Shown here piece after piece: positions 1 to 64,000 of a stretch of 64,000 bases of DNA (positions within the stretch are counted from its first letter, which is position 1; the number at the start of each line of letters is the position of its first letter). Origin of the DNA: Roseateles oligotrophus (lineage in GTDB: Bacteria; Pseudomonadota; Gammaproteobacteria; Burkholderiales; Burkholderiaceae_C); the NCBI RefSeq assembly GCF_025717515.1, contig NZ_JAJIRN010000011.1, forward strand, positions 62,001-126,000. Direction: 5' to 3'. The notes under the pieces are model-generated. The model saw only the letters and a list, made by a program, of their open reading frames with translations, was not told the DNA's origin and made no database searches. A program made the translations under genes and the position numbers.

Positions 1-245
1 ATGTCAACCACTTCGGCAAGCCGAGTGAGGGCATGAGCTTGCAGGAGGGCATGATCTTCACCATCGAACCGATGATCAACGCCGGCAAGCGCGGCGTGAA
101 GGAACTCGCCGATGGTTGGACGGTGGTCACGCAAGATCGCAGCCTGTCGGCGCAGTGGGAGCATATGGTGCTTGTCACCGCCACGGGCTTCGAGTTGCTG
201 ACCGCATGGCCGGAAGGGCTTGGCAGCTATCCCGCTATCGCTTGA
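1..245 (+). CDS. map: Methionine aminopeptidase type I, C-terminal end (partial)
   Basis: This is the last ~80 codons of a type I methionine aminopeptidase, which removes initiator Met from nascent proteins in the cytoplasm. The gene begins before the window; the reading frame starts at base 3. Visible family landmarks are the segment [10 protein letters not shown], whose Glu is a metal ligand, and the C-terminal [16 protein letters not shown], where the SAQWEH segment carries the last conserved Glu ligand. The protein ends normally at TGA 243-245. It is unrelated in function to the glucan genes that follow, and a 386-base gap separates them. Confidence 0.93.
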
Positions 246-631
246 TCCTGCAAGGAGTGAATGAGTTCAGGCCATGGTCTTCTGGCCAAGCTGGGCGCTT
301 CATTGAGCCGGCCCGACGCACAAGCCATGATGAATTGCCGGCAGACAACTCGATTCATTCGATTGAGCGCATTTGCTGATGCGGATACCTCGCCGGTGAT
401 GGGTGAGGTTCGCGATTCGCTTTCGGGGCCAAGCAAAGGGCGAGGCAGAGAAGGGGGCTTTCTGTCCTTGATGCCTTGTGTAAATGTAGTAAAGATACTT
501 GTCTTCACCCTTTTGTATTGATGCAAAAAAGTAAAAATGATTGAAACACTTCAATTCATTTGGATTTGTTTATGTAGTTTTGCTACTATTTTGTAGGCTG
601 CATCGGCCGTCAAACAGGGTTAGGCAATCGC
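246..631. other. Intergenic region, map to pullulanase
   Basis: There is no convincing gene in this 386-base gap; the short open frames on both strands lack a start signal or family resemblance. The right half becomes AT-rich, as expected of a promoter. It contains a TGTAGT half-site at 485-490 and a better HexR-like dyad at 573-587 (listed separately). The sequence agaagggggctttct near 449 could be a weak terminator remnant for map, but it has no clean stem. Confidence 0.6.
573..587. promoter_or_regulatory. HexR-like operator upstream of pullulanase (degenerate)
   Basis: TGTAGT-TTT-GCTACT matches the palindrome TGTAGT-N3-ACTACA at 10 of 12 arm positions. It lies 44 bases before the pullulanase start. 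It falls inside the spacer of a possible promoter (TTGGAT at 560-565, 18 bases, TACTAT at 584-589). Binding by the Glk-HexR fusion encoded at 10.9-12.9 kb is inferred from the shared motif. Confidence 0.5.
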
Positions 632-3418
632 ATGGTGTCGAAACATATGGGTCTGCGCAGGGGGATTTTGGGCCTGTTGCTAGGTATGGCGGTGTCGCAG
701 GTCCAAGCCTTGGAGGCCTGCGACGGCGCGGCTTTCGCGAGCCTGCTCCACCCGCAACTGCAGGCCGATGGCCCAGCGCTTGCCGCACAGGCCTATTGGT
801 TGAACCGGCGCTTGATTCAATGGCCCGGGGCGGGCTTGGGAACTGAGCGAGAGCCCGCTGCGCGCGTCAAGCTGTATTACTCGGGCCATGCTGCATTGCA
901 AGTTGACGCCAAGCGAGTCGTCAGCGGCGCCGATGCCTCGCTCTCGCTTGAACCGAGTACAAGCGAGTTGCCGGCGGATTTAGCCAGGCGTTTCAAGTTC
1001 ATTGCTGCCGGACCTCGCTGGCAGGTGCGCGCTGCCGATGTGGCGCGCCTGCCGGACTTGCACCGGGCTCAGGTTTGGCTCGTGCAAGAGGGCCCTGATG
1101 GGGTGGTGCAGGCGTTGACGGGCTTGCAAGCGGCCGGCGCACTGGATGATCTGTATCAGACCGCCGAGCAAGTCGCCGATTTGGGCGTCACTGCGCCTGG
1201 CCCCATCAGATCCGGGTACACCGGCTTCAAGCTCTGGGCGCCGACGGCGCAACAGGTGACGCTGTGTCGCTATCCGAATGGCAGTGACCGGGCCACAGCG
1301 CAGGAGCCGCTCAAAAGGGATGCCAGCAGCGGGGTTTGGCAGACCCGCCTCAGCGGTGATCTGAGTGGGCAGTACTACAACTACCTGGTCGACGTGTTCG
1401 TGCCGGGTCTGGGGGTGGTTCGCAACCGCGTCACCGATCCCTATTCGGTCAGCCTGACGACCGACTCCAAACGCAGCTTTGTGGCCAATCTGCAGAGCCC
1501 CGCGCTGAAGCCATCCGCGTGGGATTCGACGCCCAGACCGCAGCGCGTCAAGACGTCGACCGATATGGTGATCTATGAGTTGCATGTTCGCGACTTCTCG
1601 ATCTCGGACGCGTCGGTGCCGCCGGCAATGCGTGGCAAGTACAAGGCCTTTACGCCTTTTTCGCCGGCCGGGTCGGCCGGTATGCGTCATCTGCAGGCGC
1701 TCTCCAAGGCCGGCCTGACCGACGTGCATTTGCTGCCGGTGTTTGATATTGCCTCAATCCCCGAGGCCGGCTGTGCCCAGCCGGTCGTGCCCCGGGCGGC
1801 TGCCGACAGCCCGCTGCAGCAGGCCGCCGTGATGGCCGTCGCTGCCGAGGACTGCTTCAACTGGGGCTATGACCCGTTTCACTACAGCGCCCCCGAGGGC
1901 AGTTATGCCAGCGATGCGGCCAAGGCTGAGCGCCGCGTCATCGAGTTCCGTCAGATGGTGCAAGCGCTCCACCGGGCCAATTTGCGGGTCGGCATGGATG
2001 TGGTCTATAACCATACCGCCGCGGCCGGACAGCATGAAAAATCAGTGCTGGACCGCATCGTTCCGGGCTATTACCAGCGTCTGAATGCGCGCGGCGAGCC
2101 GGAGCGGTCGACCTGCTGCGACAACACCGCCACCGAACATCGGATGATGGCCAAGCTGATGATTGACTCGGTCGCGATGTGGGCGCGCGAGTACAAGATC
2201 GACTCCTTCCGTTTTGATCTGATGGCGCATCAGCCGCGCGCGGTGATGGAGACCTTGCAAAAACGTGTCAACCAGGCCGCCGGGCGGCCGGTGCAGTTGA
2301 TCGGCGAGGGTTGGAACTTTGGCGAAGTGGCCAACGGCGCACGCTTTGTGCAGGCCTCGCAGTTGTCGCTGAACGGCTCGGGGATAGGCACCTTCAGCGA
2401 CCGTGGGCGCGACGCGGCGCGGGGCGGGAGTGCCGGCGACGGCGGCGCTGCCGTGATGCAAAACCAGGGCTGGTTGAACGGCCTGGTCTACGCGCCTAAC
2501 GCGTCGGCGGCGCAGCGCCCGGCCGCCGATCTGCTGCAAGCGGCCGACCTGATACGGGTCGGTTTGGCCGGCTCTTTGCGCGACTTCGAGTTGCAAACTT
2601 GGTCGGGGCCAACGCGTCGGCTGGCCGATATCGCTTACGGCGATCAGCCGGCCGGCTATGTTTCGCAGCCCGGTGAAGTAGTCAATTATGTAGACAACCA
2701 CGACAACCAGACGCTGTTCGACATCAATGTGCTCAAGCTGCCGCGCGGCACCTCGGCGCGGGAGCGCGCCCAGGTGCAGGTCCTGGGCCTGGCGCTGACC
2801 GCCTTCAGTCAGGGCGTCGCCTACTTTCACGCCGGTGTCGATGTGCTGCGTTCCAAGTCACTGGACCGGAATAGTTACGACTCGGGCGATTGGTTCAATC
2901 GCCTGGATTGGAGCTATCTCGACAACGGTTTTGGCGCCGGCTTGCCGCCCAAGCTCGACAACGGCGATCAATACCCGCTGTTGGCGCCCTTGCTGGCGGA
3001 CGCGGCCATCAAGCCGGCGCCGGCCGATATTGCCTGGACGCGCGATGCCTTCCTGGATCTGCTGAAGATACGCGCCAGCAGCAGCCTGTTCCGTTTGCCC
3101 ACGGCGGCCGCTGTCCAGCAGCGCTTGCGGTTCTTGAATACCGGCCCGACACAGAACCCGCGTGTGGTGGTGGCGAGTCTGGATGGGCAAGGGTGGCCCG
3201 GCGCAGGCTTCGGTCAACTGCTTTACTTCATCAACGTGGACCCGGTCGCGCAGAGCATCGAGTTGCCGACCGAAGCGGCCAAGAGCTTCGGCCTGCATCC
3301 GGTGCATCTGAGTGCCGACGCTGCCGACAAGCGCATTGCCGCCGAAGCGCGCCTTGATACCGACACCGGCCGCTTTACGCTGCCCGGGCGCAGTGCGCTG
3401 GTTTTTGTGCGACCTTGA
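632..3418 (+). CDS. Secreted pullulanase-type alpha-1,6-glucosidase (GH13)
   Basis: This 928-residue GH13 enzyme should hydrolyse alpha-1,6 branch points of pullulan, amylopectin or glycogen. The N-terminus has a signal peptide (basic MGLRRG, hydrophobic stretch, VQA-LEA cleavage region near residue 26), so it acts outside the cytoplasm. Domains in order are an N-terminal beta region, a CBM48-like module around residues 190-270 (GFKLWAPTAQQVTLCRY), the GH13 barrel opening with VIYELHVRDF, and a C-terminal beta domain. Catalytic residues visible are the nucleophile D529 (FRFDLM), the acid/base E559 (IGEGWN) and D691 (VDNHDN). Length and layout match PulA-type pullulanases with the DUF3372 C-terminus. 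The start at 632 has TAGG seven bases upstream; ATG 647 is an alternative. A HexR-like site lies in its promoter region. Confidence 0.9.
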   Translation: MVSKHMGLRRGILGLLLGMAVSQVQALEACDGAAFASLLHPQLQADGPALAAQAYWLNRRLIQWPGAGLGTEREPAARVKLYYSGHAALQVDAKRVVSGADASLSLEPSTSELPADLARRFKFIAAGPRWQVRAADVARLPDLHRAQVWLVQEGPDGVVQALTGLQAAGALDDLYQTAEQVADLGVTAPGPIRSGYTGFKLWAPTAQQVTLCRYPNGSDRATAQEPLKRDASSGVWQTRLSGDLSGQYYNYLVDVFVPGLGVVRNRVTDPYSVSLTTDSKRSFVANLQSPALKPSAWDSTPRPQRVKTSTDMVIYELHVRDFSISDASVPPAMRGKYKAFTPFSPAGSAGMRHLQALSKAGLTDVHLLPVFDIASIPEAGCAQPVVPRAAADSPLQQAAVMAVAAEDCFNWGYDPFHYSAPEGSYASDAAKAERRVIEFRQMVQALHRANLRVGMDVVYNHTAAAGQHEKSVLDRIVPGYYQRLNARGEPERSTCCDNTATEHRMMAKLMIDSVAMWAREYKIDSFRFDLMAHQPRAVMETLQKRVNQAAGRPVQLIGEGWNFGEVANGARFVQASQLSLNGSGIGTFSDRGRDAARGGSAGDGGAAVMQNQGWLNGLVYAPNASAAQRPAADLLQAADLIRVGLAGSLRDFELQTWSGPTRRLADIAYGDQPAGYVSQPGEVVNYVDNHDNQTLFDINVLKLPRGTSARERAQVQVLGLALTAFSQGVAYFHAGVDVLRSKSLDRNSYDSGDWFNRLDWSYLDNGFGAGLPPKLDNGDQYPLLAPLLADAAIKPAPADIAWTRDAFLDLLKIRASSSLFRLPTAAAVQQRLRFLNTGPTQNPRVVVASLDGQGWPGAGFGQLLYFINVDPVAQSIELPTEAAKSFGLHPVHLSADAADKRIAAEARLDTDTGRFTLPGRSALVFVRP

Positions 3419-3451
3419 AACGGACGCTGCGGCGCTTCACTTCACGTCCTT

Positions 3452-3943
3452 TCACTTCACGAGCACCCGTCCGATCATGCCGGCCTCGAAATGCCCGGGT
3501 TGCAGGCAAGCAAATTGAAACTCACCGGCCTTGGTGAACTGCCAGACGATCTCGCCCTTCGCGCCGGGCTTCACATGCGACATATTCGGGTCCGAATGCT
3601 CCATGTTCGGGAACTTGCGCATCATCTCCGCATGCTGTTTGAGCGCGTCGACCGTGCCCAGCACCATCTCATGAAGTAACTTGCCATTGTTGTGGAGCAC
3701 GAACTTGATGGTTTGCCCGCGCTTGACGGTCACGTTCTCCGGCGAGAAGCGCATCGAGTCGGCCATGTCGACCCGGATGGTCTGGCTGACCTTCTTCGGA
3801 TTGCCCTCGCGGCCGAATGCCGTCTCTTCGATCTTGCTGGCGTCGTAGGCGGCGGGCTTGGCATGCCCCGCGTCCCCATGGGCAAACGCAGTGCCCAGCC
3901 CCAAGCTCAGGGCGGCGAATGCCAAAGCATGCAAACTTTTCAT
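3452..3943 (-). CDS. Periplasmic cupredoxin, copper-inducible
   Basis: This is a 163-residue secreted blue-copper-fold protein. A signal peptide (MKSLHALAFAALSLGLG, AFA cleavage near residue 21) is followed by a His-rich mature N-terminus (HGDAGHAKP). The type 1 copper ligands can be read as H91 (LLHEMVLG), C146, H151 and M156 (ACLQPGHFEAGM). A Met/His-rich loop at residues 104-123 could bind extra copper. The family includes plastocyanin/azurin-like copper-tolerance proteins of the CopI kind. It lies just downstream of a CueR-type regulator and has its own MerR-type promoter (3971-4001). It is therefore most likely a periplasmic copper-binding resistance protein. AGGAG lies six bases before the ATG. 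Confidence 0.88.
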   Translation of the reverse strand: MKSLHALAFAALSLGLGTAFAHGDAGHAKPAAYDASKIEETAFGREGNPKKVSQTIRVDMADSMRFSPENVTVKRGQTIKFVLHNNGKLLHEMVLGTVDALKQHAEMMRKFPNMEHSDPNMSHVKPGAKGEIVWQFTKAGEFQFACLQPGHFEAGMIGRVLVK

Positions 3944-3970
3944 GAAAACTCCTGTCGGTCAATTTTCATT

Positions 3971-4001
3971 ATTGTCAACCATGCCATGGTGACAAGGTCA
4001 A
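3971..4001 (-). promoter_or_regulatory. MerR/CueR-type promoter of the cupredoxin gene
   Basis: On the minus strand, TTGACC (3996-4001) and GACAAT (3971-3976) are separated by 19 bases, the stretched spacer characteristic of MerR-family promoters. A 21-base dyad, ACCTTGTC-N5-GGCATGGT (3978-3998), fills the spacer, with 6 of 8 arm positions symmetrical. Geometry and neighbouring regulator together support copper-dependent activation. Confidence 0.7.
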
Positions 4002-4051
4002 GCCATGAATTTCAAGCTTGGCCCGGGCCGATGCTGGCTTGCCCCTGACAT

Positions 4052-4531
4052 TCATGCGCTAGTCACCGCCCGCCGCTTTAGCTGTGGGCGGGTCTTCAAG
4101 CCTGGGCCGCGCGTTTGGGTCGGGCCGGGCAAGACCGCCGCTCCATTCGCCAGCGAATCAATGATGGGGCATTCCGGCCGCTCGTCGCCGTGGCAGCAAT
4201 GCACCAGATGCTCAAGCGAGGCCTTCATGGCCAGCAACTCCTGCGCCTTTGTTTCCAGCGCCTGGATATGCATCAAGGCCAGCGCTTTCACCTCTCGACT
4301 CGGGCGGCTGCGGTCCTGCCACAGGCCTAGCAGTTGGGAAATCTCGGGGATAGAAAAACCAAGATCCCGGGAATGCCTGATAAAGCGCAGCGTCTGCAAG
4401 TCAGCATCGCCGTACTGGCGGTAGCCCGACTCGGTGCGCAGCGCCGCCGGAAGCAGGCCCACTGCTTCATAGTGGCGAATCATCTTGGCTGACACGCCCG
4501 AGGCTGATGCTGCTTGACCAATGTTGAGCAT
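4052..4531 (-). CDS. cueR: Cu(I)-responsive MerR-family regulator, CueR type
   Basis: This dimeric MerR-family activator senses cytoplasmic Cu(I)/Ag(I) and untwists 19-base-spacer promoters. The N-terminal winged helix (residues 1-70) includes SAKMIRHYEAVGLL and SGYRQY, hallmarks of the family. A dimerisation helix follows, and then the metal loop C113-HGDERPE-C121, the Cys-x7-Cys spacing of CueR. A C-terminal extension past residue 125 is low-complexity and not obviously functional. The ATG at 4531 is preferred because AAGGA lies six bases upstream and the protein then begins at the helix-turn-helix, as in relatives; ATG 4546 would add five residues. Its target is probably the adjacent cupredoxin and possibly itself through the dyad at 4585-4603. 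Confidence 0.88.
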   Translation of the reverse strand: MLNIGQAASASGVSAKMIRHYEAVGLLPAALRTESGYRQYGDADLQTLRFIRHSRDLGFSIPEISQLLGLWQDRSRPSREVKALALMHIQALETKAQELLAMKASLEHLVHCCHGDERPECPIIDSLANGAAVLPGPTQTRGPGLKTRPQLKRRAVTSA

Positions 4532-4584
4532 GAAGATCCTTTTCATTGAATGACGCAGAAGGCCGTTTCAGTTTACAGATTCCC

Positions 4585-4603
4585 ACCTTGGCAAGGGCAA
4601 GGT
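4585..4603. promoter_or_regulatory. CueR-like dyad upstream of cueR
   Basis: ACCTTGGCA-A-GGGCAAGGT is a 19-base inverted repeat with ACCTTG/CAAGGT arms. It lies about 54 bases upstream of the cueR start and resembles the arms of the dyad before the cupredoxin gene. A TTAACC hexamer overlaps its right edge on the minus strand as a possible -35. It probably mediates autoregulation; this is inference. Confidence 0.5.
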
Positions 4604-4644
4604 TAAGCGCTGAGGAGCGTTGGACGGCAAACCGAGCTTGCGGC

Positions 4645-6450
4645 TCAGCAACTCAGCAACAAGACACTGCCGACGGCGGGTAACTTGGTCGTCAGCAGGC
4701 CGTCGCGCAGGACGAACGCTTGGCCCGAGGGCGAGTGCCAGGCCTTGACGGGCAGCGGCAACTGCCACACCGGCAATGTGACCTGGGCTGGGTTGGCACC
4801 CCGGTTGACGCCGATGATGCTGGCCTCCCAGTCGGTGTAGCGGGCATAGACGATCCAGTCCGCACCGACGGCCAGGGTCTGCACCGCGCCATGGCGCCAT
4901 TCGCCGCGCTGTTGGCGCAATTTCGCCAGGCTGCGGTAAGTGTCAAACAGCGGCATGTTCCAGCGCTCGCGCTCCCAGATGAAGGGGCGGCGGCAATCCG
5001 GGTCGGGTCCGCCGGCCAGGCCGATTTCGTCACCGTAATAGATGCAAGGCACGCCGGGGCGCGTGAACAGCAGCGTCGCGGCCAGCTGCATCTTTGCCGT
5101 GTCTTCATCCAGCAGGGTGAAGAAGCGGGTGGTGTCGTGACTGTCGAGCAGGTTCAGCTGGACTAACTGGTTATCAAAGGGAATGCATGCCTGGGCGCGC
5201 TTCATCCAGGCATCAAAGGCGGCTGTGCTCAGTTGGATCGGATGGTAGGCCACATCCTGCCCGGCCAACCAGGCCCGCACCGGGTTGGCGAAACCGTAAT
5301 AGTTCATTGCCCCGTCTTCCTGCTCCCCCTGCAACCAGCGCGTGGCCTCGGAGAAATGCTCACCCATCACATAGGCGTCGGCATTCTCGGCCTTGACGGC
5401 CTTGCGGATCTCGCTCAAATGATGGGCGTTATTGCGTGAGCCCGAACCCTCTCCCAGCATATGGATCACGTCCAGCCGCCAGCCGTCGATGTTGTAGGGG
5501 GCTTTGAGCCAGCGGCGCAGCACCGCGTCGGGGCCGGCGTAGATCTGCTCACGCAAGGCGGGTGAAGAAAAATCCAGCACCGGCAGTGAGGTGAAGCCCT
5601 TCCAGCCAAAGTGATGGCCGTCCTGATTGAAGAGATAGAACTCGCGGTAGGGCGAGTCGGCGGAGGCCTGCGCCTGCTTGAACCAGGCGTGGTTGACGCC
5701 GGTGTGGTTGACCACGCCGTCCAGCACCAGGCGCATGCCGCGCTGATGCACGGCGCCGCTCAAGTCTTCAAGCGCGGCGTTGCCGCCGAAATGCTCGTCC
5801 ACCTGCTCATAGTCGTCGGTGTCGTATTTGTGATTGCTGCCGGAGGCAAAGATCGGGTTCAGATACAGCGCCGTAACGCCCAATTCGCCCTGCAGATAGT
5901 CGAGCTTGGCCGTGATGCCGGGCAGGTCGCCGCCGTAAAAACTGTTGGCGGCGTGCTCGTGGTCGACCGGCTCGCTCCATTGCGGTTGTTGCACCAGGCG
6001 TCCGTCTTGGCCGCCCAAGGCCTGGCCGCGCCGGTCGACCACAGGCAGAGCTCGATGAAACCGGTCGGGGAAGACTTGATAGAAGATCTGCTCGCGCACC
6101 CAACTTGGCGGCAAAGCGGTGGGGTGCAGGCGGAAGTGCCTGTCCTCGGGAGGCAGATGCTCATGTGCACCGTCGGCCGCCAGCCAATACTGGGTGCCAT
6201 CCGCGAGCACCTTGAAGGCATAAAGCGTCAAGGCATTGCCACCGTCCCAGGGTAGAGATGCCTCCCAGCGGTGCAACTCGGCATGCCGCCCCGCATAGTG
6301 CATGGTCAGCAGATGCTCCTCGTTATCGGCCGTGCTGCGCAGATAGACGCTGTCTAGGTCGACACGCTCGCTCAGCAGGCTGATGCGGCAGCCGTCGGTG
6401 CCGCGTTGAATCCAGGGGCTGATGGGGGGGTGCAAGAGAAGCATAGACAA
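4645..6450 (-). CDS. malZ: Maltodextrin glucosidase (MalZ-like GH13)
   Basis: This 601-residue cytoplasmic enzyme (no signal peptide) should release glucose from the reducing end of maltodextrins. It matches E. coli MalZ from end to end. It has an N-terminal beta domain (residues 1-110), then QIFYQVFPDRF at 121, FYGGDL at 171, ALYLNPIF at 194 and HKYDTDDY at 207. The catalytic residues are D327 (GWRLDVIHML), E364 (VMGEHF) and D439 (LDSHDT). The IYYGDEIGLAGGPDPDCRRPF segment is also typical. It is read as a single transcription unit on the minus strand, 98 bases ahead of cueR, and lies apart from the malK operon. It is distinct from the three other GH13 enzymes here, which are exported. Confidence 0.92.
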   Translation of the reverse strand: MSMLLLHPPISPWIQRGTDGCRISLLSERVDLDSVYLRSTADNEEHLLTMHYAGRHAELHRWEASLPWDGGNALTLYAFKVLADGTQYWLAADGAHEHLPPEDRHFRLHPTALPPSWVREQIFYQVFPDRFHRALPVVDRRGQALGGQDGRLVQQPQWSEPVDHEHAANSFYGGDLPGITAKLDYLQGELGVTALYLNPIFASGSNHKYDTDDYEQVDEHFGGNAALEDLSGAVHQRGMRLVLDGVVNHTGVNHAWFKQAQASADSPYREFYLFNQDGHHFGWKGFTSLPVLDFSSPALREQIYAGPDAVLRRWLKAPYNIDGWRLDVIHMLGEGSGSRNNAHHLSEIRKAVKAENADAYVMGEHFSEATRWLQGEQEDGAMNYYGFANPVRAWLAGQDVAYHPIQLSTAAFDAWMKRAQACIPFDNQLVQLNLLDSHDTTRFFTLLDEDTAKMQLAATLLFTRPGVPCIYYGDEIGLAGGPDPDCRRPFIWERERWNMPLFDTYRSLAKLRQQRGEWRHGAVQTLAVGADWIVYARYTDWEASIIGVNRGANPAQVTLPVWQLPLPVKAWHSPSGQAFVLRDGLLTTKLPAVGSVLLLSC

Positions 6451-6600
6451 GACTCCAAGCTCGGTTCAGATGGACGTCATTGTGTTGAGCGTCATGGCGG
6501 CTGCGCGTCATCCCAGGGGGTGGATTGAGGGGGCGCAGTCGCAAGCCCGCCACAGCCGCGTTGACCGATCTGATCCATTTTGGCTCTTAGCGGTGCTTGC

Positions 6601-7296
6601 TCACACCGCTTGGATGGTGTGGCTGATGTTCAACTTCAGCCACTGGCCGGGCTGTTGCGGCAGTTGTACCTGGTATTCCTGGCCCTGATGTTCGTAGCGC
6701 ACGGTGTAGTCGCGCACCTGCTCGCGCTCAACGCTGACCGGCCGGCAGACCTGCACCTGTTGGTGCTTGTAAGTCGCGTAGCCTGCCGTCGGGCTTGATT
6801 GCTCAGCCAAGTTCTTGCCAACCAGGGCACCGGTGGCGCTGCCGGCCGCAATTGCCACATGCCTGCCATTGCCCTTGCCGACTTGGGATGCCAGCAGTCC
6901 CCCGGCCAGCGCGCCGAGCAATGCACCGCCGGTGCCGCCCATGCCCGCCTGGTTGGGTGCCGGCGGGGTCAGGACTTGCTGGGTCTCGTAGCCACATTGC
7001 TGGCGGGTTTCGGTGATGCGTTCCAGGTTGGGTGTGGACGAAATCACCCGTACCAGAGTGCTGCTGGCGCTGGGCTGCAGGTTCTGGGTCTGGGCGCGCA
7101 CTTCAGTTGGCAAACCGGCAAGCAGCACGGCGCTGATTGCCAGCGCCAGCAATGCGGCGGCCAGGTTCTGCGCTGGGCTGCGGCCGGCGATGGCTTGAGG
7201 CGCGACCTGCGGTTGCTGGGCGCGGCTGATCCGCCTGCCCAGACGGCAATTGAACTTGTGCTGGAAGGGGCTGGGAGTAGTGGCGGTTGCGTGCAT
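6601..7296 (-). CDS. Glycine-zipper 2TM-domain envelope protein
   Basis: This 231-residue protein has one hydrophobic segment near residues 44-66 (LAAALLALAISAVLLAGL) ending at an AxA-like VRA-Q site, consistent with a long signal peptide or anchor. A glycine-zipper stretch at about 118-165 (GGTGGALLGALAGGLLASQVG) follows. The C-terminal part (VCRPVSVEREQVRDYTVRYEHQGQEYQVQL) resembles the DUF around YMGG/SmpA-like outer-membrane proteins. Such proteins sit in the periplasm or outer membrane; their exact function is unknown. Two Cys residues (near 101 and 183) may pair. No link to the glucan genes is apparent other than position. The start could lie further in. Confidence 0.7.
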   Translation of the reverse strand: MHATATTPSPFQHKFNCRLGRRISRAQQPQVAPQAIAGRSPAQNLAAALLALAISAVLLAGLPTEVRAQTQNLQPSASSTLVRVISSTPNLERITETRQQCGYETQQVLTPPAPNQAGMGGTGGALLGALAGGLLASQVGKGNGRHVAIAAGSATGALVGKNLAEQSSPTAGYATYKHQQVQVCRPVSVEREQVRDYTVRYEHQGQEYQVQLPQQPGQWLKLNISHTIQAV

Positions 7297-7664
7297 GGTG
7301 AAGTCTGGGTCAATGCTGTTGTGTCGATGAACAGCATTGTCAAAAACCTCAGCGAAAAAGTCTGTGGCGCTTGCGTGTGCCGACTGTGACGGTTTGTGAC
7401 CGACCTATACCCAGGCAAGGCATCATGGCGCGGATGACATGGGTAGGTGTATCGCCATTGTTGGTGCCGATATGTGTTTGCGAGTCGGACCACATGACCT
7501 CACCTGGTTTGAACTGGCGTTGCTGCACCTAGCCGTCTGGCAGGGAAATTGATCTTTTGAAAGCGGAGAGAGAATACAAAAAGGCGGGATGTTTATGTTC
7601 TTGGGTGCCAATTTCTTTTCGATCTTCGGGCACTTTGCTGTCACCGCAACCCCGACGATTTAGC
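7297..7664. other. Intergenic region between two minus-strand genes
   Basis: This 368-base spacer lies between the end of the MalT-like regulator and the start of the glycine-zipper gene. It should hold the promoter of the latter near 7300-7350, where the sequence is AT-richer. I found no RNA gene, no convincing hairpin terminator and no HexR-like TGTAGT motif. Confidence 0.5.
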
Positions 7665-9392
7665 TCAGCCGCCCAGATGCCGCGCTCGCTGTATCGCTTC
7701 TTCTCGTGAGCCGATATTGAGCTTGCTGTAGACGCGATTGATATGTGTCTTGACCGTCGCAACCGACACAAACAAGGCGCTAGCGATTTGCTCGTTGCTG
7801 TGATGCTCGCCGATCAGGCGCAGCACCTGCCATTCGCGACCGGTCAGACCCGGCGGGGGCGCTTGAGCGGCCAGCGGTTCGCTCGTTGCCGGTCTGAGGC
7901 CTGCATTTCTCAGCAGGTCCAGCAAATTGGTGGCGCGGCTGCGCGCCTGGGGTTGGTGCACGATGGCGGGAGCTGCGAGCAGCGCTGCCAAGGGCCCCAC
8001 CAGTTTGGGGGCCAGCCAGCGCGCATCGGCTTCCAGCAACTCGTCTTCGCTGCCCAGCCATTGCATCAATGCCGGCAGATTGGCGCCGCTTGGCGCGCCC
8101 AAGGCTTCGATCAAATGCAGTCGCCGCAATAACTGCGGCAAAGGTCGGGCTTGCAGCTCGGCCCTGAGGGCCAATAATTGTTCTTCGCCCATGGCCTGGG
8201 CCGCCAGCAGTGCACAGCCCGCTTGCAGCACCGCCAGTTCCAGCTCATACAAGGAGCTGCTCGAAAATGCGGTCGACCTGAAGCCGGCAGCGATCGCTTT
8301 GAGTGCCGGCTCGTCGTGCCGCAACGAGGCCAGCCAGCTCTGTGCGTGGGCCAAGCGATTGCGCCATTTGAAACAGTAAAAGGCCTTGCGCTCGCGCTGC
8401 TCCAATGCAGCAAGGCCGGCTTCGGCGGGCGCAATATTGCCGGCGAACAGTTGCTGCGTGGCTCGGTCCAGCAACTGCGGGAAGGCGCAGTAGGCGTCCT
8501 CGGGCCAGGGCGTTTGGATTTCGCGCAGGCCGAGTTGGCGGCGCAGGCGTTGCGCCTCTTGCGCATAAAGCTCGGCGGGGGCGGCCAACTCCAAGACCTC
8601 GTGGACCTCGCTGAGCGCTTGCAGCGCATCGATCTGCAGCAGCGTCGCGCCATCGCGATTGGCACCCTTCAAGGCCGCGCTCAAGGGCGCCGTTGCAGCC
8701 GGCGGATCGCCAGCCTCAAGCAGCGCCAGTCCGAGCGTGTAACGTGCCAGTAGCGCGGGTAGCAGCAAGTCATTCGGGAAACCGTCGATGGCGATTTGCG
8801 CTTGCTGGATGGCCCGCTGCGGTTGGTCAAACATCTGCGCAATGCGAGCCTGCAGGGTGGCACGCAGGGCAGGGCTCAAGCCGACCGAGCCGGGTAGGCG
8901 ACGCTCCACCTGATGCGGCTCGCCCGCCACTTCGATGGTCCAGATGTATTGCAGGCCCAGCAGATCACCTTGCTGCATACGCGGCTGCAGGGCATTCAGG
9001 TCCAGCAATTGACCCAGTAAGGGCCTGGCCGAACTGTAGAACAAGGCCCAGCCAACTTGCTCGAGCAGGTCGAGCTGCTGCTCGGGTGAGCCATGCTGGA
9101 GCAGGAGCTCGGCGGCGCGCTGGATCTGATCGGACTTCAGCAGCAGTTGCACCGCGCGGGCCAGCAACTCTTTATCGATGCGGGCTGCGCCGTCGGCATC
9201 CGAGGGCGCTTGGCTTGTTTGGGAGAGGGTCAGCAAGGCTTGCTCGATGTCGCGTGGCGCCCTTGTCAGCAAGGTGGCCAGTGTTGTCGCGTCCAGCGGA
9301 CCCAGCAAGGTCAGCGCAGCTTGCACTTGGACCGGCAAGGCTTGAGCCGAGGCGGTTTTGGATAGGGGAGTGCTGGAGTTGCTTGGGTTCAT
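7665..9392 (-). CDS. MalT-like LuxR-family regulator lacking the ATPase domain
   Basis: This 575-residue protein has a C-terminal LuxR/NarL helix-turn-helix at about 515-575 (GLTGREWQVLRLIGEHHSNEQIASALFVS, VKTHINRVYSKLNIGSR). The rest is alpha-helical, rich in Leu/Ala/Gln, with TPR-like repeats. Residues ~95-170 (AAELLLQHGS, ALFYSSARPLLGQLLDLN) resemble the middle domain of E. coli MalT. The N-terminal P-loop ATPase of MalT (about 240 residues) is absent, and no Walker A motif is visible. Position among maltodextrin genes suggests a regulator of this locus. A ligand could be maltotriose by analogy, since in MalT the inducer binds the helical domain; that is inference. It is transcribed divergently from the MATE gene. 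Confidence 0.75.
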   Translation of the reverse strand: MNPSNSSTPLSKTASAQALPVQVQAALTLLGPLDATTLATLLTRAPRDIEQALLTLSQTSQAPSDADGAARIDKELLARAVQLLLKSDQIQRAAELLLQHGSPEQQLDLLEQVGWALFYSSARPLLGQLLDLNALQPRMQQGDLLGLQYIWTIEVAGEPHQVERRLPGSVGLSPALRATLQARIAQMFDQPQRAIQQAQIAIDGFPNDLLLPALLARYTLGLALLEAGDPPAATAPLSAALKGANRDGATLLQIDALQALSEVHEVLELAAPAELYAQEAQRLRRQLGLREIQTPWPEDAYCAFPQLLDRATQQLFAGNIAPAEAGLAALEQRERKAFYCFKWRNRLAHAQSWLASLRHDEPALKAIAAGFRSTAFSSSSLYELELAVLQAGCALLAAQAMGEEQLLALRAELQARPLPQLLRRLHLIEALGAPSGANLPALMQWLGSEDELLEADARWLAPKLVGPLAALLAAPAIVHQPQARSRATNLLDLLRNAGLRPATSEPLAAQAPPPGLTGREWQVLRLIGEHHSNEQIASALFVSVATVKTHINRVYSKLNIGSREEAIQRARHLGG

Positions 9393-9529
9393 GGGCTTTG
9401 GTGGGCGGGAGGCGGCCGAGCAAAATCCACTGAGGGGGTGGATGCCAGGGCAGCTCGCGGGCGCAACAATCGTCGCTGCGCTTCACAGTCTACGTTCTTG
9501 TTCGCCCCCGTCTGTTTTCGATCCAATTT

Positions 9530-10921
9530 TTGATGACATCATCTTCCCGCGCGGTCGCGCCGCCAGCTCCTCGCTTGCTCAGTCTGGCCTGGCCCTTGTT
9601 CATGGAGCTGTGGCTGTCGATCGCCTTGGGTCTGGTCGGCACCGCCTTGGCGGCGCGGCTCTCCGATGCCTCGGCCGGTGCCTTTGCTTTGGCCATCCAG
9701 CTTTCTGCCACGCTGTTCATTTTGTTCCGAGTCATAGGCGCCGGCGTCAGCGTTGTGTTGACTCAAAGCCTGGGCGCGGGCCGACGCGCAGCGGCCGACG
9801 CGGTGGCGCGTGCGGTATTGGGTGCCAGCACCTGGGTTGGTGGGTTCACGGCCTTGGCTGCCTTGTTCGGCGCCGCACCCCTGTTGCGGCTCTTGAACGC
9901 GCCGGCCGAGGTCTTGCCCTTGGCCGCGCCGTTTTTGCAAGCGCTGGCGCCGGCCTTGTTGCTGGACGCCTGGAATGCGTCAATGTCCAGCGTTATGCGT
10001 GCGCATTTGCGCAGCCGGGAGGCGCTGGCCGTGGTGGTGGTCATGCAAATCAGCCATCTCGCGCTGGCCTTGCCCTTGATGCTGGGCTGGGGCGCCATCC
10101 CCGCGTTGGGCCTGCCCGGCTTTGCGCTGGCATTGGGCGTGAGCCGTGCCTTGGGCCTGGCCTTGCATTTGCTCTTGTGGCGAGCTCGGCTGGGCTTGGT
10201 GCCCCGCTGGAGCGATTGGTGGCGCTTGCCCGGTCACGAATTGGCGGCGGTGCTGCATATCGGCCTGCCTGGCGCGGCCGAGAATATCGGCTATCGCCTC
10301 TCCTTCATGGTCAGCGTGGGCGTGGCCGCAAGTCTGGGAGCCACGGTCTTGGCCACGCAAGCCTATGCCTTGCAGCTGATGAGCTTTGTGATGATGTTCG
10401 GCATCGCGACCGGCTTCGCGGTTGAGATTGTGGTCGGGCATCTGATCGGCGCCGGCCGCCTGCAAGCGGCGCACAGCCTGGTGCGTCGAGCGCTCGCGCG
10501 GGGCCTAGTCGTGAGCGTGGTGGTGGCCTTGGCGGCCGCGCTGGCCGGGCCTTGGTTGATGGGTTGGTTCACGCAAGATGCGGGCATCATTGCGGCGGGG
10601 GCGACGCTGCTGTGGTTAACCGTTTTGCTGGAACCGGGTCGCACCTTCAATCTGGTCGTGATCAATGCGCTGCGTGCCGCCGGTGATGCGCGTTATCCGG
10701 TCGTCGCCGGCGCCGCGTCGATGCTGCTGGTTTTGGCCGGCGGCAGTTGGCTGCTGGCGATTCATTGGGGTCTTGGCCTGCCAGGGCTGTGGATCGCCTA
10801 TGCGCTGGACGAGTGGATCAGGGGCTTGCTGATGTGGCGTCGCTGGGCCACCCAGGCCTGGGTGCCCAGCGCCCGTGCGGCGCACCGGCGGGTGCGCGCG
10901 GCTGCGCCGACAAGCGCTTAG
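9530..10921 (+). CDS. MATE-family efflux transporter
   Basis: This 463-residue integral inner-membrane protein has about twelve hydrophobic segments in two similar halves, as in the MATE family of cation-coupled multidrug exporters. Typical features are the LAWPLFMELWLSIALG first helix, GAGVSVVLTQSLGAGRR in the first half, and the matching GFAVEIVVGHLIGAGR in the second. The substrate is unknown. The start is uncertain because two ATG codons follow each other (9530, 9533) without a good ribosome-binding site. Its stop overlaps the stop of the convergent glk-hexR gene by a few bases. Confidence 0.88.
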   Translation: MMTSSSRAVAPPAPRLLSLAWPLFMELWLSIALGLVGTALAARLSDASAGAFALAIQLSATLFILFRVIGAGVSVVLTQSLGAGRRAAADAVARAVLGASTWVGGFTALAALFGAAPLLRLLNAPAEVLPLAAPFLQALAPALLLDAWNASMSSVMRAHLRSREALAVVVVMQISHLALALPLMLGWGAIPALGLPGFALALGVSRALGLALHLLLWRARLGLVPRWSDWWRLPGHELAAVLHIGLPGAAENIGYRLSFMVSVGVAASLGATVLATQAYALQLMSFVMMFGIATGFAVEIVVGHLIGAGRLQAAHSLVRRALARGLVVSVVVALAAALAGPWLMGWFTQDAGIIAAGATLLWLTVLLEPGRTFNLVVINALRAAGDARYPVVAGAASMLLVLAGGSWLLAIHWGLGLPGLWIAYALDEWIRGLLMWRRWATQAWVPSARAAHRRVRAAAPTSA

Positions 10922-12858
10922 CGGCTGTGCGAAGTCAGCCTTGCCAGCGGCGAGGCCAGGCTGACGCCGGGCGCGGTGCGCCTGGCCTGCGGCGTGGCGG
11001 CGCTTGGATCGTCGGCGTTGCTGCTGCTGCGCTCTTCTAGGCCAAGCAATGGCGAGCTTGAGAGCGGGTCCAGCCCGTCCGCATTGCGCCGCATCGCCAC
11101 CCCGACGGCCAAGATGTCTATCACCAGCAGGTGCAGGATGCGGCTGACCATGGGCACATGGGTTTCGACATCTTCCGTGTGATCGACGATCAAGGCGACA
11201 TCGGCCTTGCGCGCCAGCGGCGATTGACCGGCCGTGATGGCGACCACGAAGGCGCCGCGCTGATGCGCTTTTTCCACCACCTCCAGCAACTCGGGCAGGC
11301 GGCCGCTATTGCTGATGACGACGGCGACGTCGCCAGGCTTCAAGACATTGGCCGCCAGCAACTGCAGGCGCGGGTCGGTGTAGGCCGAGCTGGGCATGCC
11401 AAAGCGCAAGAACTTGTACTCGGCGTCCTGTGCCACCACGCCGTAATGACCGAGCGCATAGAACTCGATCCGCCCGGCGTGCAACAGCAGTTCGACCGCG
11501 CGCGCCATCATGTCGCGGTTGAGTTGGCTGCGCACTTGCAAAATAGCCGAGGCGGTATTGCCCAGCACCTTGGCGCCCAGCTCCAGCATCGAATCGTCCA
11601 GATTGACTTGCGTATGCGTGACCGGCACGGTGCCGGTCAGGCCCGAGGCGAGGCGCAGCTTGAAGTCGGACAAGCCCTCGCAGCCCAGCGTGCGGCAAAA
11701 GCGAATGACGGTGGGCTGGCTGACCTGGGCGGCGCGGGCAATCGTCGCGATCGGGTCGTTCAGCGCCGAACGTGGGTGGGCCAGGATGTGCTCGGCCACG
11801 CGCAGCTCGGCCGGTGACAATTCGGCTCGAGCGCGCCTGATCTGCCCCAGCAAGCCCGCACCGGGCGCCGTCTGCAAGGTGCGCAACTGTGCCTCAAGAA
11901 TTGCCGAGGCGCCCTTGAAGGTGGCATGTTCGGCGGTGATGACAAAGGTCGGGATCGCTGCCACATAGGCGCTGAAACGCCCTTTGTCCTCAAAGCGCGT
12001 CCTGAAGCAAGAGTGCTCGAAATATTCGCCCAGCTTGGGCACAATGCCGCCGCCGATATAGATGCCGCCAAAGGCGCCCAGCGTCACCGCCAAGTCGGCC
12101 GCGGCCGTACCCAGAACGGCGCAAAAAACCTCCAGCGTTTCCTCGCACAAGGGGTCGCGCTTCTCGAGTGCTCGTTGGGTGATTTCGGGCGCTTGAATGC
12201 TTTCGGCCGACTGCCCGGCGCGCTCGGCCAGCGCGCGGTAGATCAACTCCAGGCCGGGGCCTGACAACAAACGCTCGAACGACACATGCTCGAACTGTTT
12301 CATGGCAAAGCGCAGCACCGCGATTTCACGCTCGTCACGGGGCGCAAAGGCGGTGTGACCGCCCTCGGTGCCCAGTGCCACCCAGGCATCACCCGCCGGG
12401 ATCAGGCCGGAAAGCCCCAGGCCGGTGCCTGAGCCCAGCAGTCCTATCACGGCGGGGCTGCGAGCCTGACCGCCGCCGACTTGCTGTACTTCGTTGGCAT
12501 TGAGTCGTGGCAACGCCATCGCCAAGGCCGTGAAGTCATTCACCACCACCAAGGTGTCGAATTTCAGGCGCTGGCGCATTTCTTCGATCGAGAACTGCCA
12601 GTGGTAATTGGTCATGCGAACCAGGTCATCTTCGACCGGGTAAGCGATCGCTATTGCCGCATGCTCGATAGCGGTGCTGGCGCTCATGCCGGTCAGGTTG
12701 GCCAAATAGGCGCTGACGGTGGCATGGAAGTCGGCGTAGTCGGCGCAGCGCAGCGAGGCAATCTGGCTGAACTCGCCGGGGCTGATTTCAAGCGCAAAAC
12801 GTGCGTAAGTGCCACCGATGTCGGCAATCAGGCGCGGGCTGTCAAAGGTCGAGGGCAT
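10918..12858 (-). CDS. Bifunctional glucokinase / RpiR-family regulator (Glk-HexR fusion)
   Basis: This 646-residue fusion protein has three parts. Residues 1-325 are a bacterial glucokinase: ADIGGTYARFAL (phosphate loop), NDFTAL with catalytic D108, GSGTGLGLS and EGGHTAFAP. Residues ~335-410 are an RpiR helix-turn-helix (RVAEHILAHPRSAL, VSQPTVIRFCRTLG). Residues ~455-590 are a SIS sugar-phosphate-binding domain (FYALGHYGVVAQDA, ISNSGRLPELLEVVE). The DNA-binding and SIS halves correspond to HexR, which in other proteobacteria senses KDPG and represses sugar catabolism genes. Fusion to Glk is known in Burkholderiales. The ATG at 12858 gives the usual N-terminus; an upstream TTG is less likely. 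A perfect candidate operator lies about 160 bases upstream, suggesting autoregulation. Confidence 0.92.
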   Translation of the reverse strand: MPSTFDSPRLIADIGGTYARFALEISPGEFSQIASLRCADYADFHATVSAYLANLTGMSASTAIEHAAIAIAYPVEDDLVRMTNYHWQFSIEEMRQRLKFDTLVVVNDFTALAMALPRLNANEVQQVGGGQARSPAVIGLLGSGTGLGLSGLIPAGDAWVALGTEGGHTAFAPRDEREIAVLRFAMKQFEHVSFERLLSGPGLELIYRALAERAGQSAESIQAPEITQRALEKRDPLCEETLEVFCAVLGTAAADLAVTLGAFGGIYIGGGIVPKLGEYFEHSCFRTRFEDKGRFSAYVAAIPTFVITAEHATFKGASAILEAQLRTLQTAPGAGLLGQIRRARAELSPAELRVAEHILAHPRSALNDPIATIARAAQVSQPTVIRFCRTLGCEGLSDFKLRLASGLTGTVPVTHTQVNLDDSMLELGAKVLGNTASAILQVRSQLNRDMMARAVELLLHAGRIEFYALGHYGVVAQDAEYKFLRFGMPSSAYTDPRLQLLAANVLKPGDVAVVISNSGRLPELLEVVEKAHQRGAFVVAITAGQSPLARKADVALIVDHTEDVETHVPMVSRILHLLVIDILAVGVAMRRNADGLDPLSSSPLLGLEERSSSNADDPSAATPQARRTAPGVSLASPLARLTSHSR

Positions 12859-13342
12859 GGCTGAATTGGCAGGGCTGTATGTGTGAGGCCGCAAGGCCTG
12901 GGCTAGCGCCGCATTATGGGGCTGTCATCGCCCTCGGGACTGCGGGTCTATCCCTTTGAAGCGAAGCGGTCGGGTGGTGATTGAGCGGCGGTCGAGGGGT
13001 GATTTTCACGTCGAAATGTAGTGTGACTACATTTTGTGAGGGTAAATCAACTCTTGATCTGATGCGTCAATGCAGCTTGATTTCATTGTGTGCTTATCGA
13101 TTTTTAAAGGCGCGATGTGAAATTGAGGCGATTCGGGAAAGACGCTATTGCGTAGATGATGTAGTTTTGTTACCTTACGGTCAACGAAATAGTTGTAGTG
13201 CTTGGTGGTGGTCTGTTTGCTGCCAAGGTCAATATCAACTTGAGGCGAGCCTGTGCCGCCTCAGGTCTTTCGAGTCGAGAACAATCGTGCGAGCAAATTC
13301 TTTCTGTGGTCGGTCCCTGTTGTTGTCCTTGTGCGAGGTGGC
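12859..13342. other. Divergent promoter region between glk-hexR and the second glucokinase gene
   Basis: This ~480-base region is AT-richer than its surroundings from 13000 on and contains no supported gene. It carries the perfect palindrome at 13017-13031 and a weaker TGTAGT-TTT-GTTACC at 13160-13174, plus a lone TGTAGT at 13194-13199. It should contain promoters for both flanking genes. Confidence 0.65.
13017..13031. promoter_or_regulatory. Perfect HexR-like operator TGTAGT-GTG-ACTACA
   Basis: This is a flawless 6-3-6 inverted repeat in the divergent region between glk-hexR and the second glk. It matches the general form reported for HexR sites (TGTAnT-W3-AnTACA). It lies 158 bases from the hexR fusion start and 311 bases from the second glk start. 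Confidence 0.72.
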
Positions 13343-14362
13343 ATGAGCGCCAGGAACTACCCTTGTTTGGTGGCTGACATTGGCGGCAGCAATGCGCGCT
13401 TTGGCTGGGTGGCCGCGCGCGGCGCCGAGGTCATGCATATTGCGGTGATGCCGGTATCGGAGCATGCCGGTCCGGTGGCGGCGGTGCAGGCCTATTTGCA
13501 GGGGCTGCGGCCGCTGCTGGCGCAAGCCGGACTTGAGTCAATAGTGCCTCGGCGGGCTGCATTTGCGGTGGCCACGGCGGTGGCGGGGGACCGGGTCGAG
13601 TTGACCAATGGGCATTGGAGCTTTTCGCGCGCCGAGGTGCAGTGCTCCCTGGGCTTGGAGTCCTTGCTGGTCTTGAATGATTTCGAGGCGCTGGCCTTGT
13701 CTTTGCCTAAATTGCAGGCCGGTCAGTTGCGGCAATGGTGCGCGTCTACCGGTGTGCCGGGGCAAGGCGTATCCGCTAGTGCCAACACGCTGGCGGTGAT
13801 CGGGCCGGGCACCGGTTTGGGCGTGGCCGGGGTGGTGTTTGCCAATGGCGAATGGGTGGCGCTGCCGGGTGAAGGTGGGCATATGACCTTGGCGGCCGCC
13901 GACGACTTCGAGAGCGAGTTGCTTGCGCATATGCGGCGCAACTATGAGCATGTGTCTGCCGAGCGTTTTCTGTCGGGTATCGGCCTACCGCTGTTGCATG
14001 GCTCGGTGGTGGCGGTGCGCGGTGCGCCGAGTGCGCAAGCACTCAGCGCGGAGTTGATTGTTGAGCGCGGTCTGTCGGGCGAGGATGCGATCTGCGCCGA
14101 AACCCTGGATGTGTTTTGTGCCTTGCTTGGCGGCTTTGCTGGCAATGTGGCGCTGACATTGGGTGCGCGCGGCGGTGTCTATATCGGCGGCGGCATCGTG
14201 CCGCGTTTGGGCGAGCGCTTTTTTGCGTCGCGCTTCCGCGAGCGCTTCGAGGCCAAGGGGCGTTTTCGAGACTATCTCGCCGCTATTCCGACCGCTTTGA
14301 TCACCGACACCCTGGCGGCGCTGAGTGGTGCAGCCTTGGCGCTTGAGCAGCAGCACGAGTGA
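13343..14362 (+). CDS. glk: Glucokinase (second copy)
   Basis: This 339-residue cytoplasmic ATP-dependent glucokinase converts glucose to glucose-6-phosphate. It shows LVADIGGSNARFGW (phosphate 1), ELTNGHWSFS, VLNDFEAL with catalytic D113, GPGTGLGVAG, GEGGHMTLA and the C-terminal GARGGVYIGGGIVPRLGE. It is a stand-alone paralogue of the kinase half of the adjacent fusion; both keep the active-site Asp. The ATG at 13343 is chosen because it starts directly before the phosphate loop with GAGG five bases upstream; an ATG at 13253 in frame would add a 30-residue tail with no family counterpart. It likely phosphorylates glucose freed by MalZ and MalQ. Confidence 0.93.
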   Translation: MSARNYPCLVADIGGSNARFGWVAARGAEVMHIAVMPVSEHAGPVAAVQAYLQGLRPLLAQAGLESIVPRRAAFAVATAVAGDRVELTNGHWSFSRAEVQCSLGLESLLVLNDFEALALSLPKLQAGQLRQWCASTGVPGQGVSASANTLAVIGPGTGLGVAGVVFANGEWVALPGEGGHMTLAAADDFESELLAHMRRNYEHVSAERFLSGIGLPLLHGSVVAVRGAPSAQALSAELIVERGLSGEDAICAETLDVFCALLGGFAGNVALTLGARGGVYIGGGIVPRLGERFFASRFRERFEAKGRFRDYLAAIPTALITDTLAALSGAALALEQQHE

Positions 14363-14678
14363 TCTGGCTGCCAGCGACTGGTTTGTAGTTTCGCAAGGAT
14401 TGCGCTGTAGTTGAATTACACGTTACAGCCTTGAAATTGGTCTTGAAGTGGCTTTGTTGCCTAATTAAGTGGCATAAACAGGTGTAAACCCGCTGTTTTT
14501 TGCTGTAGTTTCGTTGAAATTGGTAGTAGTAAAGCAACGACTAGGGTTTACGTTTGTATGAAATAAATCTAGTTTTGGTACAAATGAGTTTGAGACGTTC
14601 GGATCTCTATCCCTTCGCACAACGCCAAGTTGTCTAGGTCCACCCCCTTTGTTTTTTGAAGCTTGAGGAGACAATTCG
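14363..14678. other. Promoter region of the glucan TonB receptor
   Basis: This is a 316-base AT-rich gap with no gene. It contains four TGTAGT or near-TGTAGT sequences. The best dyad is 14406-14420; 14384-14389 and 14504-14509 are single half-sites. I could not settle on a promoter. Confidence 0.55.
14406..14420. promoter_or_regulatory. HexR-like operator upstream of TonB receptor
   Basis: TGTAGT-TGA-ATTACA has one mismatch from the perfect palindrome seen at 13017. The right arm, ATTACA, matches the arm used by gamma-proteobacterial HexR. It is 258 bases upstream of the receptor start. Confidence 0.55.
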
Positions 14679-17462
14679 ATGAGTACTTCCGTAGAGAAGC
14701 GCAAGCAGATGTCCGTACTGCAGCGCGAAATTTTCAAGGTCAACCCAGTGGCGGTTGGCTGCACCCTGTTGATGATTGCCTCGGGTGCTTATGCCCAGCA
14801 GGCGCCAGCAAGCCCGCAAACATTGGATACGGTCACCGTGACCGGTATTCGCCGCGGTATCGAGGCGGCGATTTCGGTCAAGAAGAATTCCGACTCCATC
14901 GTTGAGGCAATTTCGGCCGAAGACATCGGCAAGTTGCCGGACAACAGCATTGCCGAGTCGATCGCGCGCTTGCCGGGTTTGGCGGCGCAGCGCGTCAACG
15001 GTCGCGCCCAAGAAGTGCAGATCCGCGGTTTGTCGGGCCAGTTCGCAACGACTTTGTTGAACGGCCGCGAGCAGGTCAGCACCGGCGACAACCGCTCGGC
15101 CGAATTTGACCAATATCCGTCCGAGTTGCTGAGCGGCGTGGTGATCTACAAGACACCCGATGGTTCTTTGGTGGGGCAGGGCCTGTCGGGCACGATCGAT
15201 TTGCAGACCGTCAAGCCGCTGGCCTTCGGCAAGCGCACGATGGCGGTGAATCTGCGTGGTGAGAAGAACTCTCTCGGCAAGTTGAACGCCGGCGGTGCCA
15301 GCGATACCGGCAACCGTTTCAGCTTCTCCTATATCGATCAGTTCGCTGATCGCACCATTGGCGTGGCGATCGGCTATGCGCATTTGGACTCTCCCAACCA
15401 GAGCCAGTACTACCGCAGCTGGGGCTATCCGCAGGGCAACGGCGAAATCAATGGCGTGAAGTACAACGATGTGCGTTTGCCCGGTGGCGTGCAGATCCGT
15501 GCCGAATCGGCCACGCAAAAGCGCGACGGCTTGATGGGCGTGCTGCAGTGGAAGCCCTCTGCCGATTTCGAGAGCAATGTCGACGCCTACCACTCGAAGT
15601 TCAAGCGCATGACCCTGCAGCGCGGCTTTGAGGCCGGCCTGGCTTGGTCCGGCGCCACACTGAAGAATCCAGTTGTTGAAGGTGCAACCTCAACCGGCAC
15701 CAATACATTCACCGGCGGGGTCTTGACCCAGGCCGACTATGTGGGTGTGAAGCCAGTGTTCCGCCATGATCTGAATGACCGGGAAGATTCGCTCTCATCG
15801 ATTGGCTGGAATAACAAGCTGAACATGGGCGCGTGGACCGGTGTGGCCGACTTGGCCTGGTCCAAGGCCAAGCGCAATGAGTCCATTCTTGAAATGTATG
15901 CGGGCACCGGCCAAGGTGGCGCGGGCGCCACCGATACCTTCGGCGTGGTCTTGCCTCAAGGCGGCGGCTTCCCTTCCATCAAGTCCGGTTTGAACTATGC
16001 GGATCCGAGCTTGATCAAGCTGGTGGACTCGGGCGGCTGGGGCCAGGCGGGTTATTTGAAGACGCCCGAAGTGCGGGACGAAATCAAGTCGCTGCGTTTG
16101 TCGGCAAAGCGTGACCTTGAATTCGGTATGTTCAGCGGCGTTGACGTCGGCATGAACGTCACCAAGCGCGAAAAGTCGCGTGATGTGGCCGAGTGGTTCC
16201 TGGACCTGAAGGCCTCGCCGACGACGGTGCCGGCCAGCATGATCACCGGGTCGACCAATCTGGGCTTCGTGGGCATGGGCGACATCCTGGGCTACGACGG
16301 CCGGGCCGCGCAGAACCAGTTCTACAAGCTGCGCTCCAATATCAACAACCACGACATCATCAACAAGGCCTGGACGGTCAACGAGGAAATCACCACGGCC
16401 TACGGCAAGCTTGACATTGACAGCAGCCTGTTCGGTCTGAAGCTGCGCGGCAATCTGGGTGTTCAGGCGGTTCATTCGGATCAAAAGTCCACGGCCACCA
16501 GCATCGAAGCCGGCGCCAATCGGCAGCAGACTCAAGGCACCACCTACACCGACTACCTGCCGAGCATGAATTTGTCCTTGGCGCTGACCAGTGACCAAAA
16601 CCTGCGTTTCGCGCTGGCCAAGCAGAGCACTCGTCCGCGCATGGATGATCTGCGTTCGACCCAGTCGTACAGCATCAATACCGACCAATACAACCCCGTC
16701 ACCGGCAAGGGTGCGAAGTGGGAAGGCAATGGCGGCAACTCTTTCCTGAAGCCATGGGAAGCCAATGCGGTCGACATTTCCTGGGAGAAGTATTTCGGCA
16801 ACACCAAGGGCTATGTGTCGGTCGCGGGTTTCTACAAGGACCTGTCAACCTATATCTATAGTTCCAAGGTCCCGACCAACTTCAAGGACAAGTTTGGCGC
16901 CGGTTTGGTGGTTCCTGCAGGCCGTCCGACGCCAGATTCGGATACCGGTGACTTCACGCAGATGATCAACGGCACCGGCGGTTCTTTGCAAGGCCTGGAA
17001 CTGGCTTTGTCCTTGCCCCTGCAAATCGTGACGCCAATGCTTGACGGCTTCGGTGTGCAGTTCTCCTATGCCTATACCGACAGCAAGATCCAGCCCTTCG
17101 GCCCTGGCGATACACGTCCGTTGCCGGGTCTGTCGAAGAATACCTACAACCTGACCGGTTACTACGAGAAGAACGGCTTCTCGGCCCGTGTCAGCACGCG
17201 CATTCGTGACGCTTACGTGGGTGAGATCACCGGCTTTGGCGCCGACCGCACCTTCACCTACGGGCAGAAGGAAACCATCACCGACATGCAAGTCGGTTAT
17301 GAGTTCCAGAGCGGTATGGCCAAGGGTGTGTCGGTCTTGCTGCAGGTGAATAATCTGGGCAACGAGGCTTACACCGAGTATTACGATGCGGACCCAACTC
17401 GCACCCGTCAGGTCTCGAACTATGGCCGCACCTATTTGTTCGGTGTGAACTACAAGTTCTAA
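14679..17462 (+). CDS. TonB-dependent receptor, Caulobacter type, for maltodextrin uptake
   Basis: This 927-residue outer-membrane receptor would import oligosaccharides with energy from TonB. A long signal peptide ends at AYA-QQA near residue 39, after an N-terminal basic region. The TonB box and plug follow: LDTVTVTGIRRGIEAA, then KLPDNSIAESIARLPGLAAQR, QIRGLSGQF and LLSGVVIYKTPDGS. The C-terminus ends in aromatic YLFGVNYKF, the usual beta-barrel signal. This subtype is frequent in glycan loci of Caulobacter and Xanthomonas (MalA-like). Neighbouring glucokinase, halogenase homologue and GH13 genes suggest alpha-glucan oligomers as substrate. GAGGAG lies eight bases before the ATG. A rho-independent terminator follows the stop. 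Confidence 0.9.
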   Translation: MSTSVEKRKQMSVLQREIFKVNPVAVGCTLLMIASGAYAQQAPASPQTLDTVTVTGIRRGIEAAISVKKNSDSIVEAISAEDIGKLPDNSIAESIARLPGLAAQRVNGRAQEVQIRGLSGQFATTLLNGREQVSTGDNRSAEFDQYPSELLSGVVIYKTPDGSLVGQGLSGTIDLQTVKPLAFGKRTMAVNLRGEKNSLGKLNAGGASDTGNRFSFSYIDQFADRTIGVAIGYAHLDSPNQSQYYRSWGYPQGNGEINGVKYNDVRLPGGVQIRAESATQKRDGLMGVLQWKPSADFESNVDAYHSKFKRMTLQRGFEAGLAWSGATLKNPVVEGATSTGTNTFTGGVLTQADYVGVKPVFRHDLNDREDSLSSIGWNNKLNMGAWTGVADLAWSKAKRNESILEMYAGTGQGGAGATDTFGVVLPQGGGFPSIKSGLNYADPSLIKLVDSGGWGQAGYLKTPEVRDEIKSLRLSAKRDLEFGMFSGVDVGMNVTKREKSRDVAEWFLDLKASPTTVPASMITGSTNLGFVGMGDILGYDGRAAQNQFYKLRSNINNHDIINKAWTVNEEITTAYGKLDIDSSLFGLKLRGNLGVQAVHSDQKSTATSIEAGANRQQTQGTTYTDYLPSMNLSLALTSDQNLRFALAKQSTRPRMDDLRSTQSYSINTDQYNPVTGKGAKWEGNGGNSFLKPWEANAVDISWEKYFGNTKGYVSVAGFYKDLSTYIYSSKVPTNFKDKFGAGLVVPAGRPTPDSDTGDFTQMINGTGGSLQGLELALSLPLQIVTPMLDGFGVQFSYAYTDSKIQPFGPGDTRPLPGLSKNTYNLTGYYEKNGFSARVSTRIRDAYVGEITGFGADRTFTYGQKETITDMQVGYEFQSGMAKGVSVLLQVNNLGNEAYTEYYDADPTRTRQVSNYGRTYLFGVNYKF

Positions 17463-17480
17463 TCGGACCTTAGGTCTGAC

Positions 17481-17514
17481 AGCCCTCGCCGGTGCAAGCC
17501 GACGGGGGCTTTTT
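17481..17514 (+). terminator. Rho-independent terminator after TonB receptor
   Basis: The 12-base arms agccctcgccgg (17481-17492) and ccgacgggggct (17499-17510) pair with one G-U and one mismatch around a 6-base loop, followed by TTTT. It lies 18 bases after the receptor stop and 19 bases before the halogenase start, so it may limit read-through into that gene. Confidence 0.8.
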
Positions 17515-17533
17515 CACATTTTTCTAGGTCTAT

Positions 17534-19060
17534 ATGCAGCAAGCACCCGATCCCATTCGCTCCATCGTCATCGTGGGTGGCGGCAGCGCCGGCTGGATGG
17601 CCGCTGCAGCCCTGGCCAAGCTTCTTGACGGTAGCCGCAGCATTCGTTTGATCGAGTCGGAGCAGATCGGCACGGTCGGTGTTGGCGAGGCAACCATTCC
17701 ACAGATGCGCTTGTTCAATAGCGCCTTGGGTCTGGATGAGGCCGAGTTCGTGCGGCAGACTCAAGGGACCTTCAAACTCGGCATCGAGTTCGTCAATTGG
17801 GGCGCGTTGGGCGAGCGCTATATGCACGCCTTCGGCAATGTCGGCCAAGACCTGGGCCTGCTGCCCTTTCATCAGTATTGGCTGAAGATGCGTGGGCTGG
17901 GACAGACCGATGGGCTTGGCGCTTACAGCCTGAGCGAGATGGCCGCGCGGGCAGGTAGATTCTCGCCCCAGGCCGCGGCACCCGGCCCGGCTTCGGCGCC
18001 TATGCCGGTGGCCTATGCCTATCACTTCGATGCCGGTCTGTATGCACGTTACCTGCGCGGCTTCAGCGAGGCTTTGGGGGTGCGCCGCACCGAGGGCAAG
18101 ATCGCAAGAGTCGAGCAGCGCGCCGGCGACGGCTTTGTCAGCGCCTTGGTGATGGAAGACGGCGAACGCATCGAGGGTGACTTGTTCATTGATTGCTCGG
18201 GCTTTCGTGGCTTGCTGATCGAAGAGACCTTGAAGACGGGTTACGAGGACTGGTCGCATTGGCTGCCTTGCGACCGCGCTTTGGCCGTGCCGACCGAAAA
18301 CACCGGCTTGTCCGCCTTGCCCTACACCCGCTCGACCGCCCATCAATCGGGTTGGCAGTGGCGCATTCCATTGCAGCACCGCACCGGCAATGGCCATGTC
18401 TTTGCCAGCAAGTTCATCAGTGAGGACGAGGCCTGCGCCGTCTTGCTGGCCAATCTGGATGGTCGGCCTTTGGCTGAGCCCAAGCCGCTGCGTTTCGTGA
18501 CCGGCAAACGGCGCAAGCAATGGAACAAGAACGTGGTGGCGATGGGTCTGGCCAGCGGCTTCCTCGAGCCGCTGGAATCCACCAGCATCTATATGGTGCA
18601 GGCCAGCATTTCGCGGCTGATCCAGTTCTTCCCAAGCCTGGCCTTCAGCCCGGTCGAAATCGACGCCTACAACGCCCAGTCCGACGAGGAATTTGCGCGC
18701 GTGCGCGACTTCATCATCCTGCATTACTGCCAAAGCAGCCGAGTGGACTCACCGTTCTGGCGCTATTGCCGCGAGTTGGAACTGCCCCCCGAATTGAGCG
18801 CCAAGATTGCGCTGTTCCGTGCCAGTGGGCGCTTGTTCCGGTCGCCGCAGGATATCTTCACCGAACTCAGTTGGCTGCAGGTCTTGGTCGGTCAGGGTTT
18901 GATGCCTGACGCCCATCACCCCTTGGCCGATTTGCTGACGCCTGACGAAGGGGCCTACTTCTTGGCCAATATCCGTGCCGGCATCCAGGCCCAGGTGAAT
19001 GCGATGCCCAGCCACGAGGAGTTCATTGCCAGGCATTGCAAGGCGCAGCCCAAGGCTTGA
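17534..19060 (+). CDS. Flavin-dependent tryptophan-halogenase family protein
   Basis: This 508-residue FAD-binding protein belongs to the tryptophan 7-halogenase family. Diagnostic features are GGGSAG at residues 15-20 (dinucleotide fold), the halogenase motif WQWRIP at 274-279, K81 (GTFKLGIEFVNWG), which aligns with the catalytic Lys of PrnA, and EPLEST at 345-350, which contains the partner Glu region. The enzyme signature is thus intact. However, relatives encoded next to TonB receptors in glycan loci have no proven substrate, and no indole pathway is nearby. It could halogenate, or oxidise, something other than tryptophan. No signal peptide is visible. It lies 71 bases after the receptor, beyond a terminator. 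Confidence 0.85.
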   Translation: MQQAPDPIRSIVIVGGGSAGWMAAAALAKLLDGSRSIRLIESEQIGTVGVGEATIPQMRLFNSALGLDEAEFVRQTQGTFKLGIEFVNWGALGERYMHAFGNVGQDLGLLPFHQYWLKMRGLGQTDGLGAYSLSEMAARAGRFSPQAAAPGPASAPMPVAYAYHFDAGLYARYLRGFSEALGVRRTEGKIARVEQRAGDGFVSALVMEDGERIEGDLFIDCSGFRGLLIEETLKTGYEDWSHWLPCDRALAVPTENTGLSALPYTRSTAHQSGWQWRIPLQHRTGNGHVFASKFISEDEACAVLLANLDGRPLAEPKPLRFVTGKRRKQWNKNVVAMGLASGFLEPLESTSIYMVQASISRLIQFFPSLAFSPVEIDAYNAQSDEEFARVRDFIILHYCQSSRVDSPFWRYCRELELPPELSAKIALFRASGRLFRSPQDIFTELSWLQVLVGQGLMPDAHHPLADLLTPDEGAYFLANIRAGIQAQVNAMPSHEEFIARHCKAQPKA

Positions 19061-19076
19061 TCACCGAGTCGGCTGT

Positions 19077-20948
19077 TTATTTGGGCAGGGCGACCGCTTC
19101 GGGCGCCAGCTCCAACAGCAGTGCCGACCGAGCCGGCACGCTCAGCTCCCGGCCAAGCGCTTGGTGTGTGCCGGTCAACACTTCGATGCCGCTTGATTGG
19201 GGCGTCAGCATCTCGGCGAAACGGCGGGTATCGAGCCTGACGGGCTGCGCGCTTTTGTTCAACACCACCATCAAGCGCTGCTTCTCGCCATAGCGGAAGA
19301 AGACATAACACCCATTCTCCGGTGCGTACTGCATCAGCCGGCCCGAGTGGACCACCTCGGCCGTCTTGCGCCAGTTAAACAGTTTGCGGGTGAAGGCCTG
19401 CGCCTCACGCTGCGGCTCGCTGAGGCCGTCACCGGTGAACGCGTTGACCGTGTCGCCGGCCCAACCGCCGGGGAAGTCCGGCCGCACGGCGCCGTCATCG
19501 CGCTGCAGCGGGCTCTGCAACATCAACTCATCGCCGTAATAGAACTGCGGGATGCGATTCACGCTGGCCAGGTAGACCAGCGCCATCTTGTACAGCGCCG
19601 GGTCTTGCTTCAGGGCGGTGAACAGGCGCGGCGTGTCGTGATTGCCCTCGAACAGCACCAGATTGTTTGGCGCCGGGTAGAGGAAATCATGTGCCAAGGC
19701 TTCGTAAAGCTTGGTCAAGCCGCTGTCATGACCGTCGCTCTCACCCAAGCCCGCCAGCAAGGCCCCGTGCAGTGGGAAGTCCATCATGCTGGGCATGTGG
19801 GAGACATAGCCGTCGTGGTTTTGTCGGCCGCGCTGCCAATAAGCCACGAAGGCCGGATGCGGGCTCCACTCCTCGCCGACGATATTGAGTCGGGGGTATT
19901 CCTGCATCAAGCGCTGTGACCAGGTGGCCAAAAAGGCCTTGTCGGAATAGGAATAGGTGTCGGCACGAATACCGGACAGGCCGGCGTACTCGACCCACCA
20001 GATGCTCATCTGCGTCAGGTAGTTGGCGAGCACCGGATTGCGCTGGTTCAGGTCCGGCATGCCCGGCACAAACCAGCCCTCACTGAAGCGTTTGCGGTCG
20101 CTGGGTGCCGCGTGAGGGTCTTGCAAGGTCGCACGGGCGTGATGGGTTTCGCTGTAGGCGGGGCCCTGGTTGAGCCAATCATTGGCCGGCAAATCGGCCA
20201 TCCACCAATGCTTGTCGCCGATATGGTTGAGCACGATGTCCTGGATCATGCCGATGCCGCGGGCCTTCGCTTCGCGGACCAATTGCTGATAGTCGCTATT
20301 GCTGCCAAAGCGGGGATCAATGCGGTAGAAATCGGTGGCGGCATAGCCGTGGTAACTGTGCGCTCCCTTGTTTTCCACCAGTGGTGTCGGCCAGAGCTGT
20401 GTGAAGCCCAAGTCGGCGATGTAGTCCAGATGTTGGCGCAGGCCTTCGATATTGCCGCCATGGCGGGCGTTGGAGTTGGCGCGATCTTCGCCATCAAGGG
20501 AGCTGTCTTTTGCCTGTGGCACAGCTTTGGCGAAGCGGTCGGGCACCAGCAAATAGATCGCGTCCTTGGGTCCGAAACCTTGTGCCAAGGCTGCTCCGGG
20601 GGTGCGAGCCTGCAATAGATAGTCAAGCTTCAGCGTCGGCTTGCCGGGTGCCGAAAATTGCAGAGGCAGGCTGCCGGCACGGGCCTTGGCGGTGATCAAG
20701 AGATCAAGCACCAAGTAGTTCGGGTTGCCCAGCCTTGTGAAGCCTTGCAGGCTGACGCCGGGGTAGTTGCGCGTCAGCTTCGGGCTCAGTGCGGCGATCT
20801 GCTCGCCATGCACCAGCAGTTGCAAAGTTGGCGATTTCATGCCGACCCACCAAGATGGGGGCTCGACCCGCTCGACCGCTTGAGCCCAGCAGATGCTTGG
20901 CAAAATGGCACTCAAAAGAAGCGTTAGCAAAAGTTTTTTTGAATTCAT
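19077..20948 (-). CDS. SusA-like neopullulanase (GH13), exported
   Basis: This 623-residue exported GH13 enzyme cleaves alpha-1,4 bonds of pullulan, cyclodextrin or maltodextrin. The signal peptide is MNSKKLLLTLLLSAILPSICWA-QA. The N-terminal domain (VERVEPPSWWVGMKSPTLQL, NYPGVSL) closely resembles Bacteroides SusA. The barrel begins with AIYLLVPDRFA near 130. The catalytic residues are D330 (GIRADTYSYSD), E359 (IVGEEWSP) and D438 (FEGNHDTPRLF). The C-terminal beta domain ends at 623. Two adjacent ATG codons (20951, 20948) are possible starts. It is the last gene of the minus-strand malK operon, 61 bases after the esterase, and converges with the halogenase gene 16 bases away. Confidence 0.9.
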   Translation of the reverse strand: MNSKKLLLTLLLSAILPSICWAQAVERVEPPSWWVGMKSPTLQLLVHGEQIAALSPKLTRNYPGVSLQGFTRLGNPNYLVLDLLITAKARAGSLPLQFSAPGKPTLKLDYLLQARTPGAALAQGFGPKDAIYLLVPDRFAKAVPQAKDSSLDGEDRANSNARHGGNIEGLRQHLDYIADLGFTQLWPTPLVENKGAHSYHGYAATDFYRIDPRFGSNSDYQQLVREAKARGIGMIQDIVLNHIGDKHWWMADLPANDWLNQGPAYSETHHARATLQDPHAAPSDRKRFSEGWFVPGMPDLNQRNPVLANYLTQMSIWWVEYAGLSGIRADTYSYSDKAFLATWSQRLMQEYPRLNIVGEEWSPHPAFVAYWQRGRQNHDGYVSHMPSMMDFPLHGALLAGLGESDGHDSGLTKLYEALAHDFLYPAPNNLVLFEGNHDTPRLFTALKQDPALYKMALVYLASVNRIPQFYYGDELMLQSPLQRDDGAVRPDFPGGWAGDTVNAFTGDGLSEPQREAQAFTRKLFNWRKTAEVVHSGRLMQYAPENGCYVFFRYGEKQRLMVVLNKSAQPVRLDTRRFAEMLTPQSSGIEVLTGTHQALGRELSVPARSALLLELAPEAVALPK

Positions 20949-21009
20949 CATGAGCCGATCCGGTAGTCGCGGATGGATTGAATCGTTGCTATTCGGGTGA
21001 CAGGCATCC

Positions 21010-21891
21010 TCAAGCCCCAGGCGCAAACATCCACAGCACCGCCCGCTCGAACTCGCTGGCCCAGAAGGCTTCGTTGTGGCCGGCGCCGGGGGTGATCTTG
21101 AGCGACAAGTTGGCCGGCGGGTGGCCTCCTCGCAGCAGGGCGGCGTTGACTTTCTCCACATTGCTGACCATATTGCCGCCTTCTTGGCCGCCCATCAGCA
21201 AGTACAGCCTTGCATCCGTCGCCGCGGGTTTGCCGGAAAAGTGATCAAGGGCGGCAGAGCCCCCCGCCCAGTAAGACGGCGAGAACACGCCGGCCAAGCC
21301 AAATACGCTCGGGTATTGGGTGACTGCATAGTGCGAGATCAGCCCACCCATCGAGCTGCCCATGATGCCGGTGTGGGCGGGACCGGGCTGCGTGCGGTAT
21401 TGACTATCGATCAAGGGCTTGACGGTCTTGACAATGAAATCCAGATAGGCGTCACCCTCGGGCGCCCCGAATTGGGGGTCCGGGTTGATCCAAGGGTTCA
21501 ACTCGCTCATGCGCTTGGCTTGGCCGTTATCAATGCCGACCACGATCAGCTCCAGCTTGCCGCCCTTGGCCAAGGCGTTGAGACTCTCGTCCACCCGCCA
21601 TTCGCCGGCATAGGCCGTCGCCGTATCGAACAAATTCTGCCCGTCGTGCATATAAAGCACAGGGTAGCGTTTGGCGCTTGAGCTCGCATAGTCCGGCGGC
21701 AGGTAGATGCGCAGCTGGCGCTGGCGGTTCAGGCCCGGCATTTCGAGCAACTGAGCCGGCAATGACACATTGGACTGCGCCGTAGATGTCGGCGCGGCCG
21801 GTGTGTCTGGAGATGTCGCGCTGCTGCCTCCACAAGCAGCACCGGATAAAGCCAAGACCAAAGGGATAGCCAGGCGCATTGCCTTGTTCAT
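21010..21891 (-). CDS. Secreted alpha/beta-hydrolase esterase in the glucan operon
   Basis: This 293-residue alpha/beta hydrolase belongs to the putative esterase (Fes/IroE-like, COG2819-like) group. The N-terminus has a signal peptide ending in LSGAACGG, so it may be a lipoprotein, although the -3 residue is Gly rather than Leu/Val. The nucleophile elbow is G-S-S-M-G with S180; ASP/HIS partners are likely in the PSYWAGG to GAGHNEAFW stretch near the C-terminus. YPVLYMHDGQNLFD is a typical family segment. Its start overlaps the alpha-amylase stop by four bases, so it is cotranscribed with glucan enzymes. The substrate is unknown; acylated oligosaccharides are one guess. Confidence 0.8.
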   Translation of the reverse strand: MNKAMRLAIPLVLALSGAACGGSSATSPDTPAAPTSTAQSNVSLPAQLLEMPGLNRQRQLRIYLPPDYASSSAKRYPVLYMHDGQNLFDTATAYAGEWRVDESLNALAKGGKLELIVVGIDNGQAKRMSELNPWINPDPQFGAPEGDAYLDFIVKTVKPLIDSQYRTQPGPAHTGIMGSSMGGLISHYAVTQYPSVFGLAGVFSPSYWAGGSAALDHFSGKPAATDARLYLLMGGQEGGNMVSNVEKVNAALLRGGHPPANLSLKITPGAGHNEAFWASEFERAVLWMFAPGA

Positions 21892-23495
21892 GGTGTGACC
21901 TTGTAAACGCTGACCGAAAGCGGGGCAACAGGCAGGGTCAGGCGACCCCTTGCATCTGCGCTTGCTGCGGCGGCGCCGGCGGGGTAGGCGCGGGCCAGCT
22001 TGGCCTTTGCCGGCAAGCCGACCACGCTGGCGCTGCCGGCTTGCTCCGCATAGTTGATCAGCACCAAGCTGGTTTGCCTGCCCAGGCGCCGCTGAAAGCT
22101 CAAGACCTGACCCTGCACGTTCGGCGCCGCATAGCCTCCTCGAGCCAGCGCCGGGTATTGCTTGCGCAGCTTCAGCATCGCCTTGTAGAAGTTAAGGATC
22201 GATGCCGGGTCGTCCAGCTGGGCTTGCGCGTTATGGCTGGCGACATTGGGCGCCAACGGGCGAAACGGCGCTCTTCTGCTGCTGAAGCCCTCCTTGCTGC
22301 CGCCTGCGCTCCAGCTCATAGGCGCGCGCAGCGGCTCGTCGCCGGGCAGGCCGGCCACACCGGCCATGCCGATCTCCTCGCCGTAATAGATAAAAGGCGT
22401 GCCGGGCTGCAGCAGATAGGTGGCGGCCGCCAGCTTGTAGCGGGCTTCGTCCCCATTCAGCTGATCCCAAACCCGCTGGCCGGCAAAGATGTCGTGGTTG
22501 GATAACATCGTCGCCATGCTGGGCGGCGCGCTCAGAAAATAATCGGCGACGAACTTGATCGCGTCCGCCTCGCCGCGTGCGGCCTTGATGACTTGGCTTT
22601 CCAGGCCAAAGGCAAAGGCGCTGCCGCAGACCTCGGGGGCGGCATAGACCTTGGGGTTGGCGGTGGCCTCGCAGACCGTGTAACGATCAGGGTAGCTTTT
22701 GATCAGCGCCTGAAATTCATGGGTCAGGTGGCGGCTCTCGGGCTGGTCATTCCAGTTGACGGCGTCGTTCTCAATCATGTGCGGCACGGCGTCGAGCCTG
22801 AAGCCGTCCAGCCCGCGATTAAGCCAAAAGCGCAGGCTGCTGCGGTGGTAGTCGACGACGGCTGGGTTCTTCAAATTGAAGTCCGGCATATGCGGGCCGA
22901 AGGTGCCGAAATAATGTTGCCCATGCTCGGTCGCGAACCAAGGGTTCTTGCCCCAGATGTCCCAGCCTGAGGGTGCTTCCTGCTGCCACACGAACCAGTC
23001 GCGGTAAGGATTGCCCGGCCCCAGCAAGGCTTGCTGGAACAGCGGGTGAGCGGCCGCGCTGTGGTTGATCACATAGTCGATGATGACGGCGATACCGCGC
23101 TTGTGTGCCTGCAGCATCAGCTCATCAAAGTCAGCCAGGCTGCCATATTGCGGCTCCACGCCCCGGTAGTCGGTGGTGGCATAACCGTGATCTTTGTCGG
23201 CACTGGGGCTGATGGGCATCAGCCAAATGCCTTGGATACCGAGCGCCTGCAAATAGTCCAGTCTCTGGATCAGGCCGCGCAGGTCGCCGATGCCGTCGCC
23301 GTCGCTGTCCTGGTAGCCGCGCACGAAGATCTCCATGAACACGGCGCCGTCCTGCCAACCCTTGGGCAAGGGCTTGACGGCGGATGACATCTGCGGCACC
23401 TGGCTCAGATCGAGCGGAGCGGCAGCGGCAGGGCCGGCCAGCAGCAGCAGGGCCGTGAGCACGCAGCGATTGAGCATGGGGGCGTTGTTTGTCAT
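21888..23495 (-). CDS. Exported alpha-amylase (GH13)
   Basis: This 535-residue GH13 enzyme has a signal peptide ([16 protein letters not shown]). The calcium/loop motif [12 protein letters not shown] at 63-74 and the [13 protein letters not shown] stretch at 86 are typical of alpha-amylases and related glucosidases that act on oligosaccharides. The catalytic residues are D235 ([10 protein letters not shown]), E276 (VCEATAN) and D335 (LSNHDI). [11 protein letters not shown] lies near 380. It probably hydrolyses starch-derived oligosaccharides in the periplasm. It starts three bases after the stop of the upstream GH13 gene and overlaps the esterase at its other end, so it is in the middle of the malK operon. 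The exact GH13 subfamily cannot be fixed by eye. Confidence 0.87.
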
Positions 23496-23498
23496 GGG

Positions 23499-25898
23499 CT
23501 ATTTAAATGAACTCTGGCCGATCAGCACGCGGCCGAACAGGGGCGGGATGGTGATTTCCAGCGAGCCGTTTCGATGGGCCTGAAGCACCCGGCCGCTCAG
23601 CGCGTCTTTCCAGCGCAGACCGCGCAAATTGGGCGCTAGCTTGAGCTTGATGGTCTGCGCTGTGGCGGCGTTATTGCTGGCCGACAGAGCCCAGGTCTTT
23701 TCACCGTCTTGGCGGGCCAGCACGATCACATGGGCGTCCAGGTGCAGCGGCGCACCTAGGCTGCCGTGGCGCAAGACCTTGTGCTTGTGACGCATCGTTG
23801 TGAGGCGTTTGATGTCGGCCAGCAGCGCATTGTCGGGCTGGCCGCCCAGGTCGGCCCAAGGATAGGTGGCGCGGTTGAACGGGTCTTCGCCGCCGCCGAC
23901 ACCGACCTCGTCGCCGTAATAGATCGCCGGCGCGCCGGGCAGCGTCATTTGCATAAAGCTGGCCAGGCGCAGGCGCTGTTTGGCCAAGACCTCGGCATCC
24001 CGGTCGCCCTCGGCCTGCCAGCCCAGATGATGCAAGGCGCGCGCCTGGTCGTGTGAAGAAAGCAGATTCATCATCGCGAACAAGGCCTGCGGCGGATAGG
24101 CCTCGCGCATCAGCTCGATATTGGCGTACAGCCTTTGAGCGTCGCCGCCGGCCGCGTAGTCGAGCACGGTGTTGCGGAAGATGTAATTCATCGAGGAGTC
24201 GAAGCTGTCGCCGAGCAAGAACTTGCTGGCATCGAACCAGGTCTCGGCGATCAAAAAAGCGTCGGGCTTGTGCGCCTTGATGGCCGCGCGCCATTCGCGC
24301 CAGAAGTCATCCGGCACCCAGGGCGCCACATCCATGCGCCAGCCGGCCGCACCCAGATCCAGCCATTGCTGCATCACCGAATCGGGGGCGGCAAAGGCAA
24401 AGGCGCGGAAGGCCTTGGAGCCCTTGTCGATCTCGGGCAAGTCCTTCACCCCCACCCAGCCTTGGTACTGATCCTCGGCCTTGGGCTTGCTGGGGTCGAG
24501 CTTGAACCAGGACGCATAGCCGGAGCCCGGGTTCAGCGCCCCGTCATCAAAAGCGCCGCCGGCGGGGTAATTGCCGAAACGGTTGAAATAGGGCGAATCG
24601 CTGCCGACATGATTCAACGAGGTGTCAGGGATCACGCGGATCCCGCGCTTGGCGGCTTCGACCGTCAGCCGCTTGAAATCGTCGTTACTGCCGAAGGCCG
24701 GGTCGACTCGGGCGTAGTCGGCGGTGTCGTATTTGTGATTGCTGGCGGCCCGGAAGATCGGCGTCATATAGATCGCATTGGCACCCAGCGACTTGATGTA
24801 GTCGAGCTTTTGAATGATGCCGGCCAGATCGCCGCCGAAGAAGTCGTTGTTAAAGACTTCGTCCGAGCCATCCTGCGTGCCGGGCTTGTAGGGCTTGTCC
24901 AGCCAATTGGTGTGGAACTCGACGTCCTTGTCCTGGTAGTGATCGCGGCCCGGGCGCGGGTCATTGTCCGCGTCGCCATTGCGGAATCTCTCGGGGAAAA
25001 TGTTGTAGAAGACCGCGTCGCGTGCCCAGGCCGGCACCTGGAAGTCGGCCGCATAGACGGTTTGGCGATAGCGTCTGATGCGCTTGGGGTTCTCGGGCAG
25101 CGGGTCCACCAGGCCCAGGCCCATGCTGCCTTTTTCGCGCGTCCAGTACACCGGGTCGCGCTTGTTCTGGTAGACAAAGGTCCGGCCCTTGATCTGCACT
25201 TCGAAGTGGTAGCCATAGATGGCCGGTGCGGCAAAGCTGTGCTCGGCGCTCCAGCGCTGCAGCCTGCTCGCCACTTTGCTCGCCTTCATCGGCAAGCGGA
25301 CTGCTTCGCCATATTCCAGCAGCTCTTGATTGCCCTCCAGGCGGCGCTTGGCGATCACCAGCGTGGCCTGTTCGATGCCGGGCAGGGCTTGGAAGCTGTA
25401 GCGCACCGGCCTATTCGGCGTGACGGCGCCAAACGGTGACTTGTCGCGGGCGTCGCGTGAATCGAAGCGGATGCTCAGGGCGACCGGGTCGGTGACCGTC
25501 GGCGTGGCGAGCAGTTGCGGCGGTTCGCCCGCAAAGGGGCTGATCTGCAAACTGGCCGCGCCGTTCTCGCCGAAGCGCAGCTGGAATTTGTGGCCGCCGG
25601 CAAAGCGCTCGCTGATCGCGCCGCCTTTGAGCTTCAGCGCTGCGGCGCTGCCGCCCAGATCAGCGTCGCTCGACCAGTCTTCGTCGGCGATCTTGAAACT
25701 CTGCTCGCCGCTGATCTTGGCGTACAGCTCATAACGGTCACAGACATAAACAAAGCGGTGCTCATCGCTGGCGCTCCAGTTGTTGAATGTGCCGCGCAGA
25801 AACAGCTCACGCTCTCCCAATGGGCTGGGCTTGCAGTCTGCGGCTTGGGCGAAGGCAGGCAGCAGGCTGCATGAGAGTGCCAGAATAAAGCGACGCAT
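23499..25898 (-). CDS. Exported cyclomaltodextrinase/neopullulanase-like GH13 enzyme with N-terminal starch-binding-type module
   Basis: This 799-residue protein has a signal peptide (FILALSCSLLPAFAQA-AD). An N-terminal pullulanase-associated beta module (ELFLRGTFNNWSASDEHRF at 31-49) is followed by a second beta domain (about 130-260). The GH13 barrel begins at DAVFYNIFPERF (294). The catalytic residues are D523 (GWRMDVAPWVPD), E552 (LIAETWFD) and D617 (LSSHDQ). FFGGDLAGIIQKLDYI and HKYDTADY are typical of the cyclomaltodextrinase/neopullulanase branch. Its role is probably periplasmic trimming of imported oligosaccharides. It sits between malG (six bases) and the alpha-amylase (three bases), so translation of the three is likely coupled. 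Confidence 0.88.
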   Translation of the reverse strand: MRRFILALSCSLLPAFAQAADCKPSPLGERELFLRGTFNNWSASDEHRFVYVCDRYELYAKISGEQSFKIADEDWSSDADLGGSAAALKLKGGAISERFAGGHKFQLRFGENGAASLQISPFAGEPPQLLATPTVTDPVALSIRFDSRDARDKSPFGAVTPNRPVRYSFQALPGIEQATLVIAKRRLEGNQELLEYGEAVRLPMKASKVASRLQRWSAEHSFAAPAIYGYHFEVQIKGRTFVYQNKRDPVYWTREKGSMGLGLVDPLPENPKRIRRYRQTVYAADFQVPAWARDAVFYNIFPERFRNGDADNDPRPGRDHYQDKDVEFHTNWLDKPYKPGTQDGSDEVFNNDFFGGDLAGIIQKLDYIKSLGANAIYMTPIFRAASNHKYDTADYARVDPAFGSNDDFKRLTVEAAKRGIRVIPDTSLNHVGSDSPYFNRFGNYPAGGAFDDGALNPGSGYASWFKLDPSKPKAEDQYQGWVGVKDLPEIDKGSKAFRAFAFAAPDSVMQQWLDLGAAGWRMDVAPWVPDDFWREWRAAIKAHKPDAFLIAETWFDASKFLLGDSFDSSMNYIFRNTVLDYAAGGDAQRLYANIELMREAYPPQALFAMMNLLSSHDQARALHHLGWQAEGDRDAEVLAKQRLRLASFMQMTLPGAPAIYYGDEVGVGGGEDPFNRATYPWADLGGQPDNALLADIKRLTTMRHKHKVLRHGSLGAPLHLDAHVIVLARQDGEKTWALSASNNAATAQTIKLKLAPNLRGLRWKDALSGRVLQAHRNGSLEITIPPLFGRVLIGQSSFK

Positions 25899-25904
25899 GG
25901 CCGC

Positions 25905-26795
25905 CTAACCCTTGACGCCACCGGCCGTCAGGCCCGAGACGATCCAGCGCTGCGCCAGCAGGAACACCAGCGTGATTGGCAGGCCAGACAAGACAGCCGC
26001 GGCGGCAAAGTCGCCCCACAAAAAGCGCTGGTCATGCAAAAAGTATTTGGAGCCCACGGCCAGCGTCAGATGGCTTTCTTCGCGCAGCAGCACCGAGGCG
26101 ACCGGGTACTCGATGATGCAGCCGATAAAAGCGAGCACGAACACCACCATCAGAATAGGCACCGCCATCGGCAGCAGCACCAGGCGGAAGGCCTGCCAAT
26201 GGCTGGCGCCGTCGACCTTGGCGCATTCCTCGATCTCGACCGGAATCGTCTCGAAATAGCCCTTGATGGTCCAGATATGGGTGGCGACGCCGCCCAGATA
26301 AGCCAGCACCAGCCCGCCATGGGTTTCAATGCCCAGCCAGGGGATGAAGTTGCCAATAGTCTCGAAGATCGTGTAGATCGCGACCAGGGCCAAGACCGGC
26401 GGGAACATCTGCAAGAGCAGCATCGAATTCAGGATCGGCATCTTGAAGCGAAACTTCAGGCGCGCAAAGCCGAAGGCCGCCGAGGTCGAGATGGCGACGA
26501 TCAAGAAGGCCGAGATGGTGGCGACCTTGATCGAATTCCATAGCCACAAGAGCACCGGGAAGGGTGGTTGCACCAGACTGCCGTCGGCCGCCTGATACGG
26601 GATACCCAGCGCCAAAGACCAATGCTCGAAGCTGATCTCGGTAGGGATGATGCTGCCGGTGGCGAAGTTGCCGGGCCGCAGCGAGATGCTCACAATGGCC
26701 AGCAGCGGGAACAGCGTGATCGCCAAGAATACCCACATCAACGCATGTGCCGCCCAGACTCGCCAGCGTGCTTGTTTGCCTCGAACGATTGCCAT
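25905..26795 (-). CDS. malG: Maltose/maltodextrin ABC transporter permease MalG
   Basis: This 296-residue inner-membrane permease has six predicted helices and pairs with MalF. The cytoplasmic EAA loop that docks on MalK reads [21 protein letters not shown] (residues 190-210). SISLRPGNF after the first helix and the short periplasmic P-segment are as in E. coli MalG, and the length is the same (296). It sits four bases after the malF stop in the same operon. Downstream it is followed after six bases by the exported GH13 gene, which links import to extracytoplasmic hydrolysis. Confidence 0.95.
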
Positions 26796-26799
26796 CTGG

Positions 26800-28392
26800 C
26801 TATCCCTGCGCTTTCTTCATTAGCCGTAAATTGATCAATGACATCGCCGCCACCAGGAAGAAGATTAGCGTCGAGATCGCAGCGGCGAGGCCGAAGTCCG
26901 AGCCCGAATCCTTGAAGGCGATGCGGTAGGTGTAGGACACCAGAATGTCGGTCTGCCCGGCCGGGATCTTGGTGCTCAAGAAGTCGGGCCGGCCATCGGT
27001 CAGCAGCGCGATCAACACGAAATTATTGAAGTTGAAGGCAAAGGCGCTGACCAAGAGCGGCGCCAAGGGCTTGATGACCAAGGGGGCGGTGATCTTGAAA
27101 AAGTTGGTCAGCGGGCCGGCGCCGGCGATCGCCGAGGCCTCGTACAGATCGGCCGGAATCGCCTTCAACAAGCCGGCACAGAGAATCATGATGTAGGGGT
27201 AGCCGAGCCAGACGTTGACGATCAGCAGCATGGTCTTGGCCAGCAGCGGGTCGGCAAACCAGGCCGGCTTGACGCCGAACAGCGCATCCAGAATCGCGTT
27301 GATTTCGCCGAAGTTCTGGTTGAACAAACCCTTGAATACCAGGATGGAGATGAAGCCCGGCACCGCATAGGGCAGGAACAAAAGCGTGCGGTAAGTGGTG
27401 CGGCCCTTCAGGTCATCCCAATTCAACATCACCGCCAGCAGCATGCCTATCGAGGTGGCCAGCACGACGGTCAGCAGGCTGAAGATGACCGTCCAGCTGA
27501 AGATCGCGAGGAACGGCCCGCGAAATTCGGCGTCCAGCACCATGCGGGTGTAGTTCTGCCAGCCGACCACGACCTTGAAGCCGGGCTGCTGAATCTCACC
27601 GTTCGCACTCTGGAAATTGCCGGTCTCGCGGTTCGGGCCGAAGACCTGGCCGTCGACAAGCCTTGTCAGGCTGCCATCGGCGTTAGCTTGCCAATTTCTG
27701 GTGATGGGGCCGAATTCACGCAGGCCCAAGTAACGCAGATCGCCCAGACCCGAGGCGGCCGGCAAGACCAACTTCAGCTGCATCAAGGCCTCTCGGTGCA
27801 GGATCAACTCGCGCAAGCCCAAGGCCGGCTGCAGGGGCTGATTGACGAAGGCTTCCATTGCGACCGTCAACTCCTTGCCGGCGTTGCGCAAAGCAAGCGG
27901 TGGCGAGACCCAGGCCGGATTTTCGTCGCTCCCTCTGAGCGCCAAGCGGAATTCAGACCCAGCGGCATGCAGGGTGAACGGTTGTACGAGCTCTTGCACT
28001 GCCTCATGCTGGTCCAACAAATACTCGCGCACGCGCTGCTCGCTCAACAGGTGTGCCGAGGAGTAGTTGGTGAAGCCGATCTGCGCGGTGTAGATCAGCG
28101 GAAAGGCGATGAAGATCAGCATGCCGGCAATGCCGGGGAATAAATAACGGTAAGCAAAGCCGGCATTGCTGACGTAGACATAGAAGGCGGCGGCGAAGAA
28201 GCTCAAAGCTCCCACCGCCCACCAGGTCTGGCCGGCGGCATGGATCATGAAGACCATATAGAGCGAGGCCAACATGGCCGCGCCGGTGAGCGGCCAGCGC
28301 AGGGCCAGCATTGCTCGCTCAAGCGCGGTGGGTGGCAGCTTGCTGTAAGCGCTTTTAGCGCCCAGGCTTTGTGTTTGGATGTCAGCGCTCAT
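26800..28392 (-). CDS. malF: Maltose/maltodextrin ABC transporter permease MalF
   Basis: This is a 530-residue permease. The N-terminal three helices are followed by a large periplasmic P2-type loop (roughly residues 110-290), the feature that distinguishes MalF from generic sugar permeases and contacts the binding protein. The EAA loop is [23 protein letters not shown] (416-438). The C-terminal helix segment [17 protein letters not shown] is typical. The length is close to E. coli MalF (514). It lies eight bases after malE and four bases before malG in the operon. Together with MalG, MalK and MalE it forms the maltodextrin importer. Confidence 0.95.
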
Positions 28393-28400
28393 GTACTTGT

Positions 28401-29585
28401 TTATTTATTGCTCTTCAACAGCATGCGGGCCGAGGCGCCGTCCAGCGCGTCCTTGGGGCTTTGCAGGCCGTTGGTAATGGCTTCAAGCGCGGCGTCCATG
28501 GCGGTCCAGAAGCGCCCGACCTCGGGGATGTTGGGGATGGCCTCGCCCAGGCGGGCGTTTTCCATGCTGGCCCGGATCAAGGGGTTGACCGCCAACTCGG
28601 CGTAAAAGGCCTTGTTGGCCGGCACACCGATCGGCACATCGGCGTCCAGAATTTTCAGCGCTTCGGGGCGCATCAAATGGTTCTCAAGGAACTCGCGGGC
28701 AATGTCTTTTTGGCTGCTGGGTGCGGCAATCATGCAGCCGAGCACGCCGACAAAAGGCTTGGACGGCTTGCCGGCGATCACGGCCGGAATCGGTGCTACG
28801 CCGAAGTCGATCTTGGCCCTTTTGGCGTTGTCCCAGGCCCAGGGGCCGGAGATCATCATCGCCACATCGCCCTTGGCGAAGCCGCTCTCCATCTCGGCAT
28901 AGCGCGCGCCCTTGGGCATATGGCCCTCACGCAAGAGGCGGGCAATCATCTCGGCGCCGGCCAAGGCGCCGGTATTGTTGACACCGACCTGGTTCGCATC
29001 AAGCTCGCCCTTGGCATCGCGGCCAAAGATCTGCCCGCCCGCGCCGGCCAGAATGGACCAGGTGAAAAAGCTCTTGTTGTAGTCCCACAGAATCGCGTGC
29101 TTGCCTTGTTTTTGCAGCTGCTTGTCGAGTGCGATCAGCTCATCGAAAGTGGCCGGCGGCGTCGGTACCAAGGCCTTGTTGTAGATCAGGCCGGTGGTCT
29201 CGATGGCAATTGGGTAGCCCCAGATCTTGCCCTGGTAGGCAAAGGCTTTCCAGGCCGCTTCTTCGACTTCGTCGTAGATTTTTTTGCTCGGACGCAAGGG
29301 CGTCAACAGGCCCGACTTGGCCCATTCGCCGACCCGGTCATGCGGCCAGCAAAAGACATCTGGGCCCTTGCCGGCGCCGGCGGCTTGCTGGAATTTGTCG
29401 GTCGCGTCGACCGGATGCTCGACCACGACCTTGACGCCCGAGGCCTTGGTAAATGCATCGCCGACTTGTTGCAGGCCGGTATAGGCCTTGTCGCCATTGA
29501 TCCAGACCAGCAGCTTGTGATTGCCGCCAGCGTGAACGGCGCCGCTCAACAGCAAGGCGAGCAGCGGCAAGGTGGTGCTTTTCAT
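28401..29585 (-). CDS. malE: Periplasmic maltose/maltodextrin-binding protein MalE
   Basis: This is a 394-residue substrate-binding protein. The signal peptide MKSTTLPLLALLLSGAVHA-GG is followed by KLLVWINGDKAYTGLQQVG, which aligns with the start of mature E. coli MalE (LVIWINGDKGYNGLAEVG). GPDVFCWPHDRVGEWAKSGLLTPL, YGYPIAIE-type and GPWAWDN segments are conserved with MalE. Its role is to deliver maltodextrin to MalFGK2 in the periplasm. Its start overlaps the malK stop (ATGA), so translation is coupled. Confidence 0.95.
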   Translation of the reverse strand: MKSTTLPLLALLLSGAVHAGGNHKLLVWINGDKAYTGLQQVGDAFTKASGVKVVVEHPVDATDKFQQAAGAGKGPDVFCWPHDRVGEWAKSGLLTPLRPSKKIYDEVEEAAWKAFAYQGKIWGYPIAIETTGLIYNKALVPTPPATFDELIALDKQLQKQGKHAILWDYNKSFFTWSILAGAGGQIFGRDAKGELDANQVGVNNTGALAGAEMIARLLREGHMPKGARYAEMESGFAKGDVAMMISGPWAWDNAKRAKIDFGVAPIPAVIAGKPSKPFVGVLGCMIAAPSSQKDIAREFLENHLMRPEALKILDADVPIGVPANKAFYAELAVNPLIRASMENARLGEAIPNIPEVGRFWTAMDAALEAITNGLQSPKDALDGASARMLLKSNK

Positions 29586-30697
29586 GTTGGTGTACCGCCC
29601 AGTCGGGGCATGGCCACGCCCGCCGCGTCAAACACATAGGTGGCCTCGGGCGGCAGGCTCAGGCGAATGTCCTGGCCGGCGCGGATGCGCGTGCGGCCGT
29701 CGAATTCGCAAGTTAGCGCATCTTCCACACCGGGGTAGGCGCAGTAGGCATGCGTGGCGCTGCCCAGCGCTTCGACAAAGGTGACCGTGCATTGGATCGC
29801 GTTGGTGGCGACCGTGTCCGCTTCGCAGACCACAAAATGTTCCGGCCGCAGGCCCAGCGTGACCTTGTCGCCCGGCTTGGCTGCCAAGGCGTTCACCGCC
29901 GCGCTGACCACCGCGCCGCTGGCCAGACGCAAGCTGGCGCCTGCAGCATCGGCGGCGACCACCTCGGCCTCCAGGAAATTCATCTTTGGCGAGCCGATAA
30001 AGCCGGCCACAAACAGATTGACCGGATGCTCGTAAAGCTCCAGCGGCGTGCCGACCTGCTCGATGCGGCCAGCGTTCAACACGACGATGCGGTCGGCCAG
30101 CGTCATTGCCTCGACCTGGTCGTGGGTCACATAGACCATCGTCGTCTTCAGCTCTTCATGCAGCTTGGCGAACTCGTAGCGCATGCGCACGCGCAAGGCG
30201 GCGTCGAGATTGGACAGTGGCTCGTCGAACAAGAACACCTCGGGCTTGCGCACGATCGCGCGGCCAATCGCCACGCGTTGGCGCTGGCCGCCGCTCAGAT
30301 CCTTGGGCTTGCGGTCGAGCAGATGTTCGATGTGCAGAATCTTGGCCGCGCCGCGCACGGCGGCCTCGATCTCGGCCGGCGGCACCTTGGCCAGCTTCAG
30401 GCCAAAAGCCATGTTGTCGTACAGATTCATATGCGGGTAGAGCGCATAACTCTGGAACACCATCGCGATGCCGCGCTCGGCCGGTGGCACCTCGTTGACG
30501 ATACGCCCGCCAATGCGCAGCTCGCCGCCGGTGATTTCCTCCAGTCCGGCGATGGTGCGCAACAGCGTCGATTTGCCGCAACCCGAGGGGCCGACAAACA
30601 CCATGAACTCGCCGTCGCGAATTTCCAGGTCGATCCCGTGCAGGATCTTGACGTCGCCGTAGGCCTTGGCCACGCCGTTGAGTTGAACATCTGCCAT
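29582..30697 (-). CDS. malK: Maltodextrin ABC transporter ATPase MalK (UgpC/MalK family)
   Basis: This 371-residue ATPase energises MalFG. Motifs are Walker A GPSGCGKST at 36-44, the Q-loop at Q82, the signature LSGGQRQR at 134-141, Walker B FLFDEP at 155-160 and H192 in the switch region. The C-terminal regulatory OB-type domain (about 235-371) is present, with GLRPEHF at ~280. It is the first gene of the operon malK-malE-malF-malG-GH13-amylase-esterase-SusA. The promoter is recognisable at 30787-30815, overlapped by a HexR-like operator. In E. coli MalK also inhibits MalT; the MalT-like protein here could be a partner, but that is only a suggestion. Confidence 0.94.
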   Translation of the reverse strand: MADVQLNGVAKAYGDVKILHGIDLEIRDGEFMVFVGPSGCGKSTLLRTIAGLEEITGGELRIGGRIVNEVPPAERGIAMVFQSYALYPHMNLYDNMAFGLKLAKVPPAEIEAAVRGAAKILHIEHLLDRKPKDLSGGQRQRVAIGRAIVRKPEVFLFDEPLSNLDAALRVRMRYEFAKLHEELKTTMVYVTHDQVEAMTLADRIVVLNAGRIEQVGTPLELYEHPVNLFVAGFIGSPKMNFLEAEVVAADAAGASLRLASGAVVSAAVNALAAKPGDKVTLGLRPEHFVVCEADTVATNAIQCTVTFVEALGSATHAYCAYPGVEDALTCEFDGRTRIRAGQDIRLSLPPEATYVFDAAGVAMPRLGGTPT

Positions 30698-30786
30698 ATC
30701 TTTGTCCTGTGCTCTGTCTTGTCGCGTCTTGTCGGTGCGCGGCTGCTTCTGCTGATGCGTCTACGCGGCTGCTGCTATTTGACGTG

Positions 30787-30815
30787 AATATACCTGTCTA
30801 AATGTAGTTTAACAA
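30787..30815 (-). promoter_or_regulatory. Probable sigma70 promoter of the malK operon
   Basis: On the minus strand TTGTTA (30810-30815) and TATATT (30787-30792) are 17 bases apart, an ideal spacing with a five-of-six -10. The HexR-like operator at 30803-30817 covers the -35 element. The predicted leader is ~80 bases long. Confidence 0.65.
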
Positions 30816-30817
30816 CA
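30803..30817. promoter_or_regulatory. HexR-like operator at the malK promoter
   Basis: TGTAGT-TTA-ACAACA has one mismatch to the palindrome. It overlaps the -35 region of the malK promoter, a position suited to repression. Confidence 0.62.
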
Positions 30818-30889
30818 GCGGTAATCCCTAGTCTGTTGGATGGCAACGCGGTTTATCAATGGTTTTTTGCCGACTTAGGGAATTTCATA

Positions 30890-30904
30890 TGTAGTGAAAC
30901 TACA
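30890..30904. promoter_or_regulatory. Perfect HexR-like operator at the glgP promoter
   Basis: TGTAGT-GAA-ACTACA is a perfect 6-3-6 palindrome. A possible glgP promoter is TTGCCG (30867-30872) with a 17-base spacer to the left arm, TGTAGT, serving as -10. The operator would then block it directly. Confidence 0.72.
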
Positions 30905-31020
30905 CAAACCTAGACAAGTGAGCGATACTTTGTTCAAGGTGACTCCTGCTTGCGGAAATATTGCCAAGCTTTTGCCGCAAGCCCAGGCGTTCAGGTTCGA
31001 TTGTTAAGGCACACAACACC

Positions 31021-33531
31021 ATGCAGATTTCTCAAAGCAACACCCGTCTGAAAGGCGCCATGCCCATGACCACCCCGTCCGACTCAGCCCTCCGTATCAC
31101 CGAACAATTTGCACAGGCCTATGGTCGTGAATTGGCGCAGGCCGCGCAACCCACGGCGGCCGTCGCCTTGCGGGCTGCGGCCACGGCGGCGCGCGCCTTG
31201 CTGGCCGAGCGCTGGGCGCAGACGCAGGCGCAGGATGCGGTCCGTGATTCGGTTCCGGGTGCGGCCCATCCGGTGCGCCGCGTGCATTACCTGTCGATGG
31301 AATTCCTGATGGGGCGCGCCCTGACGAACGCGCTGGCCGCGCTGGGGCTGGAGCCCGAGCTGAGTCGGCTCTTGGCCGCGCAGGGTCAACAACTCGGCAA
31401 TGTGCTGGAGCGCGAACCCGACGCTGCGCTCGGCAATGGCGGCCTCGGCCGCTTGGCCGCTTGCTTTCTGGACAGTTTTGCCGAGCTGGGCCTGCCTTCT
31501 TTCGGCTATGGCCTGCGTTATCAATACGGCATGTTTGCCCAGGCGATTCAAGACGGCCGCCAGGTCGAGGCGCCGGATGACTGGATGCGCCTGGGGCAGC
31601 CTTGGGAAGTGGCGCGCGCCGAGCTGCGCTACCCAGTCGGCTTCGGCGGCCGCGTCACGGTGGATGAGGCGGGCCAGCGCCATTGGCAGCCTGCCGAGCA
31701 GCTCGAAGCGCAGGCCTTTGACTTCATCGTACCGGCGCATCACAGCGAGCGCGTCTCGACGCTGCGCCAATGGCATGCGACCGCCGCCGCTCCCATCGAC
31801 TTCAAGGCTTTTTGCGCCGGTGACTATGCCGGCGCGGCCCGCCACCGCGTCGCCGCCGATGCGCTGAACTGGGTGCTTTACCCGGACGACAGCAGCGAAG
31901 CCGGCCGCGAGTTGCGCTTGAAGCAAGAGGCCTTCTTGGTCAGCGCCTCGCTGCAAGACGTGATCGCCCGCCATCTGCGCGAAGCGGGCAGCCTGGATGG
32001 CTTAGCGACTCTGGGTCTGGCCAATGCGATTCATCTGAACGACACCCATCCGGCGCTGGCCCCGGCCGAGCTGATGCGCTTGCTGCTGGACGAGCATGGC
32101 CTGGGCTGGGACGAGGCCTGGAAGATCACGCGCCAGGCGGTGTCCTACACCAACCACACCTTGATGCCCGAGGCGCTGGAGACTTGGTCGCTGTCGCTGT
32201 TCGAGGCGCTGCTGCCGCGTCATCTGGAAATCATTTACGAGATCAATGCGCGCTTCCTGGCCGAGGTGAAGGCCAAATTCCCTGGCGACGATGCCTTGCT
32301 GGCGCGGGTGTCCCTGATCGATGAGGGACGCAATGGTGGAGAAAGGCGCGTGCGCATGGCGGCGCTGGCTATCGTCGCCTCGCACCGCGTCAACGGCGTG
32401 GCCGCGCTGCACTCCGAGCTGATGGTGCAGACCATTTTTGCCGACTATGCCGCCATCTTCCCCGGTCGCTTCCATAACGTCACCAATGGTGTGACGCCGC
32501 GTCGCTGGTTGCAGCAGGCGAATCCGCAGCTGTCCACGCTGCTGGACGCGCGTATCGGCAAGGGCTGGCGCCAGGATCTGGCCTTGCTGCGCTCGCTGAC
32601 GCCGGCCGCCTCGGATGCGGCCTTCCGCCAGCAGTTCCAGGCCGTCAAGCTGGCCAATAAGCAAGGCCTGGCCGACTTGATCCGGCGCGAGATCGGCGTG
32701 CAGGTCGATCCGAGCAGCCTCTTCGATGTGCAGATCAAGCGCATCCATGAGTACAAGCGCCAGCTGCTGAATATCTTGCATGTGGTGGCGCGTTATCAGG
32801 CCATCATTGCCAACCCAGACGCAGCTTGGGTGCCGCGCACCGTCATCATCGCCGGCAAGGCAGCCAGCGCCTATGTGATGGCCAAGTCCATCATTCAGCT
32901 GGCGCATGATGTGGCGCGCGTGGTCAATAGCGACCCGCGCATCGGCGACAAGCTCAAGCTCGTCTACCTGCCCAATTACGGCGTTAGCCTGGCCGAGGTG
33001 ATCATCCCGGCGGCCGACCTGTCCGAGCAGATCTCCACCGCCGGCACCGAGGCTTCGGGCACCGGCAATATGAAGTTCGCGCTCAATGGCGCGCTGACCA
33101 TCGGCACCTGGGACGGCGCCAATATCGAGATGGCCGAGGCCATGGGTGAGGAGAATATGTTTGTCTTCGGTCTGCGCACCGAGGCGGTCGCGCAGATCAA
33201 GGCGCTCGGTTACGACCCGCGCCTGTATATGGAGCAAAGCGCGCAACTGCGTCGCGTCATCGAGAGCATCGCCGGTGGCGAGTTTTCATCCGGTGATGCG
33301 GGGCGCTACCGCGCCTTGACCGAGATGCTCTTGAACCGCGACAACTACCTGCTGATGGCCGACTTCGCCGCTTATGTGGACAAGCAGCTGGAAGTGGACG
33401 CGCTCTATGCGCAGCCCGAAGCCTGGGCCGCCAAGGCGGTGTTGAATGTGGCCGGCATGGGCGACTTCTCCAGCGACCGCACGATCGCCGAGTACGTTGA
33501 CCGCGTCTGGTCGGTCGCCAGCCTGGGTTGA
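31021..33531 (+). CDS. glgP: Glycogen/maltodextrin phosphorylase
   Basis: This ~836-residue GT35 phosphorylase releases glucose-1-phosphate from alpha-1,4-glucan ends. [19 protein letters not shown] marks the N-terminal domain, [17 protein letters not shown] follows, and the pyridoxal-phosphate site is [12 protein letters not shown] with K685. [11 protein letters not shown]-type and RIHEYKRQ segments are present. It is cytoplasmic, without signal peptide. The ATG at 31021 has AAGG some 12 bases before it. ATG 31060, with AAAGG four bases upstream, is an equally good start and would shorten it by 13 residues. It heads the operon glgP-glgB-glgX-malQ and is transcribed away from malK. It may serve maltodextrin as well as glycogen. 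Confidence 0.94.
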
Positions 33532-33536
33532 ATTCC

Positions 33537-35426
33537 ATGTCGGATCAAGCAGCACTGATCAAGCAGCATGACCTGACCCTGTTGGCGCAAGGCCTGCACC
33601 CGCGCCCGTTTGAGGTCTTGGGCGCTCATGCGATGGCGCTTGACGGCGTGGCCGGCGTGCGCTTTGCCGTTTGGGCGCCGAACGCCAGCGCCGTCAGCGT
33701 GGTGGGCGACTTCAACGCTTGGGATGGCCGCAGCGCCCCGATGCAGAGGATGGAGCAGGGCGGCATCTGGGTGAGCTTTGTGCCCGCTGCCGCCTTGGGC
33801 GATCTCTACAAGTTCGAGCTGCACGATGCCGCCGGCCATCTGCTGCCCTTGAAGGCCGACCCCTATGCGCGGGCCGCGCAATTGCGGCCCGACACGGCCA
33901 GCATCGTCGCCAGCGCCTTGCCGCCGCCCAAACGCCTCTCGCCCGAACGCGCTGCGGCCAATGCGCGCTCGGCGCCGATCTCGATTTACGAGGTACATGC
34001 GGCGTCCTGGCGGCGCGGCGCGGCGCAGTTTCCGACTTGGGACGAGCTGGCCGAGCGCTTGCCGGCCTATGTGGCCGAGATGGGCTTCACCCATCTGCAG
34101 CTGATGCCTATCAGCGAGCATCCGTTTGACGGCTCCTGGGGCTATCAGACCCTGGGTCTGTATGCGCCGAGCGCACGCTTCGGCCCGCCCGAGGGTTTTG
34201 CTCGTTTTGTGGCGGCCTGCCATGCGCGAGGCTTGGGTCTGCTGCTGGACTGGGTGCCGGCGCATTTCCCGTCCGACGCCCATGGGCTGGCGAACTTCGA
34301 CGGCACGCAGCTGTATGAATATGCCGACCCGCGCGAAGGCTTTCATCGCGACTGGAACACGCTGATCTACAACTTCGGCCGCAACGAGGTGCGCCAATTC
34401 CTGGTCGGCAATGCGCTGTATTGGACCGAGCGCTGGGGTGTTGACGGCCTGCGCGTCGATGCGGTCGCGTCCATGCTTTACCGCGACTACTCGCGCCCGG
34501 CCGGTGAATGGATTCCGAATAGCGAAGGCGGGCGCGAGAACTTCGAGGCAATCGCCTTGCTGCGTCGCATGAATGAACAATTGGGCCTCGACGCGCCCGG
34601 TGTCATCACGGTGGCCGAGGAGTCGACCAGCTTTCCCGGCGTGTCCGCGCCAACCTCGGCCGGCGGCCTGGGCTTCCACTACAAATGGAATATGGGCTGG
34701 ATGAATGACACGCTGGCCTATATGCGTGAAGACCCGATCCACCGGCGCTGGCATCATGACAAGATGACCTTTGGTCTGGTCTATGCGTTCAGCGAGAACT
34801 TTGTGCTGCCGATCTCGCATGACGAGGTTGTGCATGGCAAGGGCTCAATGCTGGGCAAGATGCCCGGCGACGCTTGGCAAAAATTCGCCAATCTGCGCGC
34901 CTATTACGGCTTTATGTGGGGGCACCCCGGCAAGAAGCTGCTGTTCATGGGGCAGGAGTTCGCCCAAAGCAGCGAATGGAATCATGACGCCGAATTGCCC
35001 TGGCAAATGCTTGATGACGAGCGGCATGCCGGCGTGCAGCGCTTGGTGCGTGATTTGAATACCCTTTACCGCCAGCAGCCGGCGCTGCACTGGCTTGACT
35101 GCGAGGCCGCCGGTTTCGAGTGGTTGGATGCGGCGGACGCCGAGCATTCGGTTTTGGCCTGGATGCGCAAAGACGGCTCAGCACCGCCGGTCATTGTTGT
35201 TAGCAACTTCACCCCAGTGCCGCGCCATGGCTATCGTCTGGGTGTGCCGGCCGGCTATGCGATTTGGACTGAAGCCCTGAACACCGATTCTGCGCATTAC
35301 GGCGGCAGCAATATGGGCAATCAAGCCGGACAGCTGCTTGCTGAGCCCGTGGCCGCACAGGGCCAAGCGCAGTCGATTGTGCTGAGCTTGCCGCCACTGG
35401 CCTGCCTTTTTCTTGTGCCTGCCTGA
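33537..35426 (+). CDS. glgB: 1,4-alpha-glucan branching enzyme
   Basis: This 629-residue GH13 enzyme makes alpha-1,6 branches. It has a CBM48 domain ([24 protein letters not shown]) and the barrel start [13 protein letters not shown]. The catalytic residues are D308 (LRVDAV), E361 (VAEEST) and D429 ([13 protein letters not shown]). [18 protein letters not shown] and [21 protein letters not shown] are branching-enzyme signatures. The ATG at 33537 is five bases after glgP and gives the expected start; a TTG at 33528 in frame is less likely. A branching enzyme between degradative genes implies that the cell also builds or remodels glycogen, although glgA and glgC are not in the window. Confidence 0.94.
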
Positions 35427-35440
35427 AGCCATATTTATCT

Positions 35441-37549
35441 ATGTCTGCATTGCCAATAAAACTCTTGCCCGGGCGCCACGAGCCGCTGGGCGCCACGCCG
35501 CGCGACGGTGGCATCAATTTCGCCGTGTTCTCGGAAGGCGCAACGCGTATCGAACTGTGCATCTTTGATGCCTCGGGCCAGCGTGAGCTGCGCCGCTATG
35601 AGCTCCCCGGCCATGACGATGGGGTCTTCCACGGCTTCTTGCCCGGCCTCGGCGCGGGTCTGGTCTATGGCCTGCGCGCCCACGGCCCTTACGCGCCCGA
35701 GCATGGCCACCGCTTCAACGCCCACAAGCTGCTGCTCGACCCCTATGCGCGCGAGATCGTCGGCCATTTCAATTGGGGCCCCGAGCAGCATGGCTATGAG
35801 CTGGGGCATCCGGACGGCCCGCGCTCCTTCGATACACGCGACAACGCGCTGCAAGCCTTGAAGGGCAGGGTGGCCGCGCCGCCGTTGCCTGGCAGCAGCC
35901 CGCGCCTGAATGCGCCGCGCCATGCGACGGCCGATCTGGTGCTGTACGAGGTCCATGTGAAGGGTTTTTCCAAGCAGCTGCCGGGCGTGCCGGCCGAGCT
36001 GCAGGGCACCTATGCCGGCCTGGCGCATCCGGTCGCGCTGGCGCATTTCAAGGCCCTGGGCGTGACGACCTTGTCCTTGCTGCCGGTCCACTATCACATC
36101 GACGAACCGCATCTGGCCGACCTGCGCAAGCCCAATTACTGGGGCTATAACAGCCTGGGTTTTTTCAGCCCGGACCCCGGTCTGGCTCAGGCCCGGCACC
36201 GGGGCGACCCGAGCGCCGTGCGGGACGAGTTTCGCGCGATGGTGCGCGAGCTGCACGCGGCCGGGCTGGAGGTGGTTTTGGACGTGGTCTACAACCACAC
36301 GCCTGAGGGCAATGAGTTCGGCCCGACTCTGAGCTTCAGGGGCCTGGACAACCGCAGCTACTACCGTCTGGTTGCCGATGACAAAAGCCGTTATGAGAAT
36401 GTCAGCGCCTGCGGCAATACCGTCAACTGCGCTCATCCGCGTGTCGCGCAGCTGGTGCTGGACTCGCTGCGTTACTGGGTCGGCGAGATGGGCGTCGATG
36501 GCTTCCGGTTTGATTTGGCACCGGTGCTGGGCCGCACCCACCACGGCTTCGACCCGCAAGCGGCCTTCTTCACCGCCTTGCGGCAGGACCCGCTGCTGGC
36601 CGGCGTGCATCTGATTTCGGAACCCTGGGATGCCGGTCATGAGGGCTATCAGGTCGGGCGCTTCCCGGGCCGCTTCCTGGACTGGAATGACAAGTTCCGC
36701 GATGCGGTGCGCGGCTATTGGTTGCGCTCGGACAAACCCAGCGTCGGACGCGGCGAGCTGGCGCGGCGCTTCATGGCGTCCAGCGATCTGTTTCACCATG
36801 GCAGCCGTCGGCCGACGGCCTCGGTCAATTTTGTCTCTGTGCATGATGGTTATGTTTTGGCCGATGTGGTGAGCTTCTCGACCAAGCACAACCACGCCAA
36901 TGGCGAAGACAACCGCGACGGCCGTGACGGCGAACTCTGCGCCAACTTCGGCGCCGAGGGGCCGAGCGACGACGCCACCATTCGCGCCACCCGCCTGCGC
37001 GTGCGCCGTGCGATGCTGGCCACGCTGCTGCTGGCGCAGGGCACGCCGATGCTGTGCGCGGGGGACGAAATCGGCAACAGCCAGGGCGGCAATAACAATG
37101 CCTATTGCCAGGACAACGCGACGACTTGGCTGAGCTGGGCCGAGGCCGAGGCCGACACGCAAGCCTTTGTGGCGCAACTATTGGCGCTGCGCCGGCAAGA
37201 GCCCTTGCTGCGCCATGAGGCCTGGTTTGCCTCGGCCGGGGAAACCGGCGACGCCGCTGCGCGCCTGCGCTGGTTCACGCCGGCCGGCCATGAGATGCAG
37301 CAGCAAGACTGGTTCGATGCCTGCGGCCATGCCTTTGCGGCACAGATGTTCGAGGCCGGCGCCAGCCAGCCGCGCTTGATGGTGGTGTTCAACCCCGAGC
37401 CCCAGGAGCTGGCCTTCAAGCTCAGCGGTGGCGCCTGGCGCCTGGCGCTGGACAGCAGCGCCGCGCTGCGAATCAGTGATCAAATTTTCCAAACAGGTCA
37501 GACAATGACCATCCCCGGGCGCAGCCTGCTTGTGCTGCGCCATGACTGA
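35441..37549 (+). CDS. glgX: Glycogen debranching enzyme GlgX
   Basis: This 702-residue GH13 isoamylase-type enzyme removes short (limit-dextrin) branches left by GlgP. It opens with PGRHEPLGATPRDGGINFAVFSE (CBM48). LYEVHVKGFSKQLPGVPAELQGTYAGL is diagnostic for GlgX. The catalytic residues are D358 (FRFDLAPVL), E394 (ISEPWD) and D469 (VHDGYV). NYWGYNSLGFFSPD and GDEIGNSQGGNNNAYCQDN are conserved. It starts 14 bases after glgB. The next gene's start lies at or just past its stop, suggesting coupled translation. Confidence 0.95.
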   Translation: MSALPIKLLPGRHEPLGATPRDGGINFAVFSEGATRIELCIFDASGQRELRRYELPGHDDGVFHGFLPGLGAGLVYGLRAHGPYAPEHGHRFNAHKLLLDPYAREIVGHFNWGPEQHGYELGHPDGPRSFDTRDNALQALKGRVAAPPLPGSSPRLNAPRHATADLVLYEVHVKGFSKQLPGVPAELQGTYAGLAHPVALAHFKALGVTTLSLLPVHYHIDEPHLADLRKPNYWGYNSLGFFSPDPGLAQARHRGDPSAVRDEFRAMVRELHAAGLEVVLDVVYNHTPEGNEFGPTLSFRGLDNRSYYRLVADDKSRYENVSACGNTVNCAHPRVAQLVLDSLRYWVGEMGVDGFRFDLAPVLGRTHHGFDPQAAFFTALRQDPLLAGVHLISEPWDAGHEGYQVGRFPGRFLDWNDKFRDAVRGYWLRSDKPSVGRGELARRFMASSDLFHHGSRRPTASVNFVSVHDGYVLADVVSFSTKHNHANGEDNRDGRDGELCANFGAEGPSDDATIRATRLRVRRAMLATLLLAQGTPMLCAGDEIGNSQGGNNNAYCQDNATTWLSWAEAEADTQAFVAQLLALRRQEPLLRHEAWFASAGETGDAAARLRWFTPAGHEMQQQDWFDACGHAFAAQMFEAGASQPRLMVVFNPEPQELAFKLSGGAWRLALDSSAALRISDQIFQTGQTMTIPGRSLLVLRHD

Positions 37550-37565
37550 AGAAGAGCCACTCACC

Positions 37566-39083
37566 ATGAACCTCAATCAACGCTCCGCTGGCGTGCTCTT
37601 GCACATCACTTCCTTGCCCGGCCCGCACGGCATGGGGGACTTCGGCCCCGACGCTTTTGCTTTTGTGGATTGGCTGCACGGCGCCGGCCAGAGCATCTGG
37701 CAGTTGCTGCCGACCACGCCGATCGGCCCCGGCGACTCGCCTTACCAAGGCGTGTCGGCCTTTGCCGGCAGCCAATGGATGGTCGCGTTTGAACCGCTGA
37801 TCGCCAAGGGTTGGTTGGCACCGCTGCATCTGCCCACCGATGGCTTTGACGCTCAAGTGGTCGATTACGGCCGCGTGTTGCCCTGGCGTGAACAGCAGCT
37901 GCGCTTGGCATCCGCAGGCTTCTTCGCCAAGGCCAGTGCCGAAGACCGCGCCGCTTTTGCCGCCTGGTGCGAGGCTCAAAAGGATTGGCTGGACGATTAC
38001 GCGCTCTTCATGGCGATCCGCTCACCGCTGAACGGCCTGCCTTGGTGGAGTTGGGCGCCGGCCTTGGCACGGCGCGAGCCTGAGGCCTTGGCCGCAGCAC
38101 GCCTCAGCCACGCCGACGAATACCGCTTCTGGCAGTTTGTGCAATGGGCGTTTGACAGCCAGATTGGCGCTCTCAAGGCCTATGCCAATGGCAAGGGCGT
38201 CTCCATCATGGGCGACCTGCCGATCTTCGTCGCGCATGACAGCGCCGATTGCTGGTCGCGCCCGGAGCTGTATCACCTGGATGAGAACTTTCAGCCCACG
38301 GTGGTGGCCGGTGTGCCGCCGGACGCGATGTCACAGGACGGCCAGCGTTGGGGCAATCCGCTCTATTGCTGGGAGGCCATGGCCGCCGACAACTACCGCT
38401 GGTGGACGGCCCGCGTCAAGCGTGCGCTGAGCCAGGCCGATGTGTTCCGCATCGACCATTTCCGCGGCTTTGCCGGCTATTACGAAATCCCGGCCAGCAG
38501 CCCGGACGCAAAGCAAGGTCAGTGGGTGACCGGCCCTGGTCAGGCCTTGTTCGACGCCATCGCGGCCGCGCTTGGTGCCTTGCCGATCGTGGCGGAAGAC
38601 CTGGGCTTCATCACGCCGGATGTGCATGAACTGCGCGACGGCTGCGGCTTCCCCGGCATGAAGATCTTGCAGTTCGGCTTCGGCGGCGATGCGACGCATG
38701 AGTTCTTGCCGCATATGTGGCCGCGCAACTGCGTCGCCTACACCGGCACGCATGACAACGACACCGTGCGCGGCTGGTGGGACAAGGCCGCCGCCCATGA
38801 GCGTGCCTATGCGGGCGCCTATCTGGCTTGCGGCGAGCAGGATGTGCATTGGGCGATGATTCGCGCCTGCTGCAATTCGGTCGCCAATATGGCGGTGTTC
38901 CCGCTTCAGGATGTGCTGGGCTTGGGGGCTGAGCACCGCATGAATGTGCCGGGCGTCTTGGGCGGCAACTGGGCCTGGCGCTTCACCTGGCAGATGCTGG
39001 GTAGCGAGCCGGCGCGTGTGCTGGGCCTGATCTCGGCCGCCAGCGGCCGGGCGCCGATCGGCTTGCTGCGCTTGCCGGCTTGA
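37566..39083 (+). CDS. malQ: 4-alpha-glucanotransferase (amylomaltase)
   Basis: This 505-residue GH77 enzyme transfers maltosyl and larger units between maltodextrins, releasing glucose. RSAGVLLHITSLPGPHGMGDFG and QLLPTTPIGPGDSPYQGVSAFAG are signature segments. The catalytic residues are D297 (FRIDHFRGF), E344 (VAEDLG) and D397 (THDNDTVRGWW). The start is ambiguous. ATG 37566 follows the purine-rich GAAGAAGAG and gives the conserved N-terminus; ATG 37542 would overlap the glgX stop. It is the last gene of the glg operon, followed by a strong hairpin. MalQ-derived glucose feeds the two glucokinases. Confidence 0.94.
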   Translation: MNLNQRSAGVLLHITSLPGPHGMGDFGPDAFAFVDWLHGAGQSIWQLLPTTPIGPGDSPYQGVSAFAGSQWMVAFEPLIAKGWLAPLHLPTDGFDAQVVDYGRVLPWREQQLRLASAGFFAKASAEDRAAFAAWCEAQKDWLDDYALFMAIRSPLNGLPWWSWAPALARREPEALAAARLSHADEYRFWQFVQWAFDSQIGALKAYANGKGVSIMGDLPIFVAHDSADCWSRPELYHLDENFQPTVVAGVPPDAMSQDGQRWGNPLYCWEAMAADNYRWWTARVKRALSQADVFRIDHFRGFAGYYEIPASSPDAKQGQWVTGPGQALFDAIAAALGALPIVAEDLGFITPDVHELRDGCGFPGMKILQFGFGGDATHEFLPHMWPRNCVAYTGTHDNDTVRGWWDKAAAHERAYAGAYLACGEQDVHWAMIRACCNSVANMAVFPLQDVLGLGAEHRMNVPGVLGGNWAWRFTWQMLGSEPARVLGLISAASGRAPIGLLRLPA

Positions 39084-39114
39084 CGAACAAGGCTGGCTTG
39101 CTTGGGTAAAACTT

Positions 39115-39143
39115 GCTTGGGTAATCTTACCCAAGCATTGTTT
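39115..39143. terminator. Hairpin terminator between malQ and the response regulator
   Basis: GCTTGGGTAA (39115-39124), a two-base loop and TTACCCAAGC (39127-39136) form a perfect 10-base stem, followed by attgttt. The sequence GCTTGGGTAAA also occurs once just upstream as a partial duplicate. It lies between convergent genes and could work in both directions. Confidence 0.75.
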
Positions 39144-39168
39144 ACTCAGGCGGGGCCGGCTTCTTCGA

Positions 39169-39912
39169 TCAGACCAAGCCCTGCTTACTCGCCAACACAG
39201 CGGCTTCGGCGCGGCTGGAGACGTTGAGCTTTTTGTAGATCGACTTGATGTGGTCATTGACGGTGAACCACTTGATGCCCATCAGATTGGCGATTTCCTT
39301 GATCGTGAAACCCTTGCTGAGGTAGGTCAGCACTTCACTCTCGCGCGGCGTCAGGCGTTCCCACTCGGGTGGCGGGTCAAGCACGACGGAACGCCCGGCG
39401 CTGAATACCGCACTCGATGACAGGGAACCAAAGCCGGAGTTCAGCGTCATGGGGCCGGAGTCGCCGCTTGAATTGGGTCGGAAATGTGACAGCAGACGCC
39501 GCGCAATCGCGGGAGACAGCGGAGGCTGGCCGCGCACGATCCGCTGCAACTCTTCCACCAGCACCTCAAAGCGGTCTTCTTTGAGCAGATAGCCATCGGC
39601 ACCGCATTGCAGCGCCGGGAACAGGTGGTCGTCATCCGAGTAAAGCGTGGTGACGATTTTCAACGCCGATGAACCGGCCATCTCGGCCAGGAACTCCATG
39701 CCATTGCCGTCCGGTAGTTCCAGGTCGACCAGGATCAGCTTGAAGCCGGCCTCGGGTGAGATTTCGGCCAACCTGGCTGTATGGCGGCGCGCGCCCTCCA
39801 AGTCGCCGGCCTCGGTGATTTCCATCGGGTCGCTGAAACTCTCGCGCACAACTCTGCACAAGAAGCTTCGAGCAACCGGGTTATCTTCAATGATCAATAC
39901 TTTGACGGCCAT
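39169..39912 (-). CDS. NarL/LuxR-type response regulator (orphan)
   Basis: This 247-residue two-domain regulator has a receiver domain (1-125) with acidic pocket E9/D10, phospho-acceptor D63 (LILVDLELPDG), Thr-type switch (VTTLYSDDD) and Lys at GYLLKED. A Ser/Gly-rich linker (about 145-180) leads to a LuxR helix-turn-helix (RLTPRESEVLTYLSKGFTIKEIANLMG, NDHIKSIYKKLNVSSRAE). No histidine kinase is adjacent. It converges with malQ and lies upstream of nothing obvious; its promoter is in the 207-base gap before the second TonB receptor's stop. The role is unknown. Confidence 0.88.
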   Translation of the reverse strand: MAVKVLIIEDNPVARSFLCRVVRESFSDPMEITEAGDLEGARRHTARLAEISPEAGFKLILVDLELPDGNGMEFLAEMAGSSALKIVTTLYSDDDHLFPALQCGADGYLLKEDRFEVLVEELQRIVRGQPPLSPAIARRLLSHFRPNSSGDSGPMTLNSGFGSLSSSAVFSAGRSVVLDPPPEWERLTPRESEVLTYLSKGFTIKEIANLMGIKWFTVNDHIKSIYKKLNVSSRAEAAVLASKQGLV

Positions 39913-40119
39913 AAATTGATTGTCCAGATAGCGGCAATCCTATCTCACATCTGCTCCTTTCTTGCCCTCGGAAGTACCCGGTAAGCATTCGTTTGTATCT
40001 TCTGGTACACCGACCACATACTGAGTTAGGGATTGCTCTCCGGGAATTCCCCAATTTGGCTTCCATCGACTGCGGAGATAGATCCAGGGACTCGCTTTGC
40101 AGCCCCCGGATGCATCGAC

Positions 40120-42858
40120 TTAACGGAAGGAGTAGCTCAGGCTGGCGTAGAAATTGCGGCCACGCGGGTCCGTGTAGGTCGGGTCATAGGTGGCCAGGAA
40201 GTAGTAGCCTTGGTTGGAGAACGGCGGCTGCTTGTCGAACAGATTCTGCACGCCAACGCGCAGCTTCGCGGCCTTGTTGATGGCCCAGAAGCCCGACATG
40301 TCCCACAACGAATAGGCCTGCACATTGCGCGCCGGCAGCAACTGGCTGGTGTTGGGGTTGAAGGCGGTGTTGTGGTCGGTGTAGCCCGAGTAATAGGTGT
40401 TGCCCAGGGTCAGGCCAAAGGCGCCGATGTCCCAATCCGCCGACAGCCGGTGACGCCATTTCTGGATCACTTGGTCGCTCAGGAAGCGCCCGGCATTGCT
40501 CTGGAAAGGCTCGCCGGCGCCGAACTGGCGCTCGTACTTCAGCACATAGGTGCCGTTTGCATTGACCCTGAACTGCCCGGCTTCACCGGCGTTGAAACGG
40601 TAGTTGACATCCAAATCAATGCCCGAGGTGCGCAGCTCGCCTTGGTTTTCCTTCTTCAACAAAATGGTGTCGATGAACTCGCCGAACTCGTCGCGCTTGA
40701 CGTAGCCCTTTTCGTACTTGGACAAATTGCCCAGAATCACCTGCTCGGACAAATCGCTGATCACATCGGTTTTGTTGATCACCCAGTAGTCAATGCTGGC
40801 GCTCAGTTCACGCACCGGCTCCAGCACCAGGCCCAGCGAGAATTGTTTGGACTTCTCGGGCTTGAGCTTGTCATTGCTGCGGCGCTCGACCCGCCATTGG
40901 TCGGTGCAATCGGCCACCGAGAAGCCTTGCGAGACGCAGCCCGGGTCGGTCAAGAAGGCCGAGCTGGAGCCAAACGAGGTCGGGCGGGTCAGCTCATTGA
41001 TGCTGGGCGCGCGAAAACCGGTGCCGGCCGAGCCGCGCAGCATCAGCTGCTTGCTTGGCTGCCAGCGCGCGCCGAGCTTGGGGTTGAAGGTGTTGCCCAC
41101 GCCGCTGTAGTCATCAAAGCGTGCGGCCAGTTGGACCTCCAACTCCTTGGTGAAGGGGGCGTTCAATTCGCCGTAGACGGCGGCCACATTGCGGCTGTTT
41201 TTGCTGGCCGGTGGCGAGTCACCGCGCGAGCTGCGGTCGCCCTGGATATTGTTAGTTAGTAGCAGGGCCGAAGGATTGAACTCGGCCTCCTCGCGGCGGA
41301 ATTCGGCGCCGAAGGCCGCGCCCAGCGCGCCTCCGCCCAGCTGCATCAGATCGCCGCTGAATTTGGCGTCCACGGTCGTCGTTGTGCCTTTGGAACTGCG
41401 CGCGGTGTCTTGCACCTTGATGCTGCCCAGCAGGTCTTGGCCGGCTTGGGGCGATTTGCCGAAGGGGTTGATCTGGCCGGCGCGCACGCCCGCGACGAAT
41501 TTGTCATACAGGAAGTAGCCGTCCTTCAGCGCGTCGTCGGTCTTGTTGACGGCGCGGTTCAGCGCGATGTCGTAATCCCAAGTTCCCAGTGAGCCGCTGA
41601 CGCCCGCGACGATGCGCTCGGCATCGCTGCTGACCTCATTGCTGCGGTTGCCGCCCTCGGTGACGCGCTGGCGTACGTCGACATTGCCACCGAAGGGCAG
41701 CGGTTTGGGCAAGAAGGGGTTGATTGCGGCCGTCGGCACGCCGGTGATCTCGATCGGATTCGGGCTGGCCACATACAGCGTCTTGGTCTTGCTTTTGAGG
41801 ACCTCGGCAAACAGCTGTGTTTCGTTATTGAGCTGGAACACACCGCGGCCCAAAAAGGCGGCCTTGTCCGACTCGGGGTAGAGCTCGGTGTCCTGCATAT
41901 AGTCAAAGCTGCAGGCCTCGGACAGATTGTCTTTGGCGTAGACGGTGGCCGGCGGGTTGCAAGCCGGCGCATACAAGTTGATGGTGCGCTGCGTAAAGGG
42001 TTTGCCGTTGACGGTGAAGCCGGCCGCGTTGAGCGCATCGAGCTGGACCTTGCGCGGAGCGGACTTGCTCGCCAGGCGGATATTGCCGGGGAAGGTGCGG
42101 CTGGACATATAGAACGGCAAGGTGGTCGCCAGCGGCCGATCCTGCAAGAATTCGCGCTCGGTCGAACGCAGACCGCCGAGCTTTTGCACATCGATGACGC
42201 CGAACACATTGAAGCGATCTTTGGCCAGATCGCCGAAGCCGCCGCCTATCGAGGCGGCCGTTTTTTCGGCGCCGCCTTCTTGCGTGCGCGAGGCGTAGAC
42301 ATTGATGTCGGCACCTCGGTAGTCCTTGCGGGTGATGAAGTTGATGACGCCGCCGATCGCGTCGGTGCCGTAAATGGCGGAGGCGCCGTCTTTCAGAATT
42401 TCGACCCGCTCGATCGCGCCGGCCGGGATGTTGTTCAGGTCCACGCCCGAGTTGTCGCCGGGCGAAGCGAAGTTGGCCATGCGCCGGCCGTTCAACAGGA
42501 TCAAGGTGCTGGACACGCCGATACCGCGCAGATTGGCGCCGTTGAAGCCGCGCTGGCCGCCGGTGCTGTCGGTGATGCTGGCGCCGTCGGTCAGGCCGGC
42601 GGTGTTGCCGCTGATCGAGCGCATGATTTCGGCCGCCGTGGTGGCGCCGGTCTTGTCGATGTCGGCGCGCTTCAAGGTCTGCACCGGCAGCGCGGTTTCG
42701 CCCTCGATGCGCTTGATGCTGGTGCCGGTGATGTCAACGCGCTCGAGTTTGGCTTCTTGTGCCAGGGCTTGCCAGCCGACGCTGCTGGCGACCAGCAAAG
42801 TGGCCGCTTGGGCCAAGCGCTTGAGCTTGAAGGGATGCGGCATGCGGGAGTGGGTCAT
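40120..42858 (-). CDS. TonB-dependent receptor, probably for cyanophycin fragments
   Basis: This 912-residue outer-membrane receptor has a signal peptide (KRLAQAATLLVASSVGWQALA-QEA) and TonB box region LERVDITGTSIKR. The plug includes LRGIGVSSTLILLNGRRMANF, VDLNNIPAGAIERVEILKDGASAIYGTDAIGGVINFITRKDYRG. The barrel ends in RNFYASLSYSFR. This plug type is shared by many peptide/siderophore/polymer receptors and does not fix the substrate. It is divergent from a secreted cyanophycinase across a 315-base region, so uptake of cyanophycin-derived peptides is the simplest reading. Two starts are possible (42858 and 42843). No exbB, exbD or tonB is nearby. Confidence 0.85.
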   Translation of the reverse strand: MTHSRMPHPFKLKRLAQAATLLVASSVGWQALAQEAKLERVDITGTSIKRIEGETALPVQTLKRADIDKTGATTAAEIMRSISGNTAGLTDGASITDSTGGQRGFNGANLRGIGVSSTLILLNGRRMANFASPGDNSGVDLNNIPAGAIERVEILKDGASAIYGTDAIGGVINFITRKDYRGADINVYASRTQEGGAEKTAASIGGGFGDLAKDRFNVFGVIDVQKLGGLRSTEREFLQDRPLATTLPFYMSSRTFPGNIRLASKSAPRKVQLDALNAAGFTVNGKPFTQRTINLYAPACNPPATVYAKDNLSEACSFDYMQDTELYPESDKAAFLGRGVFQLNNETQLFAEVLKSKTKTLYVASPNPIEITGVPTAAINPFLPKPLPFGGNVDVRQRVTEGGNRSNEVSSDAERIVAGVSGSLGTWDYDIALNRAVNKTDDALKDGYFLYDKFVAGVRAGQINPFGKSPQAGQDLLGSIKVQDTARSSKGTTTTVDAKFSGDLMQLGGGALGAAFGAEFRREEAEFNPSALLLTNNIQGDRSSRGDSPPASKNSRNVAAVYGELNAPFTKELEVQLAARFDDYSGVGNTFNPKLGARWQPSKQLMLRGSAGTGFRAPSINELTRPTSFGSSSAFLTDPGCVSQGFSVADCTDQWRVERRSNDKLKPEKSKQFSLGLVLEPVRELSASIDYWVINKTDVISDLSEQVILGNLSKYEKGYVKRDEFGEFIDTILLKKENQGELRTSGIDLDVNYRFNAGEAGQFRVNANGTYVLKYERQFGAGEPFQSNAGRFLSDQVIQKWRHRLSADWDIGAFGLTLGNTYYSGYTDHNTAFNPNTSQLLPARNVQAYSLWDMSGFWAINKAAKLRVGVQNLFDKQPPFSNQGYYFLATYDPTYTDPRGRNFYASLSYSFR

Positions 42859-43173
42859 GATGAAGTGGCCTCGTTTGACTGATGGGAAGGAAGTAGGTGA
42901 CGCAGGGGAATCGGAGGCCGTTGCGCGCTTGCCGAGGGGTCTGCGCTATTGGCCTTGGATGCACTCTAGGAGCGCGCCGCATGACTTGCCTATGGGGTTT
43001 TGGTGGCCCGGTCGCTTGTGCGCAAGTCCATGTCGCTTGGCCGCAAACCCTCGATGAACAGGCACAACAGCGCTTGCAACGATGCGACATGCACTTGCGT
43101 TTTGGGGCCAAACAGGGCCTGTCTGGGGCCATACCCGCTGGCGATTGCGGGCCGGCGCTGACAGACTGGCGCC
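42859..43173. other. Divergent control region, TonB receptor / cyanophycinase
   Basis: This is a 315-base gap with no gene. It contains a 16-base sequence and its inverted near-copy (43021-43036 and 43084-43099, one mismatch), and several GGGGCC/GGCCC runs. These are good candidates for operator sites of the locus regulator. There is no HexR-like motif. Confidence 0.6.
43021..43099. repeat. 16-base inverted repeat in the cyanophycin control region
   Basis: CGCAAGTCCATGTCGC at 43021-43036 and GCGACATGCACTTGCG at 43084-43099 are inverted copies with a single mismatch, 47 bases apart. The 63-base centre spacing is six helical turns, as expected of paired operator sites. Confidence 0.65.
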
Positions 43174-44448
43174 ATGCAAATCAATCTACTCATCAAGGCG
43201 GCCGCTGCGCTGCTGCTGGCGGCGGCCCAGCCGGCTTCGGCCTCGGCCGCGCCAATTGCGGGCCCCGTCCATTTGGCCGGTACGGCCATCATCATTGGCG
43301 GTGCGCTGAAGTACGACAACGATGTGGTCTGGAAGCGCATCGTCGATGCGGCCGGTGGGCCCGGTGCTCGCTTTGCGGTGTTCGCCACCGCGGCTGCCAA
43401 GCCGGAGCGCAGCGCGGCACAAATCGTCGCCGCCTTGAACGCGCAGGGTGCCCGCGCCGAGGCGATCCCTGTCGCACCCCGGTGGGACGGCGTCGATCTG
43501 CAAGCCAACTTGAATGATGCGGCGCTGCTGGCCAAGGTGGCCGGCGCGCAAGGCGTGTTCTTCTCGGGCGGTGCGCAGGAGTTGATCGTCGATACCTTGC
43601 AGCCAAGCGGTGAGCCGACCGCGATGCTCAAGGCGATCTGGTCGGTGTTCAATCGCGGTGGTGTGGTGGCGGGCACCAGCGCGGGCGCGGCCATCATGAG
43701 CACGACGATGTTCCGCGACGCGCAGGATGCACTGCAGGTGATGAAGGGCGATCTGCGCCGCGGCAAGGAGATCGACCGAGGCCTGGGCTTTACCGGGCCG
43801 CATTTATTTGTTGATCAGCATTTTCTCAAACGCGGCCGGATTGGTCGCATGCTGCCGCTGATGCAGGCCGAGGGCTACAAGCTCGGCTTGGGCGTCGAGG
43901 AAAACAGCGCCGCCTTGCTGCGCGGCGACGAGATGGAGGTGCTGGGTGCCAAGGGCGTGATGCTGGTCGATCTTGCTCAGGCCAGCACCGATCCCGGGCT
44001 GGCCGGCTTCAATCTGCGCAATGCCCAGCTCAGCTATTTGGAAAGCGGCGATAGGCATAACTTCACAAGCGGGCTGACCACGGTCTCTGCGCAAAAGCTT
44101 GCCGGCCACCTGATCGACCAGAAGGCAGCCGGCTTCCAGCCCTTTTTCAGCAATCAGCCCTTTATTCTGGATATCTTGGGTGACACGGCGATCGTCAATG
44201 CGATGAGTCATCTGCTCGACAGCCCGCATGCCGAGCTGCTGGGCCTGGCCTTCAACGGGCGCAGCCAAGGCAGCGACAACCGGCCCGACCTTGGCTTCGA
44301 GTTCCGTCTGCACAAGGGCGAGGGCAGCCGTGGCTGGTTCAGTGCAGCGGCCGGTGGCGAAAACTATACGGTGCTGCGCCTGCGCCTGGATGTGCTGCCG
44401 GTGGTGATCAAGAGGCCTTTCTATACGCCCTTGAACGGCTCGCGCTAA
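43174..44448 (+). CDS. Exported cyanophycinase (peptidase family S51)
   Basis: This 424-residue enzyme cleaves cyanophycin (multi-L-arginyl-poly-L-aspartate) to beta-Asp-Arg dipeptides. It has a signal peptide (LIKAAAALLLAAAQPASASA-AP), so it acts outside the cytoplasm. The S51 features are IIIGGALKYDN near 40, VFFSGGAQE at 128, the nucleophile S169 in GTSAGAA and VDQHFLKRGRIGRML around 210. In the last segment the DQHF and R-G-R residues match cyanophycinase rather than the aspartyl-dipeptidase PepE. The length agrees with extracellular CphE-type enzymes, which are longer than intracellular CphB. It begins the + strand operon of the locus. Confidence 0.88.
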   Translation: MQINLLIKAAAALLLAAAQPASASAAPIAGPVHLAGTAIIIGGALKYDNDVVWKRIVDAAGGPGARFAVFATAAAKPERSAAQIVAALNAQGARAEAIPVAPRWDGVDLQANLNDAALLAKVAGAQGVFFSGGAQELIVDTLQPSGEPTAMLKAIWSVFNRGGVVAGTSAGAAIMSTTMFRDAQDALQVMKGDLRRGKEIDRGLGFTGPHLFVDQHFLKRGRIGRMLPLMQAEGYKLGLGVEENSAALLRGDEMEVLGAKGVMLVDLAQASTDPGLAGFNLRNAQLSYLESGDRHNFTSGLTTVSAQKLAGHLIDQKAAGFQPFFSNQPFILDILGDTAIVNAMSHLLDSPHAELLGLAFNGRSQGSDNRPDLGFEFRLHKGEGSRGWFSAAAGGENYTVLRLRLDVLPVVIKRPFYTPLNGSR

Positions 44449-44467
44449 CTCCCTATTTACGCTGTGA

Positions 44468-44486
44468 CCCGGCCGTTCAGGCCGGG
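44468..44486 (+). other. GC-rich hairpin between cyanophycinase and the M14 gene
   Basis: CCCGGCC-GTTCA-GGCCGGG is a perfect 7-base stem with a 5-base loop, 20 bases after the cyanophycinase stop. No T-run follows, so it is not a standard terminator. It may stabilise or attenuate the message between the two genes. Confidence 0.45.
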
Positions 44487-44513
44487 CATGGTCAAGCTTT
44501 GACTGGAAACTTG

Positions 44514-45641
44514 ATGCAGACCCGATTGCACCCCTTGATGCCCGCCAGTGCGGGTACCGCCCGGCATGTGCGCAGTCTCCATTTCGGCCGCGCCGAGAGC
44601 GGCCGCAAGGCCTATATCCAGGCGTCACTGCATGCCGATGAAGTACCGCCGATGCTGGTGGCGCAGGCCTTGCGCGAGCGTTTGCTGGCGCTCGAGGCCG
44701 CTGGGCTGATCGCCGGTGAAATCGTGCTCTTGCCGATGGCCAATCCGATCGGCTTGTCGCAAGAGATGCAGGGCGTTTTATGCGGGCGCTTCGACATGAG
44801 CACCGGCATCAATTTCAATCGGAATTACCGCCATCTGAGCGCCGAGTTGATTCCTTTGCTTGAGCCCTTGCTGGGCGCCGATCCGCAGGAGAACCGGCGC
44901 CTGATTCGCACGACTTGCCTGGCCTTGCTGGCGGCCAAGCCGGCGCAGACCCAGACCGAAAACCTCAAGCTGATCTTGCAAACGCTGGCGATGGATGCCG
45001 ACATCGTGCTCGACCTGCACTGCGACACGCAGGCCGTTATGCATGTTTACACCGGCACGCCGCTGGCCGAGGCCGCCAAGCCTTTGGCTCGTCTGCTGGG
45101 TGCCCAGGCCTTGTTGCTGTCGCGGGCCTCGGGTGATGACCCGTTTGACGAAACCATCGCACGCATTTGGTGGGAGTTGGCCGAGCATTTCGGGCCCGGT
45201 CGGCCGGTGCCACTGGCTTGTTTTGCAGCCACGGTGGAGTTGCGCGGCGAGTTGCAGGTGGAGCCGGCTCTGGCCTTGCAGGATGCACGGGCCCTGCTGG
45301 AATTCTTGCGTCAGGCCGGGCACATCGACGGTCCCGTCGATGCGGATCTGGCGGCCTTGGCGCCGCTCTGCGAGGCCACTCCGCTGGAGGGTGTGGAGCC
45401 TATCACCGCGCCGCATAACGGCGTCTTGGTGTTCCGCAAGCAGCCGGGTGATTGGCTGAGCGCCGGCGAGGTGGTGGCCGAAGTCATTGATCCCTTGACC
45501 GATCAACGCAGCCTCTTGCAGACGACGGTGTCGGGCCGGCTTTTCGCTCGCGTGTCCCGGCCTTATGCCAGCGCCGGCATGCGCGTCTGCAAGGTGGCCG
45601 GCAGCGTGGCCTTTCGCAGCGGCAAGCTGCTCTCGCTCTGA
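44514..45641 (+). CDS. M14-type zinc amidohydrolase, candidate cyanophycin-dipeptide hydrolase
   Basis: This 375-residue protein belongs to the succinylglutamate desuccinylase/aspartoacylase (AstE/ASPA, M14-like) family. The zinc ligands are H40 and E43 (QASLHADEVPP) and H169 (IVLDLHCDT). The general base is E242 (ATVELRGE), and the arginine stretch NRNYRHLS is present. A C-terminal beta domain (biotinyl-like, HNGVLVFRKQPGDWLSAGEVVAEVIDP) is typical of the AstE-like subgroup. It lacks a signal peptide. Adjacent to a cyanophycinase, it most likely splits beta-Asp-Arg into Asp and Arg; from memory a zinc M14-like CphZ family does this. True succinylglutamate desuccinylase is the alternative, as AstA genes lie downstream. 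ATG 44514 is preferred to TTG 44499. Confidence 0.72.
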   Translation: MQTRLHPLMPASAGTARHVRSLHFGRAESGRKAYIQASLHADEVPPMLVAQALRERLLALEAAGLIAGEIVLLPMANPIGLSQEMQGVLCGRFDMSTGINFNRNYRHLSAELIPLLEPLLGADPQENRRLIRTTCLALLAAKPAQTQTENLKLILQTLAMDADIVLDLHCDTQAVMHVYTGTPLAEAAKPLARLLGAQALLLSRASGDDPFDETIARIWWELAEHFGPGRPVPLACFAATVELRGELQVEPALALQDARALLEFLRQAGHIDGPVDADLAALAPLCEATPLEGVEPITAPHNGVLVFRKQPGDWLSAGEVVAEVIDPLTDQRSLLQTTVSGRLFARVSRPYASAGMRVCKVAGSVAFRSGKLLSL

Positions 45642-45665
45642 ACCTTTTTCTAGCCAATTCCGCTC

Positions 45666-47057
45666 ATGTCAAAACTGAAATTCCCCAACACCTTTGTGCT
45701 CTTGTTCAGCCTGTTGGCGTTGATCGCCTTGGCGACCTGGTTCGTGCCCGGCGGCAAATACGAAACACAGTTGATCGACGGCAAGACCGTCATCAAGGCA
45801 GACTCCTTTCATCATGTCGCCGGCAATCCGCAAGGGCCCGCCGCGCTGATGATGGCCCCTATCAAGGGCTTTGTCGAAGCGGCGCTGATCATCGGTTTTG
45901 TGCTGATCGTCGGCGGCGCCTTCTCGGTGCTGCAGCGCACCGAGGCGATCGATTCGATGATCAAGTCGGTGGCCAAAGCGCATACCCATTCCGCCTGGGT
46001 GCGGGTGGCCATCATCCCGGTGTTCGTGGCCATGTTTTCGCTCGGCGGTGCGACCTTCGGCATGGCCGAGGAGGCGATCCCTTTTGTGTTGATCTTCATC
46101 CCCTTGGCCTTGGCACTCAAGTACGACAGCATCGTTGGCGTGGCGATTCCCTTTGTAGGTTCGCAAATCGGCTTTGCCACCGCTTTTTTGAATCCCTTCA
46201 ATGTCGGCGTGGCGCAGAGCATTGCCGGCGTGCCGATGTTCTCAGGCATTGGCTATCGGCTGATTTGCTGGGCGATTGCCACCACGCTGACGATCGCGTT
46301 TTTGATGTGGTACGCGGCTCGTATCAAGAGCCGGCCTGAGCTGAGCCCTTGTTTCGAATCGGACCAGGAGAAGCGTAAACACTTGAAGACGGCCGAGTTC
46401 GAGAGCTTCGCCGGCATGACGGCGCGACACAAGCTGGTGCTGAGCATGTTCGCCTTCACGCTGGCGGTGATGATCTTCGGCGTGATCAAGTTCGGCTGGT
46501 ACATCGAAGAGATCGCGGCGCTGTTTTTGCTGATGTCCATCATGGTCGGCTTGGTCGGGCGCTTGGATGCGGAAGAGTTTGTGGCCAGCTTCATGGCCGG
46601 CGCCAAGGATCTGGTGGGTACCGCCTTGGTGATCGCCTTGGCCAAGGCCACCGTGGTGCTGATGCGCGACGGCCACATCATCGACACCATGCTGCATGCG
46701 CTGGTGCCGCTGGTGGAATCGAGCAACCCTGTCTTCTCTGCACAGAAGATGTTCCTGATCCAGTCGGTGATCAATTTCTTCATTCACTCCGGTACCGGCC
46801 AAGCCGCGCTGACCATGCCCATCATGGCGCCGCTGGCCGATCTGGTTGGCGTGAGCCGACAGACCGCCATCCTGGCCTTCCAGTTCGGCGAATTGACCAC
46901 GCCGGTGATCCCGACCTCGGGCATCACGGTCGGCGTTTTGGCCCTGGCCGGCATCCCCTGGACGAAATGGGCGCGCTGGATGATCCCGCTGCAACTGATG
47001 TATTTGCTGATGGCGCTGGCCTTGCTGGCCGTGCCCTCGATGATCAACTGGCAATGA
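45666..47057 (+). CDS. YfcC-family inner-membrane permease
   Basis: This 463-residue membrane protein has about 12 hydrophobic segments. VPGGKYE near 30, the SVLQRTEAIDSMIKS stretch, FSLGGATFGMAEEAIPFV and FIHSGTGQAALTMPIMAPLADL are typical of YfcC/ArcD-like C4-dicarboxylate-or-arginine carriers (COG1288). The substrate is not proven; basic amino acids or a dipeptide are suggested by position. It sits 25 bases after the M14 gene and is followed by the regulator. With a secreted cyanophycinase and cytoplasmic M14 enzyme it is the natural candidate for inner-membrane uptake of beta-Asp-Arg or arginine. Confidence 0.83.
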   Translation: MSKLKFPNTFVLLFSLLALIALATWFVPGGKYETQLIDGKTVIKADSFHHVAGNPQGPAALMMAPIKGFVEAALIIGFVLIVGGAFSVLQRTEAIDSMIKSVAKAHTHSAWVRVAIIPVFVAMFSLGGATFGMAEEAIPFVLIFIPLALALKYDSIVGVAIPFVGSQIGFATAFLNPFNVGVAQSIAGVPMFSGIGYRLICWAIATTLTIAFLMWYAARIKSRPELSPCFESDQEKRKHLKTAEFESFAGMTARHKLVLSMFAFTLAVMIFGVIKFGWYIEEIAALFLLMSIMVGLVGRLDAEEFVASFMAGAKDLVGTALVIALAKATVVLMRDGHIIDTMLHALVPLVESSNPVFSAQKMFLIQSVINFFIHSGTGQAALTMPIMAPLADLVGVSRQTAILAFQFGELTTPVIPTSGITVGVLALAGIPWTKWARWMIPLQLMYLLMALALLAVPSMINWQ

Positions 47058-47093
47058 GCGAAGTCTGCTCGCGGTCTGAATTACAGTGCAGCG

Positions 47094-48110
47094 GTGAATA
47101 GCCTCGCCCCTACCGCTGCCGAGACCGAGCCAAGCGCGACCGAGCTGCGGCGCTGTGGCCTGCTCTTGCTGCCGGGCGCTTCGCTGCTGGCGCTGGCCGG
47201 CGTGCTGGAGTCGCTGCAGGCGGTCAATGAATTGCAGGCAGATGCGCGTTATGTGCCCGAGCTGGGGTCGCCCGATGGCGGGTCGGTCAGCTGCGGCGGT
47301 TTGGTTTTTCAGACCCTGGCCTTGGCGGAGTCGGCGGCTTGGTATGCGATCTTTGTGCTCTGCGGCGAAGGCGCGCGGCCGGGCTCGGCCTTGCTGGCTT
47401 GGCTGGCTCGGCAAGCAGCCGCAGGCGTGGCGCTGGGCGGTGTCGACGGCGGCAGCGCCGTGCTGGCCGAGGCCGGCCTACTTGGCGCCGAGCGTGCCAC
47501 CGTCAACGCGCATCTGGCGGAGGCGCTGCAGGACGAATACCCTGATGTGGTCTGGAGCGGCAATGTCTGGGAGATCAATGCCGACGCCTCGCGCCTGAGC
47601 TGTGCGGGCGGCAGCGCCAGTCTTGATTTGATGATCGCCTGGCTGGGCCGCAGTCACGGCGAACGACTGGCGCAAGACCTGACCCTCAAGCTGGGGCTGG
47701 AGCGCGCCCGTGGCCGTGATGAGCGCCAGCGCCGCCCGGTGGCCGAGCAGCGCGGCGGCAGCCCCAAGCTGGCCGAGGCGCTCAGTCTGATGGAGGCCAA
47801 CTTGGCCGAGCCGCTGCCGACCGAGGATGTGGCGCGTTTGGTGGGCGTCTCGCGCCGGCAGTTGGAGCGCTTGTTCAAACAGCATCTGGACGCCTTGCCC
47901 TCGCGCTATTACCTGGAGCTGCGCCTGAACCGGGCGCGGCGCTTGTTGCAACAAAGCGGCCAATCGATTTTGCAGATTGGCCTGTCTTGCGGGTTTTCCT
48001 CCGGCCCGCATTTTTCCAATGCCTACAAGGCACATTTTGACAAAACGCCGCGCGACGAGCGCAGCCAGCGCGCCATCGCCTGGCGCCGACCTGCTGGAGA
48101 CCCCTCATGA
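47094..48110 (+). CDS. DJ-1/PfpI plus AraC-type regulator (GlxA/ArgR family)
   Basis: This 338-residue regulator has an N-terminal DJ-1/PfpI amidase-like domain (about 20-190) and C-terminal AraC DNA-binding domain (about 225-325: LPTEDVARLVGVSRRQLERLFKQHL, ILQIGLSCGFSSGPHFSNAYKAHF). It uses a GTG start at 47094, 36 bases after the permease. ArgR of Pseudomonas, which controls the arginine succinyltransferase (aru) operon, has this architecture. It overlaps the first astA-like gene by four bases. A role as arginine-responsive activator of this locus is likely; the inverted repeat at 43021/43084 is a possible target. Confidence 0.85.
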   Translation: MNSLAPTAAETEPSATELRRCGLLLLPGASLLALAGVLESLQAVNELQADARYVPELGSPDGGSVSCGGLVFQTLALAESAAWYAIFVLCGEGARPGSALLAWLARQAAAGVALGGVDGGSAVLAEAGLLGAERATVNAHLAEALQDEYPDVVWSGNVWEINADASRLSCAGGSASLDLMIAWLGRSHGERLAQDLTLKLGLERARGRDERQRRPVAEQRGGSPKLAEALSLMEANLAEPLPTEDVARLVGVSRRQLERLFKQHLDALPSRYYLELRLNRARRLLQQSGQSILQIGLSCGFSSGPHFSNAYKAHFDKTPRDERSQRAIAWRRPAGDPS

Positions 48111-49165
48111 ACCCCCGAGATTTGCTGTTGCGCCCGGTGGCGCTGGCCGACCTGCCGGCGCTGGAGCGGATTGCGGCCGCCAGCGAGCATGGCATCAGCT
48201 CCTTGCCTAACGACCAAGCCAAGCTGCGTGCGCGCATCGAACGCTCACTCGATGCCTTTGCCAGCCTGGATGACGCCAGCGGTGAGGAAACCTATCTCTT
48301 CGTGCTCGAGGACCTTGCCCGCGCCGAGGTTGTGGGCTGCAGCGGGATTGCGGCCAGCGCCGGTTTTCATGATCGCTTCTACAGCTATCGGAACGAGTTC
48401 GTCGTGCACGCCAGCGCGGCTTTGGGCGTCAGCAACCGCCTGCACACCTTGCATCTGTGCCATGACCTGAGCGGCTACACGCTCTTGACCTCTTTCTACA
48501 TCGAGCCCGCCTATGCCCAAGGCCCGGCGCCGCAACTGCTCTCGCGGGCCAGGCTGCTCTTCATTCAGCAGTTCGCCGAGCGTTTCAATCAGCGCATCGC
48601 CGCCGAGAACCCCGGCCTCGCCGATCAAGAAGGCCAAAGCCCATTCTGGGATGCGGTCGGGCGGCGCTTCTTTGCGATGGACTATCCGCAGGCCGAAGCC
48701 CTGACGGGTGGCCGCAACAAGGCCTTCATTGCCGACCTGATGCCGCATTCGCCGATCTATGTGGCCTTGCTGCCCGAGGCCGCGCAATGGGCGATCGGCC
48801 AGTTGCATCCGGTCGGCGAGTTGCCGTTTTCCATCCTGCAAGAAGAGGGCTTTGACGCGGATACCTATATCGACATCTTTGACGGCGGCCCGACCGTGGA
48901 ATGCAGTTTGGGCCTGTTGCGCAGCGTTCGACATGCGCACCGGCTGACGGTGAATGCAGATGCTCTGGCGCTGGGTATGCCGGCCTGGCATCTGGCGGTC
49001 AACTGCGAACGCAATGATTTTCGGGCGATCTTGGTCGAGCTGGCCGAGTCGGCCCGGTTTGTTCTGCCCAGCGATGAGGCGGCCACGCGCTTGGGTTTGG
49101 TCGAGGGCGCCGATCTGCTGGTGACCCCGCTTTGGCCCGAATCGACCGAGAGGAGCCGGCCATGA
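48107..49165 (+). CDS. astA: Arginine/ornithine N-succinyltransferase, main subunit (AstA/AruF-like)
   Basis: This 352-residue acyltransferase would succinylate L-arginine with succinyl-CoA, the first step of the AST pathway. RPVALADLPALERIA starts the domain; HDLSGYTLLTSFYIEPAY, QEGQSPFWDAVGRRFFAMDY, NKAFIADLMPHSPIYVALLP and EEGFDADTYIDIFDGGPTVEC are AstA signatures. Pseudomonas uses two homologous subunits (AruF, AruG); a second homologue follows here with an ATGA overlap. Downstream enzymes AstB, AstC and AstD are absent from the window. It is in the same operon as the regulator. Its presence supports arginine breakdown as the destination of cyanophycin. Confidence 0.9.
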   Translation: MNPRDLLLRPVALADLPALERIAAASEHGISSLPNDQAKLRARIERSLDAFASLDDASGEETYLFVLEDLARAEVVGCSGIAASAGFHDRFYSYRNEFVVHASAALGVSNRLHTLHLCHDLSGYTLLTSFYIEPAYAQGPAPQLLSRARLLFIQQFAERFNQRIAAENPGLADQEGQSPFWDAVGRRFFAMDYPQAEALTGGRNKAFIADLMPHSPIYVALLPEAAQWAIGQLHPVGELPFSILQEEGFDADTYIDIFDGGPTVECSLGLLRSVRHAHRLTVNADALALGMPAWHLAVNCERNDFRAILVELAESARFVLPSDEAATRLGLVEGADLLVTPLWPESTERSRP

Positions 49166-49938
49166 CAGCCTCTGAAAATGAGCATCGGCTCTGCGTGCGT
49201 GGCCAGCAGGCCGGTGATCTGGCGTCAATGAGTGGCTGGCTCGGCCAGACCGGCGTCGCGCCCGACCTCGGCGGGGGCGAGGGCGAATGGTTGATCCTGG
49301 CCGATGCGGCATCGGGCGCGCCGCTGGCCTGCGCTCGCTTGGTCGAGCAGCTGGGCATGCGCACACCACGCTTCAGCTACCATGTCGGCCGCGTGGTGCA
49401 TGCGGCCGCGGAGTTAGGCTTGTTCCGCACTCAGACCACCTTGCTGCTGGGCAATGACCACAGCGGCGAGAGCGAGCTGGCCGACTTGGCCTGCGCACCC
49501 GGCCTGCCGGCCGAGGTTCAAACCGCCTATTTGACGCGACTGATCGAGGCGGCCTTGCAGCGCATTCAGGCGCAAGCGCCACGCTTTGGCGAGCGTTTGA
49601 TCGTGGAGCTGGCGGGGCCGCTCGATGAGCGGGGTCAGGCACCGTTCTGGCAGGGCCTGGGCCTACATTTCTATGCTGGCGACCGGCAAGCCGCGCAGGC
49701 GAAATTTGGCGACGCTTGGCGCAGTCATTTGGCGGCCTTGCTGCCGCGCCAGACCTTGTACCTGTCGTTTCTGAGCGAAGCCGCGCAGACGGCGATGGGA
49801 CAGGTCGGGGCGGCAGGTCAGTCCGCGGCCAAGGCCTTGGCGGCCTGTGGATTTGCCTCGTCCCAGCATGTGCGCGTCGATGACGGCGGGCCGGTGTGGG
49901 AGTTGCGGCTGCCGCCCAAGTCCGAAATCAGTCGCTGA
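49162..49938 (+). CDS. AstA-like second subunit, short and divergent
   Basis: This 258-residue protein is homologous to AstA but about 90 residues shorter. It keeps LLLGNDHSGES (compare HDLSGYT), RLIVELAGPLDERGQAPFWQGLGLHFYAG, LAALLPRQTLYLSFLSEAAQ and a final DDGGPVWEL. It ends where AstA would continue for some 60 residues. Several motif positions differ from its neighbour, so it could be a non-catalytic partner, as AruF/AruG are a heteromer. ATG 49162 overlaps the astA stop (ATGA) and has GAGAGGAG upstream. A degenerate duplicate is the alternative. Confidence 0.75.
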   Translation: MTASENEHRLCVRGQQAGDLASMSGWLGQTGVAPDLGGGEGEWLILADAASGAPLACARLVEQLGMRTPRFSYHVGRVVHAAAELGLFRTQTTLLLGNDHSGESELADLACAPGLPAEVQTAYLTRLIEAALQRIQAQAPRFGERLIVELAGPLDERGQAPFWQGLGLHFYAGDRQAAQAKFGDAWRSHLAALLPRQTLYLSFLSEAAQTAMGQVGAAGQSAAKALAACGFASSQHVRVDDGGPVWELRLPPKSEISR

Positions 49939-50001
49939 ACTCAACGCTGCCCAGGCCAGCCCGCAGCTGGTCTGGCTGCCGCTGCTGCTGCGGCATACCC
50001 G

Positions 50002-50379
50002 TCAGGAACTCTTGTCTGCCGCAGCGTCGTCCGGCTTGAAGAGGCCGCTGATGACCTTGCTCAGGCCCAGCGCAATCAAAAGCAATGGCCAGCTGTTGAA
50101 AAAATTCAGCCCCCACAGATGTTCGAGCGAGGCATAAAGCCAGGCCGACAAAAAGACCAGCAACCCGCCCTTGGCCATTTGATCGGCATTGCGCGCGGCG
50201 ATCATTTGACTCAGGCCGATCAGGCCGATGATGGCCGGCCAATAGGACTGGAGCTTGCGCAATTCCAACCAGCCCCGGTTGTCGGCAAAGAACAGGCAAC
50301 CCAGGCCGATCAAGATCAAGCCAGCCGTGATCGATTGATACCGGCCTTTGGGGGCGCACCTTGCTGCATCGTCTTGCAT
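50002..50379 (-). CDS. Small four-helix membrane protein (LiaI/DUF5668-like)
   Basis: This 125-residue protein has four hydrophobic stretches: ITAGLILIGLGCLFFADNRG, YWPAIIGLIGLSQMI, GGLLVFLSAWLYASL and FFNSWPLLLIALGLSKVI. The pattern YWPAIIGLIGL / SWPLLLIALGL is the repeat found in LiaI/LiaF-type transmembrane regions (DUF5668). Function is unknown; some relatives take part in envelope stress. It starts 13 bases after the diguanylate cyclase stop with AGGAGA upstream, so it is probably cotranscribed with that gene. It converges with the astA-like subunit gene. Confidence 0.7.
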   Translation of the reverse strand: MQDDAARCAPKGRYQSITAGLILIGLGCLFFADNRGWLELRKLQSYWPAIIGLIGLSQMIAARNADQMAKGGLLVFLSAWLYASLEHLWGLNFFNSWPLLLIALGLSKVISGLFKPDDAAADKSS

Positions 50380-50392
50380 CTTGCGGTTCTCC

Positions 50393-51556
50393 TCAGACAG
50401 CTTGCCGAACTGCGCTCAAACTCTCACCGAGCCTGGGCTCGGGGCTGCTGCAGACCACCCGGTTGCGGCCGCCGGCTTTGGCGCTGTAGAGCGCCCGGTC
50501 GGCTTCATTGACCAAGGTCTGCGCGAGTGTCTTGGGCTCGCCGCTCAGGTGGCCCGTCGCCAGCATCGCCAGGCCGATCGAGACGCTGATCGGCACGATC
50601 TCGCCGCCGGGCAGTGCCAGCGGCGTCGCCGAGATGCTCAAGCGGATGCGCTCGGCGATGTCGCGTGCATGCTGGGCCGGCGCTTGCGGCAGCAAGACCA
50701 CGAACTCCTCGCCGCCAAAACGCGCCACCGTGTCGCCGACCCGCAGTTGCGACTGGATGATGTGCGCAATGCGCTGCAACACCGTGTCGCCGGCCGCATG
50801 GCCGAAGCTGTCGTTGACGGTCTTGAAATGGTCGAGGTCCAGAAACAGGCAGGCCAGATCATGCTGGTAGCGGCGCGCTTGGCTGACTTCGATCTGGCTG
50901 CGATGCTCGAAGTAGCGCCGGTTGTGCACGCCGGTCAACATATCGCTGAGGCCGGCCCGCTTCAGGCGCTCGTGATTGATGGCGTTGTCCAGGCAAATGG
51001 ACACAATCGCCGCCAGCCGCTCCAGCAACTGCGTGCCGGCCGCGCGCTCATAGCGGCTCGGGTCGATGCTGCCGAAATGCAGGCTGCCGATCAGTTCACC
51101 GTGGCGGCTCAAAGGCAGCAGCGCCACCGAGGCCAGCGCGGGCGAGGGCGTGCCGAACAAGGGCCGGTGCAGGGCTTCATTGAAGGGGCCCAGGCTCGGG
51201 TGCCCCAGGTCCTGAAACAAGTCCTCGATCGGGGTCAGGCTGTGCAACAAGGTCAGGCCGTCGAGCTGAGCCCGCTCGGCCTGGTCGTCGCGTGGGCGCT
51301 CGGCGTCCAGCAGGCCACTGGTTTCTTGATCACGGTCGAGCAGGGCCAGCGTCACGCAATCAATGCCAAAGCTATCGCGGTACTCATTCAAGAGCAGGCG
51401 CAGCAGATCGGCCATCGAGCGCGCACCGATCAGGCGGTGCTCTAACTGCTCAAATCGTCGCATCTTGTCTTCATTGCTGCGCGCCTCGCGCAGCAATGAT
51501 TCCAGCTGCTGGCGCAGCTTGTGGTTTTCGGCCTCGAGTTCGCTGCTGCTATCCAT
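50393..51556 (-). CDS. Diguanylate cyclase with coiled-coil and GAF-like sensor
   Basis: This 387-residue protein makes cyclic di-GMP. Residues 5-50 form a coiled coil (SSELEAENHKLRQQLESLLREA), and 45-195 are a GAF/DUF484-like sensor domain. The GGDEF domain (200-370) includes DMLTGVHNRRYFE, LDLDHFKTVNDSFGH and the active-site GGEEF at 281-285. An inhibitory I-site RVGD (272-275) lies five residues before it. It has no transmembrane segment, so it is cytoplasmic. The start is ATG 51556; a TTG immediately before it is possible. The signal sensed is unknown. Confidence 0.9.
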   Translation of the reverse strand: MDSSSELEAENHKLRQQLESLLREARSNEDKMRRFEQLEHRLIGARSMADLLRLLLNEYRDSFGIDCVTLALLDRDQETSGLLDAERPRDDQAERAQLDGLTLLHSLTPIEDLFQDLGHPSLGPFNEALHRPLFGTPSPALASVALLPLSRHGELIGSLHFGSIDPSRYERAAGTQLLERLAAIVSICLDNAINHERLKRAGLSDMLTGVHNRRYFEHRSQIEVSQARRYQHDLACLFLDLDHFKTVNDSFGHAAGDTVLQRIAHIIQSQLRVGDTVARFGGEEFVVLLPQAPAQHARDIAERIRLSISATPLALPGGEIVPISVSIGLAMLATGHLSGEPKTLAQTLVNEADRALYSAKAGGRNRVVCSSPEPRLGESLSAVRQAV

Positions 51557-51702
51557 CAATGGCTAAGTTCCATGCTGGTTGAATAATGCCGACGGTGCTT
51601 GAGTCAGCCCTGACCGAAAAATTGCGACTGGCCTTCAAATGACCCATTAGCCCCACGCGGTTGTTGGTGCGCAGGGCTCGACTGTAGCGGTTCGGCCTTG
51701 CT

Positions 51703-52572
51703 CTAGCCTTGCTGTGCTTGCGCCAGCTGATCCTGCAGGCTGCGAACCTGATCTTTCAAGGCCTTGTTTTCGGCCGTCAGCTCCACCACCGTGCTTTGCA
51801 GTAACTGCAATTGCGCTTCCCGGTTGCGCTGGTCGGCATCACCTTCTTCCGTCTTGCTGCCATCGTCGGGGCCGCCTTCCGCCTTGGCCGCGCGGCCGCC
51901 CGACTTGCTCTCGCGCACGCGCTTGGCGGCCTGCTGCAACTCCTTCTTGCCACCGGCCACGGCCGCAACCTGCTCGTCGTGACCCAGGCTTGAGACGGCG
52001 GCGGCGGCGTTGATCGAAATCGTGCCGGCCTTGACCGCTTGCACCAGTTCGGGCGCGGCGCTCTTTTGGATTTTCTCGATCTGCACCACGGTATTGCTGC
52101 TGATGCGGGCCGCCTTGGCCACGCCTTCGCGGCTGGTCAGCGGCTGATCGGTGGCCGCCGCGGCTTGGGCATCGGCGCTGATCTCGGACGCGAACTCGGT
52201 GCCTATGCCCGCACCGGCCTCGGCCAGCGCGGTGACGGCCGCCTGCGCGCGCGCGGAGTCGATTTCTTTCTTGCGCAGCGCCAGCACACCGCGCTGGAAG
52301 TCCGACAGGCTGCGCCGCCCCAGGTGCTGGTCAATCATCCACAGATGCACGTCTTCCATCGACTTGAAACGCGTGTTCTGCACCGTGTTGAAGGGCAAGC
52401 CATGCTGCTGGCAGATGCCGTAACGGTTGTGGCCGTCAACCAAAATATCGCCCCACAGCACCAGCGCGTCGCGGCAACCTTCGCTCAGGATGCTGCGCTC
52501 CAGCGCCTGGTGTTCCTCGGGCGTCAAGGGGTCGATATAGATGCGCAGTTCTTCGAGGACGGTGATATTCAT
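51703..52572 (-). CDS. Orphan ParB/Spo0J-like nuclease-domain protein with coiled coil
   Basis: This 289-residue protein has an N-terminal ParB/Srx fold (LRIYIDPLTPEEHQALERSILSEGCRDALVLW and ILVDGHNRYGICQQHGLPFN). VHLWMIDQHLGRRSLSDFQRGVLAL and AKAARISSNTVVQIEKI form a helix-turn-helix middle. A charged linker (KSGGRAAKAEGG...) leads to a leucine-zipper-like C-terminal coiled coil (QLLQSTVVELTAENKALKDQVRSLQDQL). No parA is adjacent, and the GEN-box of classic ParB (GERRxRA) is replaced by DGHNRYG. It is more like the ParB-like regulators of the phage/plasmid type than a chromosome partition protein. The ATG at 52572 is chosen because upstream residues look non-coding. Confidence 0.75.
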   Translation of the reverse strand: MNITVLEELRIYIDPLTPEEHQALERSILSEGCRDALVLWGDILVDGHNRYGICQQHGLPFNTVQNTRFKSMEDVHLWMIDQHLGRRSLSDFQRGVLALRKKEIDSARAQAAVTALAEAGAGIGTEFASEISADAQAAAATDQPLTSREGVAKAARISSNTVVQIEKIQKSAAPELVQAVKAGTISINAAAAVSSLGHDEQVAAVAGGKKELQQAAKRVRESKSGGRAAKAEGGPDDGSKTEEGDADQRNREAQLQLLQSTVVELTAENKALKDQVRSLQDQLAQAQQG

Positions 52573-52667
52573 GGGGCTTAGTTTGAGCGAGGCAAGCAAG
52601 GGGAGGCGGGGCGTGATTCTATGGCCTGTGGTTTTCCTGCGTGGTCTTGGCTGGGTGCATTCACCAA

Positions 52668-52695
52668 TAAAAAAGCCTCCGTTCAAGGAGGCTTT
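52668..52695 (-). terminator. Terminator of the PEP-CTERM gene
   Basis: On the minus strand AAAGCCTCC, loop TTGAAC, GGAGGCTTTTTTATT forms a perfect 8-9-base stem and a T-run. It lies 18 bases after the PEP-CTERM stop and separates it from the ParB-like gene. Confidence 0.88.
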
Positions 52696-52712
52696 GATTA
52701 GCAAGCGGTGGC

Positions 52713-54077
52713 TCAGCTGCGTTTGACGCGGCGAGCGAAGAAGAACAGCAAGCCGAGCGAGGTCAGCAGCAGCGTGGATGGCTCGGGCACCGCGACGGTG
52801 GCGCGGGCGTAATAGATGTCCAGGCCCTTGGTCAGGTCCGGGTTGTCGCCGGTCGAGTTGGAGGAGTCGGCCCAGGCGGTGACCAGATTGCCGGCATAGA
52901 AGTCGAGCGCGATGTAGTCGCCGAACTCGTTGCCGTTGTTGATATTGCTGGTGCGGCCGTCCGACATGCCTTGGCTGATCTTGAAGTTCTTGGCCCAGGT
53001 CGTGCCACCGTCCATGCTGACCGTGCCCCAGACTTCGACCATATTGTTGCCGACAGAGTTGCGTGCGTCGTACCAGACCGAGGCCAGGTAGCCGGTGGTT
53101 TGGTCAACTGCAAGGCGGCCAAAAAATTGCGAATTACTGCCCAGGTCGTCATTCAAACGCACTTCGCTGCTGAAGGTCGCGCCGTTGTCGCTGGAGCGGC
53201 GAATGACGATATTGGTGTCGTTGGTCGTCGGGTTGGCGGCCTGCGTGTACAGCATATAGAGGTCATTGTTGTGCACGCCACCGGAGGAGTCGAACTGCAA
53301 TGAGACTTGCGTGTCAATGGTGCGGCTGGGCTGCGCCGGGATTGGGCGCCAGCCTCCCACTTGAGTGACGATGGTGGCGCCGTTGACGAAACTTGCGCCC
53401 GCACCCAGGCCGTCGGCGTCATAGCGCACCGTCAAATTGTCCGGACCGGCAGTGCCGGCCGAGGTCATCACCGTGAAAGCGGCGCGGCCGTTATTGCCAA
53501 TCGCTGTTGAGCCGAAATTGCCGGCGCCTTGATTGGTCTGAGTCGTGAAAGCACCGGTGCTGCCGAAGCCGCTGGAGCTGGCGTTGACAATGCGCGACTG
53601 ACCATTCACCGAATCACGGAACATCAAGTCGGTGGTGCCGGCGACGCGGCCCGGGCCGACCGCCATCTCGGGGTGGTCGGCGCCGCCACCGGCAATTGCC
53701 GCGTGAAAGCCATAGGTGGCGCCCCCATCGGTGCTGCGGGCGACATGGGTTTGCTGGTTCACTTGGTAAGACAAGAAGATATTGCCGAAGCTGTCGGCGG
53801 CCATGCCGCTGTCGTAGCCACCGGGTACGGCATAGGCGCTATTGGCCCAGCTGGCGCCGCCGTTGGCGCTGAACTTGTTGATCATATTGCCGCCGCCATT
53901 GGACGAAATAGTCACCAGGTTCGAGTTGATGCGGCTGATGGCGATGGCGGTTTCGGACTGCGAGCCCGATTGCTTGGTCACGTTGATGTTCTGGCCAACC
54001 GTGATGACCTGGGCCTGTGCCGTAGAGAGCATGGCTGCCAAGGCGATAGGGGTGAAGAGAGCTTTAGAGAGACGCAC
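52713..54077 (-). CDS. PEP-CTERM-sorted protein with Asp-box (BNR) repeats
   Basis: This 454-residue exported protein has a signal peptide (FTPIALAAMLSTAQA-QV). At least three Asp-box motifs are visible (STDGGATY, SSDNGATF, SMDGGTTW), indicating a sialidase-like six-bladed propeller. The C-terminus is VPEPSTLLLTSLGLLFFFARRVKRS, a PEP-CTERM signal: PEP motif, hydrophobic helix and basic tail. It should be processed by an exosortase, which is not in the window. Its enzymatic activity, if any, is unknown: Asp-box propellers include both sialidases and non-catalytic binding proteins. It is low in Cys and rich in Asn, Ser and Gly, typical of surface proteins. Confidence 0.85.
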   Translation of the reverse strand: MRLSKALFTPIALAAMLSTAQAQVITVGQNINVTKQSGSQSETAIAISRINSNLVTISSNGGGNMINKFSANGGASWANSAYAVPGGYDSGMAADSFGNIFLSYQVNQQTHVARSTDGGATYGFHAAIAGGGADHPEMAVGPGRVAGTTDLMFRDSVNGQSRIVNASSSGFGSTGAFTTQTNQGAGNFGSTAIGNNGRAAFTVMTSAGTAGPDNLTVRYDADGLGAGASFVNGATIVTQVGGWRPIPAQPSRTIDTQVSLQFDSSGGVHNNDLYMLYTQAANPTTNDTNIVIRRSSDNGATFSSEVRLNDDLGSNSQFFGRLAVDQTTGYLASVWYDARNSVGNNMVEVWGTVSMDGGTTWAKNFKISQGMSDGRTSNINNGNEFGDYIALDFYAGNLVTAWADSSNSTGDNPDLTKGLDIYYARATVAVPEPSTLLLTSLGLLFFFARRVKRS

Positions 54078-54451
54078 AGCATTTCCTTTTTTAAAGGGGA
54101 TCGATCGGAGCTTTGGTTCCGGGGCCGGGCAAGGGTTTTGCTCAAACTGGCCTAAGCTCAGTCTCCCTCGCTATCGACGGCGCAGGAAGCCTACAAAAGA
54201 GGGAAGTAGTCACCCTTAGGTGCTTGCACCGATGGATGTTTTGTAAAAATTGCAGCCCTAACGTAGCGGCAAAGCGGCATGAAATTGGGGAGCAAGCTCT
54301 AGGAATATCGCCTCAATAGGGCTGATTTGGGTATCGCTCTCTAGGGCTTTGCCGGGAAACTGACGACATCGCCAGGGCTTTGCCGAGATTTAATATTCGG
54401 GGCAGCAATCCAAGCTGGCGAATTCTATTGACCCACTTGAGAAAGCACAGC
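54078..54451. other. Divergent region between PEP-CTERM and basic protein genes
   Basis: This is a 374-base gap with no gene. It contains a direct repeat AGGGCTTTGCCG at 54343-54354 and 54374-54385 (31 bases apart, three helical turns), close before the next gene. A small GGTGCTTGCACC palindrome lies near 54217. It should hold promoters of both genes. Confidence 0.5.
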
Positions 54452-55105
54452 ATGAACCATCAGACCCTGAGCACCGTTACCCTTGAGGCCATCGATAACT
54501 ACGCCCGTGCCGCCAGCTTGACCGTCAAGGCCTACCGTGCCGGCAGCAGCCGCTTGCTCAACGGCGTCAACGACGGCCTGCAAGCGCAAGTCTATAGCCG
54601 CAGCGTCAAGCTAGCGCCAAATCTGACCGGTGCTTTGACGCAGTTGCGTGACAGCCTGAGCGAGATCATCGATGGCGGCGTTGGCAAATTGACGACCGGC
54701 AGCGAGCGCGTGATCAAGGTCGGTTCCAGCAAGGCCCGCGTCGGCGTTGCCCGGATGGCCGGCTTTGCCGCCGCGGCTCAGAATCCCTTGCTGGCTCGCG
54801 GCCTGACAACGGCGGCTCGTCTGAGCATGCCGGGTGCTCGCGCCGCCCGTGCGCTGTCGGCCGGTTTGGTCGAAGGCGTCGGCCGCCTGTCGCTGTTGGC
54901 CGGTGTGCCGCCAACCAAGGTAAAGCGCGCGGCCGTCAAGGCCAAGCCTGCGGTCTCGGCAACAGCGGCGGTCGAAACCGTCAAGAAGACGGCAGTGCGC
55001 GCCAAGCGCCAGGTTCTTGCCCAAGTCGAAGCTCAAATTGATGCGGCACCCGTCAAGGTCGCTGCGGTCAAGCGGCGCGCCCGCAAGGTCGTAGCGGCGG
55101 CCTAA
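54452..55105 (+). CDS. Ala/Lys-rich basic protein, phasin- or histone-H1-like
   Basis: This 217-residue protein has a helical N-terminal half (SLTVKAYRAGSSRLLNGVNDGLQAQVYS and LRDSLSEIIDGG) resembling phasin helices. The C-terminal tail is rich in Ala, Val, Lys and Arg (KVKRAAVKAKPAVSA, VKKTAVRAKRQVLAQ, VKRRARKVVAAA) like H1-type DNA-binding tails. This combination is seen in Burkholderiales phasin-like proteins that bind polyhydroxybutyrate granules and DNA. ATG 54452 follows GAGAAAG; an upstream in-frame ATG at 54380 would add an unlikely tail. A strong terminator follows. No other PHA gene is nearby, so the function is only inferred. Confidence 0.65.
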   Translation: MNHQTLSTVTLEAIDNYARAASLTVKAYRAGSSRLLNGVNDGLQAQVYSRSVKLAPNLTGALTQLRDSLSEIIDGGVGKLTTGSERVIKVGSSKARVGVARMAGFAAAAQNPLLARGLTTAARLSMPGARAARALSAGLVEGVGRLSLLAGVPPTKVKRAAVKAKPAVSATAAVETVKKTAVRAKRQVLAQVEAQIDAAPVKVAAVKRRARKVVAAA

Positions 55106-55148
55106 ATCCGGCGCCTTTACCGGAGAAGGCTCCGGTTCGAGTTTGCAC

Positions 55149-55181
55149 AAGGCCTTGATTGTCTTCAATCAAGGCCTTTTC
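55149..55181 (+). terminator. Strong rho-independent terminator
   Basis: AAGGCCTTGATTG (55149-55161), loop TCTT, CAATCAAGGCCTT (55166-55178) and a T-run form a perfect 13-base stem. It lies 43 bases after the basic-protein gene. Confidence 0.92.
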
Positions 55182-55277
55182 TTCGTCGACTGGCCGCTTG
55201 TATCAAGTCGTAAAGTCTGTGCACGCCGCGTAGGGACGCCGCGTTTAGTATTGAGTTTTCAACCCCTGGAGTGCGAT

Positions 55278-55721
55278 ATGAAACGACTGGCTTTTGCCTT
55301 GACCTGTGTTGTTGGCCTTTTGATCGCTGCCTCGGCAAAAGCGGCGGATATCGGGGTGTCTATCAATATCGGGCAACCGGGTTTCTATGGCCATATCGAC
55401 ATCGGCAATGCACCGCAGCCACGGCTGATTTATGCAAAGCCGATCATGATCGAACATAGCCGCCAGTATGTTGCCCCGGTCTATTTGCGGGTGTCGCCCG
55501 GCCACGAAAAAGACTGGCGCAAGCATTGCAAGCACTACAACGCTTGTGGTCAAAACGTCTACTTTGTGCGTGATGACTGGTATCAGAATGAATATGTGCC
55601 TCACTACCAGAGCCGCGGGGAGTCGGGCCGAGGGGAGCGTGACCGTGAAGAGCATGGCAACGGTAACGGTAATGGTCATGGCAAAGGCCATGGCAAAGGG
55701 AAGGGCAAGGGCCATGACTGA
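55278..55721 (+). CDS. Small secreted protein with Gly/His/Lys tail
   Basis: This 147-residue protein has a clear signal peptide (KRLAFALTCVVGLLIAASAKA-AD). A conserved-looking core (IGVSINIGQPGFYGHIDIGNAPQPRLIYAKP, YLRVSPGHEKDWRKHCKHYNACGQNVYFV) with two Cys near 93 and 99 follows. The core resembles the YXWGXW/HHH-type small exported proteins of Betaproteobacteria (unnamed DUF). The last 35 residues are low-complexity GNGNGNGHGKGHGKGKGKGHD, possibly metal-binding. The start is the ATG at 55278, after the terminator at 55149-55181. It has its own promoter in the gap. Function is unknown. Confidence 0.7.
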   Translation: MKRLAFALTCVVGLLIAASAKAADIGVSINIGQPGFYGHIDIGNAPQPRLIYAKPIMIEHSRQYVAPVYLRVSPGHEKDWRKHCKHYNACGQNVYFVRDDWYQNEYVPHYQSRGESGRGERDREEHGNGNGNGHGKGHGKGKGKGHD

Positions 55722-55766
55722 CGGCCCCGCGCAGACGCTTCGTCGATAGGGCTCTATCAGACCGCG

Positions 55767-57014
55767 CTAACTCGCCCGCGTCAGCATCGCCAGCAGCAGC
55801 ACATTGCAGCCGGCCTCCAGGTGCGCGGGTTTTGCATCCTCGATCTCGTTGTGGCTGATGCCGTCCTTGCAGGGGATGAAGATCATGCCGGTCGGTGCCA
55901 GCCGCGCCATATAGACGGCGTCGTGGCCGGCGCCCGAGACGACGGGCATGCTCGAATAGCCCAAGTCGCTGGCAGCCTTGGCCACCGCGTTGATGCAGTC
56001 GGCATGGAAGGGCTGGGCCGGGTAATGCGATACCAACTCAATCTGGATGGGCAAGCCGCTGGCGGCGCTGATGCGGGCGGCGCAGGCCTTGATGTCGGCG
56101 TCCATCGCCTCAACCAGTTCGTCCGAGCTGTTGCGCAAATCGATGCTGAATTTGACCCGACCGGGGATGACGTTACGGCTGTTCGGGTGCACCTGCACCA
56201 TGCCGACCGTGCCGCGCCCATTACCTTTCCCATCGGGAGGATGGCGATGCGCCACCGCCACCACCTCCTGCATCAATTGGGCAGCAACTTGCAGCGCGTC
56301 TTTGCGCAGCGCCATCGGCGTCGGGCCCGCATGCGCCTCCATGCCGGTCACCGTGCAGTCATACCATTTGATGCCCAAGACGCCGGTGACGACACCGATC
56401 GTGATGTCGTGATCCTCCAGCACCGGGCCTTGTTCGATATGGGTCTCGAAGTATGTGCCTAGCGCATGGGCGCCCGGTTCCTCGGTGCCGATATAGCCAA
56501 TCTTCTCCAACTCAGCCCGGACCGTCAGGCCCTCGGTGTCGGTGGCGGCGTAAGCATGTTCCAGCGTGAAGGCCTTGGCAAACACGCCCGAGCCCATCAT
56601 CACCGGCACAAAGCGCGAGCCCTCTTCATTGGTCCAGAAAGCGACTTCGATTGGCGCCTCGGTTTGAATGCTGTGGTCATTGAGCGTACGCACCACCTCC
56701 AAGCCGGCCAGCACACCGTAATTGCCGTCGAACTTGCCGCCGGTCGGCTGGGTGTCGATATGGCTGCCGGTCATCACCGGGGGCAGTGCGTTGTTACGGC
56801 CAGCGCGGCGCATGAAGGCGTTGCCGATCTTGTCGACCGTCACCGTCATGCCGGCTTCGCGCGCCCAGCCCAGCACCAGATCGCGCCCCTGGCGGTCCAA
56901 CTCGGTCAGCGCCAGTCGGCAAACGCCGCCCTTGGGCGTGGCGCCGATTTGCGCCAACTCCATCAAGGAGCTCCAGAGCCGATCGCCATTGATACGCAGG
57001 TCTTGGGAATTCAT
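55767..57014 (-). CDS. Zn-dependent M20-family N-carbamoyl amidohydrolase (beta-ureidopropionase type)
   Basis: This 415-residue enzyme hydrolyses N-carbamoyl-beta-alanine to beta-alanine, CO2 and ammonia in the third step of pyrimidine breakdown (PydC/HyuC/AmaB family). Visible features are GNAFMRRAGRNN, TGSHIDTQPTGGKFDGNYGVLAGLE (metal ligands His and Asp), FWTNEEGSRF (metal Glu pair), HIEQGPVLE and SGAGHDAV near the C-terminus. It is the last gene of the pyrimidine operon, 11 bases after dihydropyrimidinase. ATG 57014 is preferred to the TTG at 57029. L-carbamoylase activity is an alternative; context favours ureidopropionase. Confidence 0.9.
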   Translation of the reverse strand: MNSQDLRINGDRLWSSLMELAQIGATPKGGVCRLALTELDRQGRDLVLGWAREAGMTVTVDKIGNAFMRRAGRNNALPPVMTGSHIDTQPTGGKFDGNYGVLAGLEVVRTLNDHSIQTEAPIEVAFWTNEEGSRFVPVMMGSGVFAKAFTLEHAYAATDTEGLTVRAELEKIGYIGTEEPGAHALGTYFETHIEQGPVLEDHDITIGVVTGVLGIKWYDCTVTGMEAHAGPTPMALRKDALQVAAQLMQEVVAVAHRHPPDGKGNGRGTVGMVQVHPNSRNVIPGRVKFSIDLRNSSDELVEAMDADIKACAARISAASGLPIQIELVSHYPAQPFHADCINAVAKAASDLGYSSMPVVSGAGHDAVYMARLAPTGMIFIPCKDGISHNEIEDAKPAHLEAGCNVLLLAMLTRAS

Positions 57015-57025
57015 GCTCGGCTCTT

Positions 57026-59895
<2,870 letters not shown>

Positions 59896-59966
59896 GCGCA
59901 GGACTCCTTTTTTGGGAATGTGCAATCTTTGTGCCTGGGCGTTCAATACGCCATGGGGATAAACCG

Positions 59967-61271
59967 CTAGGGTGAGACTCTCATGGGGTTGTTGGCATGC
60001 GTGGTCCAGTTCGCATAGTCGCCGCTGACGACTTGGCCCGTGCGTTGATCGATCTCGCCGGGCTGCAAGGCCCGCATCGAGATGGTGTCGGGCACCGGGC
60101 AGATCGACACGCACAAATTGCAACCGACGCAGTCTGCGTCCTTGACCTCGAAATGGCGACGGCCGTCCTTGGTGGCGGTGATGGCCTGGTGCGAGGTGTC
60201 CTCGCAGACCACATGGCAGCGCCCGCATTGGATGCAACTGTCTTGCTTGATGACGGCCTTCTCCACATGGTTGAGGTTGAGCTGGTTCCAGTTCTTCACC
60301 GAAGGCACGGCCAGGCCGCGCATCTCGTCCAGCGTTGCATAGCCTTTCACGTCCATGAAGTTGCTCAGGCCCGAGCACATGTCCTGCACTATTCTGAAGC
60401 CATAGACCATCGCCGCGGTGCAGACCTGCACCGTCCCGCAGCCCATCGCGATGAACTCGGCCGCGTCGCGCCAGTTGCTGATGCCACCGATGCCGGAGAT
60501 AGGGATGCCAGCGGTGAGCGGATCGCGGGCGATCTCGGCCACCATATTCAGCGCAATCGGCTTCACCGCCGGCCCGCAGTAGCCGCCATGCGAACCCCAG
60601 CCGTCGGTGCTCGGACTCATCCGCATGGAGTCCAGGTCAACCCCCATCACCGAGTTGATGGTGTTGATCAAGGACACCGCATCGGCCCCGCCGGCCTTGG
60701 CCGCACGCGCCGGCATCCGTACATCGGTGATGTTAGGTGTCAGCTTGACGATCACCGGCAGCTTGCTGTGCAGCTTGCACCAGGCCGTCACCATCTGGAT
60801 GTACTCGGGCACCTGCCCGACGGCCGCGCCCATGCCGCGCTCGCTCATGCCGTGTGGGCAGCCGAAGTTCAGCTCGACGCCGTCGGCGCCGCTGTCTTCC
60901 ACCTGCGCCAGGATGCTGCGCCAGGCCTGCTCCTCGCAAGGCACCATCAGCGAGACGATCATCGCCCGGTCGGGCCAGTTGCGTTTGACGCGGCGGATCT
61001 CGGCCAGATTGGTGGCCAGCGGCCGGTCGGTGATCAGCTCGATATTGTTGAGGCCGATGACGCGGCGGTCGGCGCCCAGCAGTGTTGTGTAGCGCGGCCC
61101 ATTGACGTTGACGACCGGCGGGTCTTCGCCCAAGGTCTTCCAGACCACGCCGCCCCAGCCGGCCTCGAAGGCGCGATTGACATTAACTTCTTTGTCGGTC
61201 GGCGGCGCCGAGGCGAGCCAAAAAGGATTCGGGCTGCGGATGCCGAGAAAGTTGCTTGCGATATTGGCCAT
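59967..61271 (-). CDS. preA: NAD-dependent dihydropyrimidine dehydrogenase subunit PreA
   Basis: This 434-residue FMN/Fe-S subunit reduces uracil or thymine to the dihydro form. It resembles dihydroorotate dehydrogenase: NPFWLASAPPTDKEVNVNRAFEAGWGG at the start, VELNFGCPHG with the catalytic Cys region and VIVKLTPNITD follow. Two C-terminal 4Fe-4S motifs are CIQCGRCHVVCED and CVGCNLCVSICPV. It pairs with PreT. It is five bases after preT, the second gene in the operon. Confidence is high because both ferredoxin motifs are intact. Confidence 0.95.
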   Translation of the reverse strand: MANIASNFLGIRSPNPFWLASAPPTDKEVNVNRAFEAGWGGVVWKTLGEDPPVVNVNGPRYTTLLGADRRVIGLNNIELITDRPLATNLAEIRRVKRNWPDRAMIVSLMVPCEEQAWRSILAQVEDSGADGVELNFGCPHGMSERGMGAAVGQVPEYIQMVTAWCKLHSKLPVIVKLTPNITDVRMPARAAKAGGADAVSLINTINSVMGVDLDSMRMSPSTDGWGSHGGYCGPAVKPIALNMVAEIARDPLTAGIPISGIGGISNWRDAAEFIAMGCGTVQVCTAAMVYGFRIVQDMCSGLSNFMDVKGYATLDEMRGLAVPSVKNWNQLNLNHVEKAVIKQDSCIQCGRCHVVCEDTSHQAITATKDGRRHFEVKDADCVGCNLCVSICPVPDTISMRALQPGEIDQRTGQVVSGDYANWTTHANNPMRVSP

Positions 61272-61276
61272 GGCTC

Positions 61277-62614
61277 TCAGCTCCTCAAAAATGCGTCAAT
61301 GGACAGCGCGGCTTGCTTGCCATGCTCGACCGCTTCGACGGTCAGGTCACGCCCGCCGTAACGGCAATCTCCACCGGCCCAGAGCTTGGGGTGGCCGGGG
61401 ATGCGGCCGTCCGCCTCGGTGGCGATACGGCCGCCCTGGAGGTCGATAGCGGGCAAGTCGGCCTCAAACCGCTGGCCAATCGCCATCAACACCATGTCGG
61501 CGTTCAAACTGAATTGCTCGCCGGTTTCTCCCACTTGATCGCCTTGCTGCGCGGTGACGGCAAAGCGCACGCCGCTGACTTGGCCGCCCTCGCTCAAGAC
61601 CTCCAGCGGCGCGGCCCAGCAGCGCAAAAGCACGCCATGCTTTTGCGCCCAGTCCTGCTCATAAGGCGAGGCGCTGAGCGCGTCGGCGCCGCGGCGGTAG
61701 ACCATCGTCACCTCGCGTGCACCGAGCAGCTTGCATTGCACGGCGGCGTCCACCGCCGTCATACCGCCGCCTATCACCACGACCTGGCGGCCGACCTTCA
61801 CATCCATCGGGTCGGACTGGCGCAGCTCTTTGATGAAGTCGACCGCGGGGCGCAAGCCCTCGCAGGCCGGTGTTGCCACTTGCAAGGCATTCACACCGGC
61901 CAGGCCCAGGCCCAGAAACACGGCGTCGAATTCGGCCGTTAGCTGGGCCAGATCGAAGTCGCGACCAAGCTTTTGCTCGGCCTTGACCGTGATGCCGCCG
62001 ATAGCCAACAACCAGTCCACCTCTTGCTGGGCGAAGCCGCCCGGCGTCTTGTAGGTGGCTAGGCCATATTCGTTCAGGCCGCCGAGTTTGGCGTTAGCGT
62101 CGAACATTGTCACGGCGTGGCCCAGTCGCGCCAGGCCATGGGCGGCGGCCAGGCCGGCCGGGCCGGCGCCGACCACCGCGACGGTCTTGCCGCTGCCGGC
62201 TGCCCGGCTGAATAAGGGCTTGGCATCGGCGTTGGCGAAGAAAGCATCGGTCGCGTAGCGTTGCAGCAGGCCGATCTCGACCGGCTTCTCTTCGCAGCCA
62301 TTGCGCACACAGCTTTGCTCGCACAAGACTTCGGTCGGGCAAACCCGCGCGCACATGCCGCCGAGCGGATTGGCGCTCAGAATCGCCTCGGCCGCGCCGC
62401 GAACATTGTCTTGCGCGATGCGCTGAATGAAGCTGGGCACATCGATGCCGGTCGGGCAGGCCGTGATGCAGGGCGCGTCGAAGCAGTAGTAGCAGCGCTC
62501 GGCCTCGACCAAGGCCTGGGCACGGCTGAGAGGCGGGCGGGCATCGCTGAAGTTGCTCAGGTATTGCTCTTGCTTGAGCCGGCCGGCTTGGCGGCCGGCA
62601 GTGTTTTGATCCAT
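61277..62614 (-). CDS. preT: NAD-dependent dihydropyrimidine dehydrogenase subunit PreT
   Basis: This 445-residue flavoprotein passes electrons from NADH to PreA. The N-terminal Fe-S region has CYYCFDAPCITACPTGID and NPLGGMCARVCPTEVLCEQSC. FAD is bound at VVGAGPAGLAAAHGLARLGH and NAD(P)H at VVIGGGMTAVDAAVQ. The ATG at 62614 follows AGGGAG and removes a 15-residue upstream extension from another possible ATG (62659). It heads the operon preT-preA-permease-hydA-amidohydrolase. A RutR-like palindrome lies 48 bases upstream. Confidence 0.94.
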   Translation of the reverse strand: MDQNTAGRQAGRLKQEQYLSNFSDARPPLSRAQALVEAERCYYCFDAPCITACPTGIDVPSFIQRIAQDNVRGAAEAILSANPLGGMCARVCPTEVLCEQSCVRNGCEEKPVEIGLLQRYATDAFFANADAKPLFSRAAGSGKTVAVVGAGPAGLAAAHGLARLGHAVTMFDANAKLGGLNEYGLATYKTPGGFAQQEVDWLLAIGGITVKAEQKLGRDFDLAQLTAEFDAVFLGLGLAGVNALQVATPACEGLRPAVDFIKELRQSDPMDVKVGRQVVVIGGGMTAVDAAVQCKLLGAREVTMVYRRGADALSASPYEQDWAQKHGVLLRCWAAPLEVLSEGGQVSGVRFAVTAQQGDQVGETGEQFSLNADMVLMAIGQRFEADLPAIDLQGGRIATEADGRIPGHPKLWAGGDCRYGGRDLTVEAVEHGKQAALSIDAFLRS

Positions 62615-62661
62615 GCCTTGCTCCCTGCGTGTGTGGTGTTGAGCGAAAGTCGATGGCATAA

Positions 62662-62677
62662 TTTACCAACTGGTAAA
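62662..62677. promoter_or_regulatory. RutR-like operator between preT and the TetR gene
   Basis: TTTACCAACTGGTAAA is a 16-base palindrome symmetrical except for its centre pair. It matches RutR's E. coli site form TTGACCA-N2-TGGTCAA at 12 of 14 fixed positions. A weaker relative (TTTGCCAG-TCGGTGAA) follows at 62680-62695. Uracil- or thymine-responsive control by the adjacent TetR protein is likely. Confidence 0.75.
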
Positions 62678-62719
62678 AATTTGCCAGTCGGTGAATTCCC
62701 GCATACAGGCGATTTTTTG

Positions 62720-63343
62720 ATGTCAGAAACCAAAACATTGCTCAGCCCCAGTCGCCGGACCAAGGAGGCGGCGATCTGCGCCGAGGCCGAACGGCAGTTT
62801 GCGCAATTCGGCTTCGAGGGGGTGTCGCTGGAGACGATTGCTGCCGGCTTGAAGCTGAGTCGGCACAATCTGCTCTATTACTTCCCCAGCAAAGAAGCGC
62901 TCTATCGGCGCGTGCTGGACGAGGTCTTGAATGAATGGCTGGCCCGCATGGACGGGCTGGTTTCCGGCCATGACCCGGCCGCCGCGATGCGCGACTATAT
63001 TGCGGCCAAGCTGCGTTTTTCACGCGAGAGGCCGGCCGGCTCGCAGGTGTTTGCGCGTGAGGTGATGGCCGGAGCGCCGCGTTTTCGGGACGCGATCGAG
63101 GGTCGGGTCTTGCCTGCCTTGCGGGCCGATGTGCAGACCTTTGAGCGCTGGGCCGACGCCGGCCTGGTGGCCCGGCTCGACTACCGGCACCTGATGTTCA
63201 CCATCTGGGCCAGCACCCAAGCCTATGCCGATCAGGCCGCTCAGTTCGCGATTCTTTTAGGCAAGCCGGCTTTGGAGTCAGCGGACTTTGAGGCGGCGGA
63301 GAAGCTGATTACGGGGCAGGTGCTGGCGGGGTTGAAGGTCTAG
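62720..63343 (+). CDS. TetR-family regulator, RutR-like
   Basis: This 207-residue repressor-type protein has an N-terminal helix-turn-helix (ICAEAERQFAQFGFEGVSLETIAAGLKLSRHNLLYYFPSKEALY, residues ~18-60) and a TetR_C_13-type ligand domain (FSRERPAGSQVFAREVMAGAPRF, WASTQAYADQAAQF). RutR of E. coli, the uracil/thymine sensor, shows the same S-N-Q/VFANEI-like stretch. It is transcribed divergently from the pyrimidine operon with a RutR-like palindrome between. The start ATG 62720 gives the family N-terminus; the reading frame is open upstream to 62261 but that part overlaps preT and is not coding. Confidence 0.88.
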   Translation: MSETKTLLSPSRRTKEAAICAEAERQFAQFGFEGVSLETIAAGLKLSRHNLLYYFPSKEALYRRVLDEVLNEWLARMDGLVSGHDPAAAMRDYIAAKLRFSRERPAGSQVFAREVMAGAPRFRDAIEGRVLPALRADVQTFERWADAGLVARLDYRHLMFTIWASTQAYADQAAQFAILLGKPALESADFEAAEKLITGQVLAGLKV

Positions 63344-63357
63344 CCCGCCCAGGCAGT

Positions 63358-63531
63358 GCATGCGATTCTGGTGATCGCTCACTTTGCTGCGCAAAATGAG
63401 CGATCACCGAACAGAACGCATGCCCTAACGGGCATTCTGTTCTGGTGTGCACCCGCCGCTCACGCGGCTTCACTTTGCTTGGCAGCAAAGTGAGTGCACT
63501 CCAAATCGCATGCGGCCCTGGCGGGCCAGGG
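63358..63531. repeat. Cluster of palindromes between tetR and argF
   Basis: The 200-base gap contains three hairpins. The first has GGTGATCGCTCA (63370-63381) pairing with TGAGCGATCACC (63397-63408), flanked by GCATGCG...CGCATGC arms. The second has TCACTTTGCT (63470-63479) with AGCAAAGTGA (63484-63493). The third is CCCTGGC-GG-GCCAGGG (63516-63531). Core sequences CACTTTGCT and GCGCATGC recur, so it looks like a REP-type mosaic. It may stop transcription from both convergent genes. Confidence 0.75.
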
Positions 63532-63544
63532 GCACCTCGGCTTG

Positions 63545-64000
63545 TCAGCCGATGCGCCCCAGCAGAAGGTACTCCATGAGTGCCTTCTGCACATGCATGC
63601 GATTTTCTGCCTCGTCCCAGACGACGGATTGGGGGCCGTCGATGACGTCGGCGGTGACTTCTTCGCCCCGGTGCGCGGGCAGGCAATGCATGAACAAGGC
63701 GTCCGGCTTGGCCACGCCCATCATCTCGGCGTCAACACACCAGTCGGCAAAGGCCTCTCGGCGCTTTTCGTTCTCGGCTTCATAACCCATGCTGGTCCAT
63801 ACATCGGTGGTGACCAGATCGGCGCCGCGGCAGGCCTCCAAAGGGTTTTTGAAAACCTTGTAGCAATCGCTGTTCTGAATGCCGGCGACCACCGGGTCGA
63901 CCTCATAACCACTCGGCGTGCTGACATGCACGGTGAAGCCCAGGATCTCGGCCGCCTGCAGCCAGGTGTTGGCCATATTGTTGCCGTCACCGACCCAGGC
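63545..64000 (-). CDS. argF: Ornithine carbamoyltransferase, C-terminal part (partial)
   Basis: This is the last ~150 residues of ornithine carbamoyltransferase, which makes citrulline from ornithine and carbamoyl phosphate in arginine synthesis. The N-terminal carbamoyl-phosphate domain is beyond the window end; the frame continues to base 64000 (AWVGDGNNMANTW). The signature FMHCLPAHRGEEV (ornithine/catalytic Cys loop) and VWDEAENRMHVQKALMEYLL are present. The C-terminus is complete. It is an arginine-synthesis gene and separate from the arginine-degradation genes at 48-50 kb. Confidence 0.94.
   Translation of the reverse strand, partial: AWVGDGNNMANTWLQAAEILGFTVHVSTPSGYEVDPVVAGIQNSDCYKVFKNPLEACRGADLVTTDVWTSMGYEAENEKRREAFADWCVDAEMMGVAKPDALFMHCLPAHRGEEVTADVIDGPQSVVWDEAENRMHVQKALMEYLLLGRIG

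Follow-up and report, generated by a model that had tools for sequence, protein, structure and literature searches.

A predicted ArgR-controlled cyanophycin-utilisation locus combining a TonB-dependent receptor, a YfcC-like carrier and AruFG-like subunits

Cyanobacteria store fixed nitrogen in the form of cyanophycin. Loci for cyanophycin utilisation and the dipeptide hydrolase CphZ have already been described (PMC10206079), and in 2012 a cyanophycinase with a neighbouring TonB receptor was predicted for Citromicrobium (PMC3400609). In Pseudomonas, the aotJQMOP-argR operon is known by name and regulation (PMC12341379), and the ArgR site consists of TGTCGCN6GNAA, repeated with 5 bp in between, this spacing being variable in P. 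alloputida (PMC10963909). AruFG is able to succinylate ornithine (PMC9007349), and an AstA paralogue of Acinetobacter does so as well (PMC12375414). The component families of the locus presented here are known, while its arrangement, the exchanged transporter and the unexplained last enzyme appear to be new. An earlier interpretation made from the DNA letters alone (the sequence-only reading) had stressed the link between receptor and cyanophycinase; the novelty it claimed is reduced by the Citromicrobium precedent. An ARG-box-controlled receptor/cphE pair, the exchange of the carrier and the tie of AruFG to the locus were not found in the literature searched, the coverage of which was partial.

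The whole stretch of DNA analysed (the window, 64 kb) is on contig 3 of a genome of 5.76 Mb. The gene set, order and tight spacing of the sequence-only reading agreed with the open reading frames, the gaps from cphE to argR being 65, 24 and 36 bases, followed by two 4-base overlaps. Its family assignments were likewise recovered with Pfam (Plug and barrel, Peptidase_S51, AstE_AspA_cat, DcuC, HTH_18 and twice AstA). The features are as follows.

40120..42858, minus strand: TonB-dependent outer-membrane receptor of a cyanophycinase-linked clade, 912 aa, with Plug and barrel
42859..43173, no strand: regulatory region separating the divergent receptor and cphE genes, with conserved blocks and tandem ARG boxes
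43010..43046, plus strand: predicted tandem ARG box (two TGTCGCN8AA copies with a 5-base spacer), 1 mismatch
43074..43110, minus strand: second predicted tandem ARG box, 2 mismatches
43174..44448, plus strand: CphE-like S51 cyanophycinase with a signal-peptide-like N-terminus, 424 aa; S169, DQH 214-216
44514..45641, plus strand: CphZ-like M14 zinc enzyme, putative beta-Asp-Arg dipeptide hydrolase, 375 aa from ATG
45666..47057, plus strand: YfcC-like inner-membrane carrier of the DcuC family, occupying the position that the Aot ABC transporter has in relatives
47094..48110, plus strand: ArgR-like regulator with an AraC-type helix-turn-helix (HTH_18), co-occurring with the ARG box
48107..49165, plus strand: AruF-like arginine/ornithine succinyltransferase alpha subunit, AstA family, 1yle match
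49162..49938, plus strand: AruG-like short partner subunit, AstA family, without the conserved His of AruF

A search with cphE gave matches in 34 of 119 genomes, the host genome of the window included. Forty stretches were read by tblastn: the host genome supplied four, and 29 of the 33 other genomes the remaining 36, with G002, G014, G017 and G056 excluded. The named loci are the best 80 of 110 found and overlap in species with the 40 stretches. Related sequences are not independent, and kinship inflates the locus counts. In both sets, two types of locus recurred: type A, where cphE-cphZ-carrier-argR-aruF-aruG has a divergent receptor, and type B, where a divergent receptor accompanies cphE alone. 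Both stand in tandem within several genomes, and a second cphE/receptor pair is present in the host genome (L041). The gene order, for which the sequence-only reading had proposed a comparison across genomes, is kept in other species, and the arrangement is not due to chance. Among these best 80 of 110, 68 loci contain the receptor; in three of the 12 loci lacking it, cphE lies at a contig edge (L120, L161, L165), and in nine at least part of the upstream region can be seen (L122, L123, L124, L138, L152, L176, L177, L181, L189). It is located behind aruG in L175 and L178, and is present without adjoining cphE in L188.

CphE contains the S51 domain PF03575 (33.0 versus a cut-off of 23.9) and has the fold of solved cyanophycinases; in the comparison of the whole protein with families and structures, its C-terminal part (about 310-424) gave no match. 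The nucleophile S169 and the DQH motif (D214, Q215, H216), correctly recognised in the sequence-only reading, are invariant in 28 aligned sequences, its own included. Since the score against the equivalog TIGR02069 is just below the cut-off (124.4 versus 126.6 bits), we name the protein cyanophycinase-like, an identity that fold and residues support; a paralogue on C12 reaches 134.9 bits against the same model. The M14 enzyme shows the fold, zinc ligands and catalytic Glu of CphZ, and the residues H40, E43, H169 and E242, again correctly read as intact, are invariant in 25 sequences. The models and the structure match favour the dipeptide hydrolase proposed earlier, CphZ-like rather than AstE-like: no NCBIfam family was matched at E 0.001 or better, and the structure match is to CphZ, so that an identity as AstE is disfavoured. 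CphE is predicted to release beta-Asp-Arg and CphZ to be specific for this dipeptide. A second CphZ, 48% identical, is encoded by the host genome in a separate Aot-type operon on contig 52 (L042).

The carrier falls into the DcuC family (PF03606, 334 bits) and is named YfcC-like because it misses the equivalog cut-off of the YfcC model NF008611 (379.2 versus 500); among solved structures, no meaningful sequence match was obtained. In sister loci, cphZ is surrounded by genes for a substrate-binding protein, two permeases and an ATPase, which were identified by their likeness to the contig-52 operon; we take AotO of Pseudomonas to be CphZ. The named loci (the best 80 of 110) include 36 with cphZ. 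Of these, 12 possess the YfcC-like carrier and 21 possess the ABC permeases, while none has both, the three with neither being L133, L153 (where the ATPase is present) and L134 (where the contig ends). The 33 loci found through AstA comprise 11 with the carrier, 14 with the permeases, none with both and eight with neither, L208 and L220 among these eight being at contig edges. In the CphZ tree, 12 YfcC-linked sequences cluster together. CphZ of Niveibacterium (L126) sits among the ABC-linked ones and its carrier, 76% identical to that of the window, is located after aruG; given this position in the tree, the pairing of carrier and CphZ arose at least twice. The permease linkage noted in the sequence-only reading is conserved across the named loci, the AstA-found loci and the CphZ tree, and the transporter exchange gives the strongest indication that carrier and ABC system transport the same substrate.

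The best NCBIfam model for the regulator is GbdR, below its cut-off; the label DJ-1-like for its N-terminus stems from the sequence-only reading. The 315-base gap between receptor and cphE has blocks conserved in the host and four relatives, and two tandem TGTCGCN8AA sites with 5-base spacing are the sole matches at up to three mismatches in the window. All four half-sites possess the consensus G, and the predicted target promoter thus carries the tandem TGTCGCN6GNAA with 5-base spacing of ArgR-type regulators. The regulatory sites in 42859-43173 lie beyond what the sequence-only reading covered, as does the genome outside the window.

The ARG pattern was first recognised in the alignment and then tested. 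A box was found in 31 of 71 receptor/cphE gaps versus 5 of 710 Markov controls; spacers of 4, 5 and 6 bases gave 13, 31 and 6 matches in these 71 gaps, and the reversed pattern 0 at spacer 5 and 4 at spacer 4. Among five rotated motifs, GTCGCT, which overlaps the true motif with a one-base shift, gave 25 matches and the other four 0 to 4. When the regulator gene is downstream, the site was present in 24 of 24 gaps (23 named and our own), and when it is absent, in none of the 36 gaps visible far enough downstream; 11 of the 47 regulator-less gaps end too soon to judge, seven with a site (L117, L132, L134, L146, L154, L164, L185) and four without (L131, L140, L157, L168). In AstA-found loci with cphE, a box lies at most 900 bases ahead of cphE in 25 of 30. 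Loci L206, L207 and L210, like L175 and L178, have none ahead of cphE and a 3-mismatch box by the moved receptor, and no box at up to three mismatches was found ahead of cphE in L211 and L221, which contain argR and cphE; no receptor was seen in L211. Genome-wide, tandem matches at up to two mismatches were as numerous as with the reversed pattern (10 each), both consensus G residues occurring among them only in the two window sites. The 18-base pattern was absent at up to five mismatches from L041 (the second cphE pair) and L194 (arginase), and the Aot operon (L042) had no match better than four mismatches; the regulator therefore looks local. It is predicted to bind the two boxes, with arginine as the probable inducer. 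A sigma-70 promoter scan of 42700-43300 gave none, and a k-mer search brought up AGTCTAG as a further motif, present in 30 of the 38 gaps without cphZ and argR.

The receptor was above the Pfam cut-offs for Plug (81.5 bits) and barrel (164.9 bits), and its N-terminus shows a signal-like stretch and then VDITG, which we take to be TonB-box-like. Its connection to the cyanophycinase, suggested by the sequence-only reading, proved to be a conserved linkage: the 72 linked receptors group in a single clade (support 1.0), apart from 12 other receptors of the host genome. These 12 are the ones with open frames of at least 500 residues within the fetched stretches, a subset of all receptor matches, and the tree covered only the linked receptors and these 12. 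One could argue that the receptor binds something else, for instance siderophores or arginine-rich peptides, and only shares its regulatory region with cphE, since it matches only general TonB receptor models (siderophore-receptor names are well below cut-offs), the dipeptide might pass through porins and nine of the best 80 of 110 loci lack a receptor. We consider this unlikely, however, as the receptor accompanies cphE through tandem duplication and in the second paralogous pair, keeps its own box when moved behind aruG, and belongs to a single clade. It is even less likely that the locus serves to mobilise the host's own cyanophycin, either from lysed kin or in the periplasm, with the transporters recovering leaked dipeptides. 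CphA1 and CphA' are encoded in the same genome, which may thus also make cyanophycin, and no clear intracellular cyanophycinase was seen, because the third of the three S51 genes scores 77.7 versus 126.6. However, CphA1 is a cytoplasmic enzyme and the genes for synthesis are located on a different contig, while the N-terminus of CphE is hydrophobic and signal-like and the receptor comes from an outer-membrane family. The use of polymer from outside is argued from these last two features, and in this respect the scavenging proposed by the sequence-only reading is retained; given the synthetase genes, it is not the only possible use, and with the second Aot-type CphZ operon and the second cphE/receptor pair, the locus is not the sole possible route.

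Both last subunits belong to the AstA family PF04958 (368.1 bits for AruF-like, 136.5 bits for AruG-like). AruF is over the cut-off of the AOST subfamily (369.8 versus 284.35) and hits the solved alpha chain 1yle at E 5e-95, as would be expected if AruFG completed the normal arginine succinyltransferase pathway with which the sequence-only reading had closed the route. This is very improbable, however: no AstB was found in the host genome, none of 299 family genomes (31 with AstA) had one above the cut-off, one genome giving a short sub-cut-off match, with E. coli and Caulobacter as positive controls, and the best AstD-like match in the host genome reached 280 versus 579.3 bits. The full pathway is disfavoured by both results, and that for AstD also speaks against a complete lower pathway of any kind. 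With 258 aa, AruG is short, and the His invariant in 24 AruF is missing from 22 of 23 AruG, including that of the window. AstA-family genes occur in the host genome only at this locus. All 34 AstA alpha loci of the 31 genomes were examined, our own included, seven of the other 33 coming from the stretches fetched for cphE. The locus adjoins argR in 33 cases, and cphE lies within the stretch in 31, the exceptions for cphE being L208 and L220, at a contig edge, and L205, which has the receptor, argR, AruFG and Aot/CphZ genes, with a 3-mismatch box separating receptor from argR. The 33 loci other than ours include cphZ in 29 and the receptor in 28. In this sample, AruFG is therefore almost wholly tied to the cyanophycin/CphZ locus, without AstB. 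Our preferred but unproven reading is arginase followed by ornithine succinylation, on account of the ornithine activity of AruFG and of the Acinetobacter paralogue and of an arginase above the cut-off in the host genome; because AstB is missing, ornithine from arginase is the most likely substrate.

We regard it as highly probable that the window contains an ArgR-controlled cyanophycin-utilisation locus with steps from an exported CphE to AruFG. CphE would cut cyanophycin outside the cell or at its surface to beta-Asp-Arg dipeptides, the divergent receptor would move the dipeptide or a short oligomer over the outer membrane, and the YfcC-like carrier, replacing the Aot ABC transporter, would bring beta-Asp-Arg over the inner membrane, where CphZ would split it into Asp and Arg. 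Arginine would activate the ArgR-like regulator, which would turn on receptor and operon jointly from the two back-to-back ARG boxes, and AruFG would most likely act on ornithine formed by the host's arginase. The computation bears out the gene content, the fold and residues, the conserved linkage, the exchange of transporters, the co-occurrence of site and regulator and the lack of AstB; export, all transport and enzyme activities, arginine as inducer and the ornithine step are predictions. More tentatively, and at somewhat less than even chances, we propose a receptor dedicated to importing products of an isopeptide polymer together with a carrier acting as a secondary beta-Asp-Arg transporter that has replaced an ABC system at least twice and AruFG in an undescribed arginase-ornithine branch, or one for another arginine derivative. 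The locus provides a molecular handle on cyanophycin harvesters through its marker gene order and predicted operator, and it also offers a predicted dipeptide carrier and a receptor clade with a testable ligand. It poses a biochemical puzzle as well, the AruFG genes of the family lying almost only in a cyanophycin locus and AstB not being found.

The same predicted link of receptor and cyanophycinase exists in Citromicrobium sp. JLT1363, which differs in being a neighbourhood prediction; the portion of the report drawn on here mentions no CphZ, regulator or operator (PMC3400609). The cyanophycin locus of Ben Hania and co-workers also comprises a cyanophycinase, an isoaspartyl dipeptidase and a transporter for scavenging, but it relies on IadA, from a different enzyme family (according to PMC10206079). 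The extracellular CphE of Pseudomonas is likewise an enzyme with a leader peptide, encoded by a 1260 bp gene and likened here by description only (PMC3235067). AstO, an ornithine succinyltransferase, is also of the AstA family and acts on ornithine; its organism differs from ours, as AstO lies beside a transaminase gene and a full ast operon is also present (PMC12375414). CphZ of Acinetobacter baylyi (8EIN/8EIP; reference 49 of PMC10206079) has the same fold and length with 37% identity, and the position of the catalytic Glu matches (E251A mutant in 8EIP), but cphZ of the window shares its operon with an exported-type cyanophycinase, the YfcC-like carrier and AruFG. In aotJQMOP-argR of Pseudomonas, cphZ is likewise followed by an ArgR-type regulator, and the sister loci share the order of its ABC genes; unlike this operon, the window has a YfcC-like carrier instead of the ABC transporter, cphE and the receptor in addition, and AruFG attached.

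Besides the main locus, four other contigs of the R. oligotrophus genome carry the following cyanophycin-related genes and a neighbour:

L041 (contig 12), 8270-12714: second cphE/receptor pair, type B (receptor divergent to cphE alone)
L041, 12647-13840: AmpH/class C beta-lactamase-like serine hydrolase following that pair, with scores below the cut-offs
L042 (contig 52), 7066-11215: Aot-like ABC operon including a second CphZ
L043 (contig 53), 6108-10935: cyanophycin synthetase genes for CphA1 and the shorter CphA', side by side
L044 (contig 54), 9057-10265: third S51 protein, cyanophycinase-like, of 402 aa (77.7 bits versus the TIGR02069 cut-off of 126.6)

Within the 19 kb stretch around the Aot-like operon, no match to argR or aruFG was found. 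Small proteins that resemble each other, encoded at L041:7730-8278 and, in the locus of a relative, at L133:13171-13791, adjoin both kinds of cphE locus, and by sequence we take them to be NADPH-dependent FMN reductase-like. In the window, the protein encoded at 52713-54077 ends in a VPEPSTLLL stretch, a PEP-CTERM-like sorting tail.

The type B pair of contig 12 lacks both cphZ and the ARG box. Among the receptor/cphE gaps of type B loci, without linked cphZ and argR, an AGTCTAG/CTAGACT motif was present in 30 of 38, and it is perhaps the site of a different regulator.
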